From NCBI RefSeq assembly GCF_012027645.1, contig NZ_SNUU01000001.1:434001-498000 (forward strand): a DNA stretch of 64,000 nucleotides, written 5' to 3'. The notes under the pieces are model-generated. The model made no database searches, had not been told where the DNA came from, and was given only the letters and a program-made list of their open reading frames with translations. Below, in pieces: positions 1 to 64,000 of this stretch. How positions within the stretch are numbered: the stretch's first letter is position 1; every line of letters starts with the position of its first letter. The DNA comes from Thermococcus sp. 18S1 (lineage in GTDB: Archaea; Methanobacteriota_B; Thermococci; Thermococcales; Thermococcaceae). Both the position numbers and the translations under genes were made by a program.

Positions 1-140
1 GGGACACGAACGGCTGGCTTGCCAAGATAGGCGGCCTTAACAAAGGGCATCCGAACGAGAGGGACGCAGCCGAGGCGAGGAGGTTCGCGGAGAGGCTGAA
101 GGCAAAAGTGTTAAATCCTCCTGCGCCAAAGAGCCGTTAG
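1..140 (+). CDS. C-terminal fragment of an unidentified protein
   Basis: An open frame enters from the left edge (codons begin at position 3) and ends at TAG 138-140, giving 45 residues. The tail is charged and helical, with an NERDAAEARRFAERL stretch, and ends in a proline-rich segment. No family is recognisable from this fragment. It lies 10 nt upstream of the next gene on the same strand, so the two may be cotranscribed. Coding is inferred from the Thermococcus-like codon use and absence of stops. Confidence 0.55.
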   Translation, partial: DTNGWLAKIGGLNKGHPNERDAAEARRFAERLKAKVLNPPAPKSR

Positions 141-150
141 ATGATGCAAC

Positions 151-717
151 ATGATGTGGTACACGCACGTGGTTTTTGGGGTTCTATTCTACCTGATAGC
201 GGTTCTCTTCGGAGCCCCGATGAGCTTTCTGGACATCGGTATGGCCGCCTTCGGCGCCCTGATGCCCGACATAGATCACCCCAAGTCGTACATCTCGACC
301 AAGCTGCCCGGAGGCTCTGTTATGCCTCGGTTCGTGGAGCACAGGGGGCCGACTCACACCATAGAGGCTGGAATACTGATAACCGCCCTCGTAGGAGGCA
401 TGGCGTACTGGATAACCAACAGCTACTGGCCGGCGGTGGCGTTCTTCATCGGCTACATCTCGCACCTCTTCGCAGATACGCTGACGGTTTCGGGCATCAA
501 ATGGAGCCATTTCTCAAACTTTCACCCGAGGGGGAAGATAAAAACAGGAACAAGGGGAGAGGGACTGGTTCTGATACTGGTGACATTCACCACGGTGATG
601 CTGTTCGCCTACATCGTCATGCCGGAGGAAACGAGCAAAAACCTCGGCTGGGTCATGCTGATAGCCCTGATGGCGACCTTTGCGATAATAGGGAAGAAGC
701 TGAAGAGGCTGAAGTGA
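151..717 (+). CDS. YdjM/DUF457-type membrane-bound metal-dependent hydrolase
   Basis: A 188-residue membrane protein with about four to five hydrophobic segments. It carries the family's polar motifs facing a probable metal site: MPDIDHP near residue 39, HRGPTHT near 66, and SHLFADTLT near 100 followed by GIKW. This is the LexA-regulated, membrane-bound predicted metal-dependent hydrolase family (YdjM, DUF457); its substrate is unknown. Two adjacent ATG codons (151 and 154) could start it, and the upstream gene ends 10 nt before. Its stop codon abuts the stop of the convergent phosphomutase gene with no intergenic base. The fold assignment is good and the enzymatic role is only predicted. Confidence 0.8.
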   Translation: MMWYTHVVFGVLFYLIAVLFGAPMSFLDIGMAAFGALMPDIDHPKSYISTKLPGGSVMPRFVEHRGPTHTIEAGILITALVGGMAYWITNSYWPAVAFFIGYISHLFADTLTVSGIKWSHFSNFHPRGKIKTGTRGEGLVLILVTFTTVMLFAYIVMPEETSKNLGWVMLIALMATFAIIGKKLKRLK

Positions 718-2067
718 TCATGCCTTGGCTATTGCCCCCCTCACCAGCCTCTCCGCCTTCGCCATGAGCTCTTTAGCCTTCTCCTCGGTGTGGGCTTCCA
801 GAGTTATGCGCATTATTGGCTCGGTTCCGCTGGGGCGGAAGAGGATCCACCAGTCGGAGCTCTCGATTCTAACGCCGTCTATGTCTATGAGCCTCTCGTA
901 GTCGAAGCTTCTGAGGGCCTCGTGGGCAATTATTTCCATCGCCTTCCCCTTCTTCTCGTTGGGGCAGGGTATCTTCGCCCTCAAGGTTACGTAGCGCGGA
1001 ACTTCCTTTGCCAGCTCGCTCAGCGGGCCGAGTTTGTCTATCATCTCAAGGACGAGAGCTCCAGCGAAGATGCCATCGGGGGTGAGGTTCCACTCGGGCA
1101 TTATCCACGTCCCGCTCGGCTCGCCGCCGAAGACGCCGCCGTGCTTGGCCAGCTCATCCGCCACGGCAACGTCCCCGACGCGCGTCCTTATCACCTCGCC
1201 ACCGAGGGGTTTGACGTAGTCGTCCAGGGCAAAGCCCGCATCAACCGTCGTCACGATTTTGCCCTTTCCGAACTTCCTGAGCATGTAGCCGGCTATAAGT
1301 GAGAGCATGACCTCGTACTCGATGAAGTTGCCCTGATCGTCCACAACGCCAATTCTGTCCGCATCGCCGTCGTGGGCTATGCCGACGTCGGCCTCCATAG
1401 CCTTCACGGTCTTTGCCAGCCCCGAAAGGCTCCTCGCGTTCGGCTCAAGCTCCCTGACGAAGAAACCGCTCGGGTGGGAGTTGAGGCTTATCACGCGGTT
1501 GCCCATCTCTCTCTGGAGGTAGGGGCTCAGAATCGAGCCGGCCCCGTTGCCGGAGTCGAGAACGACGGTGTAGGAACCGTCCAGGTGGACCATCTCAAGG
1601 GCGGCCTCTATGTACTCCTCCCTCGGGTCGGCCTTTCTGAGGCGTCCAATCTCGTTCCAGGGCGCCTTCTTGAAGTTCCCGGACTCCAGAACAGCCTCAA
1701 GCCTGTTTTCCATCTCGGGGGTGTATGCCATTCCGTTGGCCTGCCAGACCTTTATGCCGTTGTACTCGGGCGGGTTGTGGCTTGCGGTGATTGTAACGCC
1801 TGCGTCGGCACCGTAGAGCCTGATGGCGAAGCCAGTGAGGGGCGTGGGCGCGAGGCCGATGTCTATGACGTCTATTCCCGCCGACAGGAGCCCGCTCACA
1901 AGGGCCCTCTTCAGCATCTCGCCGCTCGTCCTCGTGTCCATACCGACGACGACCGTTCCCTCACCGAGGCAAGTCCCCAGGGCCCTGCCGACGCCCAGGG
2001 CAAGTTCAGGAGTTAGCTTTTCGTTGACGACCTCTCGAATCCCGCTGGTTCCAAAGTACCTTCCCAT
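718..2067 (-). CDS. glmM: phosphohexomutase (phosphoglucosamine/phosphomannomutase family)
   Basis: An alpha-D-phosphohexomutase of 449 residues. The phosphoserine loop [11 protein letters not shown] has catalytic Ser96, the Mg loop is DGDADR (233-238), a GGEPSG sugar-binding loop lies near 318, and [10 protein letters not shown] near the C terminus binds phosphate. Such enzymes interconvert hexose 1- and 6-phosphates for glycan and UDP-sugar synthesis. The glucosamine, mannose and glucose specificities cannot be told apart by sequence inspection, so the symbol is tentative. The ATG at 2067 is chosen because AGGTGGTG (2072-2079) precedes it at the usual distance; a GTG nine bases upstream lies inside that site. 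TATA-like elements lie near 2090 and 2110. Confidence 0.85.
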
Positions 2068-2132
2068 GGGCACCACCTGGCTAAAGGCGTATATACGATG
2101 GGCGAATATAACCCTTTGGGTGAGTTAAGGGA

Positions 2133-2159
2133 AGAAAAACCCCAGAATCCTCAGGGGTT
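2133..2159 (-). terminator. hairpin plus U-run after the BtpA-family gene
   Basis: On the minus strand AACCCC-N10-GGGGTT (2159-2138) is followed directly by a short run of T (2137-2133), seven bases after the stop codon of the BtpA-family gene. Archaeal termination depends mainly on T-runs, so the hairpin may be secondary. Confidence 0.45.
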
Positions 2160-2165
2160 CACTTT

Positions 2166-2948
2166 TCAGACTCCCCGTCTGAGCCTCTCCGCAAGCTCGA
2201 CCAGCTTCCTCGCCCTCTCGAGCGAGACCTCGTTCTCAACCTTTCCGCCGCGCTTGATCCACGTGCCCACTATGAAGGCATCGGCGTGCTCCCAGAGCTC
2301 CGGGAGGTTGTCATAGGAGGTGCCTGAACCCACCACCACCGGCACCGGAGAGATTTTCTTCGCGAGGGCGAGCTTTTCCACATCGACTGGCTTGCCGGTT
2401 GCCCTGCCGCTGACGACGATTGCATCGGCGAGGCCGCGCTCGACGGTGTCCCTTATGGCATCTTCGAAGTCGAAGAAGTGAACCGCGTGCTTGACGTGCA
2501 CATCCGCGAAGACCTTTATTCTGCTCGGGAGGAGCTTCCGGAGCTTAGCGAGCTCGTGGGCGATGCCCTCTATAAGGCCCTGGTCTGTGTAGGCTATACC
2601 GCTCAGCACGTTCACCCTTATGAAGTCCGCCTTCACCGCGTAGGCTATGGAATAGGCGGCAATTCCGTCGTTGCGGAGAACGTTTATCCCGAGGGGAAGG
2701 TCAACCTCGTCGCGGATTGCCTTGGCGACCGCCGTGAATGCCGCGACGGTCGTCTTGTCCACGTACTTCGGGAACGGAACGTCGCCGAAGTTCTCGACCA
2801 TGATAGCATCGAAACCCGCTTTTTCCAGAGTCTTCGCGTCCCGCAGGGCGGCCTCGATAACCTCGTCAAGGTTCCCGCCGTAGAGGTAGGAACCGGGGAG
2901 GGGTTTCAGGTGAACCATGCCTATGAGGGGCTTCCGTTCGAACTCCAT
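2166..2948 (-). CDS. BtpA/SgcQ-family TIM-barrel protein
   Basis: A 260-residue predicted (beta/alpha)8 barrel that opens with KPLIGMVHLKPLPGS, the signature of the BtpA family. Further family features are VENFGDVPF, LGINVLRND, an ADVHVKHA strand, the SGRATG loop and VGSGTSYDN with a C-terminal GTWIK phosphate-loop region. Cyanobacterial BtpA affects photosystem I stability, but archaeal members have no established reaction and are thought to be sugar-phosphate or nucleoside-type TIM-barrel enzymes. It is full length. The start is ATG 2948, preceded on the minus strand by a GGTGGTGGT ribosome site. It sits upstream of the phosphohexomutase on the same strand but a terminator-like hairpin separates them. 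Confidence 0.85.
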   Translation of the reverse strand: MEFERKPLIGMVHLKPLPGSYLYGGNLDEVIEAALRDAKTLEKAGFDAIMVENFGDVPFPKYVDKTTVAAFTAVAKAIRDEVDLPLGINVLRNDGIAAYSIAYAVKADFIRVNVLSGIAYTDQGLIEGIAHELAKLRKLLPSRIKVFADVHVKHAVHFFDFEDAIRDTVERGLADAIVVSGRATGKPVDVEKLALAKKISPVPVVVGSGTSYDNLPELWEHADAFIVGTWIKRGGKVENEVSLERARKLVELAERLRRGV

Positions 2949-3029
2949 ACCACCACCAATCCAGGGAAGACCTGCGGGTAGTTAAGGGTTTTGGGCAGGA
3001 ATGTTCAACATAATACATTGATGCAAAGC

Positions 3030-3042
3030 CTTATATAACCCG
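3030..3042 (+). promoter_or_regulatory. promoter of the transglutaminase/MoxR/DUF58 operon
   Basis: CCTTATATAACC contains a strong archaeal TATA box centred near 3035. It lies about 28 bases before the ATG at 3063, which implies a transcript that is leaderless or nearly so. Confidence 0.55.
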
Positions 3043-3062
3043 CGGTTGAAGTAAGGAACATC

Positions 3063-6000
3063 ATGGTGAGGCGGAAATACATCGCCTTTCTCACGCTAAC
3101 ACTGCTCTCCCTCCTCCTTGTCTCCGTCGTGCTTGGACCAGCCCTCATCGAGGCTCCCCCAGGAACCAAGAGCATCGAGGAGATACTCTCCCCAAAGCTT
3201 CCGCCCGGAAACGAGACCAACGAAACCGGGCCGCCGGTCGAGGTTCCGGCTTCGCCCCACTTCGTTCTCCTCGTAACGGGCGCGGCCCACACCCACTACC
3301 TCAGGCTCAACGTGTACACCGACTACACCGATGGAAGGTGGACAACGGGAAACGCCACGGTGATTCCGAGCAACGTCATCGCCCCCCCGGAGATAAAAGT
3401 TCCCCACCACACCGAAAGGGACAGGGTAACCGTCGTCTCGTTTCTTCCCCTCAGCGGGAACCTCTTTACCTCCCTCTACACGACCCGTGTTGACGGTGCC
3501 GGGGCAGAGGCTATTCCCGAGTACAACCTCTTCAGAACCCCCCTGAACGTGACGGCCTACTCATTCTCCACGGTGGACTACACCTTTGACATGCCCTACC
3601 TGGTCAACCTCACCGCGGGAAATCAGACGGTGTATCTCTTAGCTCCCAACGACACCAGGCTGGTGACCCTGGCGGAGAGCATAACGATGGGGGCACGCTC
3701 TGACTACTGGAAAGCGCTCAGTATAGTTAGATACCTGGCCAGCAACTACAGGCACGTGGAAAACGTGACTCCCCCCGAAGGGGCTGACAGGCTGACGTGG
3801 TTTCTGTTTGAATCCAATGCAGGGAGTTCCTACGACTTTGCCTCGGCCTTTGTGGTTCTGGCCAGGCTGAACGGCCTTCCCGCGAGGCTCGTCGAGGGGG
3901 TTTACATCGATGCAGTCCCCCAGACCCAGGTTGTGACCGAAAAGAACAGGCACTTCTGGGCGGAGGTTTACTTCAAAGACACCGGCTGGCTGGTCTTCGA
4001 CCCCCTGCACCCCACGGATCAGAACGTGTACCTGCCCTTCGAACTGGAGGCACCAGGGGTTCTGATGCCTCTGGAGCCAGGTTCCTCCGGAACGGTTACG
4101 ATAAAGTTCGAGCGGGTCGCGAGCGGGGCAAACGCGAGCGTTGCCGTGGACGTTCCAGTCATCGGAAGGATAGCGCTCATCAGAGAGTCCGGGATATACA
4201 ACCTGACGGTGGGCCCCTTTGAGGAGCCAGGCTACTATCCCGTCATGGTCAGGGCAGCGGACAGGGAAGGAAACTCGCTGACCAGGATCGTTCCGGTTAC
4301 TGTCCCGGGAAGCGTGAGCGCCCTTCCCGACCCGGCCACGGCGTACCTGCGCAAGAACGATGCGCTTACCGTTGAGCTCACCGTGCCCGGCACCGGGGAG
4401 GTGGGCCTCAAAACGGAATCCCCGCTGGTGGATTCCTGGTTCTCCATCGAAAATCCCCGAAACGAGACCAGGGTGTACGTCAGGCTAATCCCACCCGATG
4501 ACTATCCCAACGGCTGGCACATCGAGAACCTCACCGTCACGCGGGGAGCGGATGAATACAAACTCCACCTTCCGGTTTTCGTAGTGGAGCGAACCGAAAT
4601 AAAAGCGGAGGTACCCGAAGCGGTGACCGCGGGGGATTCTTTCGTTATAAACGGGACCGTGGAAGGTAGCGCCACGGGCGAACGGCCGCGCCGGAGAAGC
4701 GTGGCGGCGTTCATAAACGACGGGGAAAGGGACGTCCTGATAGGCTACGCAAACATATCCAACGGGACCTTCGCGCTCCCCGTTAAAATCCCGGTGTACC
4801 TCTCCCCCGGGACGAAGCAGGTATTCGTATACTACCTCACCCCCCTCGAATATCCCTACCTCCCCACCGGGGCCACGTTCACGGTCGAAGTCAGGGGACT
4901 GGCCAGATTCTCGATGCCCGGGCTGATACTGGCCAGGCCCGGCAACGTCACGGTCATCGGCAGCCTCCTCAGCGGGGCTGGGAGGCCCATAGCCAATGCC
5001 AGCATCGAATACTACCTCGATGGAAGGCCCCTCGGGGAGACCCCCACCCTCACGGACGGCAGGTTCTCCCTGGTTCTCCAGCTCCCCACGATTGAGAGGC
5101 ACGTGCTGACCGTGAGGTATCCAGGAAGTCCAGAGTACTCCCCGTCCGTCATGAACGTCACGGTGGCGGCGGTTGAGCTGAAGGTTCCGGAGAGGATAAC
5201 CGGAGAAATCGGGGAGCCCATCAGAATCGGCGGAAAGGTCGCTGGAATCGAGGATGCGGCCCTGCAGGCCTACGTGTTTCCAGGGAAGACATATCCTGTA
5301 GACGTGACCAACGGAAGCTTTGAGCTGACGATCGAACCCTTCCAGACGGTAGGGGAAAGGTCAGTGGAATTCCGCCACGGTACCAGAACCCTTGGGAGAA
5401 CGACGGTGGTGGTTCTTTCACCGGTGGAAATAGAGCTCCTGACGCCGAGGGCGGAGGGCGAAAAAACCGCTGCGCTGAGGTTCAGGGTCGTTGATTCTGC
5501 CGACAATCCGGTGAGCGGGGTTTACCTCAACGTCAGCGTGGACGGCTTCGCGATGCGGGTAATGACCAACGGCTCTGGAATAGCCACCCTCGAAGTTCCC
5601 GTGCCGGAGGAGGAAACCAACGCAACTGTGGTCGTTGCCTTCGACGGCTCATCCTACTACCTGCCCGCGAGCGGGAGGTTCCACGTAGTGATAGCCAGAA
5701 AACGGGGAATCCCATGGGCGTACATCGCCATAGCTCTGATTATCGGCACACTGATAGCCAGATACCGTCTCGTGAGAAGAGAACCCGAGAAAAAGGAGGC
5801 GGAGAAGGTTCTGAAGATTATATTCAACAACGGCATTCCCGTATTCCGGGAGGGGGAAACGGTGGAGCTGAGCATCGAGTGCGAGGGAAAGGCGGAGCTT
5901 TACGTTGATGGAAAGCTTGTAGGGAGGGGCAGGGACTTTACCCTGGCCCCGAAAGTTGGGGAACACACAATAGAGGCACGCTGCGGGGAGCTCATCGAAC

Positions 6001-6284
6001 GTGCGACCGTGAGGATAGTGCCCAGCTACGACGACGCAGTGGTCGATTACTACGAGAGGTGCTTCCTGCCGTGGGCCAGAGGGACCGGCCTGGACGTCGA
6101 GGGGATGACCCCCCGGGAGATAGCCGCGGCGCTGACGGACATGATGTACCCCTGGGAGCCCCTGGATACACTGACGGAAGTCTTCGAGAGGGCCAAGTAC
6201 AGCACGGTCGATGTGTCCCGGGGGGAGTTCATCAGATTTTACCGCTCGCTCCTCGAGCTGGTTGGAGGTGGCTGCATTGTTTAA
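3063..6284 (+). CDS. membrane transglutaminase-like protein with DUF4129 C terminus, catalytic Cys replaced
   Basis: A 1073-residue protein: N-terminal membrane anchor (about residues 8-27), transglutaminase-like domain (about 215-320), a long extracellular part of Ig-like beta repeats (about 345-870) with many N-glycosylation sequons, a second membrane segment (about 880-900), and a cytoplasmic C terminus. The last 80 residues match DUF4129, the tail found in bacterial TgpA-type transglutaminases. His297 (NRHFWAE) and Asp313 (WLVFDP) are in place, but the nucleophile position of the usual G-x-C-x-D-F-A motif is Ser256 (GSSYDFA), so protease or crosslinking activity is doubtful. It heads an operon with MoxR and DUF58 genes. 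Such partners in bacteria act on envelope proteins; that role here is inference. Confidence 0.85.
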   Translation: MVRRKYIAFLTLTLLSLLLVSVVLGPALIEAPPGTKSIEEILSPKLPPGNETNETGPPVEVPASPHFVLLVTGAAHTHYLRLNVYTDYTDGRWTTGNATVIPSNVIAPPEIKVPHHTERDRVTVVSFLPLSGNLFTSLYTTRVDGAGAEAIPEYNLFRTPLNVTAYSFSTVDYTFDMPYLVNLTAGNQTVYLLAPNDTRLVTLAESITMGARSDYWKALSIVRYLASNYRHVENVTPPEGADRLTWFLFESNAGSSYDFASAFVVLARLNGLPARLVEGVYIDAVPQTQVVTEKNRHFWAEVYFKDTGWLVFDPLHPTDQNVYLPFELEAPGVLMPLEPGSSGTVTIKFERVASGANASVAVDVPVIGRIALIRESGIYNLTVGPFEEPGYYPVMVRAADREGNSLTRIVPVTVPGSVSALPDPATAYLRKNDALTVELTVPGTGEVGLKTESPLVDSWFSIENPRNETRVYVRLIPPDDYPNGWHIENLTVTRGADEYKLHLPVFVVERTEIKAEVPEAVTAGDSFVINGTVEGSATGERPRRRSVAAFINDGERDVLIGYANISNGTFALPVKIPVYLSPGTKQVFVYYLTPLEYPYLPTGATFTVEVRGLARFSMPGLILARPGNVTVIGSLLSGAGRPIANASIEYYLDGRPLGETPTLTDGRFSLVLQLPTIERHVLTVRYPGSPEYSPSVMNVTVAAVELKVPERITGEIGEPIRIGGKVAGIEDAALQAYVFPGKTYPVDVTNGSFELTIEPFQTVGERSVEFRHGTRTLGRTTVVVLSPVEIELLTPRAEGEKTAALRFRVVDSADNPVSGVYLNVSVDGFAMRVMTNGSGIATLEVPVPEEETNATVVVAFDGSSYYLPASGRFHVVIARKRGIPWAYIAIALIIGTLIARYRLVRREPEKKEAEKVLKIIFNNGIPVFREGETVELSIECEGKAELYVDGKLVGRGRDFTLAPKVGEHTIEARCGELIERATVRIVPSYDDAVVDYYERCFLPWARGTGLDVEGMTPREIAAALTDMMYPWEPLDTLTEVFERAKYSTVDVSRGEFIRFYRSLLELVGGGCIV

Positions 6285-7269
6285 GCTCAACTGGGGAAGG
6301 ATAGGCATTTACTTCGGGACGGTTGCCCTCATCTACGCCCTTTCACCCTGGGCGGAGCCCCTCAGCGCTATCAAGGGGCCCGCGGTAATTTTAGCGCTGT
6401 TCCTGACCGCGCGTGAGGTGGCGAAGGGACTGGGAAGGGAGCTCCTCGCCGGGCTTCTCGTGCCGCTCGGCATCTCGGCCGCGGCCCTCCTCATCCCAAT
6501 CCCGGAGTGGCGCATCCCGCTGGCCCTGATTTCATTCGGCGCTGGGGTCGCACTAACCGCGCCCAATCTGGAGGAGCGGGCCAGGGTCGTTAGGGGGATT
6601 GGGGTCTTCCTGGCCCTCTACGGTCTGTCCAGAACGCCCCCGCTGATGGCCTACGGAAGCGTCTTCAGCTACGCCGGGGCCGCATTCCTGCTCGGCTACG
6701 CCGCCTCGGAACTCGTCGAGAGGTACCCCTGGGTGGAGGTCATCGAGAGGAACCTGCTTGGAATAGGTGCCCTCGGTGGCGTTTTGGGCCTTTACGTTTC
6801 CGTCAGAGGGGAACTCAGCGAGAGTCACCCGGAGCTGGTCTTCTACGGGGAGTGGCTGGTGCTCGTCCTGGGCGTCTTTCTGGCCGGGTCGATGGTGTAC
6901 TCCCACGTGGCGGGGCACGACCCGGAGCGCTACCTCCTCGAGCAGTGGCGGGGGCACGAGGCAAAAACGCTGGAGAGGCTGGGCCCCGAGATGATGGAAG
7001 CCAGAAGGGCCGTTGAGGATTTCGTCGTGCGCGGCAGAAGGGGACCTCTGGTGGCGTTCGTGACCTATTACGGTGCGAGGCTCTTCGGGGACAGGGAAGA
7101 GTTCGGAGCGCTCATCTCGAAGGTGGCGGACTACGAGGGGAAAAAGGTCTCCCCCCTCATGCCGCTCTGGATAAGGCGGCGCTATGAGAGGGCCGAGCTC
7201 GAGAGAAGAAAGAAGATTGTGGAGGAAGTTTTTGAAGGATTGAGGGACCTAATGGGGTGGAAACCATGA
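6277..7269 (+). CDS. multi-spanning membrane protein of the MoxR/DUF58 operon
   Basis: A 330-residue protein with about eight hydrophobic helices in the first 230 residues and a soluble, charged C-terminal region of about 100 residues. I do not recognise the family. The TTG at 6277 is chosen as start because GGAGGTG (6264-6270) lies six bases upstream and the resulting protein begins directly before the first membrane helix; it overlaps the preceding stop by eight bases. An upstream ATG at 6211 would add 22 polar residues read from inside the previous gene. Its stop overlaps the MoxR start in an ATGA. The operon position suggests a membrane partner of the transglutaminase-like protein or of the DUF58 protein. 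Confidence 0.75.
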   Translation: MFKLNWGRIGIYFGTVALIYALSPWAEPLSAIKGPAVILALFLTAREVAKGLGRELLAGLLVPLGISAAALLIPIPEWRIPLALISFGAGVALTAPNLEERARVVRGIGVFLALYGLSRTPPLMAYGSVFSYAGAAFLLGYAASELVERYPWVEVIERNLLGIGALGGVLGLYVSVRGELSESHPELVFYGEWLVLVLGVFLAGSMVYSHVAGHDPERYLLEQWRGHEAKTLERLGPEMMEARRAVEDFVVRGRRGPLVAFVTYYGARLFGDREEFGALISKVADYEGKKVSPLMPLWIRRRYERAELERRKKIVEEVFEGLRDLMGWKP

Positions 7270-8234
7270 CCGAGATTGAGGAAGCCTCCAAGAAGCTTGA
7301 GGAGATTGTGGAGAGAATTTCAACTGTCTACATCGGCAACGAGGAAGTCATAAGGAAGACCCTGGCGGCGGCTCTCGTCAACGGGAACGTCCTCTTTGAG
7401 GACTACCCAGGCCTGGGGAAGACACTCCTGGCCAAAGCCTTTGGGAGGGTTCTGGGCCTGAAATACACCCGCGTTCAGTTCACCCCGGACCTGCTCCCCG
7501 CGGACATACTGGGAACGAAGGTATGGCGCCAGAACCTTGGAACGTTCGAGCTCATAAAGGGCCCGATCTTCACCCACGTCCTTCTGGCGGACGAGATAAA
7601 CCGCGCTCCCCCCAAGACCCAGTCGGCACTGCTCGAGGCAATGGAGGAACGCCAGGTGACCATAGAGGGTGAGACCTTCCCCCTGGAGCGGCCGTTCTTC
7701 GTCATCGCAACACAGAACCCGATAGAGTTCGAGGGAACATACCCCCTCCCCGAGGCCCAGCTCGACAGGTTCCTCCTCAGGCTACGCGTGGGCTATCCCA
7801 AGAGCCTGGAAGATGAGATGGCGATCCTCGAAGCCCGTTTGAGCTGGAGAAAGGACGACCCAACCGCCGACATGGAACCGATGATCGACAGGGAGACGTT
7901 CGTAAGAATCCAGGACCTCGTGGAGGAGAGAATTTTCACCAGCAGGGACATCGTGAGGTACATCTCGGAGCTCGTGAGGAATGCCCGGGCGGATTCCCGG
8001 GTGGAGGCCGGCCCGAGCCCCAGGGGCGGAATCGCATTGATGAAGGTGGCAAAGGCAAACGCCCTTCTGGAGGGCAGGGACTACGTTCTCCCGGACGACG
8101 TCAAGGCCTTCGCCATCGATGCCCTGGCCCACAGGGTCGTCATCAGGGCAGAGTACTCCTTCGAGGGCATCAGGGGCGAGGATGTTATAATGGAAGCCCT
8201 GGAAAAGACCCCCGTTCCCAAGGGGGCGGAATAA
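7266..8234 (+). CDS. moxR: MoxR-family AAA+ ATPase
   Basis: A cytoplasmic AAA+ ATPase of 322 residues. The Walker A motif is EDYPGLGKT (45-53) and Walker B is LLADE (106-110), followed by INRAPPKTQSALLEAMEE, the MoxR signature. Sensor and lid segments (ATQNPIEFEGTYPLPEAQLDRF, and a C-terminal AAA lid with RADSRVEAGPSPRGG) are intact. MoxR proteins work as chaperone-like factors that load metals or mature complexes, often with von Willebrand A/DUF58 partners. The ATG at 7266 forms an ATGA overlap with the upstream gene and follows GGGGTGG; a GTG nine bases earlier is less likely. The DUF58 gene starts two bases after its stop, as in the typical MoxR-DUF58 gene pair. Confidence 0.93.
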   Translation: MTEIEEASKKLEEIVERISTVYIGNEEVIRKTLAAALVNGNVLFEDYPGLGKTLLAKAFGRVLGLKYTRVQFTPDLLPADILGTKVWRQNLGTFELIKGPIFTHVLLADEINRAPPKTQSALLEAMEERQVTIEGETFPLERPFFVIATQNPIEFEGTYPLPEAQLDRFLLRLRVGYPKSLEDEMAILEARLSWRKDDPTADMEPMIDRETFVRIQDLVEERIFTSRDIVRYISELVRNARADSRVEAGPSPRGGIALMKVAKANALLEGRDYVLPDDVKAFAIDALAHRVVIRAEYSFEGIRGEDVIMEALEKTPVPKGAE

Positions 8235-8236
8235 AG

Positions 8237-9490
8237 ATGAGGAAGAACCTGACGGGCTACCTCCTGTGGGCACTCCTCCTGGGGACGCTTTTTCTCTCCC
8301 CAGGGATGATAGGCCTGGCCACGGTGCCCCTATCAATCCTGGCCCTGGGAACGCTGATCGAACCACCGAAGGGTATAACAGTGGTGAGGAGGATATCCCG
8401 GAGGGAGGTGCGGCTTGGCGAGGAGGTCGAGGTCAGGGTTCGCGTCACGGTCGAACGCGGCATGGGTATAGTTGTCGTCAGGGACCCCCTGCCCGGGAGC
8501 GTGGCGCTGACCGGGGGCAGCAGCGTCGGGGTGTTCTTCAAGGGGCCCAAGCCACTGCGGGTTGAATACACATACAGGATAAAGCCCGTCCTCAGGGGCG
8601 TTTACACCCTGCCCAGGAGCGAGGTGACCACAAGGAGTCCCCTCGGGACCCGCTATCTCTGGGGCCTCTACGGGGAGGAGCTGAGGATAAGGGCCGTTCC
8701 CAGGGTGCTGAGAGAGGTATCGGTGATTGAAACCCGGAGGAAGGCCAGGATAAGCGTTCCGGAGACGAGCTACTCCATAAGAGGGCCCATCTCAACGGAC
8801 TTCAAGGAGATAAGGAACTACCAGACGGGGGATCCGATGAAGCTCATAAACTGGAAGGCGACGGCGAGGATGGGGGAGGTGCTCGTCAACGAGTTCGAGA
8901 GGGAAGGAAAGAAGACCGTGCTCTTCATTGTGGACGCCCGGGAGGCAATGAAGATAGGAAAGGAGAGCGAGAGCCCCTACGAACACGCCATGAACCTCGT
9001 GGCCTCCATGGCCCACCGCTTCCTGAGAAAGGATTACCACGTGGGGCTCTATCTGCTGGGAGCGGGAAAGTTCATTCCACCTGCCACGGGGCCCAGACAG
9101 CTCCACGAAATCGTTAGAACCATGATGAGCTTTGAGAGGGTCCAAACCGGAGAGGAAAGGCTCGACGATGCTGTGGAGAGGCTGAGAAGGATACTCATCC
9201 AGTACACCCCACTTGTGGTCTACGTCTCCAACATCCTGGAGGGAACGTGGGCCGAGACGAGGATGGGACTGCTCACCGTGAGGGCCATGGGGCGGGGCAG
9301 GACGAGGCCTATGGTGATAGATATCTCGGTCTATCCGACCCTCGACCCGGGGACAGGGACGCTGATGGAGATGGAGAAGAGGGCGATAATGGAGGACCTG
9401 GAGAAAACCGGAGCCCACGTCGTCCGCTGGCTGCCCGGCGAGGAGGAAACCGGCAGGATAGTAACCAGGCTTCTGGGGGAGATAAGATGA
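8237..9490 (+). CDS. DUF58 protein, MoxR partner
   Basis: A 417-residue protein with two N-terminal membrane helices (about 7-45), a beta-rich region, and the DUF58 core IRNYQTGDPMKLINWKATARMGEVLVNEFERE, in which the conserved GD..K.I.W.A.AR pattern is visible. A von Willebrand A-like segment (KTVLFIVDAREAM) follows. DUF58 proteins are the regular partners of MoxR ATPases and are presumed to present a metal-dependent adhesion-type surface to the ATPase. The ATG at 8237 starts two bases after the MoxR stop. Its end overlaps the next start in ATGA, so the three genes are almost surely translated from one message. Confidence 0.9.
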   Translation: MRKNLTGYLLWALLLGTLFLSPGMIGLATVPLSILALGTLIEPPKGITVVRRISRREVRLGEEVEVRVRVTVERGMGIVVVRDPLPGSVALTGGSSVGVFFKGPKPLRVEYTYRIKPVLRGVYTLPRSEVTTRSPLGTRYLWGLYGEELRIRAVPRVLREVSVIETRRKARISVPETSYSIRGPISTDFKEIRNYQTGDPMKLINWKATARMGEVLVNEFEREGKKTVLFIVDAREAMKIGKESESPYEHAMNLVASMAHRFLRKDYHVGLYLLGAGKFIPPATGPRQLHEIVRTMMSFERVQTGEERLDDAVERLRRILIQYTPLVVYVSNILEGTWAETRMGLLTVRAMGRGRTRPMVIDISVYPTLDPGTGTLMEMEKRAIMEDLEKTGAHVVRWLPGEEETGRIVTRLLGEIR

Positions 9491-10353
9491 GCCTCACCCC
9501 CGCAAAATTCGCGGTTGTTCTTCCCGCGGCGGCCCTGACCGCGCTGGCGTATTCCAGCGTCGCCGGGGTGAGCGGCTACGCACTTCCCGCAGCGCTCGCG
9601 GCTATCCTGCTGGGGGTCTTTCTATCCAGCGGCTCCGCCAGCAGGGCCGTCTCCCTCTCAATGACCCTCTACGCGGTACCATACACTATCGGGGCGTCGC
9701 AGTTCCTGCCCGTGGCATTTCCCGAAGCCTACAGGAACCTGGGGGAGGCAATACTGGCCAGCCCGTACTTCTCATCGGTGCTCCCGATATTCGCCCTCGT
9801 CGCCCTGGGAATCACCGCGGACTACGTGGAGACCGCCGAGGAGTGGGAGGGCGTTCTCAATAAGCTGGGCGGGAGAGAAGTGGGAAAGAAGACGCTGCTC
9901 TACGGCCTTCTCTTCCTGCTGGCTGCGTTCGTTCTCTCCCTCGCGGTCTTCTGGCTGGGCAGCCGCCTGGAAATCTCGGCGGCCGGCTCTCTGCTGCCGC
10001 TGATTCTCCTCACAGTGGGGCTGGTCGTCGCATACTCCTCCATCGAGAGCGGAAGCTACAGGAGGGTGGTCGTCGCGGTGGAAACCCCCCCGTTCAACGG
10101 GAGCGTGGTTATCCAGACCCCAAAAAGGACGCTGACCCTGCCTGTGAGCCGCTCCATGGGCTTCGAGTGGGAGACCGTGAGACTGGAGGCCGAAACGGGG
10201 GAGAGACCAAGGAGGGTCCTCCTCAGAACGGGAGAAAGGGAAGAAGTCCTGAGCCCCCTTATTGAAAGCGTCGACCAGGGGGCCCTCTTCCTGCTCTACC
10301 GGGTGGAAAAAGAGAAGGTTAATATACACCGGGGCCGAAGAATAAGGGGGTGA
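9487..10353 (+). CDS. membrane protein of the MoxR/DUF58 operon, fifth gene
   Basis: A 288-residue protein whose first 190 residues contain about six membrane helices, followed by a beta-rich soluble tail that begins at YRRVVVAVETPPFNGSVV. No family is recognised. The start is the ATG at 9487, in an ATGA overlap with the DUF58 gene; the long open frame upstream of it is the shadow of that gene. The C-terminal domain could be extracellular or cytoplasmic. Gene order suggests it belongs to the same membrane complex as the transglutaminase-like protein and the DUF58 protein. Confidence 0.75.
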   Translation: MSLTPAKFAVVLPAAALTALAYSSVAGVSGYALPAALAAILLGVFLSSGSASRAVSLSMTLYAVPYTIGASQFLPVAFPEAYRNLGEAILASPYFSSVLPIFALVALGITADYVETAEEWEGVLNKLGGREVGKKTLLYGLLFLLAAFVLSLAVFWLGSRLEISAAGSLLPLILLTVGLVVAYSSIESGSYRRVVVAVETPPFNGSVVIQTPKRTLTLPVSRSMGFEWETVRLEAETGERPRRVLLRTGEREEVLSPLIESVDQGALFLLYRVEKEKVNIHRGRRIRG

Positions 10354-10358
10354 GAGTA

Positions 10359-10937
10359 ATGGGCAACAACCTTCCAAAGTCCGTTTTGAGGCACCTTGAA
10401 CCGAACGAGGATGTTCTGTTCACAGTCCGCAAGAAGATAAGTGTGGAGAAGCCGAAGTGGCTCATAGTAACTAACAGGAGGATAATCTACCTCGACGAGA
10501 AAATCCTTGGGAGGTACGAGATAAAGGCCATACCCTATCAGAAGCTTGAGGAGGTCACCGTTGAGCTGGGCATCATATCCTCCGAGTTCCTCATAAAGGG
10601 CGAGGAGAACATAAGGCTCAAGCTCGGCTGGATGAACAAGGAACAGGCGAGGAAGACGATAAACGCCATAAAGGACGCCCTGAACGCGATAGCCGTCGAG
10701 CCCGTGACGATAGAGGTCAAGAAGGGCCTGACCCACGAGACGTGGGTTCTGAAGAAGCCCAAGGAGTTCGTGAGCAGGGTCGTCTCGGCCGGGGCCACGG
10801 TCCAGCACCAGCCGGCGGTAGAGAAGAAGGAAGACCCGCTGGAGAAGCTGAAGAAGCTCAAGGAGCTCTACGACATGGGCGTTATAAGCGCCGAAGAGTA
10901 CGAAGAAAAGAGAAAGAAGCTGCTTGAACAGATTTAA
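10359..10937 (+). CDS. PH-like domain protein with C-terminal SHOCT motif
   Basis: A 192-residue soluble protein. The N-terminal 105 residues resemble the bacterial-type PH fold (LIVTNRRIIYLDEKILGRYEIKAIPYQKLEEVTVELG), and the last 34 residues form a SHOCT motif (KLKKLKELYDMGVISAEEYEEKRKKLL), which often occurs at the ends of membrane-associated or oligomerising proteins. The ATG at 10359 is favoured because GGGGGTGAG lies just upstream; a GTG at 10350 is inside that site. A TTAATATA element at 10319-10326, within the preceding gene, is correctly spaced for a separate promoter. The gene overlaps the convergent CGTase gene by four bases. Confidence 0.8.
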   Translation: MGNNLPKSVLRHLEPNEDVLFTVRKKISVEKPKWLIVTNRRIIYLDEKILGRYEIKAIPYQKLEEVTVELGIISSEFLIKGEENIRLKLGWMNKEQARKTINAIKDALNAIAVEPVTIEVKKGLTHETWVLKKPKEFVSRVVSAGATVQHQPAVEKKEDPLEKLKKLKELYDMGVISAEEYEEKRKKLLEQI

Positions 10938-13084
10938 CCCCTTTTCTTCCAGATTATTAGAGCCGCCCCGAGCAGGAGGAGGGCGGCGAGGACGTAGGGG
11001 AGAGGATTCTCTCCAATTGGCCTGTGGATTATTGTCGTCGTTGGCATCGCAACGATGGGGGGCTCATCCCTCAGAACCACAACCGTGGAGTTCACAAAGC
11101 CGTAGAGGGTGACGTTGAGGGGTTCAAGCTCCCCCCATGGAGAGCCGGTGTAGAGCTCCACCGAGAATGCCGTTCCGTTGGGGAGCGGGGCGACGGTGAA
11201 GTAGTAGCCCGTTGAGGACCTGAGCAGGGGTCTCGGCTCGGCCAGCTCCGGTAGGTTGCCCTTAATCCAGAGCCTCCCGGTGAGGTTTGTGGCGTTGATG
11301 GCTATAAGCGCTGGAAGGTCGTTCCCCGAATAGTAGCGCAGCTTTGCCGGTTCGCTGGCCTTCCCCCCGGTTTCGACCACGACGTCGAGCCAGGCATTCT
11401 CAGTCTTCACCTCGGGAACCTCGACGAGTATTTCAGTCGAATTCCACGAGAGAACCCTCGCCTCAACGCCGCCGATGGTGACCCTTCCGGAGGAGCCGAA
11501 GCCGGCTCCACCTATGAGGACCATCTGGCCGGGCTGGGCGATGTAAGGGGTCACCGAACCTATGAGGGGTTCTTTCTGCTCCCCTTCGATGTGGAAGACG
11601 TAGAAGCTGTTGTGCGGGAGTTCCAGGAATGCCTTTCCACCTGAGACCCTCATCTGAGCGCCGGTCAGAGTATCGCGGTAAGTTCCGTCGGGCCAGTCGA
11701 GGTTGAGGGTCAGACCCACGGGCGAGCCCTTGTTCATGACGGCTAGGAGCTTATGGCTTCCAAAGGTTCTCTCAAAGGCCCACACGGAGTAGTTGGCATA
11801 AACCGTTCTGAAGTCTCCAAAGGCCAGGGCATCGTTGGTCTTTCTCAGCTCCGCCAGTGTTCTGATTATCCTTGCCGCCTCGGTTGCGTTGTTGAAGACC
11901 ATCATCGGCCGGTTGTACGGGTCGCCCTTTCCATCCCTACTCACCAGGTAGCTCTCGTCGCCGTAGTATATCACCGGAATCCCGGGCAGGGTCATCGTCA
12001 GTGCCAGGGCCATGTGGAAGCGCTCCACCGCGTCGTCCCGCTTTGCCGCGTTGAGGAAGCGGACGAGGTCGTGGCTGTCGAGGAAGTTAACCTGTTTGTT
12101 CGGATAGACGAAGAGGGAGTAGTAATCCTCAAGCGTTCTGGAGAGGGTTTCAAGGCTTCCCACGAAGCCGAAGGTCCTCACTATGTCCTCCCTTATCGGT
12201 ATGTTGATAACCGGTGAGACGTTGGAGTAGCGGTAGAGCTCGTAGAGGTCGTCGCTCCTTTCCGGCGAGAGTGAGTAGTACTCCCCGTAGATGAAGAGTG
12301 GCCTTTTGGAGTAGAGGCGGAGATAAAAGGCCTCCAGCCAGCCGAGTTCCATGTGCTTGACGGCGTCGATCCTGAAGCCGCAGGCACCTGAATCGGCAAA
12401 GAGCATCGCCCCCTCGGTGAGGTATGAGTCGACCCACGGATTGAGCTGGTTGAAGTCGGCCAGGCCGAAGAGGTTGGCGTACTTGAGGGGAATCCCGGCC
12501 CAGGTGAATATGTTGCCGTTGTGGTGGTAGACGTTCTCCCTGATGCCCGTGTACGGATTCACCGTGGCGTTCCTGGTGTCCCCGTAGTAGTCGGTTACAA
12601 AGGTGCCGTTGTCGTAGAGCGCTCCAAACTCACCGTCCGTCGCCGGGTTGGAGTGGTTGGGGACGTAGTCAACGATTACGCATATACCCCTCTTCCCAGC
12701 TTCCTCCACGAACCTCCTGAAATCCCTCCAGGTTCCAAAGTGCTCCTCGATGCGTTTGTAGTCGCGCGTCCAGTAGCCGTGGTACGGGGCGGAGCCGGAG
12801 GCCATTCTGTTTATGTTGTCATTGAGCGGAGAGACCCATATCATTGAGACGCCGAGGCTCGCTATGTAGTCGAGCTTTTCCGTGAGTCCCTCTATGTCGC
12901 CGCCCCAGTAGAGGCGGTAGCTGGTGTGGGTCGGGTCGTAGAAGGGCTCGTTGTTGCTCTGGTTCCCATCGTAGAAGCGGTCGACCATCACCTGGTAGAT
13001 GACGTCCCGCTCGGGCACCGCATAGGCCCCGGCGGGGGGCAGTATCAGAAGCATCATCAGAATCACAGCTAAAGCTGCCCTCAT
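10934..13084 (-). CDS. cyclodextrin glucanotransferase-like GH13 enzyme, membrane-anchored
   Basis: A secreted GH13 alpha-glucan enzyme of 716 residues with a signal peptide (1-20). The four GH13 regions are complete: DYVPNH (139-144), GFRIDAVKH with nucleophile Asp240, general acid Glu268 (IYGEYY), and FLDSHD with Asp339. The segments NLFGLADFNQLN and AVKHMELGWLEAF, plus an IPT/TIG domain starting at PLIGSVTPYIAQPGQ, point to cyclodextrin glucanotransferase rather than plain alpha-amylase. The C terminus ends in a hydrophobic helix followed by KKRG, so the enzyme is probably tethered to the cell surface. It would convert starch to cyclodextrins for uptake. A Tgr/TrmBL1-type operator precedes the ATG at 13084. 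Cyclodextrin-forming specificity needs assay. Confidence 0.85.
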   Translation of the reverse strand: MRAALAVILMMLLILPPAGAYAVPERDVIYQVMVDRFYDGNQSNNEPFYDPTHTSYRLYWGGDIEGLTEKLDYIASLGVSMIWVSPLNDNINRMASGSAPYHGYWTRDYKRIEEHFGTWRDFRRFVEEAGKRGICVIVDYVPNHSNPATDGEFGALYDNGTFVTDYYGDTRNATVNPYTGIRENVYHHNGNIFTWAGIPLKYANLFGLADFNQLNPWVDSYLTEGAMLFADSGACGFRIDAVKHMELGWLEAFYLRLYSKRPLFIYGEYYSLSPERSDDLYELYRYSNVSPVINIPIREDIVRTFGFVGSLETLSRTLEDYYSLFVYPNKQVNFLDSHDLVRFLNAAKRDDAVERFHMALALTMTLPGIPVIYYGDESYLVSRDGKGDPYNRPMMVFNNATEAARIIRTLAELRKTNDALAFGDFRTVYANYSVWAFERTFGSHKLLAVMNKGSPVGLTLNLDWPDGTYRDTLTGAQMRVSGGKAFLELPHNSFYVFHIEGEQKEPLIGSVTPYIAQPGQMVLIGGAGFGSSGRVTIGGVEARVLSWNSTEILVEVPEVKTENAWLDVVVETGGKASEPAKLRYYSGNDLPALIAINATNLTGRLWIKGNLPELAEPRPLLRSSTGYYFTVAPLPNGTAFSVELYTGSPWGELEPLNVTLYGFVNSTVVVLRDEPPIVAMPTTTIIHRPIGENPLPYVLAALLLLGAALIIWKKRG

Positions 13085-13086
13085 TA

Positions 13087-13103
13087 TATCACCAAAAGTG
13101 ATA
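13087..13103 (-). promoter_or_regulatory. Tgr/TrmBL1 operator (TGM) of the CGTase gene
   Basis: TATCAC-CAAAA-GTGATA is an exact match to the Thermococcales glycolytic motif TATCAC-N5-GTGATA. It lies between the TATA box and the start codon, over the expected transcription start. In this order the motif is bound by Tgr/TrmBL1 in that position to repress sugar-use genes, with relief by maltose or maltotriose. Repression of CGTase when maltodextrin is absent is therefore the expected outcome. Confidence 0.85.
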
Positions 13104-13110
13104 ATGGAGG

Positions 13111-13123
13111 GGGTTTAAAAATC
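13111..13123 (-). promoter_or_regulatory. TATA box of the CGTase gene
   Basis: Reading the minus strand, GATTTTTAAACCC is an AT-rich TATA element with a purine-flanked BRE side. Its centre is about 26 bases from position 13091, the predicted start of transcription, which falls inside the TATCAC-N5-GTGATA operator. Confidence 0.55.
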
Positions 13124-13129
13124 TTCACA

Positions 13130-13792
13130 CTACGGTCTTGATATGTCCCTGAAGCTCAGGGAAACCGTGGAACCCACTATAGAGCTGTTTGAGGCTTTGA
13201 TAACCCGGAGCCTGTATTTGCCGCCCTCAAAATCCCACCGGAGCACCGTGCTGGCAGTTTCTTCGAAGAGAGCGAGCAGTTCCGGGGAGTACCTCTCCAT
13301 CATGTCCGCGTTGAGGAAGTACAGCGCCACACGGCTCTTCTTCCCGACGAAGGTCGAGATGTTGCGGATCAGCCGTATAACCTCATGGCGCTCAAGGGCG
13401 ATAAAGAGCTTGTGGATTCCAAGAACCGGATTAAAAACAACCTCATCCGGGACTATCTTCTCGTATATCTCATCGTAGTACCTGAAATCGAGGGAGTACT
13501 TATCGACCTCCACCCTCCCAAAGACGCTTCCGATGTCCCTGTTGCCCCCTATCTTTATAACCGGGGCATTCCTGAGGCCTTCAAGCTCAAGCCCCATTAG
13601 ATCCAGACGGATGACGCTCTCCGCGAATGCATCCGAGATATCGTCGATTATGATCGGTGTTCCCCGGGCTCTACACCTGCGGCAGACGAGGTAGAGGAGA
13701 AGCTCAGGGGAGGAAATTGCACTGTACTCAATTAGGACCGTCTCACCGGGTCTGAGCCCAAAGAGAACCGAGTCCACAGCGTGAGCGCCCAT
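13130..13792 (-). CDS. DUF257 family protein
   Basis: A 220-residue protein that matches DUF257, a family first defined in Pyrococcus. The N terminus VLFGLRPGETVLIEYSAISSPELLLYL resembles the opening strands of RecA/KaiC-like folds but no Walker A GKT is visible, so nucleotide hydrolysis is doubtful. The function is unknown. The start ATG 13792 is preceded by GGTGATG and by a CCTTTTATAC promoter element. It lies upstream of the CGTase gene on the same strand, but CGTase has its own operator and TATA box in the 45-bp gap. Confidence 0.8.
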   Translation of the reverse strand: MGAHAVDSVLFGLRPGETVLIEYSAISSPELLLYLVCRRCRARGTPIIIDDISDAFAESVIRLDLMGLELEGLRNAPVIKIGGNRDIGSVFGRVEVDKYSLDFRYYDEIYEKIVPDEVVFNPVLGIHKLFIALERHEVIRLIRNISTFVGKKSRVALYFLNADMMERYSPELLALFEETASTVLRWDFEGGKYRLRVIKASNSSIVGSTVSLSFRDISRP

Positions 13793-13857
13793 TGTAACAT
13801 CACCAGATACATTTTACAATGGCAAAGTATAAAAGGTTACCGCGGCGGCGACATGTT

Positions 13858-15147
13858 TCACACTATTTTGCCCACCGCCAGCACCCTCGGGGATACAAAG
13901 GAACTCCGGCGAACCGTTTCACGCCCCACGGTGAGAATCGACCGCAGAACCTCAAAGGCGTTCCCAACGAGCATGTTGTCCCTGAAGGGACGAAGCTCCC
14001 CGTTCTTCACGACGTACCCCAGCTCAACGGTCAGCGAGAAATCGCCGCTGACTGGGTTGGCGGTGTGCTCTCCGAAGACTTTCTTAACCACGACCCCATC
14101 GAAGTCGCGGAGGCTCTCCTTCCCAGGCTCGACCAGCAGGTTGCTCGTTCCTATGTGAGGCATTGTTCTGAAGTCCCGAACCGCGTTGCCCGTGCTCTCC
14201 ATGCCCAGAAACGAGGCGTACGTGTGGTCAAGGAGGAATGACCTCAGCACCCCGTCCTCAACGAGAACAGTCCTTCTGGAGGGGGTGCCCTCACCGTCGA
14301 ATGAGTAGCTCCCAGGGAGGCCCTCGATGGAGGGGTCGTCGATTACAGTAAGTTCCTCCGAGGCAGCATGCTCACCGGGCCGCGAGAACCTGCTCCTGCC
14401 GAAGTAAACGCTGTCGCCGTAGAGGTTCTCTAGTAGAATCCCCAGAATCGCCCAGAATGCCTCCGGCTCGAAAACCAGCTCGCCGGAGTATCCGCCGAGC
14501 TTTCCGGCGGCACCGCTCAGCTCCGCCTCCTCTATGGCAAGATTTATAGCCCGCTCAAGCTCCTCAAAGGGCTGAAGCGAGCGGTACGACTGATAGTAAG
14601 AGCCGGTTCCTGTTCTCCCGCCCCCCTTAACCGCGTATGCGGAAACGCTCATTCCCGTGGAGCGCTCCTCGAGGAAAACACCGTTCGAGTTCGCAACGCC
14701 GTAGGTGTTGACGCCGAAAGCCAGCGAGCCGGAGAGGGTAACTCCCTCACCCTTGAGCTCCGCCATCCTGGACGCGAAGTCGCCCGCGAGGGCGTAGGCG
14801 TCTTCAAAGGGAATTTCATCGATGAGTTTGTCGTAGAGCCCACCGACGGAACGCGGCTTTCCAATTGAGGGGAATCCAGCGAATGGGACCTCGCTTATCT
14901 TCGCGAGCTTTATCGTTCTTTTCACGAAATTTTCAAGGGTCTCGCGGTCGTGGGCGAGTCCCGTGATGTAGGAGAAGCCGAGTTTACCCCTGTAACCGAT
15001 GCGGAGGCCTATTCCCGAGTGGAACTTTCTCTGGGAGCGCTCAAGTCTCTCGCGCTCTATCCTGAAGGAGCCTCCCCTCCCCTTCTCCCAGTAAAGCTCC
15101 CACTCCACGTTCTCGCGCTCGAGTATGCCTATGAGTTCGTCGATCAC
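13858..15147 (-). CDS. pmbA: TldE/PmbA metalloprotease partner
   Basis: A 429-residue member of the TldD/PmbA family, the catalytically silent partner of TldD. It lacks the HExxxH metal motif but keeps the family core, including FRTMPHIGTSNLLVEPG and VLVEDGVLRSFLLD. TldD and TldE/PmbA form a heterodimer that degrades unfolded peptides and processes some peptide modifications. The start is taken as GTG 15147, which overlaps the TldD stop in a GTGA four-base overlap, with a GGGGGG-type site just upstream; an open frame continues 21 codons further but only through the end of TldD. Translation coupling fits the need for an equimolar pair. Confidence 0.9.
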   Translation of the reverse strand: MIDELIGILERENVEWELYWEKGRGGSFRIERERLERSQRKFHSGIGLRIGYRGKLGFSYITGLAHDRETLENFVKRTIKLAKISEVPFAGFPSIGKPRSVGGLYDKLIDEIPFEDAYALAGDFASRMAELKGEGVTLSGSLAFGVNTYGVANSNGVFLEERSTGMSVSAYAVKGGGRTGTGSYYQSYRSLQPFEELERAINLAIEEAELSGAAGKLGGYSGELVFEPEAFWAILGILLENLYGDSVYFGRSRFSRPGEHAASEELTVIDDPSIEGLPGSYSFDGEGTPSRRTVLVEDGVLRSFLLDHTYASFLGMESTGNAVRDFRTMPHIGTSNLLVEPGKESLRDFDGVVVKKVFGEHTANPVSGDFSLTVELGYVVKNGELRPFRDNMLVGNAFEVLRSILTVGRETVRRSSFVSPRVLAVGKIV

Positions 15148-16508
15148 CGCAATCCCCCCACGAGGGCCCTCGTGAGCACATGCGGGCCGCCGTCGTCGAC
15201 CGGAACCCACTGTCCCTTGCCGCAGTAGCCCGGAAAATCAACCTTCAGGTCGTTCCCGATGGCGTGGATGTTTCTCAGGACGTCGAGTATGCCCCCAGAC
15301 AGGGCCACGTCGCGGACCATCTCCTTTACCTCGCCGTTCTCAATCACGTAGCCTTCTCTCGCACCGAAGGTGAAGGTGCCTCCCGCCGTATCAACCTCGC
15401 CGCCCTTGTCGCCGACCATGTAGAGACCGTTCTTGACCTCCTCGACCATCTCCTCAAAGCTCCAGTCGCCGGGCTCAACGTAGGTGTTGCTCATCCTCAC
15501 GAGGGGCTGGTAGTTGTAGCCCTGGGCACGGCCGTGGCCGTTCGGCTCGAGGCCGAGGAGCGCGCTCGTCTCACGGTCGTTGAGGTAGTTCACCAGCACC
15601 CCGTCCCGGATTATCTCGACGCGCCTCGCCTTAACCCCCTCGTCGTCGTACACGTAGGAGCCGAACCTTCCGGGCAGCGTAGGGTCGTCAACGACGGTGA
15701 GACCCTCAACGGCTATCCTCTCCCCCAGCTTACCCGCGAGTATGCTGTCTCCGTTCTTGACCGCGTCCGCCTCGGCGGCGTGGCCGAGGGCCTCGTGGAT
15801 GAAGACCCCAGTAAGCTCCGGGTCCATTATCACATCGAACTCCCCCGAGGGCGGCGAGCGGGCGTGGAGTAGGGAGACGGCTTTTTCCTTAATCACCTCC
15901 GCCCAATGGGGGAAGTCTATGCCCTCCACCAGCTCCCAGCCAGCGGTTCCTCCAAAGCTCTTCCAGTAGGCCTGCATCTCGCCGTTCTCCCTGGCGGTGA
16001 CCGAGAGGGCGATGCGAAGGCGCGGGGTCACGGTCTCTATCTCGCTTCCCAGGGAGTTGAAGTAGAAGGTCTCCTTGAGACCGTCCCCGTAGTGGATGCG
16101 CCTGCTCGAGACGTTATCCCCTTTCAGAAGGGAATCAATCTCCTTCACCAGGGCGAGCTTGTCCTCGATGTCAACCTCCGTGAAGGGCTTTTTGACACCG
16201 ATAACCGCCCTGTCCTTCACGGGGTCACCCAGGTAAATCTCCGAGTTCCCCTTTGAGAGCCTCGCAATTTTCATGGCCGTTTTTATAGCGTCCTCCGCAC
16301 GCCTCATGTCGTTCGCGCTGGAGAAACCCCAGGCGCCGTTGAACGCCCTGACGCCTATTCCCATCTCCGTGTTGAGGGAAAGCTCCTCAAGCTGGCCGTT
16401 CTGCATGCCGAGATGTGCGGCCGTGACACGGGTTATCCTAATCTCATAATATGGTATACCGTAACGTCCCGCCAGTTCCTCGGCCTTTCTCACAAGCTCC
16501 TCCATACG
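15144..16508 (-). CDS. tldD: TldD metalloprotease subunit
   Basis: The catalytic subunit of the TldD/TldE zinc protease, 454 residues from ATG 16508. The metal site is HEALGH (His237, Glu238, His242), with the downstream GRFGSYVYDDEG, LLGLEPNGHGRAQ and MSNTYVEPGDWSFEEM blocks typical of the family. An ATG at 16523 would add five residues. The TATA element CATATAAAGG near 16541 would place the transcript start close to 16515, which favours the shorter protein with GGTG as a weak ribosome site. The pmbA gene overlaps its end by four bases. The promoter faces away from that of the tandem winged-helix regulator. Confidence 0.92.
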   Translation of the reverse strand, partial: RMEELVRKAEELAGRYGIPYYEIRITRVTAAHLGMQNGQLEELSLNTEMGIGVRAFNGAWGFSSANDMRRAEDAIKTAMKIARLSKGNSEIYLGDPVKDRAVIGVKKPFTEVDIEDKLALVKEIDSLLKGDNVSSRRIHYGDGLKETFYFNSLGSEIETVTPRLRIALSVTARENGEMQAYWKSFGGTAGWELVEGIDFPHWAEVIKEKAVSLLHARSPPSGEFDVIMDPELTGVFIHEALGHAAEADAVKNGDSILAGKLGERIAVEGLTVVDDPTLPGRFGSYVYDDEGVKARRVEIIRDGVLVNYLNDRETSALLGLEPNGHGRAQGYNYQPLVRMSNTYVEPGDWSFEEMVEEVKNGLYMVGDKGGEVDTAGGTFTFGAREGYVIENGEVKEMVRDVALSGGILDVLRNIHAIGNDLKVDFPGYCGKGQWVPVDDGGPHVLTRALVGGLR

Positions 16509-16570
16509 CACACCGATGGACATAAAAGGGAGTTCCTTTATATGGGTTGTCATAGAGGACTGGTATAGAT

Positions 16571-16582
16571 GGATGAACCACA
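16571..16582 (+). promoter_or_regulatory. GGATGAACCACA element, copy 1 (regulator promoter)
   Basis: A 12-base element between the TATA-like TGGTATAGATGG (16561-16572) and the regulator's start codon at 16600. The identical 12-mer occurs at 19782-19793, just upstream of the TATA box of the S16 protease gene. Its position here would suit autorepression. No regulator is known for it; the assignment is an inference from the shared sequence. Confidence 0.35.
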
Positions 16583-16599
16583 GGGTTTAAGGGTTGGCT

Positions 16600-17109
16600 A
16601 TGGAGAGGCGTAACGAGATACTCGAAACCATCACGGACAAGCCGGGGATAACCTTCCGGGAGCTGGCGAGGGAGCTCGGGATAGGCATAGGCGACCTGCA
16701 GTACCATCTCCGGAAACTCGAGAAGGAGGGCAGGGTGTTCTCAAGAAAAACCGGCAAGAGACGCTACCTGTTCCCGAAGGGCTTTGAGGAGAAGGCGCAG
16801 AGGCTGCTCATAGCCATATCCACTGAGACCAGGAGAAGGATACTGCTGCTCCTCATGGATGGGCCGAAGAACCAGAAGGAGATGGCAAGGAGCCTTGGAC
16901 TCAGCCAGCCGACGGTGAGCTACCACATGAACGAACTGATAAAGCTCGGCGTCGTGACCGCGGAGAAGGAAAGCAGGAGCGTCATATACACCCTCTCTTA
17001 CGACCCCGAGCTGATAGCAAGGCTGATAAAGGAGTACCGGCCGAGCCTGTGGGAGAAGCTGGCCGACAACCTGATAGACCTGCTGACGAGCGTGGGTGAT
17101 GAAGAATGA
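16600..17109 (+). CDS. tandem winged-helix transcriptional regulator (ArsR-like)
   Basis: A 169-residue DNA-binding protein with two winged-helix domains. The first (about 3-60) reads ITFRELARELGIGIGDLQYHLRKLEKEGRV; the second (about 68-140) reads ILLLLMDGPKNQKEMARSLGLSQPTVSYHMNELIKLGVV with an ArsR-type recognition helix. No metal-binding cysteines are seen, so it is not a metal sensor of the classic type. It overlaps the next small membrane protein gene in ATGA, suggesting that the two act together, perhaps as a membrane-coupled sensor. A 12-base element shared with the S16 protease promoter lies upstream, so that gene is a possible target. ATG 16600 is chosen over TTG 16594. Confidence 0.8.
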   Translation: MERRNEILETITDKPGITFRELARELGIGIGDLQYHLRKLEKEGRVFSRKTGKRRYLFPKGFEEKAQRLLIAISTETRRRILLLLMDGPKNQKEMARSLGLSQPTVSYHMNELIKLGVVTAEKESRSVIYTLSYDPELIARLIKEYRPSLWEKLADNLIDLLTSVGDEE

Positions 17110-17360
17110 TGGAAACCCTACTCGCTATCGTAGCGCTGATCCTTGCGCTGACGCTGGCTGGAATCTCTTTCATCGCGTACAGGAAGAGCCATCTGCGCCC
17201 TGCAATGTACCTGATGATAGCCTTCCTCCTGCTCGCGATCAAAAAGACGATAGAGACCGCCAAACTGGCGGCGTGGATAGAGCGGGACATAGGGCTGGTG
17301 GTGGGTGCACTGGAGGTGGTCGTTCTGGCCCTGCTGGTGCTCTCGCTCTGGAGGCGCTAG
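17106..17360 (+). CDS. small three-helix membrane protein linked to the HTH regulator
   Basis: An 84-residue, strongly hydrophobic protein with three predicted membrane helices (about 4-24, 32-48, 60-80) and basic residues between and after them. The start is ATG 17106 in an ATGA overlap with the winged-helix regulator gene. No family is recognised with certainty. Similar small membrane proteins occur beside one-component regulators in archaea, and tethering or modulating the regulator is a reasonable guess. It overlaps the convergent Usp gene by four bases. Confidence 0.7.
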   Translation: MMETLLAIVALILALTLAGISFIAYRKSHLRPAMYLMIAFLLLAIKKTIETAKLAAWIERDIGLVVGALEVVVLALLVLSLWRR

Positions 17361-17806
17361 CGAACCACCATGACGGGGGGACCTATAAGACCCACTACCT
17401 CCTCAAGAATGCTCCCTATCCTCGTTTTTCCGCTCCTGCCGTAGGCGCCCATGACGACCAGGCTGTAGCCCCCGGAGTTGGCCTCTTCGAGGATCTTTTC
17501 CTTGGCGGAACCCTCAACTATCCTGAAGGAGCAGTTCACGCCCTCCTCGTGGCAGAGCTCCAGGAGGTTCGTCATCAGGTGCTTGATGCTCCTCTTCATG
17601 TCGTCCCATATCTCCTCCTCAAACCTCTCGACCTCCGAGAGGTTCTCGCTGAACATTCCCAGATTGAATGCCATGGCCCTGGCTTCCCTCCTGTCCAGGA
17701 CCGAGAAGAGTATGACCTTTCCCCTCTTCTTCTTGGCTATGGCGATGGCGTGAAGCGCCGCCTTCTGGCTCCACTTCGAACCATCAACGAGGACGAGTAT
17801 CCGCAT
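17357..17806 (-). CDS. universal stress protein (Usp), permease-linked
   Basis: A 149-residue UspA-fold protein. The N terminus MRILVLVDGSKWSQKAALHA gives the conserved Asp of strand 1. The nucleotide loop reads GAYGRSGKTRIGS, with seven residues between the second glycine and the GS instead of the nine of the ATP-binding consensus (G-x2-G-x9-G-S/T), so nucleotide binding may be weak or altered. It is the last gene of a Usp-permease-Usp operon: the permease stop is four bases upstream. Proteins of this type adjust the activity of transporters beside which they are encoded. Confidence 0.85.
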   Translation of the reverse strand: MRILVLVDGSKWSQKAALHAIAIAKKKRGKVILFSVLDRREARAMAFNLGMFSENLSEVERFEEEIWDDMKRSIKHLMTNLLELCHEEGVNCSFRIVEGSAKEKILEEANSGGYSLVVMGAYGRSGKTRIGSILEEVVGLIGPPVMVVR

Positions 17807-17810
17807 GACA

Positions 17811-19097
17811 TCACACCCCTATGTACCTTATCCAGAGCAGCCCGAGTCCTATGGCCACGGTGACGAACATTATAACAATTCCAATCTTAAGGAAGTCCAT
17901 AAACGTTATCCGAACGCCCTCCCTGCTGGCGATACCTATGACAACCACGTTGGCGCTCGCACCTATGGCGGTTCCGTTGCCTCCAAGACAGGCTCCCAGG
18001 GAGAGGGCCCACCAGAGCGGGTAAACGTTCATCGAACTTCCCATCGCCTTTATGAGGGGTATCATCGCCGCGGTTAGGGGGATGTTGTCCACTATCGCGG
18101 ATGATATCGCGGAGAACCAGGTTATTATAATCAGCGCCTCGCCGGTGTTCCCGATGTATCCCAGTATCCAGCGGGCAACCCCGTCTATGATGCCCGTCTC
18201 CACGAGGGCACCGACGAGTATGAAGAGGCCCATGAAGAAGAATATTGCCGTCCACTCGACCTTTTCGAGTATCTCCTCCGGGTCCATCCCAGCCCACAGG
18301 AGGAGAACGGAGGCACCGGTGAGGGCAACGACCGCCGGGGGAATATCAAGCCTGTCGTGGACGAAGAAGAGCATGACCACGCCGAGTATAACCGCCACGG
18401 ACTTCTTGAAAAGGGAGTAGTCCCTTATGGCATCCCTCTCATCGAGCTCACCGAGGGTCGAAAGTATCTTGTCCCTTTTGGCGTCGCTGATCTTCATAGC
18501 GTTCCGGTAAACCAGGTATATTATCCCGAGGGAAACGAAGAGGTCCACGAGCGCTATCGGCCCCATGTTGAGGAGGAACTCGTTGAAGCTCAGTCCTGCG
18601 GCAGAGCCTATCATTATGTTGGGGGGGTCTCCAATTAGGGTTGCGGTTCCGCCGATGTTGGAGGCGAAGACCTCCGCCAGGAGAAACGGGACAGGGTTTA
18701 TGTCCATCAGGCGCGTTATGTAGAGGAGCATCGGGGTCAATAGCAGGACGGTTGTAACGTTGTCAAGAACCGAGCTTATGACTGCGGTAACAACGGAGAA
18801 CAGCAGGAGAACCTTCATAGGGCTTCCCTTTGCGAACTTGGCGGTTTTTATGGCTATGAACTCAAAGAGACCGCTCTCCTTGGAGGTGTTGACGATTATC
18901 ATCATGCCGATGAGGAGGAAGAGCGTGTCGAGGTCGAGGTGCTCGGGAAGTGCCTCCCACGGCACTATGCCGAGGAATAACACAACGGCCGCACCGAAGA
19001 GGGCCGCAACCGTTCTGTGAACCCTCTCGCTGATTATCATGGTGTAGGTTATCAGGAACACTGCAACGGCTATTCCTGCTGTGATGGTCTGCTCCAT
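17811..19097 (-). CDS. ArsB/NhaD-type ion transporter (SLC13/IT superfamily permease)
   Basis: A 428-residue permease with about eleven membrane helices. It has the two inverted-repeat hairpins typical of the IT superfamily, seen as DNVTTVLLLTPM with NIGGTATLIGDPPNIMIG in the first half and DNIPLTAAMIPLIK with LGACLGGNGTAIGASANVV in the second. These match ArsB/NhaD-like anion or sodium transporters; arsenite export, Na/H exchange and citrate or other anion transport are all possible. ATG 19097 follows GGGTGGTG. It sits between two Usp genes on one strand (13-base and 4-base gaps), an arrangement that suggests Usp control of its activity. Confidence 0.85.
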   Translation of the reverse strand: MEQTITAGIAVAVFLITYTMIISERVHRTVAALFGAAVVLFLGIVPWEALPEHLDLDTLFLLIGMMIIVNTSKESGLFEFIAIKTAKFAKGSPMKVLLLFSVVTAVISSVLDNVTTVLLLTPMLLYITRLMDINPVPFLLAEVFASNIGGTATLIGDPPNIMIGSAAGLSFNEFLLNMGPIALVDLFVSLGIIYLVYRNAMKISDAKRDKILSTLGELDERDAIRDYSLFKKSVAVILGVVMLFFVHDRLDIPPAVVALTGASVLLLWAGMDPEEILEKVEWTAIFFFMGLFILVGALVETGIIDGVARWILGYIGNTGEALIIITWFSAISSAIVDNIPLTAAMIPLIKAMGSSMNVYPLWWALSLGACLGGNGTAIGASANVVVIGIASREGVRITFMDFLKIGIVIMFVTVAIGLGLLWIRYIGV

Positions 19098-19110
19098 GGT
19101 CACCACCCAA

Positions 19111-19668
19111 CTAGTAGATTATAACAGGGCTCTCAAGATGCTGGACTATCTTCAGAACGACGGGGCTCACGGGGGACGTCTTGGTAACCTCCGAGCCGTA
19201 GCTCCTAGACACGATGAGGAGGTCAAAGTTCTCGTTCTCCATGAGCCGTATGACATCGTCACTCTTGCTCCCTATGAACTGCCTCCGCTCTATTTTAAGG
19301 CCCAGCTCCTCGAGTCTGGGGGCTATTTTGAGAATTAATGCCCTGGCAAATTCCATTTTGGCACTTCTGAGTTTTTCAGCCTCCTCCTTCCCAAGGGTCT
19401 GCTCAATGAGCGCCAGTGTCCGTTTTTCCGAGATGTATACGAGCGTCACAGACGCACCGCTGTAGGCGCTCAGAGTGTCGTAGAGCTCCTCCGGTATCTC
19501 GCTGGAGAACCTGTCGATGGGAATCAGAATCGAACGAACCTCTGGAAGTACGAACTCCTCAGGAAGGAGCAAAAACTCCCGGTACCGCCGGGTTATCTCC
19601 TCGTACCTGTCCCCGGCGATGTTCCGGAACTTCCTCTGAATGAGCCTGCTGAATATGTCCATTCCCAT
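19111..19668 (-). CDS. Usp-like protein, degenerate nucleotide loop
   Basis: A 185-residue Usp-fold protein with a 45-residue N-terminal extension (DRYEEITRRYREFLLLPEEFVLPEV) before the first strand RSILIPIDRF. The usual glycine-rich ATP loop is missing: the equivalent stretch is SRSYGSEVTKTSPVSPVV, so it is probably not a nucleotide binder. The ATG codons at 19668 and 19662 both follow GGAAGGTGGGG; CTTATATATTCC near 19698 places the transcript start right at this site. Longer frames upstream run through the promoter. It heads the Usp-permease-Usp operon and is divergent from the S16 protease gene. Confidence 0.75.
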   Translation of the reverse strand: MGMDIFSRLIQRKFRNIAGDRYEEITRRYREFLLLPEEFVLPEVRSILIPIDRFSSEIPEELYDTLSAYSGASVTLVYISEKRTLALIEQTLGKEEAEKLRSAKMEFARALILKIAPRLEELGLKIERRQFIGSKSDDVIRLMENENFDLLIVSRSYGSEVTKTSPVSPVVLKIVQHLESPVIIY

Positions 19669-19781
19669 CCCCACCTTCCGAAGGGAGAAGAGGAATATAT
19701 AAGCTTTTTCTGGCCTCCCACCCATCCCAGAGGGCCTAACTTTGAAAAGAAAAAGGTCATCCAAACGAGATTTCATTAAAC

Positions 19782-19793
19782 GGATGAACCACA
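19782..19793 (+). promoter_or_regulatory. GGATGAACCACA element, copy 2 (S16 protease promoter)
   Basis: The same 12-mer as at 16571-16582, here directly upstream of the TATA element CCTTTATTAAAAGC (19798-19811). The predicted transcript start near 19828 fits the ATG at 19837. An upstream position would suit an activator. Confidence 0.35.
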
Positions 19794-19836
19794 AACCCTT
19801 TATTAAAAGCTGCAGAGATGAGTGCGGGGTGAGAGT

Positions 19837-21774
19837 ATGAAACGAACAGCGGCCGTGCTTCTCATAGCCCTGCTGATTCTGCCGTTCGCAGGATTTGCAG
19901 CGGCCCAGTGCCCAGAAGGGGGACACACGGTTGTTCTAAAGGCGCCGGCAGTCTCAAAGACTTCCAACGGAGAACTCGTTGGAGTGGCCACGGACTTCGT
20001 GATAACAGTCGCACCTGGATCGGGGCATGTCTACGTGGAGACCTGGCCTCTGGCAGAGGTAGATATGCAGGCCAGCGCGAGGCTGGCCGCTCAGATAGCG
20101 GGCAAGGTTCTCGGCGTGGATATGAACAAGTACGACGTCTTCATTCAGATAAAAGCAGACTCTCCAATTATCGGTGGTCCCTCGGCCGGCGGAACCATGA
20201 CCGTCGGAATAATAGCTGCCCTCGAGGGATGGAAGGTCAATCCAAAGGTCATGATGACGGGAATGATAAACCCCGACGGCACCATCGGCCCGGTTGGTGG
20301 AATACTGGAGAAGGCATCCGCCGCCCACGATGTCGGGGCCACCGTGTTCCTCATTCCAGAGGGACAGCGGGTTCAGTACGTACAGGAGACCCAGAAGAAG
20401 GAGATAGGAGGTATAGTGGAGATAAACACTCAGACAAAGAAGGTTGACGTGGTAGATTACGCAAAAGAGCGTTGGGGCCTGACTGTTGTCGAGATAAAGG
20501 ACATATACGACGCCGTTTACTACTTTACAGGGCGCAGGATACCGAGGCCCGAGACTCCATCCTACGTCAGCGTTGATACGTCGTTCCTCAAAGACGACGC
20601 GCTGAGCGACTACGACAACACCACGGCATACTACATGGAGACCCTCCAGAAGCTCAAGGACAGCGACGTCAGCTACGCGACGTACACCACGCTGATGGAG
20701 GCCCTGAACCAGGCAAGCGCGGTTCTCAACCAGTCAAAGGAAGCGATCGACGATGGCATGTACTACACCGCACTCAGCAAGGACTTCCAGGCAAGGATAA
20801 TGATACGGCACGTTGACTGGTACCTGGACGTGAAGTCCCAGGACGATGTTCAGAGGCTCCTCAAAACAGCAGGAAACCAGATAAACGCGTCGGAAAGCAC
20901 AGTCTCTGGAATAACCATAAAGGGAGTCACGATGCTCCAGGCAGTGGCGGCCGCAGAGGAGAGGGTGGAGCAGGCCAAGGGACTGCTCGAGGAGGCGTGG
21001 AAGTACTACTACAGCGGCGACTACTGGGACGCTGTGGGAGATGCAGCATACGCCTACGAGAGGGCCAAGACCGCAGAGTTCTGGGCGCACCTCGGGGAGA
21101 GGTTCGCCGGAAACGATGAGATAAGCAGAGAGGTCGTCAAGGCCACAGCGAGGGACTACATAGACGAATCCAGCCTCATCGTTACATACATCGAGTCGAT
21201 GTACGGCACCGTTGGGGGCGACCTCAGCCAGAGTATTCAGCAGGCGGAACAGTACTACGAGGACGGCAAGTACTCGGCGGCACTGTTCACTGCGATGGAG
21301 GCACGCGTGAGGGCCCAGGTCTTCCTTGACACGCTGGGTATAGACAACAGAAGCGTGCTGATGGACAAAATGGGAGCGATGAGGGACGACGCCAAAACGG
21401 CCATAGGAATGGCCCAGAGCCAGGGCGTCACGCCCATCCTTGCGATGGCCTACTACGAGTTCGCAGAGAGCTATGAAAAGAGTGCAGAGGAAAACGGAAG
21501 TATCGACGACATGCAGACCGCGATGATATTCTACCAGTACGCCAGGGAAACCGCCGGCCTCTTCCTCAGCACGCCGTCCCAGCAGACCCCGCTGCCTCAA
21601 GACAACTCAACCGGAGTACCCCAGATAATCATACCCACCAGCACGTCCACCCCGACAGATGGCTCTCCCAGTGCCCGGTCGGAGGGGACGTCCGAGGGAC
21701 TCCCCGCCGCGGCCCTGGCGATAACGGCGGTGGGAGCATTCCTGGTAGGTGCCCTTGTTGGAAGAAAGCTCTGA
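19837..21774 (+). CDS. secreted, membrane-anchored Lon-type (S16) serine protease
   Basis: A 645-residue protein: signal peptide (1-23), a Lon-type S16 protease domain (about 25-215), a long alpha-helical region (about 235-560), a Ser/Thr/Pro-rich linker, and a C-terminal membrane helix (about 622-642). The catalytic dyad is visible: Ser116 in GGPSAGGTM and Lys159 in GGILEKASAA, with the 43-residue Ser-Lys spacing of Lon proteases. No AAA+ domain is fused, so it must act on substrates without its own ATPase, outside the membrane. The helical part (with EQYYEDGKYSAALFTAMEARVRA-like repeats) may be a TPR-like adaptor. ATG 19837 follows GGGGTGAG. Confidence 0.88.
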   Translation: MKRTAAVLLIALLILPFAGFAAAQCPEGGHTVVLKAPAVSKTSNGELVGVATDFVITVAPGSGHVYVETWPLAEVDMQASARLAAQIAGKVLGVDMNKYDVFIQIKADSPIIGGPSAGGTMTVGIIAALEGWKVNPKVMMTGMINPDGTIGPVGGILEKASAAHDVGATVFLIPEGQRVQYVQETQKKEIGGIVEINTQTKKVDVVDYAKERWGLTVVEIKDIYDAVYYFTGRRIPRPETPSYVSVDTSFLKDDALSDYDNTTAYYMETLQKLKDSDVSYATYTTLMEALNQASAVLNQSKEAIDDGMYYTALSKDFQARIMIRHVDWYLDVKSQDDVQRLLKTAGNQINASESTVSGITIKGVTMLQAVAAAEERVEQAKGLLEEAWKYYYSGDYWDAVGDAAYAYERAKTAEFWAHLGERFAGNDEISREVVKATARDYIDESSLIVTYIESMYGTVGGDLSQSIQQAEQYYEDGKYSAALFTAMEARVRAQVFLDTLGIDNRSVLMDKMGAMRDDAKTAIGMAQSQGVTPILAMAYYEFAESYEKSAEENGSIDDMQTAMIFYQYARETAGLFLSTPSQQTPLPQDNSTGVPQIIIPTSTSTPTDGSPSARSEGTSEGLPAAALAITAVGAFLVGALVGRKL

Positions 21775-21813
21775 GTTCGTCCAAGACGTCTTTGCCTCAC
21801 TCTTTTTATGTCT

Positions 21814-22920
21814 TTAAACCAATGCCTTCAGGAATTCAACGTAGACGCGCTTCACCCTCTCCAGGGATTCAACGCTCACCCACTCGTCGCTCCCGTGCCA
21901 GTTACCACCGACCGGCCCGTAAACCAGCGTCGGCTTGTTGAGGTAAGTTCCAAAGTAGTTGAAGTCCCCCACGCTCCGGCCGTAGATTATCTCCGGCTCC
22001 CCGCCAAGGACGGTCCTGTGGGCGGACTTGAAGATGTTCACAAAGCGGTCGTTCTCCCTGACGACGTAGGGGAGCATATCCGGCGTCGGCCTCTCAAACT
22101 TCGAGACCCTGATGTCCCCCTTCAGCTTTATCCTCTCCGCGAGGTTGAGAAGCTCGGAGCTGACCCTCTCCCAGTCCTCGCCGATGACTATGTGCCTGTC
22201 TATTATCGCCCTGGCGTAGTCCGGGACGCTCAGGCCGTCGGCGGAGCCCTCAATGCGGAGGGTGCAGTAAGAGCCCACCCCAAGCTTTCTGTGGTTCCTG
22301 AAGCGTATCTTCCAGAGTGAGCCAACGAACCTCCCCAGCTCCTCTATGGCGTTGAGCCCCTCATGCGGCCTCGCCGCGTGGGCCTTCTTCCCGAAGACCT
22401 CCACCTGAACAACAAAACGCCCCCTTGCACCGAGCATGAGCCTCTCGTTCGTCGGCTCAGCGACGAGAACAACGTCAGCCCTGTCCAGCTTCCCGCTTCG
22501 TATCAGCTCCCAGGCACCCCTGGAGTAGCCCTCTTCATCAACGACCGCGGTGAATATCACGGTGGGCCTCTCCTTTCGGGGAAGCTCCGCCATCTCGACG
22601 AACGCGGACAGAAGCGCCGCAAGGCCCGCCTTCATGTCCGCGCTTCCCAGGCCATAGAAGCGGTCACCTTCCAGCTCTCCCCGGGGGTTCTTTGTCCAGT
22701 TGGGGGACAGATTGACGGTGTCCATATGACCGTTCAGAACGACAGTGTAGCTCCTTCCGGGAAGATGAGCTATTACGTTGCTCCCAAAGCCCTCAACGGG
22801 AAGGAGCTCCACGTCGAAGCCGTGCTCCTCGAGAAACGAAGCGATGAACCGGGAGATTTCCTCCTCTTTTCCAAACGGGGAGCTGATGGACACCAGCTCC
22901 TTCAGGAGGTCAAATTCCAT
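21814..22920 (-). CDS. M20 family metallopeptidase/deacylase
   Basis: A 368-residue M20 zinc enzyme of the ArgE/DapE/ACY1/CPG2 type. Metal ligands and catalytic residues are present: NGHMDTV (His and catalytic Asp), GSADMKAG (bridging Asp), VVDEEGYSRG (catalytic Glu and ligand), VAEPT, and HGSDEW near the C terminus (last His ligand). The lid domain begins at LGARGRFVVQVEVFGKKAHAARPHEG. Substrate specificity, peptide or N-acyl amino acid, cannot be told. ATG 22920 follows GGTGATGG; the frame runs 35 codons further upstream but through the AT-rich intergenic region. It converges on the S16 protease gene. Confidence 0.87.
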   Translation of the reverse strand: MEFDLLKELVSISSPFGKEEEISRFIASFLEEHGFDVELLPVEGFGSNVIAHLPGRSYTVVLNGHMDTVNLSPNWTKNPRGELEGDRFYGLGSADMKAGLAALLSAFVEMAELPRKERPTVIFTAVVDEEGYSRGAWELIRSGKLDRADVVLVAEPTNERLMLGARGRFVVQVEVFGKKAHAARPHEGLNAIEELGRFVGSLWKIRFRNHRKLGVGSYCTLRIEGSADGLSVPDYARAIIDRHIVIGEDWERVSSELLNLAERIKLKGDIRVSKFERPTPDMLPYVVRENDRFVNIFKSAHRTVLGGEPEIIYGRSVGDFNYFGTYLNKPTLVYGPVGGNWHGSDEWVSVESLERVKRVYVEFLKALV

Positions 22921-23193
22921 ATAACCATCACCATGTAATAAAAACGACAAAGTGCTTAAGTAATTTTCCCTAATCACATTGAACAAAATTTGACCAAAGT
23001 CCCAGTTTTTTTCAATAAATGCCAAAGGAATCCCTGAATTTCACGGGAAAGGATTATACATCTATCAAGGCGAGTACTAAGCCCACAGCATCCACGAGCG
23101 GACGTATTTCACTCAACATGTCATCGAGCATAAGGTAACGCGGCAGGTGAAACCAGAAACGATTGGTGTACCAAGAACAGGAAGTTTGTTTTC

Positions 23194-23271
23194 TGGTGGA
23201 CCGGGCGGGATTTGAACCCGCGGCCTCCGCCTTGCGAGGGCGGCGCTCATACCAGGCTGAGCTACCGGCCC
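23194..23271 (-). tRNA. tRNA-Ala (CGC)
   Basis: A complete cloverleaf of 78 nt with encoded CCA. The acceptor stem GGGCCGG/CCGGTCC contains the G3:U70 pair that identifies alanine tRNA. The anticodon loop is CTCGCAA (anticodon CGC), and the T loop is TTCAAAT. No intron is seen. A CTTTTAAAC TATA element lies near 23305 on the same strand. Confidence 0.97.
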
Positions 23272-23340
23272 ACACCCGGTATTAGGAACCGGCCCGGGGT
23301 TTAAAAGCTTTTGGTTCCCCCAGCTTCTTTCGTTTCCATA

Positions 23341-23359
23341 TTCGTGTCAAAGACACGAA
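23341..23359. promoter_or_regulatory. perfect 8-bp inverted repeat upstream of malic enzyme
   Basis: TTCGTGTC-aaa-GACACGAA is a perfect palindrome that ends about 11 bases before the TATA element CCCTTTTAACTT (23369-23380) of the malic enzyme gene. Its placement next to BRE/TATA suggests a transcription factor site. The factor is not known. Confidence 0.5.
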
Positions 23360-23409
23360 ACCACCAAAGCCCTTTTAACTTACACATGCCAACAAACACC
23401 GGTGGTGGG

Positions 23410-24696
23410 ATGGACCCCCTAACGTTTCACAGGAACAACTTCATAGGGAACGGAAAGGTAGAGGTGATACCCAAGGTTCCCCTCACGGGGGAGAGCCTCA
23501 GCCTCGCTTACACGCCGGGTGTGGCGGAGGTCTCGCGAAGGATACGAGAAAATCCCGAGGACGTCTTTGAATACACCAACCGCGGAAACACGATAGCAGT
23601 CGTGAGCGATGGAACGCGTGTCCTGGGCCTCGGAGACATAGGGCCCCTTGGGGCGCTCCCTGTCATGGAGGGTAAGGCTTTGCTCTTCAAGGCCTTTGGG
23701 GGAGTTGATGCCTTTCCGCTTGTTTTAGCAGAAAAAGACCCCGAGCACTTCATAGAAGTCGTTAAGGCCGTCTCGCCCTCTTTCGGGGGAATCAACCTCG
23801 AGGACATCTCTTCCCCGAAATGCTTCTACGTCCTTGAGAGGCTGAGGAAAGAGCTCGAAATTCCCGTCTTCCACGACGACCAGCAGGGAACCGCGAGTGT
23901 CGTCTTAGCGGCGCTCATAAATTCGCTGAAGGTGGTCGGAAAGAAGCCCGGCGAAATCACGGTCGCGCTCTTCGGGGCGGGGGCAGCGGGATTCGCCACC
24001 CTCAGACTGATCACGAAGGCCGGAGTATCAGCAGGAAACGTCCGCGTTGTCGAGCTTGTGAACGGGGAGCCGAGGATCCTGACACCGGACCTTCCGCTTG
24101 AGAAGCTCTTCCCCTACCGCGGCGGGCTTCTTGAAAAGACCAACGCCGAGGGAATTGAGGGCGGCCCGGAGGAGGCGCTGAAGGGTGCGGACGTTCTCAT
24201 CTCCTTCACGAGGCCCGGACCGGGCGTCATAAAGCCAGAGTGGATTGAGAGAATGGCCGACGACGCGATAGTATTCCCTCTCGCCAATCCGACGCCCGAG
24301 ATACTCCCCGAGGAGGCCAAAAAGGCCGGCGCAAGGATAGTGGCCACCGGCAGAAGCGACTACCCGAACCAGGTGAACAACCTCCTGGGTTTTCCTGCGA
24401 TTTTCAGGGGAGCCCTCGACGTGAGGGCCAGAACCATAACGGACGGGATGGTCATCGCCGCCGCAACGGCCATGGCGGAAACCATCGAGCCGAACGAGAA
24501 CGAGATAATCCCCTCACCGTTCCACCCAGACGTCCACCCGCGGGTCGCGAGGGCGGTTGCAGAGGAAGCGATGCGCGAAAACGTTGCAGGGATACGCGTG
24601 CGCGGAGAAGAGGTGGAGGAGAGGCTGAGGCGCTGGAGGGAGTTCTACGAGCGGGAGATAGCGCCCCTCAACGACCGTAGAGGGAGCTACCGTTAG
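23410..24696 (+). CDS. NAD(P)-dependent malic enzyme
   Basis: A 428-residue malic enzyme of the short archaeal/bacterial type. It catalyses oxidative decarboxylation of malate to pyruvate. Seen are SLAYTPGVAEV, the catalytic-lysine region NTIAVVSDGTRVLGLGDIGPLGALPVMEGKALLFK, the metal site VFHDDQQGTASVV, a Rossmann loop ALFGAGAAGFA, and FPLANPTPEI/TGRSDYPNQVNN. ATG 23410 follows GGTGGTGGG directly. A TATA box and a perfect inverted repeat lie upstream. The last 29 bases overlap the convergent fumarase beta gene; malic enzyme and fumarase together interconvert fumarate, malate and pyruvate. Confidence 0.95.
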   Translation: MDPLTFHRNNFIGNGKVEVIPKVPLTGESLSLAYTPGVAEVSRRIRENPEDVFEYTNRGNTIAVVSDGTRVLGLGDIGPLGALPVMEGKALLFKAFGGVDAFPLVLAEKDPEHFIEVVKAVSPSFGGINLEDISSPKCFYVLERLRKELEIPVFHDDQQGTASVVLAALINSLKVVGKKPGEITVALFGAGAAGFATLRLITKAGVSAGNVRVVELVNGEPRILTPDLPLEKLFPYRGGLLEKTNAEGIEGGPEEALKGADVLISFTRPGPGVIKPEWIERMADDAIVFPLANPTPEILPEEAKKAGARIVATGRSDYPNQVNNLLGFPAIFRGALDVRARTITDGMVIAAATAMAETIEPNENEIIPSPFHPDVHPRVARAVAEEAMRENVAGIRVRGEEVEERLRRWREFYEREIAPLNDRRGSYR

Positions 24697-25192
24697 CGTC
24701 TATCGCCACCAGAAGCGGGAAATCCTCGACTTCGAGAACCCACACCGCCTCCGGCGTTCCAAGCTCGTCGAGCCAGAGCACATCCCTGACTTTCTTTATG
24801 CTCTTCGCCGCGAGGGAGCCGGCCCCACCCGTGAAGGCGAAGTAAACGGCCCGGCCTTTAAAGGGCGCCGGATTCATCCCTCCCTTTCCGATTATCCCGC
24901 GGACGCCGAGGGAGAGAATCCCCTCCAGGTAGCGGTTCATCCTCGCGCTGGTCGTGGGGCCGGCAGAGACGACCTCATAGCCCCCGCCGCCTTTCCTCAC
25001 CACGGGCCCGCAGTGGTATATCACCGCGCCCTCAAGGTCGAGGGGAAGTTCCCCTTTCTCAGCCAGCTCAAGGATTTTCCTGTGCGCCGAATCCCTGGCG
25101 GTGTAAACCGTCCCGGAGAGGTGAACCACGTCGCCGGCCCTGAGATTCAGGACGTCCTCCTCCGTCAGGGGAGTTCTCAGCCTCACTGCCAA
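24668..25192 (-). CDS. fumB: class I fumarase, beta subunit
   Basis: The C-terminal-type subunit of a two-subunit [4Fe-4S] fumarase, 174 residues. Motifs include HLSGTVYTARDSAHRK, IYHCGPV, SAGPTTSARM and GKGGM, which match the beta chain of archaeal and anaerobic-bacterial fumarate hydratases (and L-tartrate dehydratase). It swings substrate between fumarate and malate with the alpha subunit encoded directly upstream, which it overlaps by ten bases. It also overlaps the convergent malic enzyme gene by 29 bases, a compact arrangement of two linked C4-acid enzymes. The symbol is generic for the beta chain. Confidence 0.92.
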   Translation of the reverse strand: MAVRLRTPLTEEDVLNLRAGDVVHLSGTVYTARDSAHRKILELAEKGELPLDLEGAVIYHCGPVVRKGGGGYEVVSAGPTTSARMNRYLEGILSLGVRGIIGKGGMNPAPFKGRAVYFAFTGGAGSLAAKSIKKVRDVLWLDELGTPEAVWVLEVEDFPLLVAIDANGSSLYGR

Positions 25193-26037
25193 ACCTCAAC
25201 CCTCCCGTCCGGCTTTATCCTCAGGAAAGCCCTCCTGTTGGCCCAGCACTGGACCACCAAACCGACCGGAAAGCTTGCGGGGTGCCTGTGGGCGACCTCG
25301 ATTTTGACGTCCAGCGCGGTGGTTCTGCCCCCCATGCCCATGGGGCCTATTCCGAGGGAGTTGACCTCCTCCAGGAGCTCAGCCTCGATTTCCGCTATTC
25401 TACCGTCGGGATTCCTCTCCCCAACCCTCCTGAGCAGGGCCCTCTTGGCCAGACTCAGCGAGAGGTCCGCGCTCCCGCCCACACCTATCCCCAGTATCAC
25501 CGGCGGACACGGCTTGCCGCCGCATTCCCTGACCCGTTCGAGGACGAAGCGCCTCACCCCCTCCCATCCCTCGCTTGGGGTCAGCATGGCGAGGGCGGAG
25601 CAGTTCTCGCTGCCGCCCCCCTTGGGGAGAACTGCCATCTCGATTTCGCTCCCCTCAACGAGCTCCCAATGGACCACAGGGACAAACCGACCGGTGTTGT
25701 CCCCGGAGTTTTTTCCGTTCAGAACATCGACGGCGTTGGGCCTGAGCGGAACCTCCCGCGTCGCCCTCCTAGCCGCCTCGACTATCGCCCCTTCCAGCCC
25801 GCGAAGGTAAGGACTCTCAACCCCCGCTCTCACGAAGAACGTGAGCGTTCCCGTGTCCTGGCAGACGGGGATTGAACCATCCCTCCCGATTTCTACCGCC
25901 TTCAGAATGTTTCCGAGGTTGAAGCGCGCTATCTCATCCTCCTCAAACTCGTAGGCCTTTCTGAGAGCCAAAACAACGTCGTCAGGAATCCTCGTAACCG
26001 CCAGTCTTATCGCCTCGACGATGGCATCGACAAGCAA
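25183..26037 (-). CDS. fumA: class I fumarase, alpha subunit
   Basis: The [4Fe-4S]-binding subunit of class I fumarase, 284 residues. Three cysteines suited to cluster binding are VCQDTGT, GSENCSALAM and GGKPCPPVILGIGVGGS; the GPMGMGGRTTALDVKIEVAHRHPASFPVG block is family typical. The start is TTG 26037: GGTGAG (26045-26050) lies at correct distance, and no ATG or GTG is better placed. The TATA element ACTTTTTAAT (26080-26071) sits just upstream. Two palindromes at 26116-26171 lie further upstream and may control it. Cofactor and substrate (fumarate versus tartrate) are assigned by family and by the neighbouring malic enzyme. Confidence 0.92.
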   Translation of the reverse strand: MLVDAIVEAIRLAVTRIPDDVVLALRKAYEFEEDEIARFNLGNILKAVEIGRDGSIPVCQDTGTLTFFVRAGVESPYLRGLEGAIVEAARRATREVPLRPNAVDVLNGKNSGDNTGRFVPVVHWELVEGSEIEMAVLPKGGGSENCSALAMLTPSEGWEGVRRFVLERVRECGGKPCPPVILGIGVGGSADLSLSLAKRALLRRVGERNPDGRIAEIEAELLEEVNSLGIGPMGMGGRTTALDVKIEVAHRHPASFPVGLVVQCWANRRAFLRIKPDGRVEVWQ

Positions 26038-26115
26038 TCGGCACTCACCTGTCTAAAGGTTGGGGTCTTGATTAAAAAGTTTGACGTGGGAATGGTTATA
26101 GGAAGGATTGCGAAA

Positions 26116-26171
26116 GTTTACCACCATACTGGTAAACTTTTCCAGAGAACTTTACCAGTATGCTGGTAAAG
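26116..26171. repeat. paired palindromes upstream of the fumarase genes
   Basis: Two perfect 8-bp-arm palindromes, GTTTACCA-N6-TGGTAAAC (26116-26137) and CTTTACCA-N6-TGGTAAAG (26150-26171), start 34 bp apart. The whole block, with flanking GCGAAAG and GGTTTGCG, is itself an imperfect inverted repeat. It lies between the end of the 3-phosphoglycerate dehydrogenase gene and the fumarase promoter, 36-91 bp upstream of the fumarase TATA box. It could be a two-site operator or a 3'-end structure; the regularity of TTTACCA-N6-TGGTAAA favours protein binding. Confidence 0.6.
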
Positions 26172-26212
26172 GTTTGCGAGAACCCAATGATGAACTAAAG
26201 AAAAGAAGGGCA

Positions 26213-27130
26213 TCAGCCCTTCAGAGCCTCGACTATCTGCTCCGCGACCTGGACTCCAGCGCGCATCTGGGCCTCTACGGTTGAGGCACCGATGTGCGGG
26301 GTCAGAACCACGTTGTCGAGCTTGGTGAGCGGGTGGTCGGCCGGGAGCGGCTCCTCCTCGAAGACGTCCAGGCCGGCACCGGCAATCCAGCCTTCCTGGA
26401 GGGCCTTGACGAGGGCCTCGGTATCGACAACCGCTCCCCTGGCCGCGTTTATGAGTATCGCCGTCGGCTTCATGAGCTTAAGGCGCTCCTCGTTTATGAG
26501 GTGGTAGGTCGCATCAATGAGCGGAACGTGGAGCGTGACGACGTCGCTCTCCCTGAGGAGGTCCTCAAGGGAGGCGAAGGTTCCACCGACCTCTTTGGCC
26601 CTCTCCTCGTTCGGGTAGGGGTCGTAGAGCAGGACTTTCATGCCGAGGGCGTGAGCTATCCTGGCGACCTCGTAGCCTATCCTTCCGAAGCCGACGACTC
26701 CAAGGGTCTTGCCCTCAAGCTCGATTCCCATGGCCTGCTTCTTAGCCCAGGTTCCCTCGCGCATCTTCCTGTCGGCGAAGGCGACCTTCCTGGCCACGTT
26801 GAACATGAGCGCAACGGCGAGCTCGGCAACGCTTCTGCTCGAGGCGCCGGGGCTGTTGACGACCTTTATTCCGCGCTCCTTGGCGGCCTCAAGGTCGATG
26901 TTGTCCAGACCGACGCCGGCCCTTCCGATGACCTTGAGCTTCGGGGCGGCCTCGATGACCTTCCGGGTCACCTTCGGCTTGCTCCTGACTATTATAGCCT
27001 CAACGTCCCCGACGAGCTCCAGAAGGCGGGCCTCATCGGGATACTCCTCATAAACAATCTCAAAACCGGCGTTCTTCAAAACATCGATTGCCTTCTCGTG
27101 CAGCGGCGCCGCAACCAAAACCTTCACCAT
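26213..27130 (-). CDS. serA: D-3-phosphoglycerate dehydrogenase-like 2-hydroxyacid dehydrogenase
   Basis: A 305-residue D-2-hydroxyacid dehydrogenase of the short, ACT-less SerA type. The NAD loop is GVVGFGRIGYEVAR, the catalytic Arg is in NAARGAVVDTEAL, Glu in FEEEPLP and His in LTPHIGAST. It would oxidise 3-phosphoglycerate towards serine; other 2-hydroxyacids (glyoxylate, hydroxypyruvate) are possible since the regulatory domain is absent. ATG 27130 fits GAGGTGA best; ATG 27136 would be too close to the site. The downstream 3' region carries the paired palindromes. It is ten bases downstream of the DUF47 gene on the same strand. Confidence 0.9.
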   Translation of the reverse strand: MVKVLVAAPLHEKAIDVLKNAGFEIVYEEYPDEARLLELVGDVEAIIVRSKPKVTRKVIEAAPKLKVIGRAGVGLDNIDLEAAKERGIKVVNSPGASSRSVAELAVALMFNVARKVAFADRKMREGTWAKKQAMGIELEGKTLGVVGFGRIGYEVARIAHALGMKVLLYDPYPNEERAKEVGGTFASLEDLLRESDVVTLHVPLIDATYHLINEERLKLMKPTAILINAARGAVVDTEALVKALQEGWIAGAGLDVFEEEPLPADHPLTKLDNVVLTPHIGASTVEAQMRAGVQVAEQIVEALKG

Positions 27131-27140
27131 TTCCATCACC

Positions 27141-27788
27141 TCATCCCCTTCTCTTTATCGCCATGAGCATGACCTGATCGGATGCATCCTCCGCCCTATC
27201 GGCTATGTCGCCTATCTTCGTCAGTATCTGGTTCCAGATGAGCTTTGCGTAGGTCGTAACGGTTTCACTCTCAAAAACCTTGCCCTTGACGTCGTACTCA
27301 ACCTGGTCGGCTATCTCCTCAGCATCCTCCACGGCCTTGGCAAGCTCTATCGCCCTGTCAACGTCGGAATTCATGGCATTTACCGCCTGAACGAGAACAT
27401 TGTATGTCTCGACGGCCGACTCCACGAGCCTCAGAATTTCGGCCCTCAGCTCCTTCGGAACCTTAGGCTTGGCCAGTATGAGGGTGTGGGCCGCGCTCTC
27501 CGCGGCATCGGCGACCTGGTCGATGAGTTCGCTCAGTCTCACGTAGTCGCCCCTGTTGGCGGGCAGAAAGGCTCCCTCGTAGAGCATCGTCTCTATACCC
27601 CTTCTGAGGGTGTCGGCCTTGCTCTCCAGCTGGTCAACCTCCCTCTCAAAGGCCCTTGCCCTCTCAAAGTCACCGTTGAGGTAAGCATCAACCAGCTCCC
27701 TGAAGGCCACAAGGGACTCGCTGACGACCTCAAGGTGCTCATCTATGGCTTCAAAAACGCTGCTCTCCTTACCCCCAAATATGGGCAT
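27141..27788 (-). CDS. PhoU-like DUF47 protein
   Basis: An all-helical, acidic protein of 215 residues in the DUF47/TIGR00153 family, a relative of PhoU. Repeated E/DxxxD-type helices (VDQLESKADTLRRGIETMLYEGAFLPANRGDYVRLSELIDQVADAAESAAH) can bind metal clusters. Family members are thought to regulate phosphate uptake and usually lie beside a PiT permease; here the only PiT gene in the window is about 5 kb away at 32701-33663. ATG 27788 follows GGAGGGGT at six bases; a start nine codons upstream would leave it without a site. It may form an operon with ketopantoate reductase upstream and serA downstream. Confidence 0.88.
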   Translation of the reverse strand: MPIFGGKESSVFEAIDEHLEVVSESLVAFRELVDAYLNGDFERARAFEREVDQLESKADTLRRGIETMLYEGAFLPANRGDYVRLSELIDQVADAAESAAHTLILAKPKVPKELRAEILRLVESAVETYNVLVQAVNAMNSDVDRAIELAKAVEDAEEIADQVEYDVKGKVFESETVTTYAKLIWNQILTKIGDIADRAEDASDQVMLMAIKRRG

Positions 27789-27804
27789 CTTTGACCCCTC
27801 CAGT

Positions 27805-28719
27805 CTAAACTTCACCGTCCGGTTTATTTAGATTTTCCTTGGCCTTGATCAGGGCCCACAAAAGCTCGTTTCTGGGCGCCTCCAGACCCACCGAGTGGGC
27901 GTACTCCACTATCTTTCCGTGGATGTAGTCCACCTCCGTCCTCTTACCGCGCCGTATATCCTGGAGCGTTGAGTTGTAGTTCTCCCGCGTCCGCTCTATC
28001 GTATCCCAGAGCAGCTCCAGGGGATGCATCTCGAATTCCACACCCAGGTTCTGGGCCACGATGCAGCCCTCGCGCGCCAGGTCCACGGACACCGCTTCGA
28101 GATAGGGGTCGTCCTTCAGCACACCGTTCTTCACTTCTAGAACGGTTCCAAGACCGTTGATGACGGAATTGACTATGGTCTTCGCCCACTTCCAGCCGAT
28201 AACGTGCTCCGTAACGGACGTTTCAAGACCAGCAGTTCTGAAAACTTCGGCCACCCTATCCACGAAGGGATCTGTCCCAGTGGGGTACTTCCCGATAACC
28301 GTGAGGCCGCGCCCGGTCCAGCGCACGTGGCCCCACTCAACGAGCATGGCACCGTTCGTGGTCACCCCTCCGATGACCTTTCCGGTCACCTTAAGGGCAA
28401 GCTCCTCGTTGCCGAGGCCGTTCTGCACGCTGAGTATCCAAGTATCCGGCCCTATACATCCCCTGGCGCACTCCAGGGCGGTCTTCGTGGAGTACGACTT
28501 CGTGGCCAGAATCAGCAGGTCCGGCGGCTCATCCGGGGCGGTGAGGCTGGCCCGGGGATGAACCGTGAACTCCTCAACCCCCGAAACGTGCAGACCGTTC
28601 TCGTTTATCGCCCTCACCTGGTTCTCCCTTCCTATCAGGGTGACATCGTTGCCCGCCCTCGAGAGGAGCGCACCAAAAAGCGAGCCTATGCTTCCGGCCC
28701 CGAGCACGTAAATCTTCAT
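27805..28719 (-). CDS. panE: ketopantoate reductase (2-dehydropantoate 2-reductase)
   Basis: A 304-residue 6-phosphogluconate dehydrogenase-like enzyme of coenzyme A synthesis that reduces 2-dehydropantoate to pantoate. The Rossmann loop [19 protein letters not shown] opens the protein, and the catalytic Lys region [18 protein letters not shown] and the [26 protein letters not shown] block are typical. Thermococcales enzymes of this family use NADH and are subject to feedback by CoA; that property cannot be read here. ATG 28719 follows GGTGGTGGG. The short divergent gap to the ogt gene carries a direct repeat that supplies TATA-like elements in both directions. Confidence 0.92.
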
Positions 28720-28736
28720 CCCACCACCGCAACCGT

Positions 28737-28763
28737 TTAAAGCGCTACCCTTAAAGCGTTACC
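28737..28763. promoter_or_regulatory. direct repeat with divergent TATA elements (panE/ogt)
   Basis: TTAAAGCGCTACC (28737-28749) and TTAAAGCGTTACC (28751-28763) are 13-bp direct repeats with one mismatch, 14 bp apart. Each carries TTAAA, which can serve as TATA on either strand for panE and ogt. Which copy is used in each direction is uncertain. Confidence 0.4.
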
Positions 28764-28772
28764 GATGGGGTT

Positions 28773-29309
28773 ATGCTGAGCGTTGAGAAGTTTCGGATAG
28801 CTGACAGGGAAGTCTGGATAGCCGTGCTTTTTGAGGACGGGATTCAGGGAATAACCTTCGCGCTGGACGGGGAGCAGTTCGAGAGGAACATCGCCCGCCT
28901 CACGGGCTTTCTAAGGAAAAGGGGTGTGGACGTCAGTATCGAACGCGGAAGGTCGAACTACCCCACCCTCGTCAGGGACGTCATCGTGGGCAGTGTGAGC
29001 AACGCCGAAATTCTGCCGGAGCTCTCCTTTGAGGGCGTAACGGCCTTTGAAAGGAGAGTTTACGAGTGGCTCACGAAAAACGTTAAAAGAGGGAGTGTTA
29101 TAACGTATGGTGGCCTTGCCAGGGCTATTGGCACGTCACCGCGGGCCATTGGCGGGGCGATGAGGAGGAACCCCTATCCCATCGTTGTTCCCTGTCATCG
29201 CGTCGTTGCCCACAACGGCATCGGTTACTACACTCCGCGACTGGACGAAAAGGTATTCCTGCTCGAAATCGAGGGGGTGGAAGGATGGACAAGCTCAAAG
29301 CGTACCTGA
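28773..29309 (+). CDS. ogt: methylated-DNA-protein cysteine methyltransferase
   Basis: A 178-residue suicide DNA-repair protein that takes O6-alkyl groups from guanine onto Cys141 in the motif PCHRV. The helix-turn-helix DNA-binding segment (ITYGGLARAIGTSPRAIGGAMRRNPYPIVVPCHRV) is intact. The N-terminal domain (about 1-85) is the usual accessory domain of archaeal AGT. ATG 28773 starts the frame. The last 25 bases overlap the start of the TPR membrane protein gene at 29285, so coupled translation is likely. It is divergent from panE. Confidence 0.96.
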   Translation: MLSVEKFRIADREVWIAVLFEDGIQGITFALDGEQFERNIARLTGFLRKRGVDVSIERGRSNYPTLVRDVIVGSVSNAEILPELSFEGVTAFERRVYEWLTKNVKRGSVITYGGLARAIGTSPRAIGGAMRRNPYPIVVPCHRVVAHNGIGYYTPRLDEKVFLLEIEGVEGWTSSKRT

Positions 29310-30313
29310 TCGGTTTCCTGATAGCAATCCTGGCAATAGCCGCTGGAATAGTCTGGTACGGCGGCTGGAAGCTGCTGCTCCAGGTGATACTCACCCTCGG
29401 CTTCCTCGGCGTCACCCTGATGCTGCTCTTCTTCACCGGACTGACGCTCTACGCCGAGAGCTGGAAGTACGGGGCGATACTCGCGATATTCACCGCTATA
29501 AGCGGCTACGGCCTCTACCTGAGCGCCACCTGGCGGAGCCTCAACGTCGTCGCCGGGATAATCGTCTTCTTCATCGCAATAGTTGCCTTTGGAATCTGGT
29601 ACATCAGCGAGCCCGACCTCGGTCTCGCGGACCGCTTCCGTTCGGCCGAGAACCTGGAGAGGGCGGGCAAGTACAAAGCCGCGGCGAGGAAGTACGAGAA
29701 GGCAGGAAACTACCTGAAGGCGGCTGAGATGTACGAGAAGCTCGGCTGGATGGAGAGCGCCGCCTGGGCCTACGAGAAGGCCGAGAAGTACGAGAAGGCG
29801 GCGGAGATATACGAGGCCCTCTACGACAAGGAAAAGGACACCTACTACCTGAAGGAGGCCCATGAGTACTGGAAGAAGGCAGGAAACATGGAGAGAGCTG
29901 CAAAGGCCCTCGAGCGCTACGCCGAGGAGGAGCCGTGGTTCTGGGAGGACGTGGCAAAGCTCTACGAAGAACTTGGAAACGAGGAGAAGGCCAGGGAGGC
30001 ATGGGAAAGGGCCCTGGAGTACTACCAGAAGGAGGCCGAGGAAGAGGGCGTCTTTTACGAGGACGTCGGCAACATCGCCAGAAGGCTCGGGAAGGATGAG
30101 CTCGCGAGGGAAGCCTACGAGAAGTTCCTCGAGTACTGCCTGAAGGAGGCGGAGCAGGACCCCATGTGGTGGAAGCACGTGGCCGAGGCGTACGACTATC
30201 TCGGCGAGAAGGAGAAGGCGGAAGAGGCAAGGAAGAGGTACGAGGAGTACAGGGCAAAGATAATGAGGGCCAACGAGGAGACCTCGAAGTTCCCGGGGGA
30301 GAAAGAGGAGTAG
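29285..30313 (+). CDS. membrane protein with tetratricopeptide-like repeats
   Basis: A 342-residue protein. The first 110 residues contain four membrane helices, and the rest is a highly charged helical solenoid with about six TPR-like repeats, for example [28 protein letters not shown] and [25 protein letters not shown] arms bind partner proteins, so it could scaffold a complex at the membrane; the partner is unknown. ATG 29285 lies within the end of ogt and follows GGGGTGGAAGG. No promoter of its own is obvious, so it is probably cotranscribed with ogt. The solenoid faces the cytoplasm if the N terminus does. Confidence 0.83.
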
Positions 30314-30320
30314 TCCCCGA

Positions 30321-30500
30321 CTAGTACACCTCTCCCGTTTCCTCCAATTTCTCAAGTTCCTTCGCTATTTCCCTCTCCTTTTTCTCCGCGTACCTCTCCA
30401 TCCAGTCGAAGAAGAGCCAGGCCGCCAGGAGAATCAGGGCTACCGCCAGGAAGCCGAATACAACCTGGAAGTCCGTGGGAACGGCGCGGGGAAAGTACAC
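30321..30500 (-). CDS. small single-span membrane protein, 59 residues
   Basis: A short gene on the minus strand, GTG 30500 to TAG 30321. The protein has a hydrophobic span (about residues 12-31, from [20 protein letters not shown]) followed by a charged amphipathic tail ([24 protein letters not shown]). The strong ribosome site GAGGGGGTGGGAG just upstream of the GTG supports translation. No family is recognised. It lies in the gap between the TPR membrane protein (stop at 30311-30313) and the alpha-NAC gene and converges on the former. Confidence 0.65.
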
Positions 30501-30590
30501 TCTCCCACCCCCTCACCGGGTACGTCAAAGGGCCTAAAAACTTTGCCAACCTTTTTAAAATCAGAGTGGAACTCTCCCCAGGTGGTAGCG

Positions 30591-30926
30591 ATGATGGGGA
30601 TGAACCCGCGGCAGATGAAGAAGCTCATGCGCCAGATGGGCATCAAGATGGAGGAGCTCGAGGGTGTTGAGGAAGTCATAATCAGGATGGAGAACAAGGA
30701 GATAGTCCTCAAGGAGCCGGTCATCACGATAATAACCGCGCAGGGAGAGAAGAGCTATCAGATCGTCCCGGGAAGTGAGGAGGTCAGGGCCATCGTGAAG
30801 GTATCTGAAGAGGACATCCAGCTCGTCATGGAGCAGACCGGCGTCGATTACGAGACTGCAAAGAAGGCCCTGGAAGAGGCAAACGGTGACCTCGCGGAGG
30901 CTATACTGAAACTGACCGAGGAATGA
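30591..30926 (+). CDS. nac: nascent polypeptide-associated complex protein (alpha-NAC)
   Basis: An 111-residue ribosome-associated chaperone. The N-terminal half is the NAC domain ([43 protein letters not shown]), and the last 40 residues form a UBA domain ([38 protein letters not shown]). Archaeal NAC acts as a homodimer at the ribosome exit. ATG 30591 follows AGGTGGT; the TATA element CCTTTTTAAAATC (30550-30562) lies upstream. Spacing and length match other archaeal NAC proteins. Confidence 0.95.
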
Positions 30927-30932
30927 GTTAGT

Positions 30933-30953
30933 GCAAAAAGAAAACAAAACGAG
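30933..30953 (-). terminator. T-rich terminator after the AhpD-like gene
   Basis: On the minus strand the sequence downstream of the AhpD-like stop (30965) reads as runs of T broken by G and C (GTTTTGTTTTCTTTTTGC). T-tracts of this sort terminate archaeal RNA polymerase. On the other strand it is the A-rich region after NAC. Confidence 0.5.
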
Positions 30954-30964
30954 GACGTTGGAAT

Positions 30965-31324
30965 TCACTCCTCCCCCTTCTCCTTCTGGAAGGTCTCTAT
31001 GGCCTTCATGAGGGGTATGAGGTGCATCAGGGCAGGGCCGCCGGCCATGAGAACCGCAACGAGACCGGCCTCGATGAGCTCTTCCGGCTTTGCACCGGCG
31101 GCGAGGGCCTTCTGGGTGTGGAGGTAGATGCACCACTCGCAGCCCGCGGATATGCCGAGGGCGAGGGCTATGAGCTCCTTCTCGCGCGTCGTCAGCGCCT
31201 TGTTGTCGAGGGTCTCCCGAAGGAACCTTGAAAAGGCGGATATCTCCTTCGGGTGCTGCTTACCCAGCCTGTCGAGGAGCTCCTCTATCTCCCCAAGTTT
31301 GACGTTAACATCGTCGTAATCCAT
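30965..31324 (-). CDS. carboxymuconolactone decarboxylase/AhpD-like protein
   Basis: A 119-residue AhpD-fold protein. The redox motif is CEWCIYLH (Cys62, Cys65, His69), preceded by LTTREKELIALALGISAG, as in small peroxidase-type members. It may act as a thiol peroxidase or in peroxide defence; the lactone decarboxylase name is inherited from the family and is unlikely to reflect the substrate. ATG 31324 follows GGTGGTGAT; an upstream extension of ten codons includes the ribosome site and is not used. It is divergent from hflX. Confidence 0.88.
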   Translation of the reverse strand: MDYDDVNVKLGEIEELLDRLGKQHPKEISAFSRFLRETLDNKALTTREKELIALALGISAGCEWCIYLHTQKALAAGAKPEELIEAGLVAVLMAGGPALMHLIPLMKAIETFQKEKGEE

Positions 31325-31434
31325 GGTAATCACCACCAGTAACTCGCGTTTCAAGTTTAAAGACGTATCTCCAACTTCAGGTTAAAAACTGGCCGTTCCA
31401 AAAGACTATAAACCCCGGGGGAGAGGTATGACCG

Positions 31435-32745
31435 ATGAGGGCGATAGGCGTAATAAGAAAATCCAGGCGAGACAGGGTCAGCCGCGAGGAGTTCGAAGAG
31501 CTTTTGAGAAGCGCCGGCTATGAGGTAGTGGCGATACTCGAGCAGAACAGGGAGGAGCACCCGAAGTACAACATCGGAAAGGGGAAGCTGGAGGAGCTCA
31601 AGGAGCTGGTTAGGGAGCTGGAGCCGGACAAGGTCGTGTTCGCCAACAAACTCAGCCCAAGCCAGGCGTACAACCTCTGGAAGGAGCTCCGCGTTGAAGT
31701 AATCGACCGCTGGCAGCTCGTTCTCGAAATCTTCGAGAAACGCGCCCACTCAAAGGAGGCCAAACTCCAGGTGGAGCTGGCGAGCCTCCAGTACGAGGTT
31801 CCGCTCGTGAAGGAGGCGATTAGGAGAATCAAGCTTGGCGACAGGGCAGGTTTCAAGGGAATGGGTGAGTACCAGACCCAGCAGTACCTCAAGCACATCC
31901 GCTACCGAATGGGCCGGATAAGGCGGGAGCTGGAGAGGGTCAAAGCCGATAGAGAGGTGAAGCGGAAGCGCCGCGAGGAGGTCGGCTTCATACTCATCGC
32001 CCTCGCCGGCTACACCAACGCAGGGAAATCGACCCTTCTCAACGCCCTCGCCGGGGAAGATATAGAGGCGAGGAACCAGATGTTCACCACCCTGGACACG
32101 ACGACGAGGCGCTTCAAGCTCGGCGGGAAGAGGGTCCTCGTGACAGATACAGTTGGCTTCATCGACGGCCTGCCGCCGTTCATAGTCGAGGCCTTCCACT
32201 CAACTCTCGAGGAGATAGTGAAGGCGGACATAATCCTGCTCGTCCTGGATGCGAGCGAGCCCTGGGGGGAGATAAGAAGAAAATTCCTGGCGTCCCTGGG
32301 CGTCCTGAGAGAATTAAAAACCCTGGACAGGCCTATGGTGGTTGCACTCAACAAGATGGACCTGACCAGCTGGGAAGACGTCCACGATAAGGCGGAGAGG
32401 GTTAGGGAGATAGCGGAGGAGAGGGGCATTAACCTCCGCCGCGTGGTGTCGATCTCGGCAAAGCTGGGAGAGCTCGAGGAGCTTTACAGTGCACTTGAGG
32501 ACGCCGTGCTGACCCTGCCGAAGTACGGGGCCTTTGAGATAACGGTTGGGGAACCGGAGAAGGTGCCGCAGGTCATGGCCCTGATAAACGCCATCGGCGA
32601 GGTTCTAAACGTGGAATACGGCGAGGAGACCAGGATAGAGGCCTACATACAGACGGGGATGATAAAGGAGCTAACGAGGCTCGGCGTGGGGATACGGCGG
32701 TTAAACCAGCCCCACAAGGGAGAAGGCTTTGAAGATGGCCAGTGA
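31435..32745 (+). CDS. hflX: GTPase HflX
   Basis: A ribosome-binding GTPase of 436 residues. The N-terminal HflX domain (about 1-175) has NIGKGKLEELKELV and SKEAKLQVELASLQYEVPLV; the G domain begins with GYTNAGKSTLLNAL (G1), followed by TTRRF (G2), DTVGFI (G3) and NKMD (G4). HflX splits or rescues stalled ribosomes under heat stress. ATG 31435 follows GAGGT, with a TATA element GACTATAAACC at 31404-31414. The final 45 bases overlap the convergent phosphate permease gene. Confidence 0.95.
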   Translation: MRAIGVIRKSRRDRVSREEFEELLRSAGYEVVAILEQNREEHPKYNIGKGKLEELKELVRELEPDKVVFANKLSPSQAYNLWKELRVEVIDRWQLVLEIFEKRAHSKEAKLQVELASLQYEVPLVKEAIRRIKLGDRAGFKGMGEYQTQQYLKHIRYRMGRIRRELERVKADREVKRKRREEVGFILIALAGYTNAGKSTLLNALAGEDIEARNQMFTTLDTTTRRFKLGGKRVLVTDTVGFIDGLPPFIVEAFHSTLEEIVKADIILLVLDASEPWGEIRRKFLASLGVLRELKTLDRPMVVALNKMDLTSWEDVHDKAERVREIAEERGINLRRVVSISAKLGELEELYSALEDAVLTLPKYGAFEITVGEPEKVPQVMALINAIGEVLNVEYGEETRIEAYIQTGMIKELTRLGVGIRRLNQPHKGEGFEDGQ

Positions 32746-33663
32746 GAGTATAACCGCCGTGAGAGGCGTCGCGACCCAGCCGAAGACGATATCCCTGATA
32801 ACGGATTTCTCAACACCTCTGCCTGCGAGAATGCCCACGCCAACCACGCCCCCGACTATGGACTGGCTCGAGCTTACAGGGAGGCCGAAGAAGTTGGCGA
32901 GGCTGACGGCGATGGCCGAGCCGAACTGGGCCGCGAAGGCCGAGATCGGGCCGAGGGCAGTTATCTTCTTCCCGACGGTGTGCATCACCGCGTAGCTGAA
33001 GGTGAGGGCGCCGAGGGAGAGCGCTATCGCCCCGAATATCCCAGCCACCTTCGGCTCCATGAAGCCCGCGCCGACGAGGGGTCCGGAGGCGTTGGCCACC
33101 TCGTTGGTTCCGAAGTTGAATGCCATGTACGAACCGCCGAGTATCGCCAGGGCCTTGTAGAGGGATTCGATGGTAGAGACGCTCCCGATTCTCGACACCA
33201 CAAAGGAGTAGAACCGGTACAGGACTATCGCAAGCAGGCCCGAGAGCACGGGAGAAACAATCCACGCGGCGGCGATTTTGGTGAGGGTGTACCAGTTCAC
33301 GGGAGCGTGGGTGGCCAGGCCGACTCCGATAACGCCTCCAACTATGGCCTGGGTAGTGGAAACGGGAAGCCCCTTAACCGTCGCTATCGTGACCCAAACC
33401 CCGGCAGCGAGGAGCGCTATAACCGCCATCTCCATCGTGAGGTAGCCCTCGGGCACTATGCCCTTCCCGACGGTCTTCATGACCTTGTATCCCCTGAGGT
33501 AGGCCCCCATGAGGACGAAAATCGCTATCGTAAGCGTGGCCTGGCGGAAGCTCAATATCCCAGCCCCAACCGCGGTGCCCATGGCGTTGGCGGAATCGTT
33601 GGAGCCTATGTTCCAGGCAATGTAGAAGGCAACCGCAACAGCCGCCACCGCCAGGCCGTCCAT
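32701..33663 (-). CDS. PiT-family inorganic phosphate permease
   Basis: A 320-residue phosphate transporter with about ten membrane helices and the two signature repeats: AWNIGSNDSANAMGTAVGAGIL near the N terminus and FNFGTNEVANASGPLVGAG in the second half, plus PVSTTQAIVGGVIGVGL and PVSSSQSIVGGVVGVGI. These proteins import phosphate with protons or sodium. The ATG at 33663 follows GTGGTGGTT; an open frame continues 38 codons upstream through the TATA region (GTATATAGTCTATATAG) and is not used. The usual DUF47 partner is not adjacent, but a DUF47 gene occurs at 27141-27788. Confidence 0.9.
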   Translation of the reverse strand: MDGLAVAAVAVAFYIAWNIGSNDSANAMGTAVGAGILSFRQATLTIAIFVLMGAYLRGYKVMKTVGKGIVPEGYLTMEMAVIALLAAGVWVTIATVKGLPVSTTQAIVGGVIGVGLATHAPVNWYTLTKIAAAWIVSPVLSGLLAIVLYRFYSFVVSRIGSVSTIESLYKALAILGGSYMAFNFGTNEVANASGPLVGAGFMEPKVAGIFGAIALSLGALTFSYAVMHTVGKKITALGPISAFAAQFGSAIAVSLANFFGLPVSSSQSIVGGVVGVGILAGRGVEKSVIRDIVFGWVATPLTAVILSLAIFKAFSLVGLV

Positions 33664-33828
33664 TTTAACCACCACTATATAGACTATATACCTGCGTGGG
33701 GTTTGCGGACTTAAAAATTTAGCGGGCGAACTTTTTTCGAGAAACGATGACCGCTTTTTACCATTGACGACTGACAACGTTCACGCCTACCCAAAGACAC
33801 CTGCCGAAGGGAGCTTAAGCCAATACCG

Positions 33829-33842
33829 AAACTTAAATAAAT
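33829..33842 (+). promoter_or_regulatory. promoter of the porG-vor-por cluster
   Basis: AACTTAAATAAATG is a TATA-type element about 50 bases before the porG ATG. A second AT-rich element (AATAAACTTTG) follows at 33853-33863. The ribosome site AAGGAGG (33871-33877) is the strongest in the window and fits a highly expressed gene. The 223-bp gap back to the phosphate permease contains nothing else I can identify. Confidence 0.5.
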
Positions 33843-33886
33843 GCATTGGATGAATAAACTTTGACAAATTTAAGGAGGCAGAGAAG

Positions 33887-34444
33887 ATGATCGAGATTCG
33901 TTTTCACGGTAGAGGTGGACAGGGTGCCGTTACCGCTGCCAACATACTAGCCTCAGCTGCTTTCCTTGAGGGCAAGTACGTCCAGGCGTTCCCGTTCTTC
34001 GGTGTTGAGAGGCGTGGAGCGCCGGTTACGGCTTTCACCAGGATCGACGAGAAGCCGATAAGGATCAAGACCCAGATTTACGAGCCGGACATCGTGGTCG
34101 TCCTCGACCCGAGCCTTCTCGACACCGTCGACGTTACCGCCGGTCTCAAGGACGGCGGAATAGTCATCGTCAACACCGAGAAGAGCAAGGAGGAGGTCCT
34201 TGAGAAGCTCAAGAAGAAGCCGGCCAAGCTCGCCCTCGTTGACGCCACCACCATAGCCCTCGACGTCCTTGGACTGCCGATCACCAACACCTCGATCCTC
34301 GGTGCGGTCTCCAAGGCCACCGGTGTCGTCAGCCTCGAGCACGTCCAGAAGGCCATCCAGGACGTCTTCTCCGGTGCCCTCGGAGAGAAGAACGCCAAGG
34401 CCGCAGAGGAAGCCTTCAACAAGACCGTTATCTACGAGCTCTGA
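33887..34444 (+). CDS. porG: pyruvate/2-ketoisovalerate ferredoxin oxidoreductase, shared gamma subunit
   Basis: The 185-residue gamma chain of the 2-oxoacid:ferredoxin oxidoreductases. Family blocks are [42 protein letters not shown], and VVLDPSLLD. In Pyrococcus furiosus, one gamma subunit serves both POR and VOR, and the gene precedes vorDAB and porDAB, exactly the order here. It carries no iron-sulfur cluster of its own. The gene has a strong ribosome site and codon use of a highly expressed gene. Confidence 0.95.
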
Positions 34445-34486
34445 TCTTCTTTCCTTACCCTTAACCCGAACAAGGTGGTGATAAGG

Positions 34487-34804
34487 TTGAACACGCTGTT
34501 TGGTGAAAAGAAAGAAGGGGCCACCAAAATCGTCCTCAAGAGCGTGGACGAGTATCCTGAGGCCCCGGTGAGCCTGGGAACAACTCTCAGCAACTTCACG
34601 GGAGACTGGAGAACCTTCATCCCGGTCATTGACGACGAGAAGTGCGTCAAGTGCTACATCTGCTGGAAGTTCTGCCCGGAGCCGGCGATATTCATCCGCG
34701 AGGACGGCTACGTGGGAGTTGATTACGACTACTGTAAGGGCTGCGGCATCTGTGCGAACGAGTGCCCGACCAAAGCGATAACCATGGAGAAAGAGGAGAA
34801 GTGA
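34487..34804 (+). CDS. vorD: 2-ketoisovalerate ferredoxin oxidoreductase, delta subunit
   Basis: A 105-residue two-[4Fe-4S] ferredoxin-like subunit. Cluster ligands are Cys53, 56, 59, 63 (CVKCYICWKFC) and Cys83, 86, 89, 93 (CKGCGICANEC). It passes electrons from the thiamine site to external ferredoxin. The start is TTG 34487, spaced five bases after GGTGGTGA; the resulting MNTLFG N terminus is that known for VorD in Pyrococcus. A GTG twelve bases upstream lies inside the ribosome site. Confidence 0.93.
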   Translation: MNTLFGEKKEGATKIVLKSVDEYPEAPVSLGTTLSNFTGDWRTFIPVIDDEKCVKCYICWKFCPEPAIFIREDGYVGVDYDYCKGCGICANECPTKAITMEKEEK

Positions 34805-34814
34805 GGTGTTGGTT

Positions 34815-36002
34815 ATGGAGTACAAACCCATTAGGAAGGTCGTGAGCGGTAACTACGCGGCCGCTTACGCCGTTAAGCACGCGCGCGTTGAGGTCGTCGC
34901 GGCTTACCCGATCACCCCTCAGACCAGCATCATTGAGAAGATAGCCGAGTTCATAGCCAACGACGAGATTGAGAACATCCAGTACGTCCCCGTCGAGAGC
35001 GAGCACTCGGCCATGGCGGCCAGCATAGGTGCCTCCGCAACCGGCGCCAGGGCGTTCACGGCAACCTCCGCCCAGGGTCTCGCCCTCATGCACGAGATGC
35101 TCCACTGGGCCGCCGGAGCTAGGCTCCCGATAGTCATGGTCGACGTCAACCGTGCCATGGCCCCGCCGTGGAGCGTCTGGGACGACCAGACCGACAGCCT
35201 CTCCCAGAGGGACACCGGCTGGATGCAGTTCTACGCCGAGAACAACCAGGAGGTTTACGACGGCGTTCTGATGGCCTTCAAGATAGCCGAGACCGTCAAC
35301 CTCCCGGCAATGGTCATCGAGAGCGCATTCATACTGAGCCACACCTACGACGTCGTCGAGATGATTCCGCAGGAGCTCGTTGATGAGTTCCTCCCACCGA
35401 GGAAGCCGCTCTACACCCTCACAGACTTCGACAACCCGATATCAGTGGGTGCCCTCGGAACCCCGAGCGACTACTACGAGTTCCGCTACAAGCTCGCCAA
35501 GGCCATGGAAGACGCCAAGAAGGTCATCCACGAGGTCGGCAAGGAGTTCGGCGAGCGCTTTGGAAGGGACTACAGCCAGATGATCGAGCTCTACAGGACC
35601 GAGGATGCCGACTTCGTCTTCATGGGCATGGGCTCGCTCATGGGAACCGTCAAGCAGGCCGTTGACCTCCTCCGCGAGGAGGGCTACAAGGTCGGCGCCG
35701 CCAAGGTCCGCTGGTTCAGGCCGTTCCCGAGCGAGGAGCTCTACGAGCTCGCCAAGAACGTCCAGGCCATAGCTGTCCTCGACAGGAACTTCTCCTTCGG
35801 CCAGGAGGGCATACTCTTCAACGAGGCCAAGGGAGCGCTCTACAACACCGACGCGAAGCCGCTCATGAAGAACTACATCGTCGGCCTTGGAGGAAGGGAC
35901 TTCACCGTGAACGACGTCAGGAAGATCGCCGAGAACATGAAGGCAATCATCGATAAGGGAGAGCTTGATGTAGAGGTGGACTGGTACCACCTTAAGAGGT
36001 GA
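34815..36002 (+). CDS. vorA: 2-ketoisovalerate ferredoxin oxidoreductase, alpha subunit
   Basis: The 395-residue alpha chain of VOR, which oxidises branched 2-oxoacids from valine, leucine and isoleucine to acyl-CoA. The N-terminal pyrimidine-type domain has AAYPITPQTSIIEKIAEF and VPVESEHSAMAASIGASATGARAFTATSAQGL; the C-terminal transketolase-like domain contains VFMGMGSLMGTVKQAVDLLREEG and GLGGRDF. The ATG at 34815 follows AGGTGTT, and a GTG nine bases upstream is not used. It is one gene of the vorDAB unit with short intergenic gaps. Confidence 0.95.
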   Translation: MEYKPIRKVVSGNYAAAYAVKHARVEVVAAYPITPQTSIIEKIAEFIANDEIENIQYVPVESEHSAMAASIGASATGARAFTATSAQGLALMHEMLHWAAGARLPIVMVDVNRAMAPPWSVWDDQTDSLSQRDTGWMQFYAENNQEVYDGVLMAFKIAETVNLPAMVIESAFILSHTYDVVEMIPQELVDEFLPPRKPLYTLTDFDNPISVGALGTPSDYYEFRYKLAKAMEDAKKVIHEVGKEFGERFGRDYSQMIELYRTEDADFVFMGMGSLMGTVKQAVDLLREEGYKVGAAKVRWFRPFPSEELYELAKNVQAIAVLDRNFSFGQEGILFNEAKGALYNTDAKPLMKNYIVGLGGRDFTVNDVRKIAENMKAIIDKGELDVEVDWYHLKR

Positions 36003-36007
36003 GAAAG

Positions 36008-36943
36008 ATGGAGATTCCCGAGAACGTTAAGAAGAGGTTGAGCATTCCAGCTGATGAGCACTTTTACGCAGGCCACACCGCCTGCCAGGGATGTGGCGCT
36101 TCCCTGGGTCTTCGCTACGTGCTCAAGACCTACGGCAAGAAGACCATCTTCACAATCCCCGCGTGCTGTTCGACCATCATAGCCGGTGCGTGGCCGTACT
36201 CAACCCTCGACGCCCCGCTCTTCCACACTGCCTTTGAGACCACCGGTGCCGTCATGAGCGGTGTCGAGGCTGCCCTCAAGGTCAAGGGCTACAAGGTCAA
36301 GGGCGAGGATGGCGTCATGGTCGTCGGCTGGGCCGGCGACGGTGGTACCGCGGACATAGGTCTGCAGGCCCTCAGCGGATTCCTCGAGAGGGGCCACGAC
36401 GCGCTCTACATCATGTACGACAACGAGGCCTACATGAACACCGGAATCCAGAGGTCCGGTTCGACCCCCTACGGTGCCTGGACCACCAACACCCCGGGCG
36501 GAAAGAAGCACTTCCTCGAGAAGAGGCACAAGAAGAAGGTCATCGACATCGTCATCGCCCACGAGATACCCTACGCCGCCACCGCAAGCGTTGCCTATCC
36601 GGAGGACTTCATAAGGAAGCTCAAGAAGGCCAGGGACACCCCGGGACCGAGCTTCATCCAGCTCTTCGCCCCGTGCCCGACCGGCTGGCGCTCACCGACC
36701 GACAAGAGCATCGAGCTTGCTCGCTTAGCCGTCCAGACGGCCTACTTCCCGCTCTTCGAGTACGAGAACGGAAAGTACAAGATCAACATGCCCTCACCGA
36801 AGAAGGAGCCGAAGCCGATAGAGGAGTTCCTCAAGTACCAGGGCAGGTTCAAGTACATGACCAAGGAGGATATTGAGATCCTCCAGCAGTGGGTCAACCA
36901 CGAGTGGGAGAAGCTCAAGAAGCTCGCCGAGATATTCGGCTGA
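36008..36943 (+). CDS. vorB: 2-ketoisovalerate ferredoxin oxidoreductase, beta subunit
   Basis: The 311-residue thiamine diphosphate-binding chain of VOR. The proximal cluster ligands begin with GHTACQGCGASLGLRY and CC STII, and the ThDP site is [40 protein letters not shown]. The C-terminal part has APCPTGWRSPTDKSIELARLAVQT. ATG 36008 follows GAGGTGAG. Between its end and porD lies AGGTTTAAGTTTCC (36963-36976), a possible internal promoter for porDAB. Confidence 0.95.
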   Translation: MEIPENVKKRLSIPADEHFYAGHTACQGCGASLGLRYVLKTYGKKTIFTIPACCSTIIAGAWPYSTLDAPLFHTAFETTGAVMSGVEAALKVKGYKVKGEDGVMVVGWAGDGGTADIGLQALSGFLERGHDALYIMYDNEAYMNTGIQRSGSTPYGAWTTNTPGGKKHFLEKRHKKKVIDIVIAHEIPYAATASVAYPEDFIRKLKKARDTPGPSFIQLFAPCPTGWRSPTDKSIELARLAVQTAYFPLFEYENGKYKINMPSPKKEPKPIEEFLKYQGRFKYMTKEDIEILQQWVNHEWEKLKKLAEIFG

Positions 36944-36962
36944 GCTTTCCATCTTTACCCCA

Positions 36963-36976
36963 AGGTTTAAGTTTCC
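36963..36976 (+). promoter_or_regulatory. possible internal promoter of porDAB
   Basis: AGGTTTAAGTTTCC contains TTTAAG about 37 bases before the porD ATG, in the 61-bp gap after vorB. A separate porDAB transcript would agree with what is known for the homologous cluster in Pyrococcus. Confidence 0.4.
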
Positions 36977-37004
36977 ATCTGATAAGTCACCCGAGGTGAT
37001 AAGC

Positions 37005-37322
37005 ATGGCCGAGAGTCCGTTTAAGGCCGACATCGAGAGGGTTCAGAAGGAGTATAGCGAAAAGATGACCCCCGGAGCGATAGCCGTGATTCCGGGGAGC
37101 AGCGTCATAAACAAGACCGGTTCCTGGCGTGTCTTTATGCCGGAGTTCAACAGGGACAAGTGCGTTAGGTGCTACCTCTGCTACATCTACTGCCCGGAGC
37201 CGGCTATATACCTCGACGAGGAGAACTACCCGGTCTTTGACTACGACTACTGTAAGGGCTGTGGAGTTTGCGCAAACGAGTGCCCGACCGACGCTATCAT
37301 AATGGTTAGGGAGACCAAGTGA
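37005..37322 (+). CDS. porD: pyruvate ferredoxin oxidoreductase, delta subunit
   Basis: A 105-residue two-cluster ferredoxin-like chain, paralogous to VorD. Ligands are Cys53, 56, 59, 63 (CVRCYLCYIYC) and Cys83, 86, 89, 93 (CKGCGVCANEC). Its longer acidic and basic N terminus (ESPFKADIERVQKEYSEKM) distinguishes PorD from VorD. ATG 37005 follows GAGGTGAT. It starts the porDAB part of the cluster. Confidence 0.95.
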   Translation: MAESPFKADIERVQKEYSEKMTPGAIAVIPGSSVINKTGSWRVFMPEFNRDKCVRCYLCYIYCPEPAIYLDEENYPVFDYDYCKGCGVCANECPTDAIIMVRETK

Positions 37323-37333
37323 GGTGGTGAAAG

Positions 37334-38518
37334 ATGCCGATTAGGAAGGTTATGAAGGCCAACGAGGCTGCCGCCTGGGCGGCCAAGCTCGCCAAGCCGA
37401 AGGTCATAGCGGCGTTCCCGATTACCCCGTCAACGCTCGTTCCGGAGAAGATCAGTGAGTTCGTTGCCGATGGAGAGCTCGACGCCGAGTTCATCAAGGT
37501 CGAGAGCGAGCACTCGGCGATTTCAGCCTGTGTCGGTGCCTCCGCGGCCGGTGTTAGAACCTTCACCGCGACCGCTTCCCAGGGTCTGGCACTCATGCAC
37601 GAGATACTCTTCATAGCCGCCGGCATGAGGCTTCCGATAGTCATCGCCGTCGGAAACCGCGCGCTGAGCGCCCCGATCAACATCTGGAACGACTGGCAGG
37701 ACACCATCAGCGAGCGCGACACCGGCTGGCTCCAGTTCTACGCCGAGAACAACCAGGAGGCCCTTGACCTCATACTCATCGCCTACAAGGTCGCCGAGAA
37801 CGAGAAGGTCCTTCTCCCAGCGATGGTTGGATTCGACGCCTTCATCCTGACCCACACCGTTGAGCCGGTCGAGATACCGGACCAGGAGCTCGTTGATGAG
37901 TTCCTCGGCGAGTACGAGCCGAAGTACGCCTACCTTGACCCGGCCAGGCCGGTCACCCAGGGCACCCTCGCCTTCCCGGCCCACTACATGGAGGCCAGGT
38001 ACACCGTTTGGGAGGCCAATGAGAACGCCAGGAAGGTCATAGACGAGGCATTCGCGGAATTCGAGAAGAAGTTCGGCAGGAAGTACCAGAAGATAGAGGA
38101 GTACAGGACCGACGACGCCGAGATAATCTTCGTTACCATGGGTTCACTCGCCGGAACCGTCAAGGAGTACGTCGACCACCTCCGCGAGCAGGGCATCAAG
38201 GTCGGTGTGGCCAAGATGACCGTTTACAGACCGTTCCCGATCGAGGAGGTTCGCGCGCTCGCCAAGAAGGCGAAGGTTCTCGCGCTCCTCGAGAAGAACG
38301 TCACCTTCAGCGTCGGTGGAGCCCTCTTCCAGGACTTCAGCAGGGCGCTCATCAACGAGAGCGAGAAGCCGAAGATCGTTGACTTCATCCTCGGCCTTGG
38401 AGGCAGGGACGTCACCTTCAAGGACCTCGACGAGGCCCTCGCGATTGCCCAGAAGGCCCTCAACGGAGAGGCCGTTGATGAGGTCAACTGGATCGGCCTG
38501 AGGAAGGAGATTCTGTGA
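37334..38518 (+). CDS. porA: pyruvate ferredoxin oxidoreductase, alpha subunit
   Basis: A 394-residue alpha chain of POR, which converts pyruvate and CoA to acetyl-CoA and CO2 with reduction of ferredoxin. Key parts: [53 protein letters not shown], and [21 protein letters not shown]. It is paralogous to VorA in this cluster. It follows porD after 11 bases with GAGGTGGTG as ribosome site, and porB begins ten bases after its stop. Confidence 0.95.
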
Positions 38519-38528
38519 GGTGATGAAG

Positions 38529-39524
38529 ATGGCCGTTAGAAAACCCCCGATTACCACTCGCGAGTACTGGGCACCCGGTCACGCTGCCTGTGCCGGCTGT
38601 GGCTGTGCCACCGCTCTCAGGCTTGCAACCAAGGCCTTCAGCGAGGCCATGGAGGAGAAGTACGGCGATCCGAACGCCTTCGCCATAGCCCAGGCCACCG
38701 GATGTATGGAGGTCGTTTCAGCCGTCTTCCCGTACACCGCCTGGAAGGCCCCGTGGCTGCACGTTGCCTTCGAGAACGCGGCCGCCGCTGCCAGCGGTGT
38801 CGAGGCCGCCTGGAAGAAGGTCGGAAGGAAGGGCAAGATACTCGCCATAGGCGGTGACGGTGGTACCGCCGACATCGGTATGCAGGCCCTCAGCGGTATG
38901 CTCGAGCGCTGGCACAACGTCGTTTACCTCATGTACGACAACGAGGCCTATATGAACACCGGAATCCAGAGGTCAAGCTCCACCCCCTACGGTGCCTGGA
39001 CCACCACCAGCCCGCCGGGCAAGTACTCCATCGGTGAGGACAAGCCCAAGAAGTGGGTCGCCCTCATTGCCGCTGCCCACCAGGTTCCCTACGTCGCGAC
39101 CGCCAGCATAGGCAACCCGTTCGACTTCGTCAAGAAGATGAAGAAGGCCGCCAAGGTGGACGGCCCGGCCTTCGTCCAGGTCCAGTGTACCTGCCCGACC
39201 GGATGGAAGAGCCCGCTCGAGAAGGGTGTCGAGATAGCCAGGCTCGCCATCGAGACCGGTGTCTGGCCGCTCTTCGAGATCGAGAACGGTGACATCTGGA
39301 ACATCAAGATACAGGCTCCGGGAGGAGGCGCCAAGGTCAAGCGCGAGGGCGGCAGGGTTGTTGCCATCGAGTTCAAGAAGCCCATCGAGGAGTACCTCAA
39401 GCTCCAGGGCAGGTTCAAGCACCTCTTCAAGCAGCCCGAAGCGATAGACGTCATGCGCGAGCAGATCAAGGCCATGTGGAGGACCATCGGCGTCGAGGTC
39501 ACCCTCCCGAAGCCGGAGGAGTGA
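38529..39524 (+). CDS. porB: pyruvate ferredoxin oxidoreductase, beta subunit
   Basis: The ThDP-binding beta chain of POR, 331 residues. The N terminus has [23 protein letters not shown] (cluster ligands), ATGCMEV, and the ThDP motif [19 protein letters not shown] with [23 protein letters not shown]-terminal [23 protein letters not shown] is shared with VorB. Three in-frame candidates lie close together; ATG 38529 is chosen since GAGGTG lies six bases upstream and [14 protein letters not shown] is the conserved N terminus. Confidence 0.95.
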
Positions 39525-39527
39525 ACT

Positions 39528-39552
39528 CCTCCCCCTTTTGTTTCCCATTTTG
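39528..39552 (+). terminator. pyrimidine-rich terminator of the POR cluster
   Basis: Directly after the porB stop the + strand reads CTCCTCCCCCTTTTGTTT followed by CCCATTTT. Such C/T runs with T tracts are typical 3' ends in this order. Confidence 0.5.
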
Positions 39553-39633
39553 ATGCCGTTAAAAGAGATGTAACGTCAGCCGGCGGTTTTTTAGTGGGTT
39601 ATCCTCAAAGCAACCCGTTCTGAGGTGCGAGGT

Positions 39634-40215
39634 GTGATCGCGGCGGTTCTGGCGGGGGGCAGGAGCAGGCGCTTCGGGGGCGACAAGCTCTTGGTCAGAA
39701 TCGACGGGAAGCCCCTTATTCTCCACACGATTGAGAGGCTTGAGCTGGCGAGGGGAATAGACAGAATAGTGATAATCTCATCCAGGGAGAACGTCGACAG
39801 GATTCGAGCGCTCGGCTACGACGTCCTCGTTGATACTCTCATGATCGGCCCGATAGGCGGCATCTACACCGCATTGAGCCTCGGCCATGTCTTCGTGGTG
39901 GCCGGGGACATGCCTCTTATCGTCCCCGAGTTCATCGATTTCATCATCGATAGGTTTCGGAGGGCAAAAAAGCCGGCCTGTGTGCCCAGATGGGCAAACG
40001 GCTACCTCGAACCGCTCCACGCGGCGTATTCTCAAGATTTCCTCCCGCTTCTCAGGGAAAAGATCGAGGCGAGAAACTACGCTATAAACAGGGCCGTGCG
40101 GGAAAGCGACGCCTGTTACGTGGAGATCGAGGAACTGCCGGAGGAATGGAGGGAGAGCTTCTTCAACGTGAACACCCGTGGGGACGTTGGAAAGCTGAGG
40201 GGGAGAAACGTCTAG
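39634..40215 (+). CDS. mobA: MobA-like molybdenum cofactor guanylyltransferase
   Basis: A 193-residue nucleotidyltransferase with the MobA signature LAGGRSRRFGGDK at the N terminus, GPIGGIYTAL, and VVAGDMPLI (metal-binding aspartate). MobA adds GMP to molybdopterin; in this order the related tungsten cofactor is not dinucleotide in most enzymes, but formate dehydrogenases use it. Start GTG 39634 is six bases after GAGGTG; the GTG at 39625 lies in that site. A TATA-like GTTAAAAG lies near 39560. It is followed by FmdE and a metal-type ABC importer, which supports a molybdenum or tungsten theme. Confidence 0.85.
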   Translation: MIAAVLAGGRSRRFGGDKLLVRIDGKPLILHTIERLELARGIDRIVIISSRENVDRIRALGYDVLVDTLMIGPIGGIYTALSLGHVFVVAGDMPLIVPEFIDFIIDRFRRAKKPACVPRWANGYLEPLHAAYSQDFLPLLREKIEARNYAINRAVRESDACYVEIEELPEEWRESFFNVNTRGDVGKLRGRNV

Positions 40216-40259
40216 ATTCTGTTACCTCCCCCGAGACCCGCTATCCAACCTTTTGTTCA

Positions 40260-40284
40260 TAACACTAATATCAAAAAAGTGTTA
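40260..40284. promoter_or_regulatory. inverted repeat over the promoter of the FmdE/FecBCD unit
   Basis: TAACACT (40260-40266) and AGTGTTA (40278-40284) form a perfect 7-bp inverted repeat with an 11-base spacer. The right arm overlaps TTAAAAAT (40282-40289), the TATA element about 32 bases before the ATG at 40320. A bound repressor would block promoter access. No known factor is assigned. Confidence 0.55.
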
Positions 40285-40319
40285 AAAATCGTGCCACTCG
40301 ACCTAAAATTGGTGATACA

Positions 40320-41024
40320 ATGCTCGAGCTCAACAGGTTGGTGGCGGAGAGAAACGCTGATGCGATACTGGAATACGCGAGAGAGTTCCACGGCCACGTT
40401 TGTCCCTACCTCGCGCTGGGAATACGGGCGTCGCTGATAGCGATGGAGGAGCTCGGGGTTGGGAGGCTCGACTACTCGGGCAGCGTCGATGAGTCCATAC
40501 TCGCGATAGTCGAGATCAACAGCTGCTTTACCGACGGCGTCCAGGTCGCCACGGGCTGCACCCTCGGCAACAATTCGCTGGTGTACATCGACCTTGGAAA
40601 AACCGCCCTAACGCTCGTCAGGCGCTCCACGTGGGAGGGCGTCAGAGTTTACGCGGATGCCGAGAGGCTGAAGAAGTACTACCCTCCCGGAGCCACTGAG
40701 CTGTTCAACAGGGTCGTGAGAGAAAGAAAGGGAACCGATGAGGAGCGGAAGCGCCTCTGGGAACTCTGGAAGGAGATAGCCTACACCATGCTGGAGCTCC
40801 CGAGGGAGGAGTTCAAGATCGAACGGGTTAAGGTTCCCCCGATAGAGCAGGCGCCAATAGTTGAGAGCGTTCGCTGCTCGAAGTGCGGCGAGCTGTTAAT
40901 GGAGTCGAAGGCGGTCTACATAAACGGCGAACCCTTCTGCCTCCGCTGCGCCGGCGAGGCGTACCTGGGGGTCGTCGGCAAGGGCATAGTGGAGATCAAC
41001 CAAACAACTCCAAGGGGGTGCTGA
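40320..41024 (+). CDS. FmdE-family protein with C-terminal zinc ribbon
   Basis: A 234-residue protein. The N-terminal FmdE domain (about 1-150) carries FHGHVCP (His24, His26, Cys28) and [32 protein letters not shown], both typical metal or cluster sites of the family named after formylmethanofuran dehydrogenase subunit E. The C terminus has a zinc ribbon, CSKCGELL-x15-CLRCAG. There is no methanogenesis here, so it is not acting in that pathway; FmdE domains often lie beside metal-chelate transporters and may sense or chaperone molybdenum or tungsten. ATG 40320 follows GGTGAT. It starts an apparent operon with the FecBCD-type genes. Confidence 0.85.
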
Positions 41025-41025
41025 C

Positions 41026-42165
41026 ATGGGGAAAGTGATGAACCGGTTACTCGCGGTTTTCCTGATACTGCTGACCGTCTCCCTGAGCGGGTGCATCGGA
41101 AATACCGCCGAGAAAAGCGGGTCAGAGACCACGACCGGAACCATAACCGTCACCGATGCGCTGGGAAGGACCGTAGAGGTTCCCGCCCACGTTGAAAGGG
41201 TCGTTGCGGCGGGGCCGGGTGCGCTCAGGCTGGTTGTGTACCTCAACGCAAGCGACATGGTCGTTGGGGTGGAGGACTTCGAAAAGCGCTACAGTTTCGG
41301 GAGGCCGTACATCATAGCCCATCCGGAGCTTAAAGAGCTTCCCAGCATAGGCCCCGGCGGCCCCGGAAAGCTGCCAGATTTCGAGGCCCTGATAAAGCTC
41401 GAACCGGACGTGATATTCATCACCTACGTCGATGTCAAGACCGCGGACGAGATACAGGAGAAGACGGGAATACCCGTCGTCGTGCTCAGCTACGGGGAGC
41501 TGGCGACCTTCGATAACGAGGAGCTGTTCAAATCGCTCGAGCTAGCGGGCAAGATTCTCAACAGGGAGGAGCGCGCAGAGGAGGTCATAGCCTTCCTCAA
41601 ATCCGCGCAGGAGGACCTCATGAAGCGCACGGAAGGCGTCGAGCCGAAGAGCGCATACGTGGGTGGCATCGGCTACAAGGGCGCCCACGGGATAGAGAGC
41701 ACGGAGGCAGGATACCCGCCGTTTGCGGCGGTTCATGCAAAAAACGTCGCCGATGAGCTGGGGAGCGGCCACAAGTCCATCGACGTGGAGAAGCTCCTCG
41801 AATGGCAGCCGGAGTACATCTTCATAGACGAAGGCGGCCTAAAACTTGTCCTCGACGACTACAGAAAGAACCCAGACTTCTACAACTCCCTCAACGCCGT
41901 GAAGGAGGGCAACGTTTACGGCATACTGCCGTACAACTTCTACACCACCAACATAGGCACGGCCCTGGCGGATGCCTACTTCATAGGAAAAGTCCTCTAC
42001 CCGGAGCGCTTTAAAGACGTGGACCCTGCCGAGAAGGCGGACGAGATATACAGGTTCCTCCTTGGAAAGCCAGTTTACGCCGTCATGGCGGACCAGTTCG
42101 GAGGCTTCGGGAGGGTAGACCTCTCCAACGGGACCGTGAAGCACTCACTGCCGACGTCGCCGTGA
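41026..42165 (+). CDS. FecB/BtuF-type substrate-binding lipoprotein
   Basis: A 379-residue surface lipoprotein: signal peptide ending in the lipobox LSGC (Cys24 or so), a Thr-rich linker, and a periplasmic-binding fold of the helical-backbone type with [37 protein letters not shown] and WQPEYIFID. These proteins bind iron-siderophores, cobalamin, haem or, in the MolA subclass, molybdate/tungstate. ATG 41026 starts one base after the FmdE stop, with GGGGGTG upstream. It forms a typical importer with the permease and ATPase genes downstream; ligand is inferred only from the neighbouring MobA and FmdE genes. Confidence 0.88.
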
Positions 42166-42170
42166 TCACC

Positions 42171-43205
42171 ATGGACTACGAGAGGTACACCGCCAAGAAA
42201 CTCTCCATTGGCCTTTTCCTCTTTCTCCTCACCATCTTGGTTAGCCTGTACTCCCTCTCCCACGGCTCGTATGAACTCACGCCCCGCGAGGTTCTGCAGG
42301 CTCTCCTCGGGGGAGGGAGCGGGGGAGCGGGCCTCGTCGTCTGGAAAGTCAGGCTCCCCCGCATAGCCGCGGGCCTCCTCGTGGGGGCCACCCTGGCGGT
42401 GGCCGGCGCCGTCATGCAGGGCTTCCTCAGGAACCCGCTGGCCACGCCCTTCACGATGGGGGTTTCCCACGGCGCGATGTTCGGGGCCTCCCTCGCGATA
42501 CTCCTCGGAGCCGGCTATGCCGAGAGCTCCGGCAGGATATCCCTCGACAACCCCTACGTGGTCGTACTCTTCGCCTTCGTGGGGGCCATAAGCGCCACGG
42601 CGGTGATACTGCTCCTCGCGAAGCTAAGGGGACTGAGCCCGGAGGCGATAATCCTGGCGGGAGTGGCCATGAGCTCCCTGTTCGTCGCCCTGACCACCCT
42701 CGCCCAGTACTTCGCCGACGAGCTACAGCTCGCCGCCATGGTTTACTGGAGCTTCGGGGACCTCGGCAGGGCCACATGGAGGGAAGACGCCATAATGGCC
42801 GCCCTCTTCATCCCGGTCCTCGGGTACTTCATCGTCAAGCGCTGGGACCTGAACGCAGCGGCCATGGGCGACGAGGTGGCGAAGAGCGTTGGCGTTGATG
42901 TTGAGCGGGTGAGGCTGGTCTCCACGTTCCTCGCGGCCCTGATAACGGCAGTCAGCGTTGCCTTCGTCGGGGTCATCGGCTTCGTTGGCCTGATAGCCCC
43001 CCACGCGGTAAGGCTGGTGGCGGGCGGAGATTACCGCTTCCTGATTCCCCTATCGGCGCTGGCGGGGGCGCTCCTCCTTGTAACCGCCGACACCATCGCG
43101 AGGCTCATCCTGTCGCCGATGATACTCCCGGTTGGCATAGTGACGTCCTTCCTCGGCGCGCCGACGTTCATCTACCTGCTGATGAGGATGGAGGGAAGGA
43201 GATGA
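42171..43205 (+). CDS. FecCD-family ABC transporter permease
   Basis: A 344-residue permease with about ten membrane helices. Family blocks include WKVRLPRIAAGLLVGATLAVAGAVMQGFLRNPLATPFTMGVSHGAMFGA and VAFVGVIGFVGLIAPHAVRLVAGGDYRFLIPLSALAGALLLV, which interact with the ATPase. It works as a dimer. ATG 42171 is preceded by GTGAT; a GTG at 42162 overlapping the previous stop (GTGA) would add three residues and cannot be excluded. The next gene overlaps it in ATGA. Confidence 0.92.
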   Translation: MDYERYTAKKLSIGLFLFLLTILVSLYSLSHGSYELTPREVLQALLGGGSGGAGLVVWKVRLPRIAAGLLVGATLAVAGAVMQGFLRNPLATPFTMGVSHGAMFGASLAILLGAGYAESSGRISLDNPYVVVLFAFVGAISATAVILLLAKLRGLSPEAIILAGVAMSSLFVALTTLAQYFADELQLAAMVYWSFGDLGRATWREDAIMAALFIPVLGYFIVKRWDLNAAAMGDEVAKSVGVDVERVRLVSTFLAALITAVSVAFVGVIGFVGLIAPHAVRLVAGGDYRFLIPLSALAGALLLVTADTIARLILSPMILPVGIVTSFLGAPTFIYLLMRMEGRR

Positions 43206-43966
43206 AGCCGTCATCCGAAAAGATCGTCCTGAGTGCCAGAAACCTGCGGTTCTCGTACAACGGTTCCGAGGTGCTCAGGGGAATCAACCTGGACGTTAAG
43301 GAAGGCGAGTTCGTGGCTGTTCTCGGGCCCAACGGTGCCGGCAAGAGCACCCTCGTGAAGTGCCTGGCGGGGATACTGAACTGCGGGGGAGTGGAAGCCT
43401 TTGGACGGTCCCTCCGCGAGTACTCGAGGGACGAGCTCGCGCGCATCATCGCCTACGTCCCGCAGAGGACAGAGCCGGGGTTCATGACGGTCTTCGACAC
43501 GGTGCTCCTTGGGAGAAGGCCCCACATGGGGCTGAGGCCATCAAAGAGGGACATAGAAGCCGTTAGAGCGGCCCTGAAGACGCTCGGGATAGAGGGCCTG
43601 GCCGCCAAAACCACGAACAGGCTGAGCGGCGGTGAGCTTCAGAAGGTCGGAATAGCCCGGGCCCTCGCCCAGGAGCCCAAAATACTCATCATGGACGAGC
43701 CAACGAACAACCTGGACATAAGAAGCCAGCTGGAGGTTATGAGACTCGCCAGGGCGTTCTCCGGGGAGGGAGGAACCGCGATAGTTGTGATGCACGACGT
43801 CAATCTGGCGCTGCGCTTCGCGAAGAGGTTCATATTCATGAAGAAGGGCAGGGTTGTGGCGGATGGGGGGCTTGAGATTCTCGACGGGGAGCTCTTCAGA
43901 GAGGTTTACGGCGTGGACGTTGAGATTGGGGAGATACGGGGCATACCCGCCGTCGTCCCCCTTTAG
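43202..43966 (+). CDS. FecE/BtuD-type ABC transporter ATPase
   Basis: A 254-residue ABC ATPase. Walker A GPNGAGKST (42-50), Q-loop VPQRT (86-90), signature LSGGE (141-145), Walker B ILIMDEP (161-167) and the H-loop VMHDVNLAL are intact. Along with the binding lipoprotein and FecCD permease it makes a full importer. ATG 43202 overlaps the permease stop by four bases. The gene ends shortly before the Mrp promoter region, and a shared palindrome starts three bases after its stop. Confidence 0.94.
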   Translation: MKPSSEKIVLSARNLRFSYNGSEVLRGINLDVKEGEFVAVLGPNGAGKSTLVKCLAGILNCGGVEAFGRSLREYSRDELARIIAYVPQRTEPGFMTVFDTVLLGRRPHMGLRPSKRDIEAVRAALKTLGIEGLAAKTTNRLSGGELQKVGIARALAQEPKILIMDEPTNNLDIRSQLEVMRLARAFSGEGGTAIVVMHDVNLALRFAKRFIFMKKGRVVADGGLEILDGELFREVYGVDVEIGEIRGIPAVVPL

Positions 43967-43968
43967 AG

Positions 43969-43984
43969 TACCCAAACATGGGTA
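43969..43984. promoter_or_regulatory. TACCC-N6-GGGTA inverted repeat upstream of the Mrp gene
   Basis: TACCC-AAACAT-GGGTA is a perfect 5-bp inverted repeat about 22 bases upstream of the TATA element AAACTTTTAAGCC (44006-44018) of the Mrp/NBP35 gene. A near-identical 16-bp site, TACTC-ATATAT-GGGTA, lies at the start of the HTH/ACT regulator gene (49256-49271). The position here would suit an activator. Confidence 0.45.
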
Positions 43985-44050
43985 ATACTGTCAGATTTTT
44001 GGACAAAACTTTTAAGCCCCTTAGGGCAACCTAAACCGGAGGTGAATGAG

Positions 44051-44956
44051 ATGACGATCAAAGCTCCCACACTCAACATAGGAGGACTGGGCGCTGACCC
44101 CCTCACCCAGAGGATAAACGAGAAGCAGGAGAAGTGGACGTACAAGATAGCCGTCCTGAGCGGCAAGGGCGGCGTCGGCAAGAGCACCGTCGCGGTCAAC
44201 CTCGCCGCCGCCCTGGCAAAGAAGGGCTACTTCGTTGGGATACTCGATGCGGACATACACGGACCGAACGTGGCGAAGATGCTGGGAGTGGACAAGGCGG
44301 AGGTTCTCGCGGAGAAGCTCGAGGACGGCAGGTTCGAGATGATACCCCCGATGAACGACTTCCTCGGTCAGACGACTCCAATAAAGGTCATGAGCATGGG
44401 CTTCCTCGTTCCGGAGGATCAGCCTATTATCTGGCGTGGGTCACTCGTCACGAAGGCCATTAAACAGCTCCTCGGCGACGTCAACTGGGGTTCCCTCGAC
44501 TTCATGATAATCGACTTCCCGCCCGGAACCGGCGACGAGATACTGACCGTTACCCAGACCCTCAAGCTCGACGCCGCGGTTATCGTCACCACTCCACAGG
44601 AGGTCGCTTTGCTCGACACGGGCAAGGCGGTTAACATGATGAAGAAGATGGAAGTGCCCTACGTGGCTGTCGTTGAGAACATGAGCTACCTCATCTGCCC
44701 GCACTGCGGCGGCGAGATAGACATCTTCGGCAAGGGAGGCGGGAAGAAGCTCGCCGAGAAGGAAGGCGTTGACTTCCTCGGCGGAATACCTATAGACCTC
44801 AAGGCAAGGGAGGCTAGCGACGCAGGCATACCCATAGTCCTCTACGAGGACACGATCGCCGCCAAGGCATTCATGGAGATAGTTGACAGGCTCATAGAGA
44901 AGCTCGAAGCTATGAGGGGCGAGAAGGAAGCCCCGGATAAATCCAAGGAGGAGTAA
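44051..44956 (+). CDS. Mrp/NBP35-family iron-sulfur carrier ATPase
   Basis: A 301-residue P-loop ATPase of the Mrp/NBP35 (ApbC) family, which carries and transfers [4Fe-4S] clusters to target enzymes. The deviant Walker A is GKGGVGKS (38-45), Walker A' is LDADIHGPN, and the cluster-binding CPHC (Cys216 and Cys219) lies in the usual place for a dimer-bridging cluster. The C terminus is charged. ATG 44051 follows GGAGGTGA; a GTG nine bases upstream is in that site. It is likely monocistronic, with its own TATA box and an upstream inverted repeat. Confidence 0.94.
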   Translation: MTIKAPTLNIGGLGADPLTQRINEKQEKWTYKIAVLSGKGGVGKSTVAVNLAAALAKKGYFVGILDADIHGPNVAKMLGVDKAEVLAEKLEDGRFEMIPPMNDFLGQTTPIKVMSMGFLVPEDQPIIWRGSLVTKAIKQLLGDVNWGSLDFMIIDFPPGTGDEILTVTQTLKLDAAVIVTTPQEVALLDTGKAVNMMKKMEVPYVAVVENMSYLICPHCGGEIDIFGKGGGKKLAEKEGVDFLGGIPIDLKAREASDAGIPIVLYEDTIAAKAFMEIVDRLIEKLEAMRGEKEAPDKSKEE

Positions 44957-45037
44957 TCCCCCTTATTCCCCCCTTCTTTATAGGTTCCCTGCATTAACTT
45001 TTTAACCACCTCCGGGTATCTCATCGGGAGGGAGAGC

Positions 45038-46405
45038 ATGAAGAGGGTTCCCGTTCTAATCGCGCTCATCCTCCTGCTGGCGGTTCCATTCGTTTCTGCC
45101 GGCGAGCTGGCATATTATCCAAACCCTGAGGCGTTCCATTCGTTTCTGAGCTCAAATTCCACATACACAGTTGTTCCGGGCAACGAGACATGGGCGATGG
45201 GATGGGCATACTACGTGGACGAAAAGCTCTACACGGTCAAGCGCCATGGAAACGACACTCTGGTTCTCGTCGGCAACGTTTACAACAACGAACTCATGGC
45301 ATCCCTATGGAACCGGACGGGACTTCCCGCGAACGCATCCCTTCTTCCATCCATTATTGTCCTCAACGGCACCGTTCTCATAACGGGTTCGGAGGACAGT
45401 ATCTACCTCACCGAGAGGGCATTTGAGGGACTGTGGAACCCCCCCAGAGGCTCGGTGGCCACATTTCTGACCCTGGTGTTCACCATAATCATCGTGTTCC
45501 TGGTTCTTCTCAGCGGCGATGACAGCCACGCGGGAAGATTCTACGCGCTGGCGGCTTCCCTATTCCTTCTATGGTACCTCACTGCAGAAAGACCCAGACT
45601 CACTGACGAATTCCTGGCATACCTCTCGTCCGCTCTAAAATTCGCAATTGACGGCTCCCCCGACTCCCCCCTGAGCGCCATCATGGGAGTGGTCTTCAGA
45701 ACGGTACCCCCAATCGAGGAGAACATAATATTTGTCCACTGGCTCCTTATACTTCTGATAATGTCTCTCGCGTTCTACCTGGCCCCAAGAAGGTCCCGTG
45801 AGCTGGGTTTTCTGGTCTTCGGGCTGACCTTCGTCGCTCCGATGTTCAGGGAGAGCTTCCGTGAGGTAAGCGGCGGTGCCCTAGGCCTCGCGGGTTTCAT
45901 GATAGCCCTCGCGATAGTGAGCAACGTGACGTTCTCGCCCGAGAGGTGGAAGGCGCTCATTCAGACGGGTGTGCTGTCCCTGTTCACCCTCCTGGCGGTG
46001 GCCATAAACCCCTACCTCGTCCTTATGCCGCTAATATTCGTGATAGCGTTCCCCAAAAGGCACCTCAGAAACTACGCGTACCTGCTCATAACGGGAATCG
46101 GCGTCTTCCTGCTCTACGAGGCCTTTGGACTGCCACCCGAGATACCCTCGAACATGGACCCAAACACGCCGGCATACGTCAGGGACTTCCTGCTGAACGG
46201 CTCCCTCACAATCGCAACTGCGGTTTACGCGATCACGGGAAGAGAAAAGAGCATAAGAATGAAGGGACAGACCGCTTTTCTGCTCCTGATGACCCTGGTC
46301 TACATCCCCGTGGCGCTCTTCGTGCCGGCCATGTTCCCCTACTGCTTCGTCCTGCTGGCGGCCCTCGCGGTCCGCCTGATCCACGGGCTCACTCCTCGAA
46401 CTTGA
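45038..46405 (+). CDS. secreted/multi-spanning membrane protein of unknown function
   Basis: A 455-residue protein: signal peptide (1-21), an extracytoplasmic N-terminal domain of about 115 residues with several N-glycosylation sequons, then about ten membrane helices from residue 145 to the C terminus. No family is recognised. The domain arrangement resembles sensors or transport proteins with an outer ligand domain, but this is only a topology-based remark. ATG 45038 follows GGGAGGGAG; the TATA element ACTTTTTAACC (44997-45007) precedes it. A 16-bp direct repeat occurs within the first 110 bp. It overlaps the convergent DUF2110 gene by 17 bases. Confidence 0.7.
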   Translation: MKRVPVLIALILLLAVPFVSAGELAYYPNPEAFHSFLSSNSTYTVVPGNETWAMGWAYYVDEKLYTVKRHGNDTLVLVGNVYNNELMASLWNRTGLPANASLLPSIIVLNGTVLITGSEDSIYLTERAFEGLWNPPRGSVATFLTLVFTIIIVFLVLLSGDDSHAGRFYALAASLFLLWYLTAERPRLTDEFLAYLSSALKFAIDGSPDSPLSAIMGVVFRTVPPIEENIIFVHWLLILLIMSLAFYLAPRRSRELGFLVFGLTFVAPMFRESFREVSGGALGLAGFMIALAIVSNVTFSPERWKALIQTGVLSLFTLLAVAINPYLVLMPLIFVIAFPKRHLRNYAYLLITGIGVFLLYEAFGLPPEIPSNMDPNTPAYVRDFLLNGSLTIATAVYAITGREKSIRMKGQTAFLLLMTLVYIPVALFVPAMFPYCFVLLAALAVRLIHGLTPRT

Positions 46406-47123
46406 TGGCACCGATGAGGGTTCCCTTCAGGTGTGGCCCTATCTCCTTGATTATGCCCGGAGCCTGGGTGCCTTTCTTGAGTATGAGGAGCGTCTCCATG
46501 AGGCCCAGCTCCTCTATGCGCTTCACGTCCCTGCCGTGGCCGGTCTGGATGAGGGCCTTTTCAACGTTCTCGCTAACCGTCCCGGTTATGAAGAGCTTGT
46601 CGTAGCCATCGCTGAGCCAGGAGTTTATCCTCTTCAGCTGGGAGTCGCTGAAGGTCAGCTCAACCTCCCTGGCACCGAACTCCACATCCCTGACGGTCAC
46701 CTCGACGGGGAGGTTGTCAACCCAGCCGAACCTGCCTATCATCTCCCTGACCGGGATCTCACCGAAGGTCTCCTTCAGGTAGTAGAGGGGCAGGAGGGCG
46801 TCCTTCGGCCTCGGGCTGAAGATTCCAATGTCAACGTAGGCGCCGTAGCCAACCTTCCCGAGGTCTATGAAGCGGCCGCGGTAGGTCTCTCCCTCCTTAA
46901 CCGCGCTCAGCCTGTACGGAACCTCACCAAACTCCTCACGCACCAGGTTCGCGCTTATCTCCTCGTCCTCTCCGGTAATGGAGACCTTCACCCAGTTCTT
47001 CCTGACGGCGGAGAGCTTCCACTCAACTTCCAGATCGCCCAGAAGGGCCTTCAGTCTCCTGTCGAGTTTAAGAAAACCGCTCCTGTCACCGTAAACTTTC
47101 TCCAGAATAACCACTTCTTCCAT
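46389..47123 (-). CDS. DUF2110 family protein
   Basis: A 244-residue archaeal protein of the DUF2110 type. It has an N-terminal alpha/beta part and a DLGKVGYGAYVDIGIFSPRPKDALLPL block that resembles an S1/OB-like strand set, followed by GFEVELTFSDSQLKRINSWLSDGYDKLFITG-like sequence; RNA binding is therefore possible but unproven. ATG 47123 follows GGTGAG; a GTG nine bases upstream is not used. It lies 36 bases downstream of the TFE gene on the same strand, so cotranscription with TFE is likely and would hint at a role in transcription or translation. Confidence 0.8.
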   Translation of the reverse strand: MEEVVILEKVYGDRSGFLKLDRRLKALLGDLEVEWKLSAVRKNWVKVSITGEDEEISANLVREEFGEVPYRLSAVKEGETYRGRFIDLGKVGYGAYVDIGIFSPRPKDALLPLYYLKETFGEIPVREMIGRFGWVDNLPVEVTVRDVEFGAREVELTFSDSQLKRINSWLSDGYDKLFITGTVSENVEKALIQTGHGRDVKRIEELGLMETLLILKKGTQAPGIIKEIGPHLKGTLIGAIKFEE

Positions 47124-47159
47124 TCTCACCATCCCCGAAGTTCATTAAAGGAAAGCCAT

Positions 47160-47696
47160 TCAGTTGGACCGCTTTCTGGGCTTCTTCCTGAGGCCGAGTT
47201 CTATCTCGAGCTCCTCAATGCGTCTCTTGAGCTCCTCCACGACCTCGGTGTTGTCGTACTGCATGAGCATGGCTCCACATATCGGGCACTGGAACTCGTA
47301 CTCCATGGCCTCGTCAAAGGTAAGCTTTGGATGACCCGGCGTGCCGCAGTGGTAGTATATCTCGCTGGTCTCCTCCTCCAGCATCTCCCTGAGCTTCTTG
47401 AGCTCCGCCATCTTTTTGGAGCGGATTATCTCGGGGAGGCGCTTGGTCTCGAGGCGCCAGTAGTAGTAATACCAGCCGGTCTCCTTATCCCTTATGCGCT
47501 TGAATTCCGCAAGCCCCTGGTCGTAGAGCATGTAAAGAACCTTTCTCACCGTATTAACGCGTATCTCCGTTATCTCCGCAAGTTCCTCGTCCGTGGCTTC
47601 CTTCTTCTTCTCAAGGGCCTTAATTACCTCAACGGCCTCCTCGCCGCCCATGTCCATTGCAAGTTCGAGGAGCTCCTTGTTCTTCCGCCTTGCCAC
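47160..47696 (-). CDS. tfe: transcription factor E (TFE alpha)
   Basis: The archaeal homologue of TFIIE-alpha, 178 residues. An N-terminal extended winged helix (about 1-90: [37 protein letters not shown]) is followed by a coiled linker and a zinc ribbon (about 118-145). The ribbon reads [29 protein letters not shown]: the second pair CPIC is present, but the first site has a single Cys followed by GTPGH, so the fourth ligand may be His. TFE stabilises the open promoter complex. Start GTG 47696 lies seven bases after GGAGGT. A TATATATA element is centred near 47773. Confidence 0.95.
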
Positions 47697-47837
47697 AGTA
47701 ACGACCTCCAGAGAATATTCGATCCCCTGACTTCACGCCCACAAAGCTGTCCAATATTAAACTATGTGGGCTGGACTATATATAGGTTTTTGTCATATTT
47801 CCAACCACAATGAACAGAAAAGAACATCAGATGAGGG

Positions 47838-48125
47838 TCACTCAGTGAAGTACTCGTTGAGGAGCTCCTTCGCCGAGGGCTTGTAGAGCTCTATAACCTC
47901 TATGTGCTCTATGACGTTTCCCTCGCGAAGCTGAAGCTTGACCTTCCCGCCGTAAACCTGAAGGTCATCAAGCATACCGTATATGGCATCCTCCGCTTCC
48001 AGGGGAGTCTTGAACTTCATTATGTACTCTTCTCCCTCAGAGAGAATGAGCTTGACCCAGTACTCGTTCTTCCTCTTGAACGGACGGGTGATCTTGGGCT
48101 TGAAGTTGTCGATTATGATTTCCAA
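47838..48125 (-). CDS. conserved small protein, unknown function
   Basis: A 95-residue soluble alpha/beta protein, beginning MEIIIDNFKPKITRPFKRKNEYWVK and ending KPSAKELLNEYFTE. No family is recognised. The TTG at 48125 is chosen because GGAGGTGG lies five bases upstream; the alternative GTG at 48140 lies before that site. It sits between the PfkB kinase and TFE on the same strand, with several A/T-rich promoter-like stretches in the 159 bases upstream. Confidence 0.65.
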   Translation of the reverse strand: MEIIIDNFKPKITRPFKRKNEYWVKLILSEGEEYIMKFKTPLEAEDAIYGMLDDLQVYGGKVKLQLREGNVIEHIEVIELYKPSAKELLNEYFTE

Positions 48126-48284
48126 GCGCGCCACCTCCACTCTAAGGATTTTTGGCCCCTCTAAGGCTTTTAGGGCACAGATTTTTAAGGGTTTCTTAAC
48201 AGGAAGCTTAAAAGGAGTACATCGACAGGTATTTAAACGTTATGAAAAAGAGACCCATCCCACTGGAAAGGGAAAAGAACCAGT

Positions 48285-49175
48285 TCAGCCTCCCTCGAAG
48301 GGCAGGCTGAGACCCACCTTCTCCGCAGCGGCCATGACTTCCTTAAGAGACATCACCGCACTCCTGGCCCCAACCTTCTGAACGGTGAGGTACGCCAGAA
48401 GCATCCCGAGCCTCGCGGCGTCATCCAGTCCCCATCCGTTGAGAACACCGTAGATAACGCCCGCGTCAAATGAGTCACCGGCACCGGTGGAATCAACGAC
48501 CTCCGCGCTGAGCCCTCTAATTTCATGAACGTTCCCGGAAGCGTCCCTGACCAGCGCTCCTCCCCCGTTCAGTGTAACCACGAGGTTTTTGGCCCCGGAG
48601 AGGGAAAGGTCGAGGGAACCGAACTTCCTCCTGTACTCGTCCTCGTTCATCATCAGGTAATCAACCCTCTCCTCGATTTCCCTTGACAGCGGGGCCTCCC
48701 CTATGTCCAGGGAAACCGTTATCCCCCTCTCGTTCGCGAACTCCACCACCTTCTCTATCGTCTCCATCGGGTTCGACGAGAGGTGAACGTGCCGCGCCCG
48801 GGAGAGATAGTCAAAATCGATGTTCTTGAGGAGGTTCGCACCGGGATACTTCACTATCCTCTTGTCCTCCCCGCGTATCATCGCTATCGCCACGCCAGAC
48901 GGGACATCGACGACCTTTATTCCGCTCGTGTCAACGCCTATCCCCCTGAAATACGAGAGGTGCGCCTCACCTATCTCGTCCCTTCCAACGGCGCCTATGT
49001 AACCAGTTTTCAAACCAAAGTGTGCGAGCCAGCTTATGGTGTTGGCGGCCGCTCCACCGAGACCGAAGAAAGCCTCCTCGGCGTTAACCTTCTCGTGGAA
49101 TTCCGGAAAGCGCTCGATGAGCATTATGATGTCGTAGTTAAGGTTCCCAATCCCCACAACATCGAACTCCGTCAT
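48285..49175 (-). CDS. PfkB-family sugar/nucleoside kinase
   Basis: A 296-residue ribokinase-fold kinase. Visible are [20 protein letters not shown], the [15 protein letters not shown] substrate lid region, [19 protein letters not shown], and the catalytic [12 protein letters not shown] (anion hole and base Asp). Substrates in this family include ribose, fructose, inosine or cytidine, and in Thermococcales an ADP-dependent ribose-1-phosphate kinase of nucleoside degradation. The N-terminal [20 protein letters not shown] pattern is compatible with the latter, but this is not certain. ATG 49175 follows GGGGTGAG; the frame upstream of it is not used. Confidence 0.87.
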
Positions 49176-49255
49176 ACTCTCACCCCTGAGGTGAAAGCTA
49201 CGGGGCATCCGTTAATAACCTTGCGCCGCTGGGGAAAGATTTAAATATCCATTCC

Positions 49256-49271
49256 TACTCATATATGGGTA
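49256..49271. promoter_or_regulatory. TACTC-N6-GGGTA site at the HTH/ACT regulator promoter
   Basis: TACTC-ATATAT-GGGTA covers the predicted transcript start, about 25 bases after the TATA element GATTTAAATATCC (49228-49240) and just before the ribosome site GAGGTGA. One base differs from the perfect TACCC-N6-GGGTA upstream of the Mrp gene. Its place is that of an autorepressor site. Confidence 0.45.
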
Positions 49272-49285
49272 AGAGGTGAACAAAG

Positions 49286-49879
49286 ATGATGCTCATACTC
49301 GAGGCCTACTTCAAGAACTATCCCGCCAGGAGAAAGGTGGCCGAGTTCCTTTTCGAGAACGGCCTCAGCGTAAGGAACGGTAAGATATATCTCCGGAACG
49401 TCGAGGTTCCAATAAGCGAACTCGCCAGGATAATCGGAGTCAATAGGAAGATAGTCTACCACACCATCGAATACATAGAGAAAACCTACCCCCTCAAATT
49501 GATATTTGAGAAGCTCAACCCCCTGCCGAGCCTCATTGAAGTCGCCCCGCTGATGGGATGGGAAGTCCTCGAGATAGAACTGGACAAGGAGAAGTACCTC
49601 CAGGGGTTCTCGCAGGTTCTCGGGCTTCTCCACCAGAACGGGGTTCCCGTCATGGAGGTTTTTAGCAGAAACCTCCGCGAGGAGCCGACGAAGCTCTACA
49701 TAGTCATCGACGGAACGCTCCCCGTCGATGTCTTCGTGAGGATCAAGGAGATGGAGGGCTTCAGGAAACTCATACTCCACACGCCCGAGAAGGATAAGGA
49801 GAAGTACGTCTGCAACTACTGCGAGGTCAAGTACTGCCCCAAGAGGGTCCTGATGGAACGCCTTGCAACTACCCGGTAA
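49286..49879 (+). CDS. HTH/ACT-domain regulator with C-terminal cysteine cluster
   Basis: A 197-residue protein. The N-terminal 70 residues hold a helix-turn-helix ([28 protein letters not shown]), residues 82-165 look like an ACT-type ligand-binding domain ([38 protein letters not shown]), and the C terminus has Cys176, Cys179 and Cys184 (CNYCEVKYC), a probable metal or iron-sulfur site. The regulated genes are unknown. A near-palindrome over its own promoter matches a site before the Mrp/NBP35 gene. ATG 49286 follows GAGGTGAACAA. It overlaps the convergent acylphosphatase gene by 11 bases. Confidence 0.8.
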
Positions 49880-50144
49880 CCCTGAACCCCTCAAGCCCCT
49901 CCGGTTCTTCCCATTTTACCTCCACACGGGTTACCCTCGCGAGGGCCGGCCCCTGGTGTGCCCATCCTATCAGGGCCTCGACCCTCTCCTCGTCCCCTTC
50001 TATAACCGCCTCAACGGTGCCGTCGGGCAGGTTCCTCACCCACCCGCTGACGCCGAGCTTCCTCGCCTCCCTCTGCATGCTCCAGCGGAAACCAACCCCC
50101 TGAACGCGCCCGTGGATTCTAAGGTGCGCCCTCACCCGTTCCAT
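49869..50144 (-). CDS. acyP: acylphosphatase
   Basis: A small 91-residue enzyme that hydrolyses acyl phosphates such as acetyl or carbamoyl phosphate. The catalytic motif is complete: [16 protein letters not shown] with Arg20, and [12 protein letters not shown] with Asn38. The fold is the ferredoxin-like acylphosphatase sandwich. ATG 50144 begins the protein with [20 protein letters not shown]. It converges on the HTH/ACT regulator and is divergent from cutA. Confidence 0.96.
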
Positions 50145-50214
50145 ACCACATCCCGTCCCTACTACTCCCGCAACCGATTTAAGCTTATCCGTTGAGCTTA
50201 GGACGGGTGAGAGG

Positions 50215-50526
50215 ATGGAGATGATACTGGTTTACACGACATTCCCCGACTGGGAGAGCGCCGAGAGGGTGGTGAAGGCACTCCTTGAGAGAAAGCTCAT
50301 CGCCTGCGCAAACCTCAGGGAGCACAAGGCTTTCTACTGGTGGCAGGGGAAGATAGAGGAGGACAAAGAAGTCGGCGCCATACTCAAGACGGAGGTCGAG
50401 AAGTGGAGGGAGCTGAGGGACGCCATCAAGGAGATGCACCCCTATGAAGTCCCCCTGATAGCCAGGATAGAGGTGGACAAGGTAAACGACGAATACGCGG
50501 AGTGGCTCGAGAAGGTGCTGTCATGA
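50215..50526 (+). CDS. cutA: CutA-type divalent-cation-binding protein
   Basis: A 103-residue member of the CutA1 family, a very stable trimer with a ferredoxin-like fold. Key residues: [43 protein letters not shown] and [13 protein letters not shown]. In bacteria it was linked to copper tolerance, but the actual role is unclear. ATG codons at 50215 and 50221 are both possible; GGGTGAGAGG precedes them. The DUF99 gene overlaps the end in ATGA. The TATA element CGATTTAAGC (50173-50182) serves both. Confidence 0.93.
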
Positions 50527-51110
50527 TAAGGAAGGTCAAGCCCCAGATACGCGTCGTTGGGTTTGACGATGGGACGTTCTCTTTTTCTTCCAAACTCCAG
50601 CGGGAGAAAACGATTCTGATAGGTGTCGTCATGAAGGGCTCCCAGGAGGTCGTCGGCGTTCTCTCGCGCTGGATAACCGTCGATGGAAATGACGCCACGG
50701 AGGCCATGATAGACGCCATCGGCTCGTCCAGGTTCAAAGATCTGAGGCTGATTCTCCTTAAGGGTATCACCTACGCCGGTTTCAACGTCGTTGATCTGGA
50801 GAGACTCCATGGAGAAACAGGACTGCCGGTTATAGTGGTCGTCCGGAAGAGACCGGACATCGGGGCGATGGAGGCTGCGCTCAGGAAGCACTTCCCCGAT
50901 GCGGAGGAGAGGCTCAGGCTTCTTAAAAAGGCGCCTCCACTGGTTGAGATGATACCAGAAAAGCTCTACTTCCAGGCCGTGGGTGTGGACGAGAAGACCG
51001 CGGTCGAGGTAATCCGGGCCACCACGAGAACCGGCCTAACCCCCGAACCCCTCAGGCTGGCGCACATGATAGCCTCCGCGGTGATAACGGGCGAGAGCAA
51101 GAGGGAGTAG
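50523..51110 (+). CDS. DUF99 family protein (endonuclease V-like fold)
   Basis: A 195-residue protein of archaeal family DUF99, whose fold resembles endonuclease V. It starts at [20 protein letters not shown], where the FDDG motif is conserved, and continues with [46 protein letters not shown] nuclease activity is not established for this family. ATG 50523 overlaps the cutA stop in ATGA, so the two are cotranslated. A candidate C/D box RNA gene begins 30 bases after its stop. Confidence 0.85.
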
Positions 51111-51122
51111 GTTTATAAGGCG
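51111..51122 (+). promoter_or_regulatory. TATA box of the C/D box RNA candidate
   Basis: GTTTATAAGGCG, centred near 51116, is exactly 25 bases from the first base (51141) of the RNA's terminal stem, the normal spacing in this order. Confidence 0.5.
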
Positions 51123-51140
51123 AAAAATGGAGAAAAGAAC

Positions 51141-51203
51141 GACCGATGATGGCAACAGGGTAGCTACCGAATCCTGATGTGGAAGCCGTTCCAGACTGAG
51201 GTC
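51141..51203 (+). ncRNA. candidate C/D box guide sRNA
   Basis: A 63-nt unit with the layout of archaeal 2'-O-methylation guides. A terminal stem GACC (51141-51144)/GGTC (51200-51203) encloses a C box ATGATGG (51146-51152), a 14-base guide CAACAGGGTAGCTA, D' box CCGA (51167-51170), a 3-base spacer, C' box CTGATGT (51174-51180), a 15-base guide GGAAGCCGTTCCAGA, and D box CTGA (51196-51199). The C, C' and D' boxes each have one to two departures from the consensus (RTGATGA, CTGA). A TATA box lies 25 bases upstream of the 5' end. It overlaps the stop codon of the convergent Usp gene by two bases. Targets were not identified here. Confidence 0.6.
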
Positions 51204-52038
51204 AATCACACGGAACCAGCAGCACAGGAACTTTTGAGTCCCTTATGACCCGCTCCGCAGTGCTGCCGATGAGTAGGTCCTTGATGAAGCTTCTTCCCTT
51301 CTTGCCGATGACTATGAGGGTAGAGTTCTTGGCGAGCGACGTTCCTATTATCGCCTGGCTCGCCGAGCCCACCATCACCTCCGCCTCGAACCCCGCCCTC
51401 AGTCCCCTCACGGACTTTTCGAGGTTCTTCTTCGCCAGCTCTATGTTGTGCTCCAGCTCGTCCATGCTGCCGTAGTCAACCGAGTGCAGAAGGAGCCCGC
51501 TCTCCACCAGCTCCTCAAACTTCCGGACGGTCTTGAGAACCTTTATAGAGCAGTTTGAGAAGTCCAGGGTCACCAGCGGGCGCCTGAAGACCTCGGAACA
51601 GTCTCCGGACAGCTCAAATTTACCGTCCCTGTTGATGTACTTGAGGAGCAGGACCGGGCGCTTCGTGGCCCTCGCAAGGTTCGAGGCGGTGCTTCCGACG
51701 AACATCGTCCGCCATATGTTCTCTCCCATGCTGGGGATAACAACCAGGTCAACGCCCTTCTCCTCGGCGGCCTCGGCTATCTCTATCGAGGGGATTCCTA
51801 TCCTCACGATCGCCTCAACCTTCACACCATCCTTCCTGAGCCCCTCAGCCAGCCCCTCCAGCCTCTCGCGATATATCTCCTCAAGTTCAAATGCCTCGAA
51901 CTCGGCTATGGTGATATCGACGACGTGGATGAGGTAGAGCTCCCTAACACCCATGGGGATGAGCTTGGGAATGCAGGTGCGCAGGGCGTGTATGGACACG
52001 TCCGAAAAGTCGGTCGGGTACAACACCTTCTCAAACAT
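51202..52038 (-). CDS. tandem universal stress protein
   Basis: A 278-residue protein with two Usp domains. Domain 1 (about 1-145) has VLYPTDFSDVSIHAL and a loop PSMGENIWRTMFVGST in which the first glycine is replaced. Domain 2 (about 153-278) starts with RPLVTLDFSNCSIKVL and has the full ATP-binding consensus GKKGRSFIKDLLIGST (G-x2-G-x9-G-S). One active nucleotide site per chain is thus expected. Start ATG 52038 follows GAGGTGTT; the frame continues 85 codons upstream through the divergent gcvT promoter and start and is not used there. Compared with the other two Usp genes it is the most canonical. Confidence 0.88.
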   Translation of the reverse strand: MFEKVLYPTDFSDVSIHALRTCIPKLIPMGVRELYLIHVVDITIAEFEAFELEEIYRERLEGLAEGLRKDGVKVEAIVRIGIPSIEIAEAAEEKGVDLVVIPSMGENIWRTMFVGSTASNLARATKRPVLLLKYINRDGKFELSGDCSEVFRRPLVTLDFSNCSIKVLKTVRKFEELVESGLLLHSVDYGSMDELEHNIELAKKNLEKSVRGLRAGFEAEVMVGSASQAIIGTSLAKNSTLIVIGKKGRSFIKDLLIGSTAERVIRDSKVPVLLVPCD

Positions 52039-52140
52039 CTCGAACACCTCAGTATTAATTTGGACGTTGATGCTTATTATCGTTGCCCATGTATTGGAAA
52101 GGGTTATAACGCCCCGATTGAAGTTTGAACGGTGATAGCT

Positions 52141-53337
52141 ATGGTCAAGAGGGTCCACATATTCGACTGGCATAAGGAGCACGCCAAGAAGGTTGAGGAG
52201 TTCGCGGGCTGGGAGATGCCCATCTGGTACTCCAGCATAAAGGACGAACACCTCGCCGTTAGAAACGGCGTCGCAATCTTCGACGTCTCTCACATGGGCG
52301 AGTTCATCTTCCGCGGGAAGGACGCCCTTGAGTTCCTCCAGTACGTCACGACCAACGACATCTCAAAGCCCCCCGCCATAAGCGGAACCTACACCCTCGT
52401 CCTCAACGAGCGCGGAGCGGTTAAGGATGAAACCCTCGTCTTCAACATGGGGAACGACACCTACATGATGGTCTGCGACAGCGATGCATTCGAGAAGCTC
52501 GAGGCCTGGTTCAACGCCATAAAGCGCGGAATCGAGAAGTTCGGCGAGCTTGACCTTGAAATTGAAAACAAAACCTACGACATGGTCATGTTCTCAATCC
52601 AGGGTCCGAAGGCGAGGGACCTCGCAAAGGACCTCTTCGGCATCGACATCAACGAGCTCTGGTGGTTCCAGGCCAAGGAGGTCGAGCTCGACGGAATCAA
52701 GATGCTCCTCTCAAGGAGCGGCTACACCGGTGAGAACGGCTGGGAGGTCTACTTCGAGGACGCCAACCCGTACCACCCTGACGAGAGCAAGCGCGGAGAG
52801 CCGAAGAAGGCCCTCCACGTCTGGGAGAGAATCCTTGAGGCCGGAGAGAAGTACGGCATAAAGCCGGCCGGACTCGGGGCAAGGGATACCCTCAGGCTTG
52901 AGGCCGGCTACACGCTCTACGGCAACGAGACCAAGGAGCTCCAGCTCCTCAGCACCGACATCGACGAAGTCACGCCGCTCCAGGCCAACCTCGACTTCGC
53001 CATCTTCTGGGATAAGGAGTTCATAGGCAAGGAGGCACTCCTCAAGCAGAGGGAGCGCGGCCTCGGCAGGAAGATGGTGCACTTCAAGATGGTCGACAAG
53101 GGCATCCCGAGGGAGGGCTACAAGGTCTACGCGGACGGTGAGCTCATCGGAGAGGTCACCAGTGGAACCAGCTCCCCGCTCCTCGGAATCGGCATCGGAA
53201 TAGCCTTCGTTAAGGAGGAGTACGCCAAGCCGGGCGTCGAGCTGGAGATAGAGATAAGGGGCAAGCCCAAGAAGGCCGTAACCGTTGCCCCGCCCTTCTA
53301 CGACCCCAAGAAGTACGGAGCCTTCAGGGAGGAGTGA
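52141..53337 (+). CDS. gcvT: glycine cleavage system T protein (aminomethyltransferase)
   Basis: A 398-residue tetrahydrofolate-dependent aminomethyltransferase that moves the methylene group of glycine from H-protein to a pterin. Blocks seen are [60 protein letters not shown] and [20 protein letters not shown]. No other gcv genes lie in the window. ATG 52141 follows GGTGATAGC; the TATA element AGGGTTATAACGC (52106-52118) lies upstream. Its T-rich 3' end (53338-53358) looks like a terminator. Confidence 0.95.
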
Positions 53338-53358
53338 TTTTTCCTCTTCTTTTTCCAT
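53338..53358 (+). terminator. T-rich terminator after gcvT
   Basis: TTTTTCCTCTTCTTTTTCC follows the gcvT stop within three bases and precedes the next promoter. T-runs of this type terminate archaeal transcription. Confidence 0.55.
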
Positions 53359-53367
53359 AAACCTTTT

Positions 53368-53406
53368 AGGTAATGGGGGCGTTACCTGGTAACGGGGGCA
53401 TTACCT
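53368..53406. repeat. nested palindrome/direct repeat over the archaeal ATPase promoter
   Basis: Two 18-bp units, GGTAATGGGGGCGTTACC (53369-53386) and GGTAACGGGGGCATTACC (53388-53405), lie 19 bp apart. Each is a GGTAA/TTACC inverted repeat; together they nest, with outer arms AGGTAAT/ATTACCT and inner arms GTTACC/GGTAAC. The block runs from just after the TATA-like CCTTTTAGG (53362-53370) to the start codon. It would be a strong operator, perhaps for autoregulation by the ATPase's own winged helix. Confidence 0.6.
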
Positions 53407-54483
53407 ATGCTGTTCGACCCGAGACCGAAAAAAAGAAGAGAAGAGCTTTTTGACCGAGAAAAGGAAATAGAGCAGCTTATCAACACCAAAGAGCCATTAA
53501 CACTTCTCCTAGGCATACGCAGGGTTGGGAAGAGCTCCCTGCTCCGGGTAACGCTGAACGAGCTCGAAAACGGCGTTTATATAGATGCACGGAAGATGTA
53601 CTTTGACTCCGGGGGATGGATAACCTCCGAATCGCTCATCAGAGAGCTTGAAAGTGCTCTGAATGCCCTTAGGGGAACAGTTCGAGGGAAGGTTTTTGAA
53701 ACCCTTGGACACGTTAGGGGTGTTTCCATTTCAGGAGTCAGGATTGAGCTGACCCGGGAGGTTCGTGTATCCACGGTTCTGGAGGCTTTGAATGACGTTG
53801 GCGCGGTCATCGGTATCGATGAGGCCCAGTACCTAAGGTTTTACGGGTCAAGGGGTGGAAAGGAGTTCCTAGCGCTACTCGCCTACTCCTACGACAACCT
53901 TGATAATCTGCGGTTCATATTGAGCGGCTCCGAGGTCGGACTCCTCCACGACTTCCTGGGGATGGATGACTATGAGAGTCCCCTCTACGGCAGATCCCAC
54001 AGGGAAGTGGTCCTCAAACCGTTCTCAAAGGAGCTTTCCACGGAGTTCCTCAGAAGAGGATTCTCGGAGATCGGAATGGAAGTTCCCAGCGAGGTCATTG
54101 AAGGGGCCGTTGGTTTTCTCGATGGTGTGCCCGGATGGCTCGTGGAGTTTGGGAGAAAATACGCCGAAACCCAGGACCTCAAGGGCTCACTGGAGTACGT
54201 GTTCCAGAGGGCCAAAGGATTTCTTAACGGAGAGCTGAAAGAGCTCGAAAGGAGGAGCCCCCGCTACGTGCTGATCCTTGAGGCCATCGCTAGGGGACAC
54301 AACCGGTGGGAGCTCATAAGAGACTATCTGGCCTCAAAAGGACACAACGTCCCGAAATCCCGCCTCGCGGAGTTGATTAGGAACCTTGAAAAGATGAGTT
54401 GGATCGAGGCAGACTTCAGCTCGGACAGGAAAAGGTACAGGATAATCGACCCAGTAATCGAGCGCGTTCTGATGGAGCGATAG
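53407..54483 (+). CDS. archaeal STAND-type ATPase with C-terminal winged helix
   Basis: A 358-residue protein of the archaeal ATPase family (PF01637 type). Walker A is GIRRVGKSSLL (36-46), Walker B region VIGIDEAQYLRFY, and sensor LRFILSGSEVGLL. The lid region YGRSHREVVLKPFSKELSTEFLRRGF precedes a C-terminal winged helix (HNRWELIRDYLASKGHNVPKSRLAELIRNLEKMSWIEAD). Many copies exist in Thermococcales genomes and their roles are not known; links to defence or DNA transactions were proposed for the class. ATG 53407 follows directly after an operator-like repeat and GGGGG. Codon use is slightly less biased than that of its neighbours. Confidence 0.9.
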   Translation: MLFDPRPKKRREELFDREKEIEQLINTKEPLTLLLGIRRVGKSSLLRVTLNELENGVYIDARKMYFDSGGWITSESLIRELESALNALRGTVRGKVFETLGHVRGVSISGVRIELTREVRVSTVLEALNDVGAVIGIDEAQYLRFYGSRGGKEFLALLAYSYDNLDNLRFILSGSEVGLLHDFLGMDDYESPLYGRSHREVVLKPFSKELSTEFLRRGFSEIGMEVPSEVIEGAVGFLDGVPGWLVEFGRKYAETQDLKGSLEYVFQRAKGFLNGELKELERRSPRYVLILEAIARGHNRWELIRDYLASKGHNVPKSRLAELIRNLEKMSWIEADFSSDRKRYRIIDPVIERVLMER

Positions 54484-54514
54484 CCTTTTATCTCCATTTG
54501 GCTTTTTCAACATC

Positions 54515-55345
54515 ATGTCCCGCAAGCACGCTATCGGAGCCGTTCTCCTGTGGTCGACCGTCGCGAGTGCCTTCAAGCTCTCCCTGCGCTACATGAGCCC
54601 TCTCCAGCTCCTGTTCTACGCGTCCCTAACCTCGCTCGTCCTCTTTGGAATCCTCTACGTGGGAGAGTTCACCCCCAGAAGGGAAAACCTCCGCTCTGCC
54701 TACCTCGGCCTGATAAATCCGCTCCTCTACTACACCGTGCTCTTCTCGGCATACGACAGACTGCCAGCCCAGGAGGCGCAGGCGCTCAACTACACCTGGC
54801 CGCTGATGCTCGTCCTGCTCTCGATTCCCCTCCTCGGAAAGAGACCCGGTGCGAGAACTGTGCTCGGCCTGTTCCTAGGATTCCTCGGAGCTATCGTCGT
54901 TGCCACGAAAGGCGACGTTGCTGATTTGAACTTCACGGACCCAATAGGCGTTGCTCTCGGTCTGGGAAGCGCCGTAATCTGGGCGAGCTACTGGCTGCTG
55001 AACCTCAGGGACGGAAGGCCACTCGTCGAAAAGATGTTCTGGAACTTCCTCTTCGGCTTCGCCTACGTTTCAATCGCCGTCGTCGCCACCGGTAACTTCG
55101 CCGTTCCTCCCGTGGAAGGCCTCGCGGGGGCAATCTACGTCGGCCTCTTCGAGATGGGGGTTACTTTCCTCCTGTGGTACCGCGCGGTTGAGGGGGACAT
55201 GGCGTTTGCATCCAACCTGGCCTACCTGGTGCCCTTCCTGAGCCTGTTCTTTATCTCCGCCGTCGTGGGGGAGGGCATCGCAACGGCGACCGTCCTGGGG
55301 CTGGCGATGATAGTAGGGGGCATAATCCTCGGAAGAGAACAATAA
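54515..55345 (+). CDS. EamA/DMT-superfamily transporter
   Basis: A 276-residue membrane protein with ten predicted helices and two EamA repeats (about 1-130 and 145-276), the typical layout of drug/metabolite transporters. It starts MSRKHAIGAVLLWSTVASAFKLSLRYMSP and includes the LPAQEAQALNYTWPLMLVLLS helix of repeat one. The substrate cannot be deduced; amino acids or their analogues are common. ATG 54515 has no strong ribosome site, and CCTTTTATCTCC (54484-54495) gives a TATA element 25-30 bases upstream, which suggests a leaderless message. Confidence 0.87.
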   Translation: MSRKHAIGAVLLWSTVASAFKLSLRYMSPLQLLFYASLTSLVLFGILYVGEFTPRRENLRSAYLGLINPLLYYTVLFSAYDRLPAQEAQALNYTWPLMLVLLSIPLLGKRPGARTVLGLFLGFLGAIVVATKGDVADLNFTDPIGVALGLGSAVIWASYWLLNLRDGRPLVEKMFWNFLFGFAYVSIAVVATGNFAVPPVEGLAGAIYVGLFEMGVTFLLWYRAVEGDMAFASNLAYLVPFLSLFFISAVVGEGIATATVLGLAMIVGGIILGREQ

Positions 55346-55346
55346 A

Positions 55347-55356
55347 GCTTTTAAAT
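55347..55356 (+). promoter_or_regulatory. TATA box of tRNA-Gly
   Basis: GCTTTTAAAT lies about 35 bases before the mature 5' end of the tRNA, as expected for a tRNA with a short leader. Confidence 0.5.
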
Positions 55357-55385
55357 GGGGAACGGCTTAATTATAGCGGGCCAGG

Positions 55386-55463
55386 GCGGTGGTAGTCTAG
55401 CCTGGTCCAGGACACCGGCCTCCCAAGCCGGTAACCCGGGTTCAAATCCCGGCCACCGCACCA
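55386..55463 (+). tRNA. tRNA-Gly (CCC)
   Basis: A 78-nt cloverleaf with encoded CCA. The acceptor stem is GCGGTGG/CCACCGC, the anticodon stem CCGGC/GCCGG surrounds CTCCCAA (anticodon CCC), and the T arm is CCGGG-TTCAAAT-CCCGG. No intron is present. It is preceded by a TATA element in the 40 bases after the DMT transporter stop. Confidence 0.97.
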
Positions 55464-55484
55464 TCTTCTTCTCACGGACGTTAC

Positions 55485-56084
55485 TCATACCTTCCTGCCC
55501 ACCAGGAGCCTGACTATTCCCCTGTAGTGGCTCTCCTCGTGCTCGATTTCGAAGTACTTTCTGGCCAAAAGATGCGTCTCCCTCAGCGTGTTGTCCTCTA
55601 TGAGCCAGCCGAGGAGAAGGTCGAGGGGCTTCAGGAAGAGCCAGTTCAAAAGCCGGCAGTCGCTCCTCGTGTGCTCCAGGAAAACTACCCTCCCACCGGG
55701 TTTGAGAACCCTGTGAATCTCTCTCATAGCCCTCTCGGGGTTCGGCACCGTGCAGAAAACGAAGGTGCTCACAACGGTATCAAAGCTCTCGTCTGGAAAT
55801 TCGAGCCTCTCAGCGTCCATGACGTAAAAGCTGGCGTTCAGGCCGAGTTCCCTGGCCCTTCTCTCCGCCACTCTCAGCATCTCCGGAACGGCGTCTATCG
55901 CGTGGAGTTCTATACCCTCAGGATAGTAGGAGAGCATGAACCCCGTGCCGACACCGATTTCTAGAACCCTCCCGGTGACGTAGCGGACTGCCTTCCTCCT
56001 CAGCGGGTCGAAGAACCTCTCCAGAGGGCCGTCTATCCTCTCGTACCTCTCTCCCAGCCTGGCGTACTTCTCCCTGAAGCTCAT
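55485..56084 (-). CDS. class I SAM-dependent methyltransferase (UbiE-like)
   Basis: A 199-residue methyltransferase. SAM-binding motif I is VLEIGVGTGFML, motif II LHAIDAVPEML, with MDAERLEFPDESFDTVVSTFVFCTVPNPERAMREIHRVLKPGGRVVFLEHT as motifs III-V. The N-terminal YERIDGPLERFFDPLRRKAV is like that of phospholipid or UbiE-type enzymes, and the hydrophobic LLNWLFLKPLDLLLGWLIED near the C terminus may contact membrane lipids. Substrate is unknown. ATG 56084 begins the frame. It converges on tRNA-Gly and is divergent from the Sfm1-like gene. Confidence 0.87.
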   Translation of the reverse strand: MSFREKYARLGERYERIDGPLERFFDPLRRKAVRYVTGRVLEIGVGTGFMLSYYPEGIELHAIDAVPEMLRVAERRARELGLNASFYVMDAERLEFPDESFDTVVSTFVFCTVPNPERAMREIHRVLKPGGRVVFLEHTRSDCRLLNWLFLKPLDLLLGWLIEDNTLRETHLLARKYFEIEHEESHYRGIVRLLVGRKV

Positions 56085-56183
56085 GGTCGTGGTTCTCCGC
56101 TGCAGGTTAAAACCCTAACTGGGCAGTTCCGGGAAGTCGGCAGGCTTTTAAGGCCGAGGGGCAAAGCGGGCGTGGTGGTGCTC

Positions 56184-56819
56184 ATGCCGTACCTGCTCAT
56201 AGAACACCTGGAGGAACTGCGCGATTGGGTCCTGCTCGAGTACAGGCACACGAGCGAGTGGTGGGGTGAAAAGCTGATATTCACCAACGTGGAGCCGCAC
56301 GAGAGGGAGGAGCTGGCGAAACTGGGGAGCGTTTTGGTCCAGAGCGTCACGGAGTTCCCCTTCGACCGCTCAAAGCTGATAATCCTCGACCCCTTCGCGG
56401 AGGAGGAGCTGAAACCTGAGGACATCGAGGAGGACAGCATAATAGTCGTCGGCGGAATCCTCGGCGACTTCGAGTTCACGGGGAAAACAAAGAAGTTCAT
56501 AACCGAGAAGATCGAAGGGGCAAAGGCCAGGCACATAGGGAGCGTGCAGTTCTCCATAGACGGCTCGGCGATAGTGGCGAAGCTCATCGCGGAGGGGAAG
56601 AGGCTCGACGAGATTGAGTACGAGCTTAACCCGACGATAGAGCTGGACGAGTTCAGCGAGATAACCCTCCACTACGCCGTGCCGAAGCTGGACGGAAGGC
56701 TTCTCCTCACACCAGGGCTGATAGAACTCCAGAAGAGGGAACTCGGCTACACGGAAGTCGACGACGAGATAAGCGACGAGGAGCTTGAGGCGTTCTTTGA
56801 GGGGAAGGGGGAGCTTTAA
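56184..56819 (+). CDS. Sfm1-like SPOUT methyltransferase
   Basis: A 211-residue protein that resembles the SPOUT-fold protein arginine methyltransferase Sfm1 of yeast. Shared segments are YLLIEHLEELRDWVLLEY near the N terminus, LDPFAEEELKPED, and the knot signature VVGGILGDFEFTGKTKKF (GGILGD at 90-95). In yeast Sfm1 methylates ribosomal protein uS3; the archaeal role has not been shown. It can be mistaken for an RNA methyltransferase because of the fold. ATG 56184 follows GGTGGTG; the frame begins four codons earlier without a site. TATA element GGCTTTTAAGGCC at 56143-56155. Confidence 0.82.
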   Translation: MPYLLIEHLEELRDWVLLEYRHTSEWWGEKLIFTNVEPHEREELAKLGSVLVQSVTEFPFDRSKLIILDPFAEEELKPEDIEEDSIIVVGGILGDFEFTGKTKKFITEKIEGAKARHIGSVQFSIDGSAIVAKLIAEGKRLDEIEYELNPTIELDEFSEITLHYAVPKLDGRLLLTPGLIELQKRELGYTEVDDEISDEELEAFFEGKGEL

Positions 56820-56949
56820 CCCCCGATTAGTCCCTTTTATCAAACTGGTCTTCGTGTTCATATGGATCTTTTTGAGTAAAGTTTATTAACTATTGACACA
56901 AGTTAAAACTGATAATTTCCATGCAGAGAAGCAACCGGAGGTCGCCGCC

Positions 56950-58047
56950 ATGAGGAGGGGCGCCATTAGCGGAATACTCCTTGGTTTGATTTTTGTCGGC
57001 CTGATGCCCCCATTTACCGCTTCAGCAGTAAACAGTGAAGGGGTGGGTTTCCTTTTCATCGACGTGCCAGAGGGGGTCTGGATAACCGTCGATGGAGTCG
57101 GCTCATACGAAGGTCCGGTTGCCCTGGAACTATCCCCCGGCAGGTACACCGTGGAGGTCAGGGAAGGTGTTGAAATTGTTGCGGATGTATTCGTAACCCA
57201 GAACAACGTCACCGTGCTCCACATCGACCCCAAGACCATTGAAACTGCGGTTTTGGGGAAGGGAGTTGTTTCAGTCAGGGCGGTGTTCAACGAGAGCGCC
57301 AACTACAGCAGGGAGAAGCTCAACCCGCCCTTCAACCCGTTCTTCTTCCCTGGAGGTTGCGGCGGGGGCTTTCCCTACATCAACATATCCAAGCCCTACC
57401 CCATGAGCCTTCTCGTCAGGGGCAGGGAGGAGATTTACCTGATTCTCAACGGGACCTTCATGCACCTCGGGGATGACGATGGAAAGGCCTGCGTTTCCTA
57501 CGTCGGGGTCTATCCTGGAATGGGGGAGCACCTGGAAACTGTCTGGAACGCCACGTACCTCGTCCCGTGGGCGCGGCTGGAGATAAGCTCGGAGCCGGAA
57601 GACCTAACTGTTTACATCAACGGTGGTTACAGCAGGTACGTTCTTTACACACCGATAGGCCTCTACGTGCCCGCAATTCCTCACGACGTTTACAACGCCA
57701 CTGCCCGCGGTTTCTACAGGGTCATTCAGATTCCGGTAATCCACAGGCTTGAGACTCACCGCGTTGGGGTGGCGGATGGAAACTATCTCGTTGAGAGCAT
57801 CGTTAAGGTCTCCCCCAGCGGAAACTATTCAGTCAACGTGAACATGGACAGGGTCAAACTTGCCCTCAGGATGGAGAGGAGGTCAGCGGAAGAATCCGCC
57901 GTTCTGAAATATCTGGCAAAAAGCGCTCCAGCGGAGAAATCGACCGAGTTAAAGACGGGCTTTGCCGCTCCGCGGGACTTATCCCTGGAAGATGCCGTTG
58001 CAGTGGCCCCCACAAAACTGTTCCACAGAATCAAATCCGCACTTTAA
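56950..58047 (+). CDS. secreted protein with PEGA-like domain, unknown function
   Basis: A 365-residue exported protein: signal peptide (about 1-27), then a PEGA-like beta domain (GFLFIDVPEGVWITVDGVGSYEGPVALELSPGRYTVEVREG) of the type used for surface binding. A Cys/Gly-rich loop FPGGCGGGFPYIN and another PEGA-like stretch ISSEPEDLTVYINGGYSRYVLYTPIGLYVPAIPHD follow. No enzyme motif is seen. ATG 56950 lies seven bases after GGAGGT; a frame 19 codons longer reads through the TATA region. It overlaps the convergent DUF2103 gene by four bases. Confidence 0.72.
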   Translation: MRRGAISGILLGLIFVGLMPPFTASAVNSEGVGFLFIDVPEGVWITVDGVGSYEGPVALELSPGRYTVEVREGVEIVADVFVTQNNVTVLHIDPKTIETAVLGKGVVSVRAVFNESANYSREKLNPPFNPFFFPGGCGGGFPYINISKPYPMSLLVRGREEIYLILNGTFMHLGDDDGKACVSYVGVYPGMGEHLETVWNATYLVPWARLEISSEPEDLTVYINGGYSRYVLYTPIGLYVPAIPHDVYNATARGFYRVIQIPVIHRLETHRVGVADGNYLVESIVKVSPSGNYSVNVNMDRVKLALRMERRSAEESAVLKYLAKSAPAEKSTELKTGFAAPRDLSLEDAVAVAPTKLFHRIKSAL

Positions 58048-58343
58048 CGCCTTCTCCATCCATCCGCCATCTTTTCTATCTCTTCCCAAACCCGCTTCCT
58101 GTCCTCTCTGTCCACCACCAGAAACACATCCTGAACGCTCCCATCGCTCTTGGCAACGAGCTTGAGGCCCGTCTTGGTTTCCCTCGAGACCTTTATCTCG
58201 AAGCCCCTTGAATCGCTCGCGTATATCCTTCCCGGGATTACCTTTTTGACCCCGGGTATAGCCGCTATCATCTCCAGGGGTTTCTCAAGGCCCTTCAGGA
58301 AGTGGTGTTCCCTCTTGACGCCTCTCTTGAAGTGCTTCGGCAT
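58044..58343 (-). CDS. DUF2103 family protein
   Basis: A small basic protein of 99 residues assigned to DUF2103, predicted metal- or nucleic-acid-binding proteins of archaea. It has MPKHFKRGVKREHHFLKGLEKPLEMIAAIPGVKKVIPGRI, then GFEIKVSRETKTGLKLVAKSDGSVQDVFLVV, a compact alpha/beta fold with several basic patches, which would suit RNA binding. Function is unknown. Start ATG 58343. Confidence 0.78.
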   Translation of the reverse strand: MPKHFKRGVKREHHFLKGLEKPLEMIAAIPGVKKVIPGRIYASDSRGFEIKVSRETKTGLKLVAKSDGSVQDVFLVVDREDRKRVWEEIEKMADGWRRR

Positions 58344-58379
58344 GGTCTAAGAAGGGAAGCGGCGCTTTTTAGGGTTTTC

Positions 58380-59423
58380 TCACCGCCGGACCATGAAGAA
58401 CCAGGTGAACCCTATGAGAGCCAGGAGAACGACCGCCGCCCAGAATTCAAGCGCGTAGACCCGCGGTACGGTGCATTTTGTGGAGGTCACGTTCTCCGAG
58501 GTTACCCTGAACTCGCTCCCCGCGGGCTCCCCCAGGGGAAAGGCCTTCAGACCACCGTCGTAGTAGAGAACAGAGAGGCTGGAAATCCCCCGGATCCCAA
58601 CGCTCTCGTTTCCAAACTCCAGAAGCTCCCCGCTTGAGTTGGAGTCCGGGGCAAAGTAGTGCATGATGCTGGGGGGCACCAGGAGAACCGCGTTCTCGAG
58701 TTCGTACGCCCGGAGATGCCCCACTTCCTCCGCGGCCCACAGGTGCGCAACCACAGCATCCAGTGGCAGTTCGAGGCCAGTCCGGGGAACAATAAGCCGC
58801 CCCCCGGACACACTAACGTTCACCCCCCGGGGCGTTTCTTCGGGGGCATCCCCCGTCAGTTTAACGCCGTGCTCCCCTTTAACAACGGTTACCCCTTTGA
58901 AGTAGGTGCCGCTCTCGGCCTCCCTTAGGTCGAGGATTCCGGCGGTAACGTTCCTGGCGACGTTGACCGCGACCAGTTCGTTCTCCCCGGCCTGGACCAC
59001 AAGGTAAGGGACCGCAACGGCGAAGTTGGGCTCCCCATCGGTGTTTGACTTCACCGCGGTGACCGGCTCAAAGCAGTCCCGCCCCATGCGGTAAACCCGA
59101 ACCGAGCCGTCCGTCGAGGCCACGAACAGGTAGTAGAACCCCCTGTACTGGTAAACCACCGGGACCTCCCAGGATTTGCCAATGAAATACGCCCCGCTGG
59201 AGTTTATGTAGAAATTGTAGTGAACGCAGCAGACAGATGGCACGAGCGCGCCGCTCATGGAGGGCGAGTAGGTGGTGTATTCAAGTGACAGCACCGCCGC
59301 GCCCCCGTAGGTGGCAACGACGTAAAAATCAAGGCTTTCCGCCCCGAGGTAGTCCGCGGAGCCCTGCGGCAGAGAAAGGAGGAGAACGTGGAGAACCAGG
59401 AGAAGGCCAAGAACCCTCCTCAT
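58380..59423 (-). CDS. secreted protein with C-terminal membrane anchor, unknown function
   Basis: A 347-residue protein: signal peptide (1-23), a beta-rich extracellular domain that reads like a repeat-poor propeller (YQYRGFYYLFVASTDGSVRVYRMGRDCF), and a C-terminal membrane helix (about 325-345, EFWAAVVLLALIGFTWFFMVRR). Two cysteines in SVCCVHYNF may form a disulfide with others. No family is recognised. Base use and sequons match other surface proteins in this window. It lies immediately downstream of arcS (2-base gap), so cotranscription is likely. Confidence 0.7.
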   Translation of the reverse strand: MRRVLGLLLVLHVLLLSLPQGSADYLGAESLDFYVVATYGGAAVLSLEYTTYSPSMSGALVPSVCCVHYNFYINSSGAYFIGKSWEVPVVYQYRGFYYLFVASTDGSVRVYRMGRDCFEPVTAVKSNTDGEPNFAVAVPYLVVQAGENELVAVNVARNVTAGILDLREAESGTYFKGVTVVKGEHGVKLTGDAPEETPRGVNVSVSGGRLIVPRTGLELPLDAVVAHLWAAEEVGHLRAYELENAVLLVPPSIMHYFAPDSNSSGELLEFGNESVGIRGISSLSVLYYDGGLKAFPLGEPAGSEFRVTSENVTSTKCTVPRVYALEFWAAVVLLALIGFTWFFMVRR

Positions 59424-59425
59424 AC

Positions 59426-61132
59426 TCAGGCCCTCTTCCTGACCTTAACCGCAACGCCCTTCCTGGCCCTAACCATCTCCTCTCCAGCCAAAACCGCCTT
59501 TCCAACGCCCGTTACCTTTCCGTCCCTCACTATGCCCACTATGTCGTCCGGCCTTATTGCAGGATCGGCCTCGTCAACGCCGACCGCGAAGACGTCGCCG
59601 CGGAGCTCGAAGTCCACCTTCACCCAGTAGGCATTGAGGGCATCGTATATCCTCTGCATTCCATAGGGGGTGACGCTTATCACGCCGTCCTTGAAGGTTC
59701 CGGTCTGCTGATTATCAACGAAGAGGCGGAGCATCTTTGAACCCTTGACCTTTCCGTTCTCCGGAAGGACGGCCTCACCAGCACCGACCCCGAAGTAGAA
59801 GTCAAAGACCTTCCTGATGTTCTCGAAGTAGCGGTAGGTCCTATCCTCCTTGGTCGCCTCAAGCTCGAACTCCCTCAGGGTCTCGGTGAGGGCCTTCAGG
59901 CTCTCCTTGCTCGTGGTGCCGTTCTCCACGCGGGTGAAGGTTATCTCCCTTCCCGAGAGCTCGGAAGCGAGTTTGGCTATCTCAACGTAGGCCTCGTCGA
60001 GGTGAGCTATAACCGGAACGTCCTTCGGGTACTTCTCGAGGGTCTTAGCGAGGAGTTCGGCCGCAGGTTTAATCTCCTCCTCGCCCCAGTGGCCGGTGAC
60101 CACTATATCGTACTTGGCAAGCCACTCCCACTCCCTGGGAACCATGCCGAAGGGCGAGGTGAGGATGAGCTCGTGGACTTTGGTTATTCCGGAGCCGAGG
60201 GCTTCCTTGACCGCCCTCCTGTAGAGTGTGTGGCTCCTAGAGAAGGAGTAGGGCTTTTTGGCAGAGCACGGGAAGAGGAGAACCAGCTCGGTGTTCTCTG
60301 GCGGAGTAAAGCGCTCAAGGACGCGGGAGTGCCAGCGCTTGACCTCGGGCCTTCTAATCGAGGCGTCGCTGATGAAGTAAACGGTCTCCTTCTGGATCGG
60401 AGTGTATTTCTCAAGGTAGTCGGGATGCTCCAAATCCGCTATGCGGAGTATTCCCGCGTGGTACTGCGTGCTGAAGAAGTTCTCGACGAGGTAGCGGAGT
60501 TTACCCTCCTTGAGGGCCTTTCTGACCAGTGCGATCGTCTCACGGGCGAAGTCGATGGAGTTAGCCTCTTCATTCCAGAGGAACGGACTGTACCCGGTGA
60601 AGCCCTTCCCCTCGAAGTCGTAGAGCTTGAGGGAGCGGGTGTCGAAGGCATCGACGCCGAGGTAAACGGCGAGTGGATAGAAGAACGGTTCCAGATCGGC
60701 GATTATCATGACGTTGGGGAACCTCTCGCGGAGCTCGCGGAGGATTCTCACGAAGTAGCGGTACTCCCTCACAAGGATTTTGGAGTTACCGAGATAGACG
60801 GCATCGAAGTTGTAGCGCTCGATTATCTTGAAGAACTCACCTAGGTAGGAGGTTCTCCTCAAAGCCGGCAGGTAGAAGGCGTTGAAGCCCTCGTAGTTCA
60901 CGCTCCAGAGCCTTCCGAGGGCCTTCTCTATAACCTCGTCCGGCGTGTAGAAGCCGAGGGGTATCGCGGGGGCGAGGTTGAAGTCGTACTCCCCCGGCCC
61001 CTGGGGATGGAAGAAGGAGTTGAACGGGGAGAGCGTGAAGTCTACCCCTGCCAGTGCCGGGGTCGTGAAAGAGCGCTCCCCTGTCCTGACGAGACCCAGT
61101 CTCCCGGGCCCCTCGTGCCTGATGACTTCCAT
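59426..61132 (-). CDS. arcS: archaeosine synthase ArcS, alpha subunit
   Basis: A 568-residue protein of the ArcS class, a paralogue of archaeal tRNA-guanine transglycosylase. The ArcS motif PCSAKKPYSFSRSH lies at 288-301; the TGT-like barrel (about 1-250) lacks the full catalytic set of TGT, and the C-terminal PUA domain (about 490-568) is present. In Thermococcales, ArcS attaches lysine to preQ0 at position 15 of tRNA and works with a radical SAM partner to give archaeosine. No radical SAM gene is seen nearby. ATG 61132 heads a unit that includes the downstream secreted protein. Confidence 0.92.
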   Translation of the reverse strand: MEVIRHEGPGRLGLVRTGERSFTTPALAGVDFTLSPFNSFFHPQGPGEYDFNLAPAIPLGFYTPDEVIEKALGRLWSVNYEGFNAFYLPALRRTSYLGEFFKIIERYNFDAVYLGNSKILVREYRYFVRILRELRERFPNVMIIADLEPFFYPLAVYLGVDAFDTRSLKLYDFEGKGFTGYSPFLWNEEANSIDFARETIALVRKALKEGKLRYLVENFFSTQYHAGILRIADLEHPDYLEKYTPIQKETVYFISDASIRRPEVKRWHSRVLERFTPPENTELVLLFPCSAKKPYSFSRSHTLYRRAVKEALGSGITKVHELILTSPFGMVPREWEWLAKYDIVVTGHWGEEEIKPAAELLAKTLEKYPKDVPVIAHLDEAYVEIAKLASELSGREITFTRVENGTTSKESLKALTETLREFELEATKEDRTYRYFENIRKVFDFYFGVGAGEAVLPENGKVKGSKMLRLFVDNQQTGTFKDGVISVTPYGMQRIYDALNAYWVKVDFELRGDVFAVGVDEADPAIRPDDIVGIVRDGKVTGVGKAVLAGEEMVRARKGVAVKVRKRA

Positions 61133-61141
61133 AGCCAGGCC

Positions 61142-62044
61142 TCAGACAAGGTTGTACCTCTGGAGGAGGAGCAGCTCGTCGAGGGTGAGCTTCTCGCCCT
61201 TCTTGAACTTCTCAAGGGCCTCGACGGCCTTCTCGAAGCTGGCGTCCTTCTTGGCGTGCATCCTGGCAACGAGCCTGTAGGCGATGAGCTCCTTGTGCTT
61301 CTCGTCGTACTCGCGTATCTTCTTCTCGATGCTGCGGAGCTCCTTCCTGACCTCCCTGATCTTGTCGCGGAGCTCGACGACCTTGGCGTGGTACTCGTCG
61401 GCCTCCTTTTTGACCTCGTCGGCCTGGTTGAACGCCGCTATCATCTGCTCGTGGAACTGCTGGCTCTGGTTGGCGAGCTTCTGTATCTCCATGCTTATGG
61501 CCCTCCTGGCCTTCTTGAGCTGATCGACCTTCTTTCTGGATTCGACGAGCTTCTTGTGGAAGCGCTCGGCCTGCTGGAGTATCTCAAGCTCGGTGGCGAG
61601 AACCTGTATCTGATCCACTATCTGCTTCTCCCTGTCGGGGGTTATGTTCGGGTTGGTCTGGAGCTCCCACTCGAGCTTCTCTATCCTCTCCTGGATCTTG
61701 GCCGGCGGCATCTTGAGCCTGCGGAGCTGGTTGTACTCGTCCCTCTTGGTGCGGTACTCGAGTATCTCCTGATAGAGGAGGTCGAGCTTCGCGTTTATCT
61801 CCTCACGGTTCTTCTTCAGCTCCTGTATCTGCGCGTTGATTTCATCGCGCTTGGCCTTGTACTCCCTGCCCTTCTGGCGGAGTCCCTTGACCTCGTTGTT
61901 CTTCTCGTCCCGCTTCTGGATCCAGATTTGAAGCTCCTTTTCAAGCTCATCCAGTTTGGCCCTTATCTCGTTTCTCTCCTTTTCAAGGGCCTCTATCTCC
62001 CTCTTGATCCTCTTAATCTCCTCTGGGTCCACTTTCGTCTGCAT
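61142..62044 (-). CDS. archaeal coiled-coil protein
   Basis: A 300-residue protein that is almost wholly coiled coil (about 5-270), rich in Lys, Glu and Arg heptads, with an RRLKMPPAKIQERIEKLEWELQTNPNITPDREKQ hinge. It ends in a short non-coil tail KKGEKLTLDELLLLQRYNLV, which is conserved in archaeal homologues often called phosphoserine phosphatase by error; no phosphatase motif is present. Role unknown, with links to translation suspected for the family. ATG 62044 follows GAGAGGGG; a TATA element AAGTTTTTATTTG lies near 62125. ArcS begins ten bases after its stop, so the two form an operon. Confidence 0.82.
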   Translation of the reverse strand: MQTKVDPEEIKRIKREIEALEKERNEIRAKLDELEKELQIWIQKRDEKNNEVKGLRQKGREYKAKRDEINAQIQELKKNREEINAKLDLLYQEILEYRTKRDEYNQLRRLKMPPAKIQERIEKLEWELQTNPNITPDREKQIVDQIQVLATELEILQQAERFHKKLVESRKKVDQLKKARRAISMEIQKLANQSQQFHEQMIAAFNQADEVKKEADEYHAKVVELRDKIREVRKELRSIEKKIREYDEKHKELIAYRLVARMHAKKDASFEKAVEALEKFKKGEKLTLDELLLLQRYNLV

Positions 62045-62182
62045 CGCTCTTACCCCTCTCCCTTTTTAGAACAGCTGACCTGCTCAAACATTTCTGGACT
62101 CAAAAAGGAATGATCAAATAAAAACTTTTTGGCCAAAATTCCCTCCACCGGAGAAAAACGGAAACACAAAAGGGAAAAGACC

Positions 62183-63028
62183 TCACTTGCCGACCTCACC
62201 CCCCTGCGTGTACGGCATAAACTCCACAGTGCCCCTCTGCTTCGTCGGCTGCTTGTAGAGCTCCATAAGGGCGTAAACCTCCTCAGGAACGTCCGTGCTG
62301 ACGTGGAGGCCCAGCTCCCTGGCCTGCTCATAGGTTATCGGATAGTCGTGCGTCCACCTGCCCTCGGTGAGCACTTTGGCAAGCTCCCGGGCCTTCTCCT
62401 CGCCGTAGCGGTCCTTCAACAGGCTGTAAACGAAGTCGCGGACCTGGTTGATGGCCTTCTCTGCCACGTCCGCCAGAATAAGTGTCTGGTCGTCCACCTT
62501 GTCAACGCCCTTCCTCTCGACTGCCCTGACGATGCTCGGTCCAGGGTACTGGCCGAGCTGCGGGTCAACCGGTCCCAAAACCGCATGTGGGTCCATTATT
62601 ATCTTGTCGGCCGCGAGTGCTATTAGAGTTCCGCCGCTCATGGCGTAGTGGGGGACTATGACGCGCGTCTCAGCCGGGTGGTCGTGGAGCGCCTTCGCTA
62701 TCTGGGTAGCGGCGAGGACTAGTCCTCCGGGCGTGTGTATTATGAGGTCTATCGGCCTGTCCTTGGGGGCCGAGCGGATGGCCCTGAGAACCTCCTCGCT
62801 GTCCTCGACGCTTATGAACTTGTAGAAGGGTATTCCGAAGAGTCCTATGCTCTCCTGCCTGTGGATCATGGTTATTACCGTTGATTTTCGCTTTTCCGAG
62901 AGCCTCTTGAGCAGCCTCGCCCTGGCCAGCTGCAGGCTCCTGTACTGAATCTGGGGCCACAGCAGGATGTACATGAAGAACAGCCACCACAGCAGCGAAC
63001 CGAAGAATCCGGTAGAGGCCTCTCCCAT
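62183..63028 (-). CDS. SDH-family Clp-fold membrane serine protease
   Basis: A 281-residue protease-like protein with an N-terminal membrane helix (about 8-24). The ClpP/crotonase-type core reads DLIIHTPGGLVLAATQIAKAL and VPHYAMSGGTLIALAADKIIMD; Ser131 is the nucleophile. The PHAVLGPVDPQLGQYP block is typical of the SDH (serine dehydrogenase-like) protease family PF01972. It likely cleaves membrane-associated proteins, similar to SppA. ATG 63028 follows GGTGAT. A T-rich tract follows its stop at 62140-62180. It lies downstream of carbamate kinase on the same strand after 47 bases. Confidence 0.88.
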   Translation of the reverse strand: MGEASTGFFGSLLWWLFFMYILLWPQIQYRSLQLARARLLKRLSEKRKSTVITMIHRQESIGLFGIPFYKFISVEDSEEVLRAIRSAPKDRPIDLIIHTPGGLVLAATQIAKALHDHPAETRVIVPHYAMSGGTLIALAADKIIMDPHAVLGPVDPQLGQYPGPSIVRAVERKGVDKVDDQTLILADVAEKAINQVRDFVYSLLKDRYGEEKARELAKVLTEGRWTHDYPITYEQARELGLHVSTDVPEEVYALMELYKQPTKQRGTVEFMPYTQGGEVGK

Positions 63029-63075
63029 GCTATCACCGAAGAAAGGAGGGAAGGGAGATATTTATAGAATTTGGT

Positions 63076-64000
63076 TCAGCCCTTTATAACCTGTGTTCCG
63101 GTCTTTCCTTCGAGGGCCTCAACGGCCCTGTCGAGCGCCGCTATGACGGCCCTCTCGCCGCCCCACTCCACGAAGCGCATAGCAGCTAAAACCTTCGGTC
63201 CCATGCTGCCCTTCTTGAAGTGCCCCTCCTCGTAGTACTTCCTGAGCTCCTCGACGGTGACCTCTCCAAGCCAGCGCTCGTCGGGTTTTCCGAAGTTTAT
63301 AGCTGCCCCGTTCACGTCGGTGAGGATCATGAAGATGTCCGCGTTTACCTCCTCCGCGAGCCTTTCACCCGCCAAATCCTTGTCTATGACCGCTTCTACA
63401 CCTTTAAGCTGGCCATCCTCCTCGATGACGGGAACTCCACCGCCTCCGCTGGTGATCACTATGAAGCCCTTCTCAACGAGGTCAACTATGACCGGCGCTT
63501 CAACGTGGCCCTTTGGATCGGGGCTCGGCACAACGCGCCTCCAGCCCCTGCCGGAGTCCTCCACGACGACCCAGCCCTTCTCCTCCGCGAGCTTTTTGGC
63601 GGTCTCCTCGTCGTAGAACGGCCCAACCGGCTTGCTCGGGTGCTGGAATGCCGGATCGTCCTTGTCAACGATGGTTTGAGTGACTATCGTCGCCACTGGC
63701 CTGTCTATACCGCGTCTCTTCAGCTCGTTCCTTATCGCCTGCTGTATCATGTACCCTATCTGTCCCTGGGTCATGGCTCCGGCCACGTCCATCGGCTGGG
63801 CCGGAATGCCGTGAGCGGCCTGGCCGGCGTCCATGTGGAGAAGGAGCGCCCCGACCTGGGGACCGTTACCGTGGGTGATTACAACCTCGTAGTCACCGTC
63901 AAGGATTATATCCACTATCTGCCTGGCCGTCTTCATGACGTTGGCCATCTGCTCCTCGTAGGTTCCCTTTTGACCGCGCTGGAGAATAGCGTTACCGCCC
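63076..64000 (-). CDS. arcC: carbamate kinase, N terminus outside the window
   Basis: An amino acid kinase-fold enzyme that makes ATP and carbamate from carbamoyl phosphate (or the reverse). The reading frame continues past ATG 63948 to the right edge with [17 protein letters not shown], the conserved start region, so the gene is truncated by the window, not internally. Seen are [67 protein letters not shown] and the [11 protein letters not shown] lysine. Thermococcales members also act as carbamoyl phosphate synthetase in vivo. About the first ten residues are missing. Confidence 0.95.

Follow-up and report, generated by a model that had tools for sequence, protein, structure and literature searches.

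Tandem dyads at the promoters of a family of STAND-like archaeal ATPases: a probable private operator whose spelling follows the recognition helix of the encoded protein

The window analyzed here is a stretch of 64,000 nt from Thermococcus sp. 18S1, and the locus under study in it comprises a gene for a 358-aa ATPase, which lies between a gcvT-type gene on one side and an EamA-type transporter gene on the other, together with a compact repeated block that immediately precedes its start codon. The features are as follows:

53362–53368, + strand: TATA-like box CCTTTTA, read from the sequence and abutting the block; a putative promoter element.
53369–53386, no strand: dyad 1, GGTAAT-GGGGGC-GTTACC, read from the sequence and found at the same position in homologs.
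53381–53393, no strand: central palindrome GTTACC-T-GGTAAC, read from the sequence and made up of the two inner half-sites.
53388–53405, no strand: dyad 2, GGTAAC-GGGGGC-ATTACC, 19 bp after dyad 1 and found at the same position in homologs.
53394–53398, + strand: GGGGG core of dyad 2, 8 nt before the ATG; a probable Shine-Dalgarno sequence.
53407–54483, + strand: gene for a 358-aa PF01637 protein (ATPase_2, STAND-like AAA+) with a C-terminal winged helix, from profiles and the solved relatives 2QEN and 2FNA.
53446–54150, + strand: ATPase domain, residues 14–248 (Pfam PF01637, E 6e-19).
54250–54444, + strand: C-terminal winged helix, residues 282–346 (Pfam PF21100, E 3e-12, and predicted structure).
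54352–54360, + strand: Pro316-Lys317-Ser318, where the predicted recognition helix starts; no other columns of the protein associate as strongly with the spelling of the putative operator.

By profile and motifs, the window protein is a member of PF01637. It scored 69.2 bits against the PF01637 profile (curated cut-off 33.2) and 46.6 bits against the winged-helix profile PF21100 (cut-off 27) and, with a winged-helix fold predicted for its C-terminal end, it agrees with the ATPase bearing a C-terminal winged helix that the first-pass annotation had described. Residues G36, R38, R39, G41, K42, and S44 of Walker A (GIRRVGKSS), as well as D138 and E139 of Walker B (IGIDEAQ), are invariant among 24 aligned members; additionally, LFDREKEIE resembles the STAND signature motif hhGRExE, with D replacing G, and G240-V-P242 fits the STAND motif GxP. 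In the predicted structure, the winged helix is composed of helices 285–295, 301–310, and 317–329 and strands 333–336 and 343–346 (mean pLDDT 93.9), helix 317–329 being the predicted third, recognition helix. Relatives of solved structure found by sequence are 2QEN (PAB2304, E 8e-105) and 2FNA (SSO1545, E 6e-55), and the window protein belongs to the same family as these STAND-class archaeal ATPases by both sequence and predicted fold. Homologs were found in 73 of 94 Thermococcaceae genomes at E<=1e-40, with 0 to 11 copies per genome, and a wider search of the phylum added none outside Thermococcaceae at E<=1e-15. The protein had no match among NCBIfam profiles, and a defense annotation is limited to weak PADLOC candidate matches (PDC-S27, E 6e-7). 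We also considered a plasmid or phage origin for the gene, to which the record searches gave no support: close relatives were found neither on 72,556 plasmids, with nine distant matches of less than 26% identity, nor in 50,697 phage records.

Direct reading of the block gives A at 53368, dyad 1, T at 53387, dyad 2, T at 53406, and the ATG at 53407, which confirms the two GGTAAY-GGGGGC-RTTACC units, with a period of 19 bp, previously noticed between a TATA-like box and the start codon. The block had also been described as a 39-bp palindrome. This holds for the arms, since over the full 39 bp the outer ones pair with each other and so do the inner ones, but not for the cores; both of these are GGGGGC and they are not complementary to each other, so the palindrome is one of arms and not of the whole block. 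Exact matches to GGTAAY-N6-RTTACC in the window are limited to the two copies of the block, and the same two are the only ones in the host genome; with up to 2 mismatches there are six matches in the window, no excess over shuffles (mean 3.6). We then scored agreement among the four half-sites (maximum 36, threshold 27). A sliding scan of the window retrieved the block as the single best place, with a score of 32, and among the starts of 100 mechanical ORFs of at least 150 aa a score of at least 27 was reached at that of the ATPase and at one other, 53358, which is the start of a spurious antisense ORF on the same DNA as the block.

Tandem dyads at the promoter are a hallmark of the ATPase family. 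For a first set we read the DNA upstream of homologs from the 94 Thermococcaceae genomes and of four distant archaeal homologs, of which 113 in all were retained after dropping 25 of 138 homolog rows (duplicates or less than 60 nt of upstream DNA); 109 of these upstream regions scored at least 27, vs. 7 of 1130 dinucleotide shuffles, none of which exceeded 28. A second set came from Metallosphaera and its order, Caldivirga, an unclassified crenarchaeote, and a thaumarchaeon, and comprised 94 loci once 5 of 99 (four partial, one duplicate) were dropped, with 4 of its genes also present in the first set (L039–L042). Here, 79 of the 94 loci scored at least 27, vs. 5 of 950 shuffles, and 57 scored at least 30, which no shuffle did; the threshold of 27 is thus reached by 0.5–0.6% of shuffles in both sets. 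Looked for upstream of other family members, the element is therefore present, once differing spellings are allowed, rather than absent. A third, held-out set was drawn from the order of Caldivirga and the class of the thaumarchaeon (81 loci, after dropping 8 of 89 with no upstream DNA or that were short, partial, or duplicate); 46 of the 81 reached the tandem-dyad threshold and 35 fell below it. Inspected by eye, many of the latter retain a single long central palindrome in the interval from TATA to the start codon (e.g., L352 and L356–L364), and because this is the sole remnant in a number of held-out members, the central palindrome of the inner half-sites may be the core site of the block. 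Among distant PF01637 paralogs of the host genome, also judged by eye, L150, L154, and L155 apparently have blocks with other spellings, and no block is visible at several others.

The architecture varies at some loci. L028 has, upstream of 1501, four identical units of the AGTATC-GGGGGC-GATACT type instead of two. Upstream of L256 and L259, the left and right half-sites differ (AGTATC and AGTAAC) and the units agree, so that the repeat is more direct than palindromic. L150 (host genome, near C1:851458) shows a second copy of the element, CCTACCCGTTTCGGGTGGGGTCTA, around 80 bp upstream of the block. At L145 (host genome, near C1:1935676) a lone block, GCAGGACCCCCCACCAGTTACTGGTGGGGGGT, lies behind its own TATA and before a different PF01637 gene, which has a second TATA; this lone block resembles the promoter of L136, from another genome, and is probably a relic. 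L236 and L246, from another PF01637 subfamily whose proteins start with KF[IV]FGKP, have two tandem palindromes of the ATGGGTACCCAT kind around the start codon.

The commonest geometry, 6-6-6-1-6-6-6 (arm-core-arm-spacer-arm-core-arm), is that of 125 of 170 blocks. Among 216 blocks, T and A predominate in the bases directly preceding the block, where the profile is TTTATA-like, and the block ends between −5 and +4 nt relative to the start codon in 214 of them. A Shine-Dalgarno-like tetramer is present in core 2 of 198 of the 216 blocks, vs. core 1 of 115; being G-rich and Shine-Dalgarno-like, the second core is more constrained than the first. The Shine-Dalgarno-like character of core 2, and the end of the block at the start codon, which would place dyad 2 in the 5′ leader, would also suit a block that acts at the mRNA level and controls translation by folding into one or two hairpins, whose loop would hold the Shine-Dalgarno core and to which the ATPase may bind. 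We regard this as improbable. Archaeal transcription usually starts around 25 nt after the TATA box, in which case dyad 2 alone would be transcribed, yet both dyads are conserved. Likewise, mismatches in dyad 2 are C-A in 56 cases vs. G-U in 49 (in dyad 1, G-U in 71 vs. C-A in 43), and C-A mismatches as common as G-U wobbles in dyad 2 point to the symmetry of a DNA site and not to RNA pairing. These counts, together with the lack of any Rfam match in 53200–54600, disfavor an RNA element; besides, as shown below, the spelling tracks the recognition helix of a fold that binds DNA.

The spelling of the half-sites differs widely among members, with 45 distinct consensus 6-mers among 170 blocks, and paralogs within one genome carry differing dialects. 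Dialect A (GTAAY), that of the window gene, was found in 37 of 94 Thermococcaceae genomes, and its sister, dialect B (GTATC), in 45 of 94, each at one locus per genome; the exceptions are one weak second match, with 2 mismatches, to dialect A in one genome, and one four-unit array. Reversed-pattern controls for these searches gave one match in the 94 genomes and none, respectively. A regulon of one shared element was sought in the host genome and in the 94 Thermococcaceae genomes and discarded, given that each dialect has one locus. For this reason, the idea that the same element might control several family members, as initially put forward, finds no support: the window dialect occurs once per genome and same-genome paralogs have others.

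We examined the relation between spelling and protein sequence as the entropy-corrected mutual information between each protein column and each half-site base. This was done with 170 members (effective number 56), leaving out 28 of 198 proteins whose block scored below 27; these 170 may hold up to four genes twice (L039–L042), which the weighting at 60% identity neutralizes in the association, although not in the raw table. When the register of the half-sites was set, a T at base 3 earned a small bonus, and we therefore do not claim conservation of this base. Over bases 2, 4, 5, and 6, the top three of the 358 columns were 317 (Z 8.5), 316 (Z 5.7), and 318 (Z 4.5), which are consecutive and lie at the start of the predicted recognition helix 317–329; column 317 pairs with base 2, 316 with base 4, and 318 with base 5. 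In the raw table for the 170 members, base 2 is C in 83, T in 3, A in 1, and G in none of those with D or E at residue 317, and G in 69, T in 2, and C in none of those with N or K. That is, Asp/Glu-317 goes with C and Asn/Lys-317 with G in 152 of 152 cases in which base 2 is C or G. Among the top 30 associated columns, the whole winged helix was not enriched (7 vs. 5.4 expected, P 0.29), and the recognition helix accounted for 4 vs. 1.5 expected (P 0.05); it is residues 316–318 alone that are conspicuous.

The rule for residue 317 was written down before it was applied to the held-out set. Among its 46 threshold-passing proteins, base 2 is C in 22 and G, A, and T in one each of those with D or E, and G in 13, A in 1, and C in none of those with N or K, so that 35 of 36 C-or-G cases obey the rule (Fisher p 6e-9). 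The miss, L403 (D317 with G), was counted as such, and looks like an error of register. With predictors trained on the first set alone, and held-out proteins 45–67% identical to the nearest training protein, column 317 was the best of the 358 for held-out base 2 (0.83 correct vs. 0.54 for the median column), 316 the best for base 4 (0.72 vs. 0.41), and 318 the best for base 5 (0.67 vs. 0.39). Likewise, taking one representative per cluster of less than 50% identity gave 23 D/E-C and 10 N/K-G among 42, with no crossing.

Within Thermococcaceae the dialects largely follow the phylogeny of the paralogs, with 8 changes on the ATPase tree, and their association with clades is barely stronger for the winged-helix part (0.79) than for the ATPase domain (0.74). 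Covariation within this family is thus inseparable from phylogeny, which is the reason why sampling was widened to other archaea. On a tree built with the ATPase domain only, base 2 and residue 317 each change seven times; strict independent contrasts, on well-supported branches, yielded 4 pairs only, all in the predicted direction (p 0.125). Judging from these comparisons, the spelling of the putative operator co-varies with residues of the recognition helix, the strict phylogenetic contrasts being underpowered by themselves. The difficulty of separating dialect from phylogeny within Thermococcaceae leaves some room for the block being the operator of another, shared regulator, with an agreement with the winged helix due to shared ancestry only. 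We give very little credence to this, in that 45 half-sites could hardly be read by one protein and that, out of 358 residues, 316–318 best predict the spelling, also in held-out proteins at most 67% identical to those used for training.

A minority of blocks stand without their gene: at 14 of 60 block loci examined there is no family gene after the block at E<=1e-3. These comprise eight dialect-A blocks before an EamA gene, five dialect-B blocks beside argS, and L160. The eight orphan dialect-A blocks show a mean pairwise identity of 0.91, vs. 0.83 for each of the flanking coding sequences, on the gcvT side and in EamA; this better conservation is not explained by simple autoregulation. In these loci (L163, L166, L167, L170, L172, L173, L178, and L184, at positions around 1500–1600), the stretch from TATA to block is kept around 60 nt before the EamA gene, with the TATA lost in L167. 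In the dialect-B orphans (L193, L199, L200, L208, and L212), a short stretch, with an insert in L199, precedes the convergent argS. At L165 (1197–1535), a deletion leaves the block and only the C-terminal 100 residues, that is, the winged helix (88% identical), with the retained ATG out of frame; what is left may be a relic or may use a GTG start codon. At L160 (1500–1963), an IS200/IS605-type TnpB-like ORF lies around 85 nt after the right arm ...GTTAC, and later parts of an ATPase gene are found downstream. Elements of the IS200/IS605 type have a target preference, with insertion 3′ of TTAC, and L160 looks like such an insertion.

Orphan blocks imply either another reader or a recent loss of the gene, and the fact that they outlive the gene hints at a further reader. 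They also bear on whether the block might be one end of a mobile element and owe its retention to the gene moving along with it: copy number varies among genomes, relics are common, and several gene losses leave the block intact and break right after it. This appears most unlikely to us, since inspection by eye beyond the stop codon showed neither a matching repeat nor a duplicated target, dialect-B loci with and without the gene occupy the same chromosomal site, and the one apparent precise break, at L160, has the look of an IS605/TnpB-type insertion.

Taken together, the sequence comparisons make it highly probable that the block is a private operator and that the ATPase uses its winged helix to bind the promoter of its own gene, where it would probably act as an autorepressor. 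The autoregulation suggested by the first-pass annotation is in this way strongly supported by computation, with the block preceding nearly all close members and its spelling best predicted by three residues of their own recognition helix. The four half-sites would be bound by the winged helix at the C-terminus of the ATPase, with residues 316–318 reading bases 2, 4, and 5 of each half-site; their number suggests two dimers or a dimer of dimers, and the compact palindrome at the center may be where these chiefly bind. With the usual archaeal TATA spacing, transcription is expected to start in the left part of dyad 2. The bound protein would sit on this start site, covering it and the Shine-Dalgarno core and blocking RNA polymerase, and it is the position of the block, which fills the space from TATA to start codon, that makes autorepression the most likely effect. 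The state of the ATPase domain, in terms of bound nucleotide or ligand, might relieve or adjust repression, in a putative coupling to ATP. As each paralog has its own half-site spelling, copies in the same genome would not be expected to cross-regulate.

The protein could instead bind as an activator, or dock on the DNA for another task, origin-like or as a sensor, at a site that is not mainly for repression. The predicted fold is close to those of Orc1/Cdc6, proteins that bind repeats next to their own genes; additionally, the ATPase gene is solitary between unrelated metabolic genes and orphan blocks persist without it. We see this possibility as rather unlikely, as a protein bound between TATA and start codon, which is where nearly every member has its block, would hinder the polymerase, and as dialects A and B occur once per genome, which leaves no array of other sites. 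The window ATPase and Orc1/Cdc6 share an AAA+ domain plus a winged helix, with predicted-fold matches to 1W5T (E 4e-9) and to the DNA complex 2V1U (E 6e-8), but the full-length TM-score of the model is only about 0.45–0.5, and the predicted fold is also close to CED-4. Likewise, the site occupies one locus in a genome and forms a symmetric tandem dyad within a promoter, unlike an origin repeat array; searches with dialects A and B did not reveal the multiple recognition sites of an origin.

Autorepression by the window ATPase would resemble that by known archaeal regulators. Phr, LrpA, and TrmB-type autorepressors are small regulators that bind between the TATA box and the start site; the position of the site, a winged or helix-turn-helix reader, and a likely steric block of the polymerase would be common to both, whereas the reader is here joined to a STAND-like ATPase, with a private spelling for each of the many paralogs. 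We predict from its sequence that the window ATPase behaves as autoregulated transcription factors of archaea do, except that the regulator is a STAND-like ATPase and that its family has a set of private operators. The RepA (ParA-type) ATPases of Rhizobium belong to a different ATPase class, with a role in plasmid partition, and their DNA-reading domain differs from the winged helix of the window ATPase. As in the present case, they are paralogous ATPases coexisting in one genome, and each RepA is reported to autorepress specifically its own repABC operon (PMC4492784). The mycobacterial IniR, a STAND-like transcription regulator of a stress response whose ATPase domain was modeled on SSO1545, differs from the window ATPase in having an SdiA-like C-terminal DNA-binding domain and a MalT-like sensor domain (PMC5760070). 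The papers searched for the PF01637 family (2QEN, 2FNA) gave neither a role nor a DNA target, and the open-licence literature gave no description of the promoters of the ATPase family, which does not establish their absence in print; with respect to SSO1545 and PAB2304, the putative private operator and the residue-to-base code are new here.

We tentatively extend this reading to a large archaeal family of solitary STAND-like ATPases, in which each member would have a private operator spelling read by three residues and its own gene as the sole strong target, with no crosstalk among paralogs. PF01637 is multicopy in many archaea, and structures have been solved since 2006–2008 (release dates); with a DNA target now predicted for most members, and a simple rule linking residue to base, the family is open to direct tests. 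If the reading is true, the protein would act as a sensor that limits itself, with its own level, or its being present at that promoter, as the output; the operators could be predicted from sequence and could serve as a set of orthogonal archaeal switches. The family would also provide a natural example of numerous paralogous regulators that co-evolved operators apparently keep separate.
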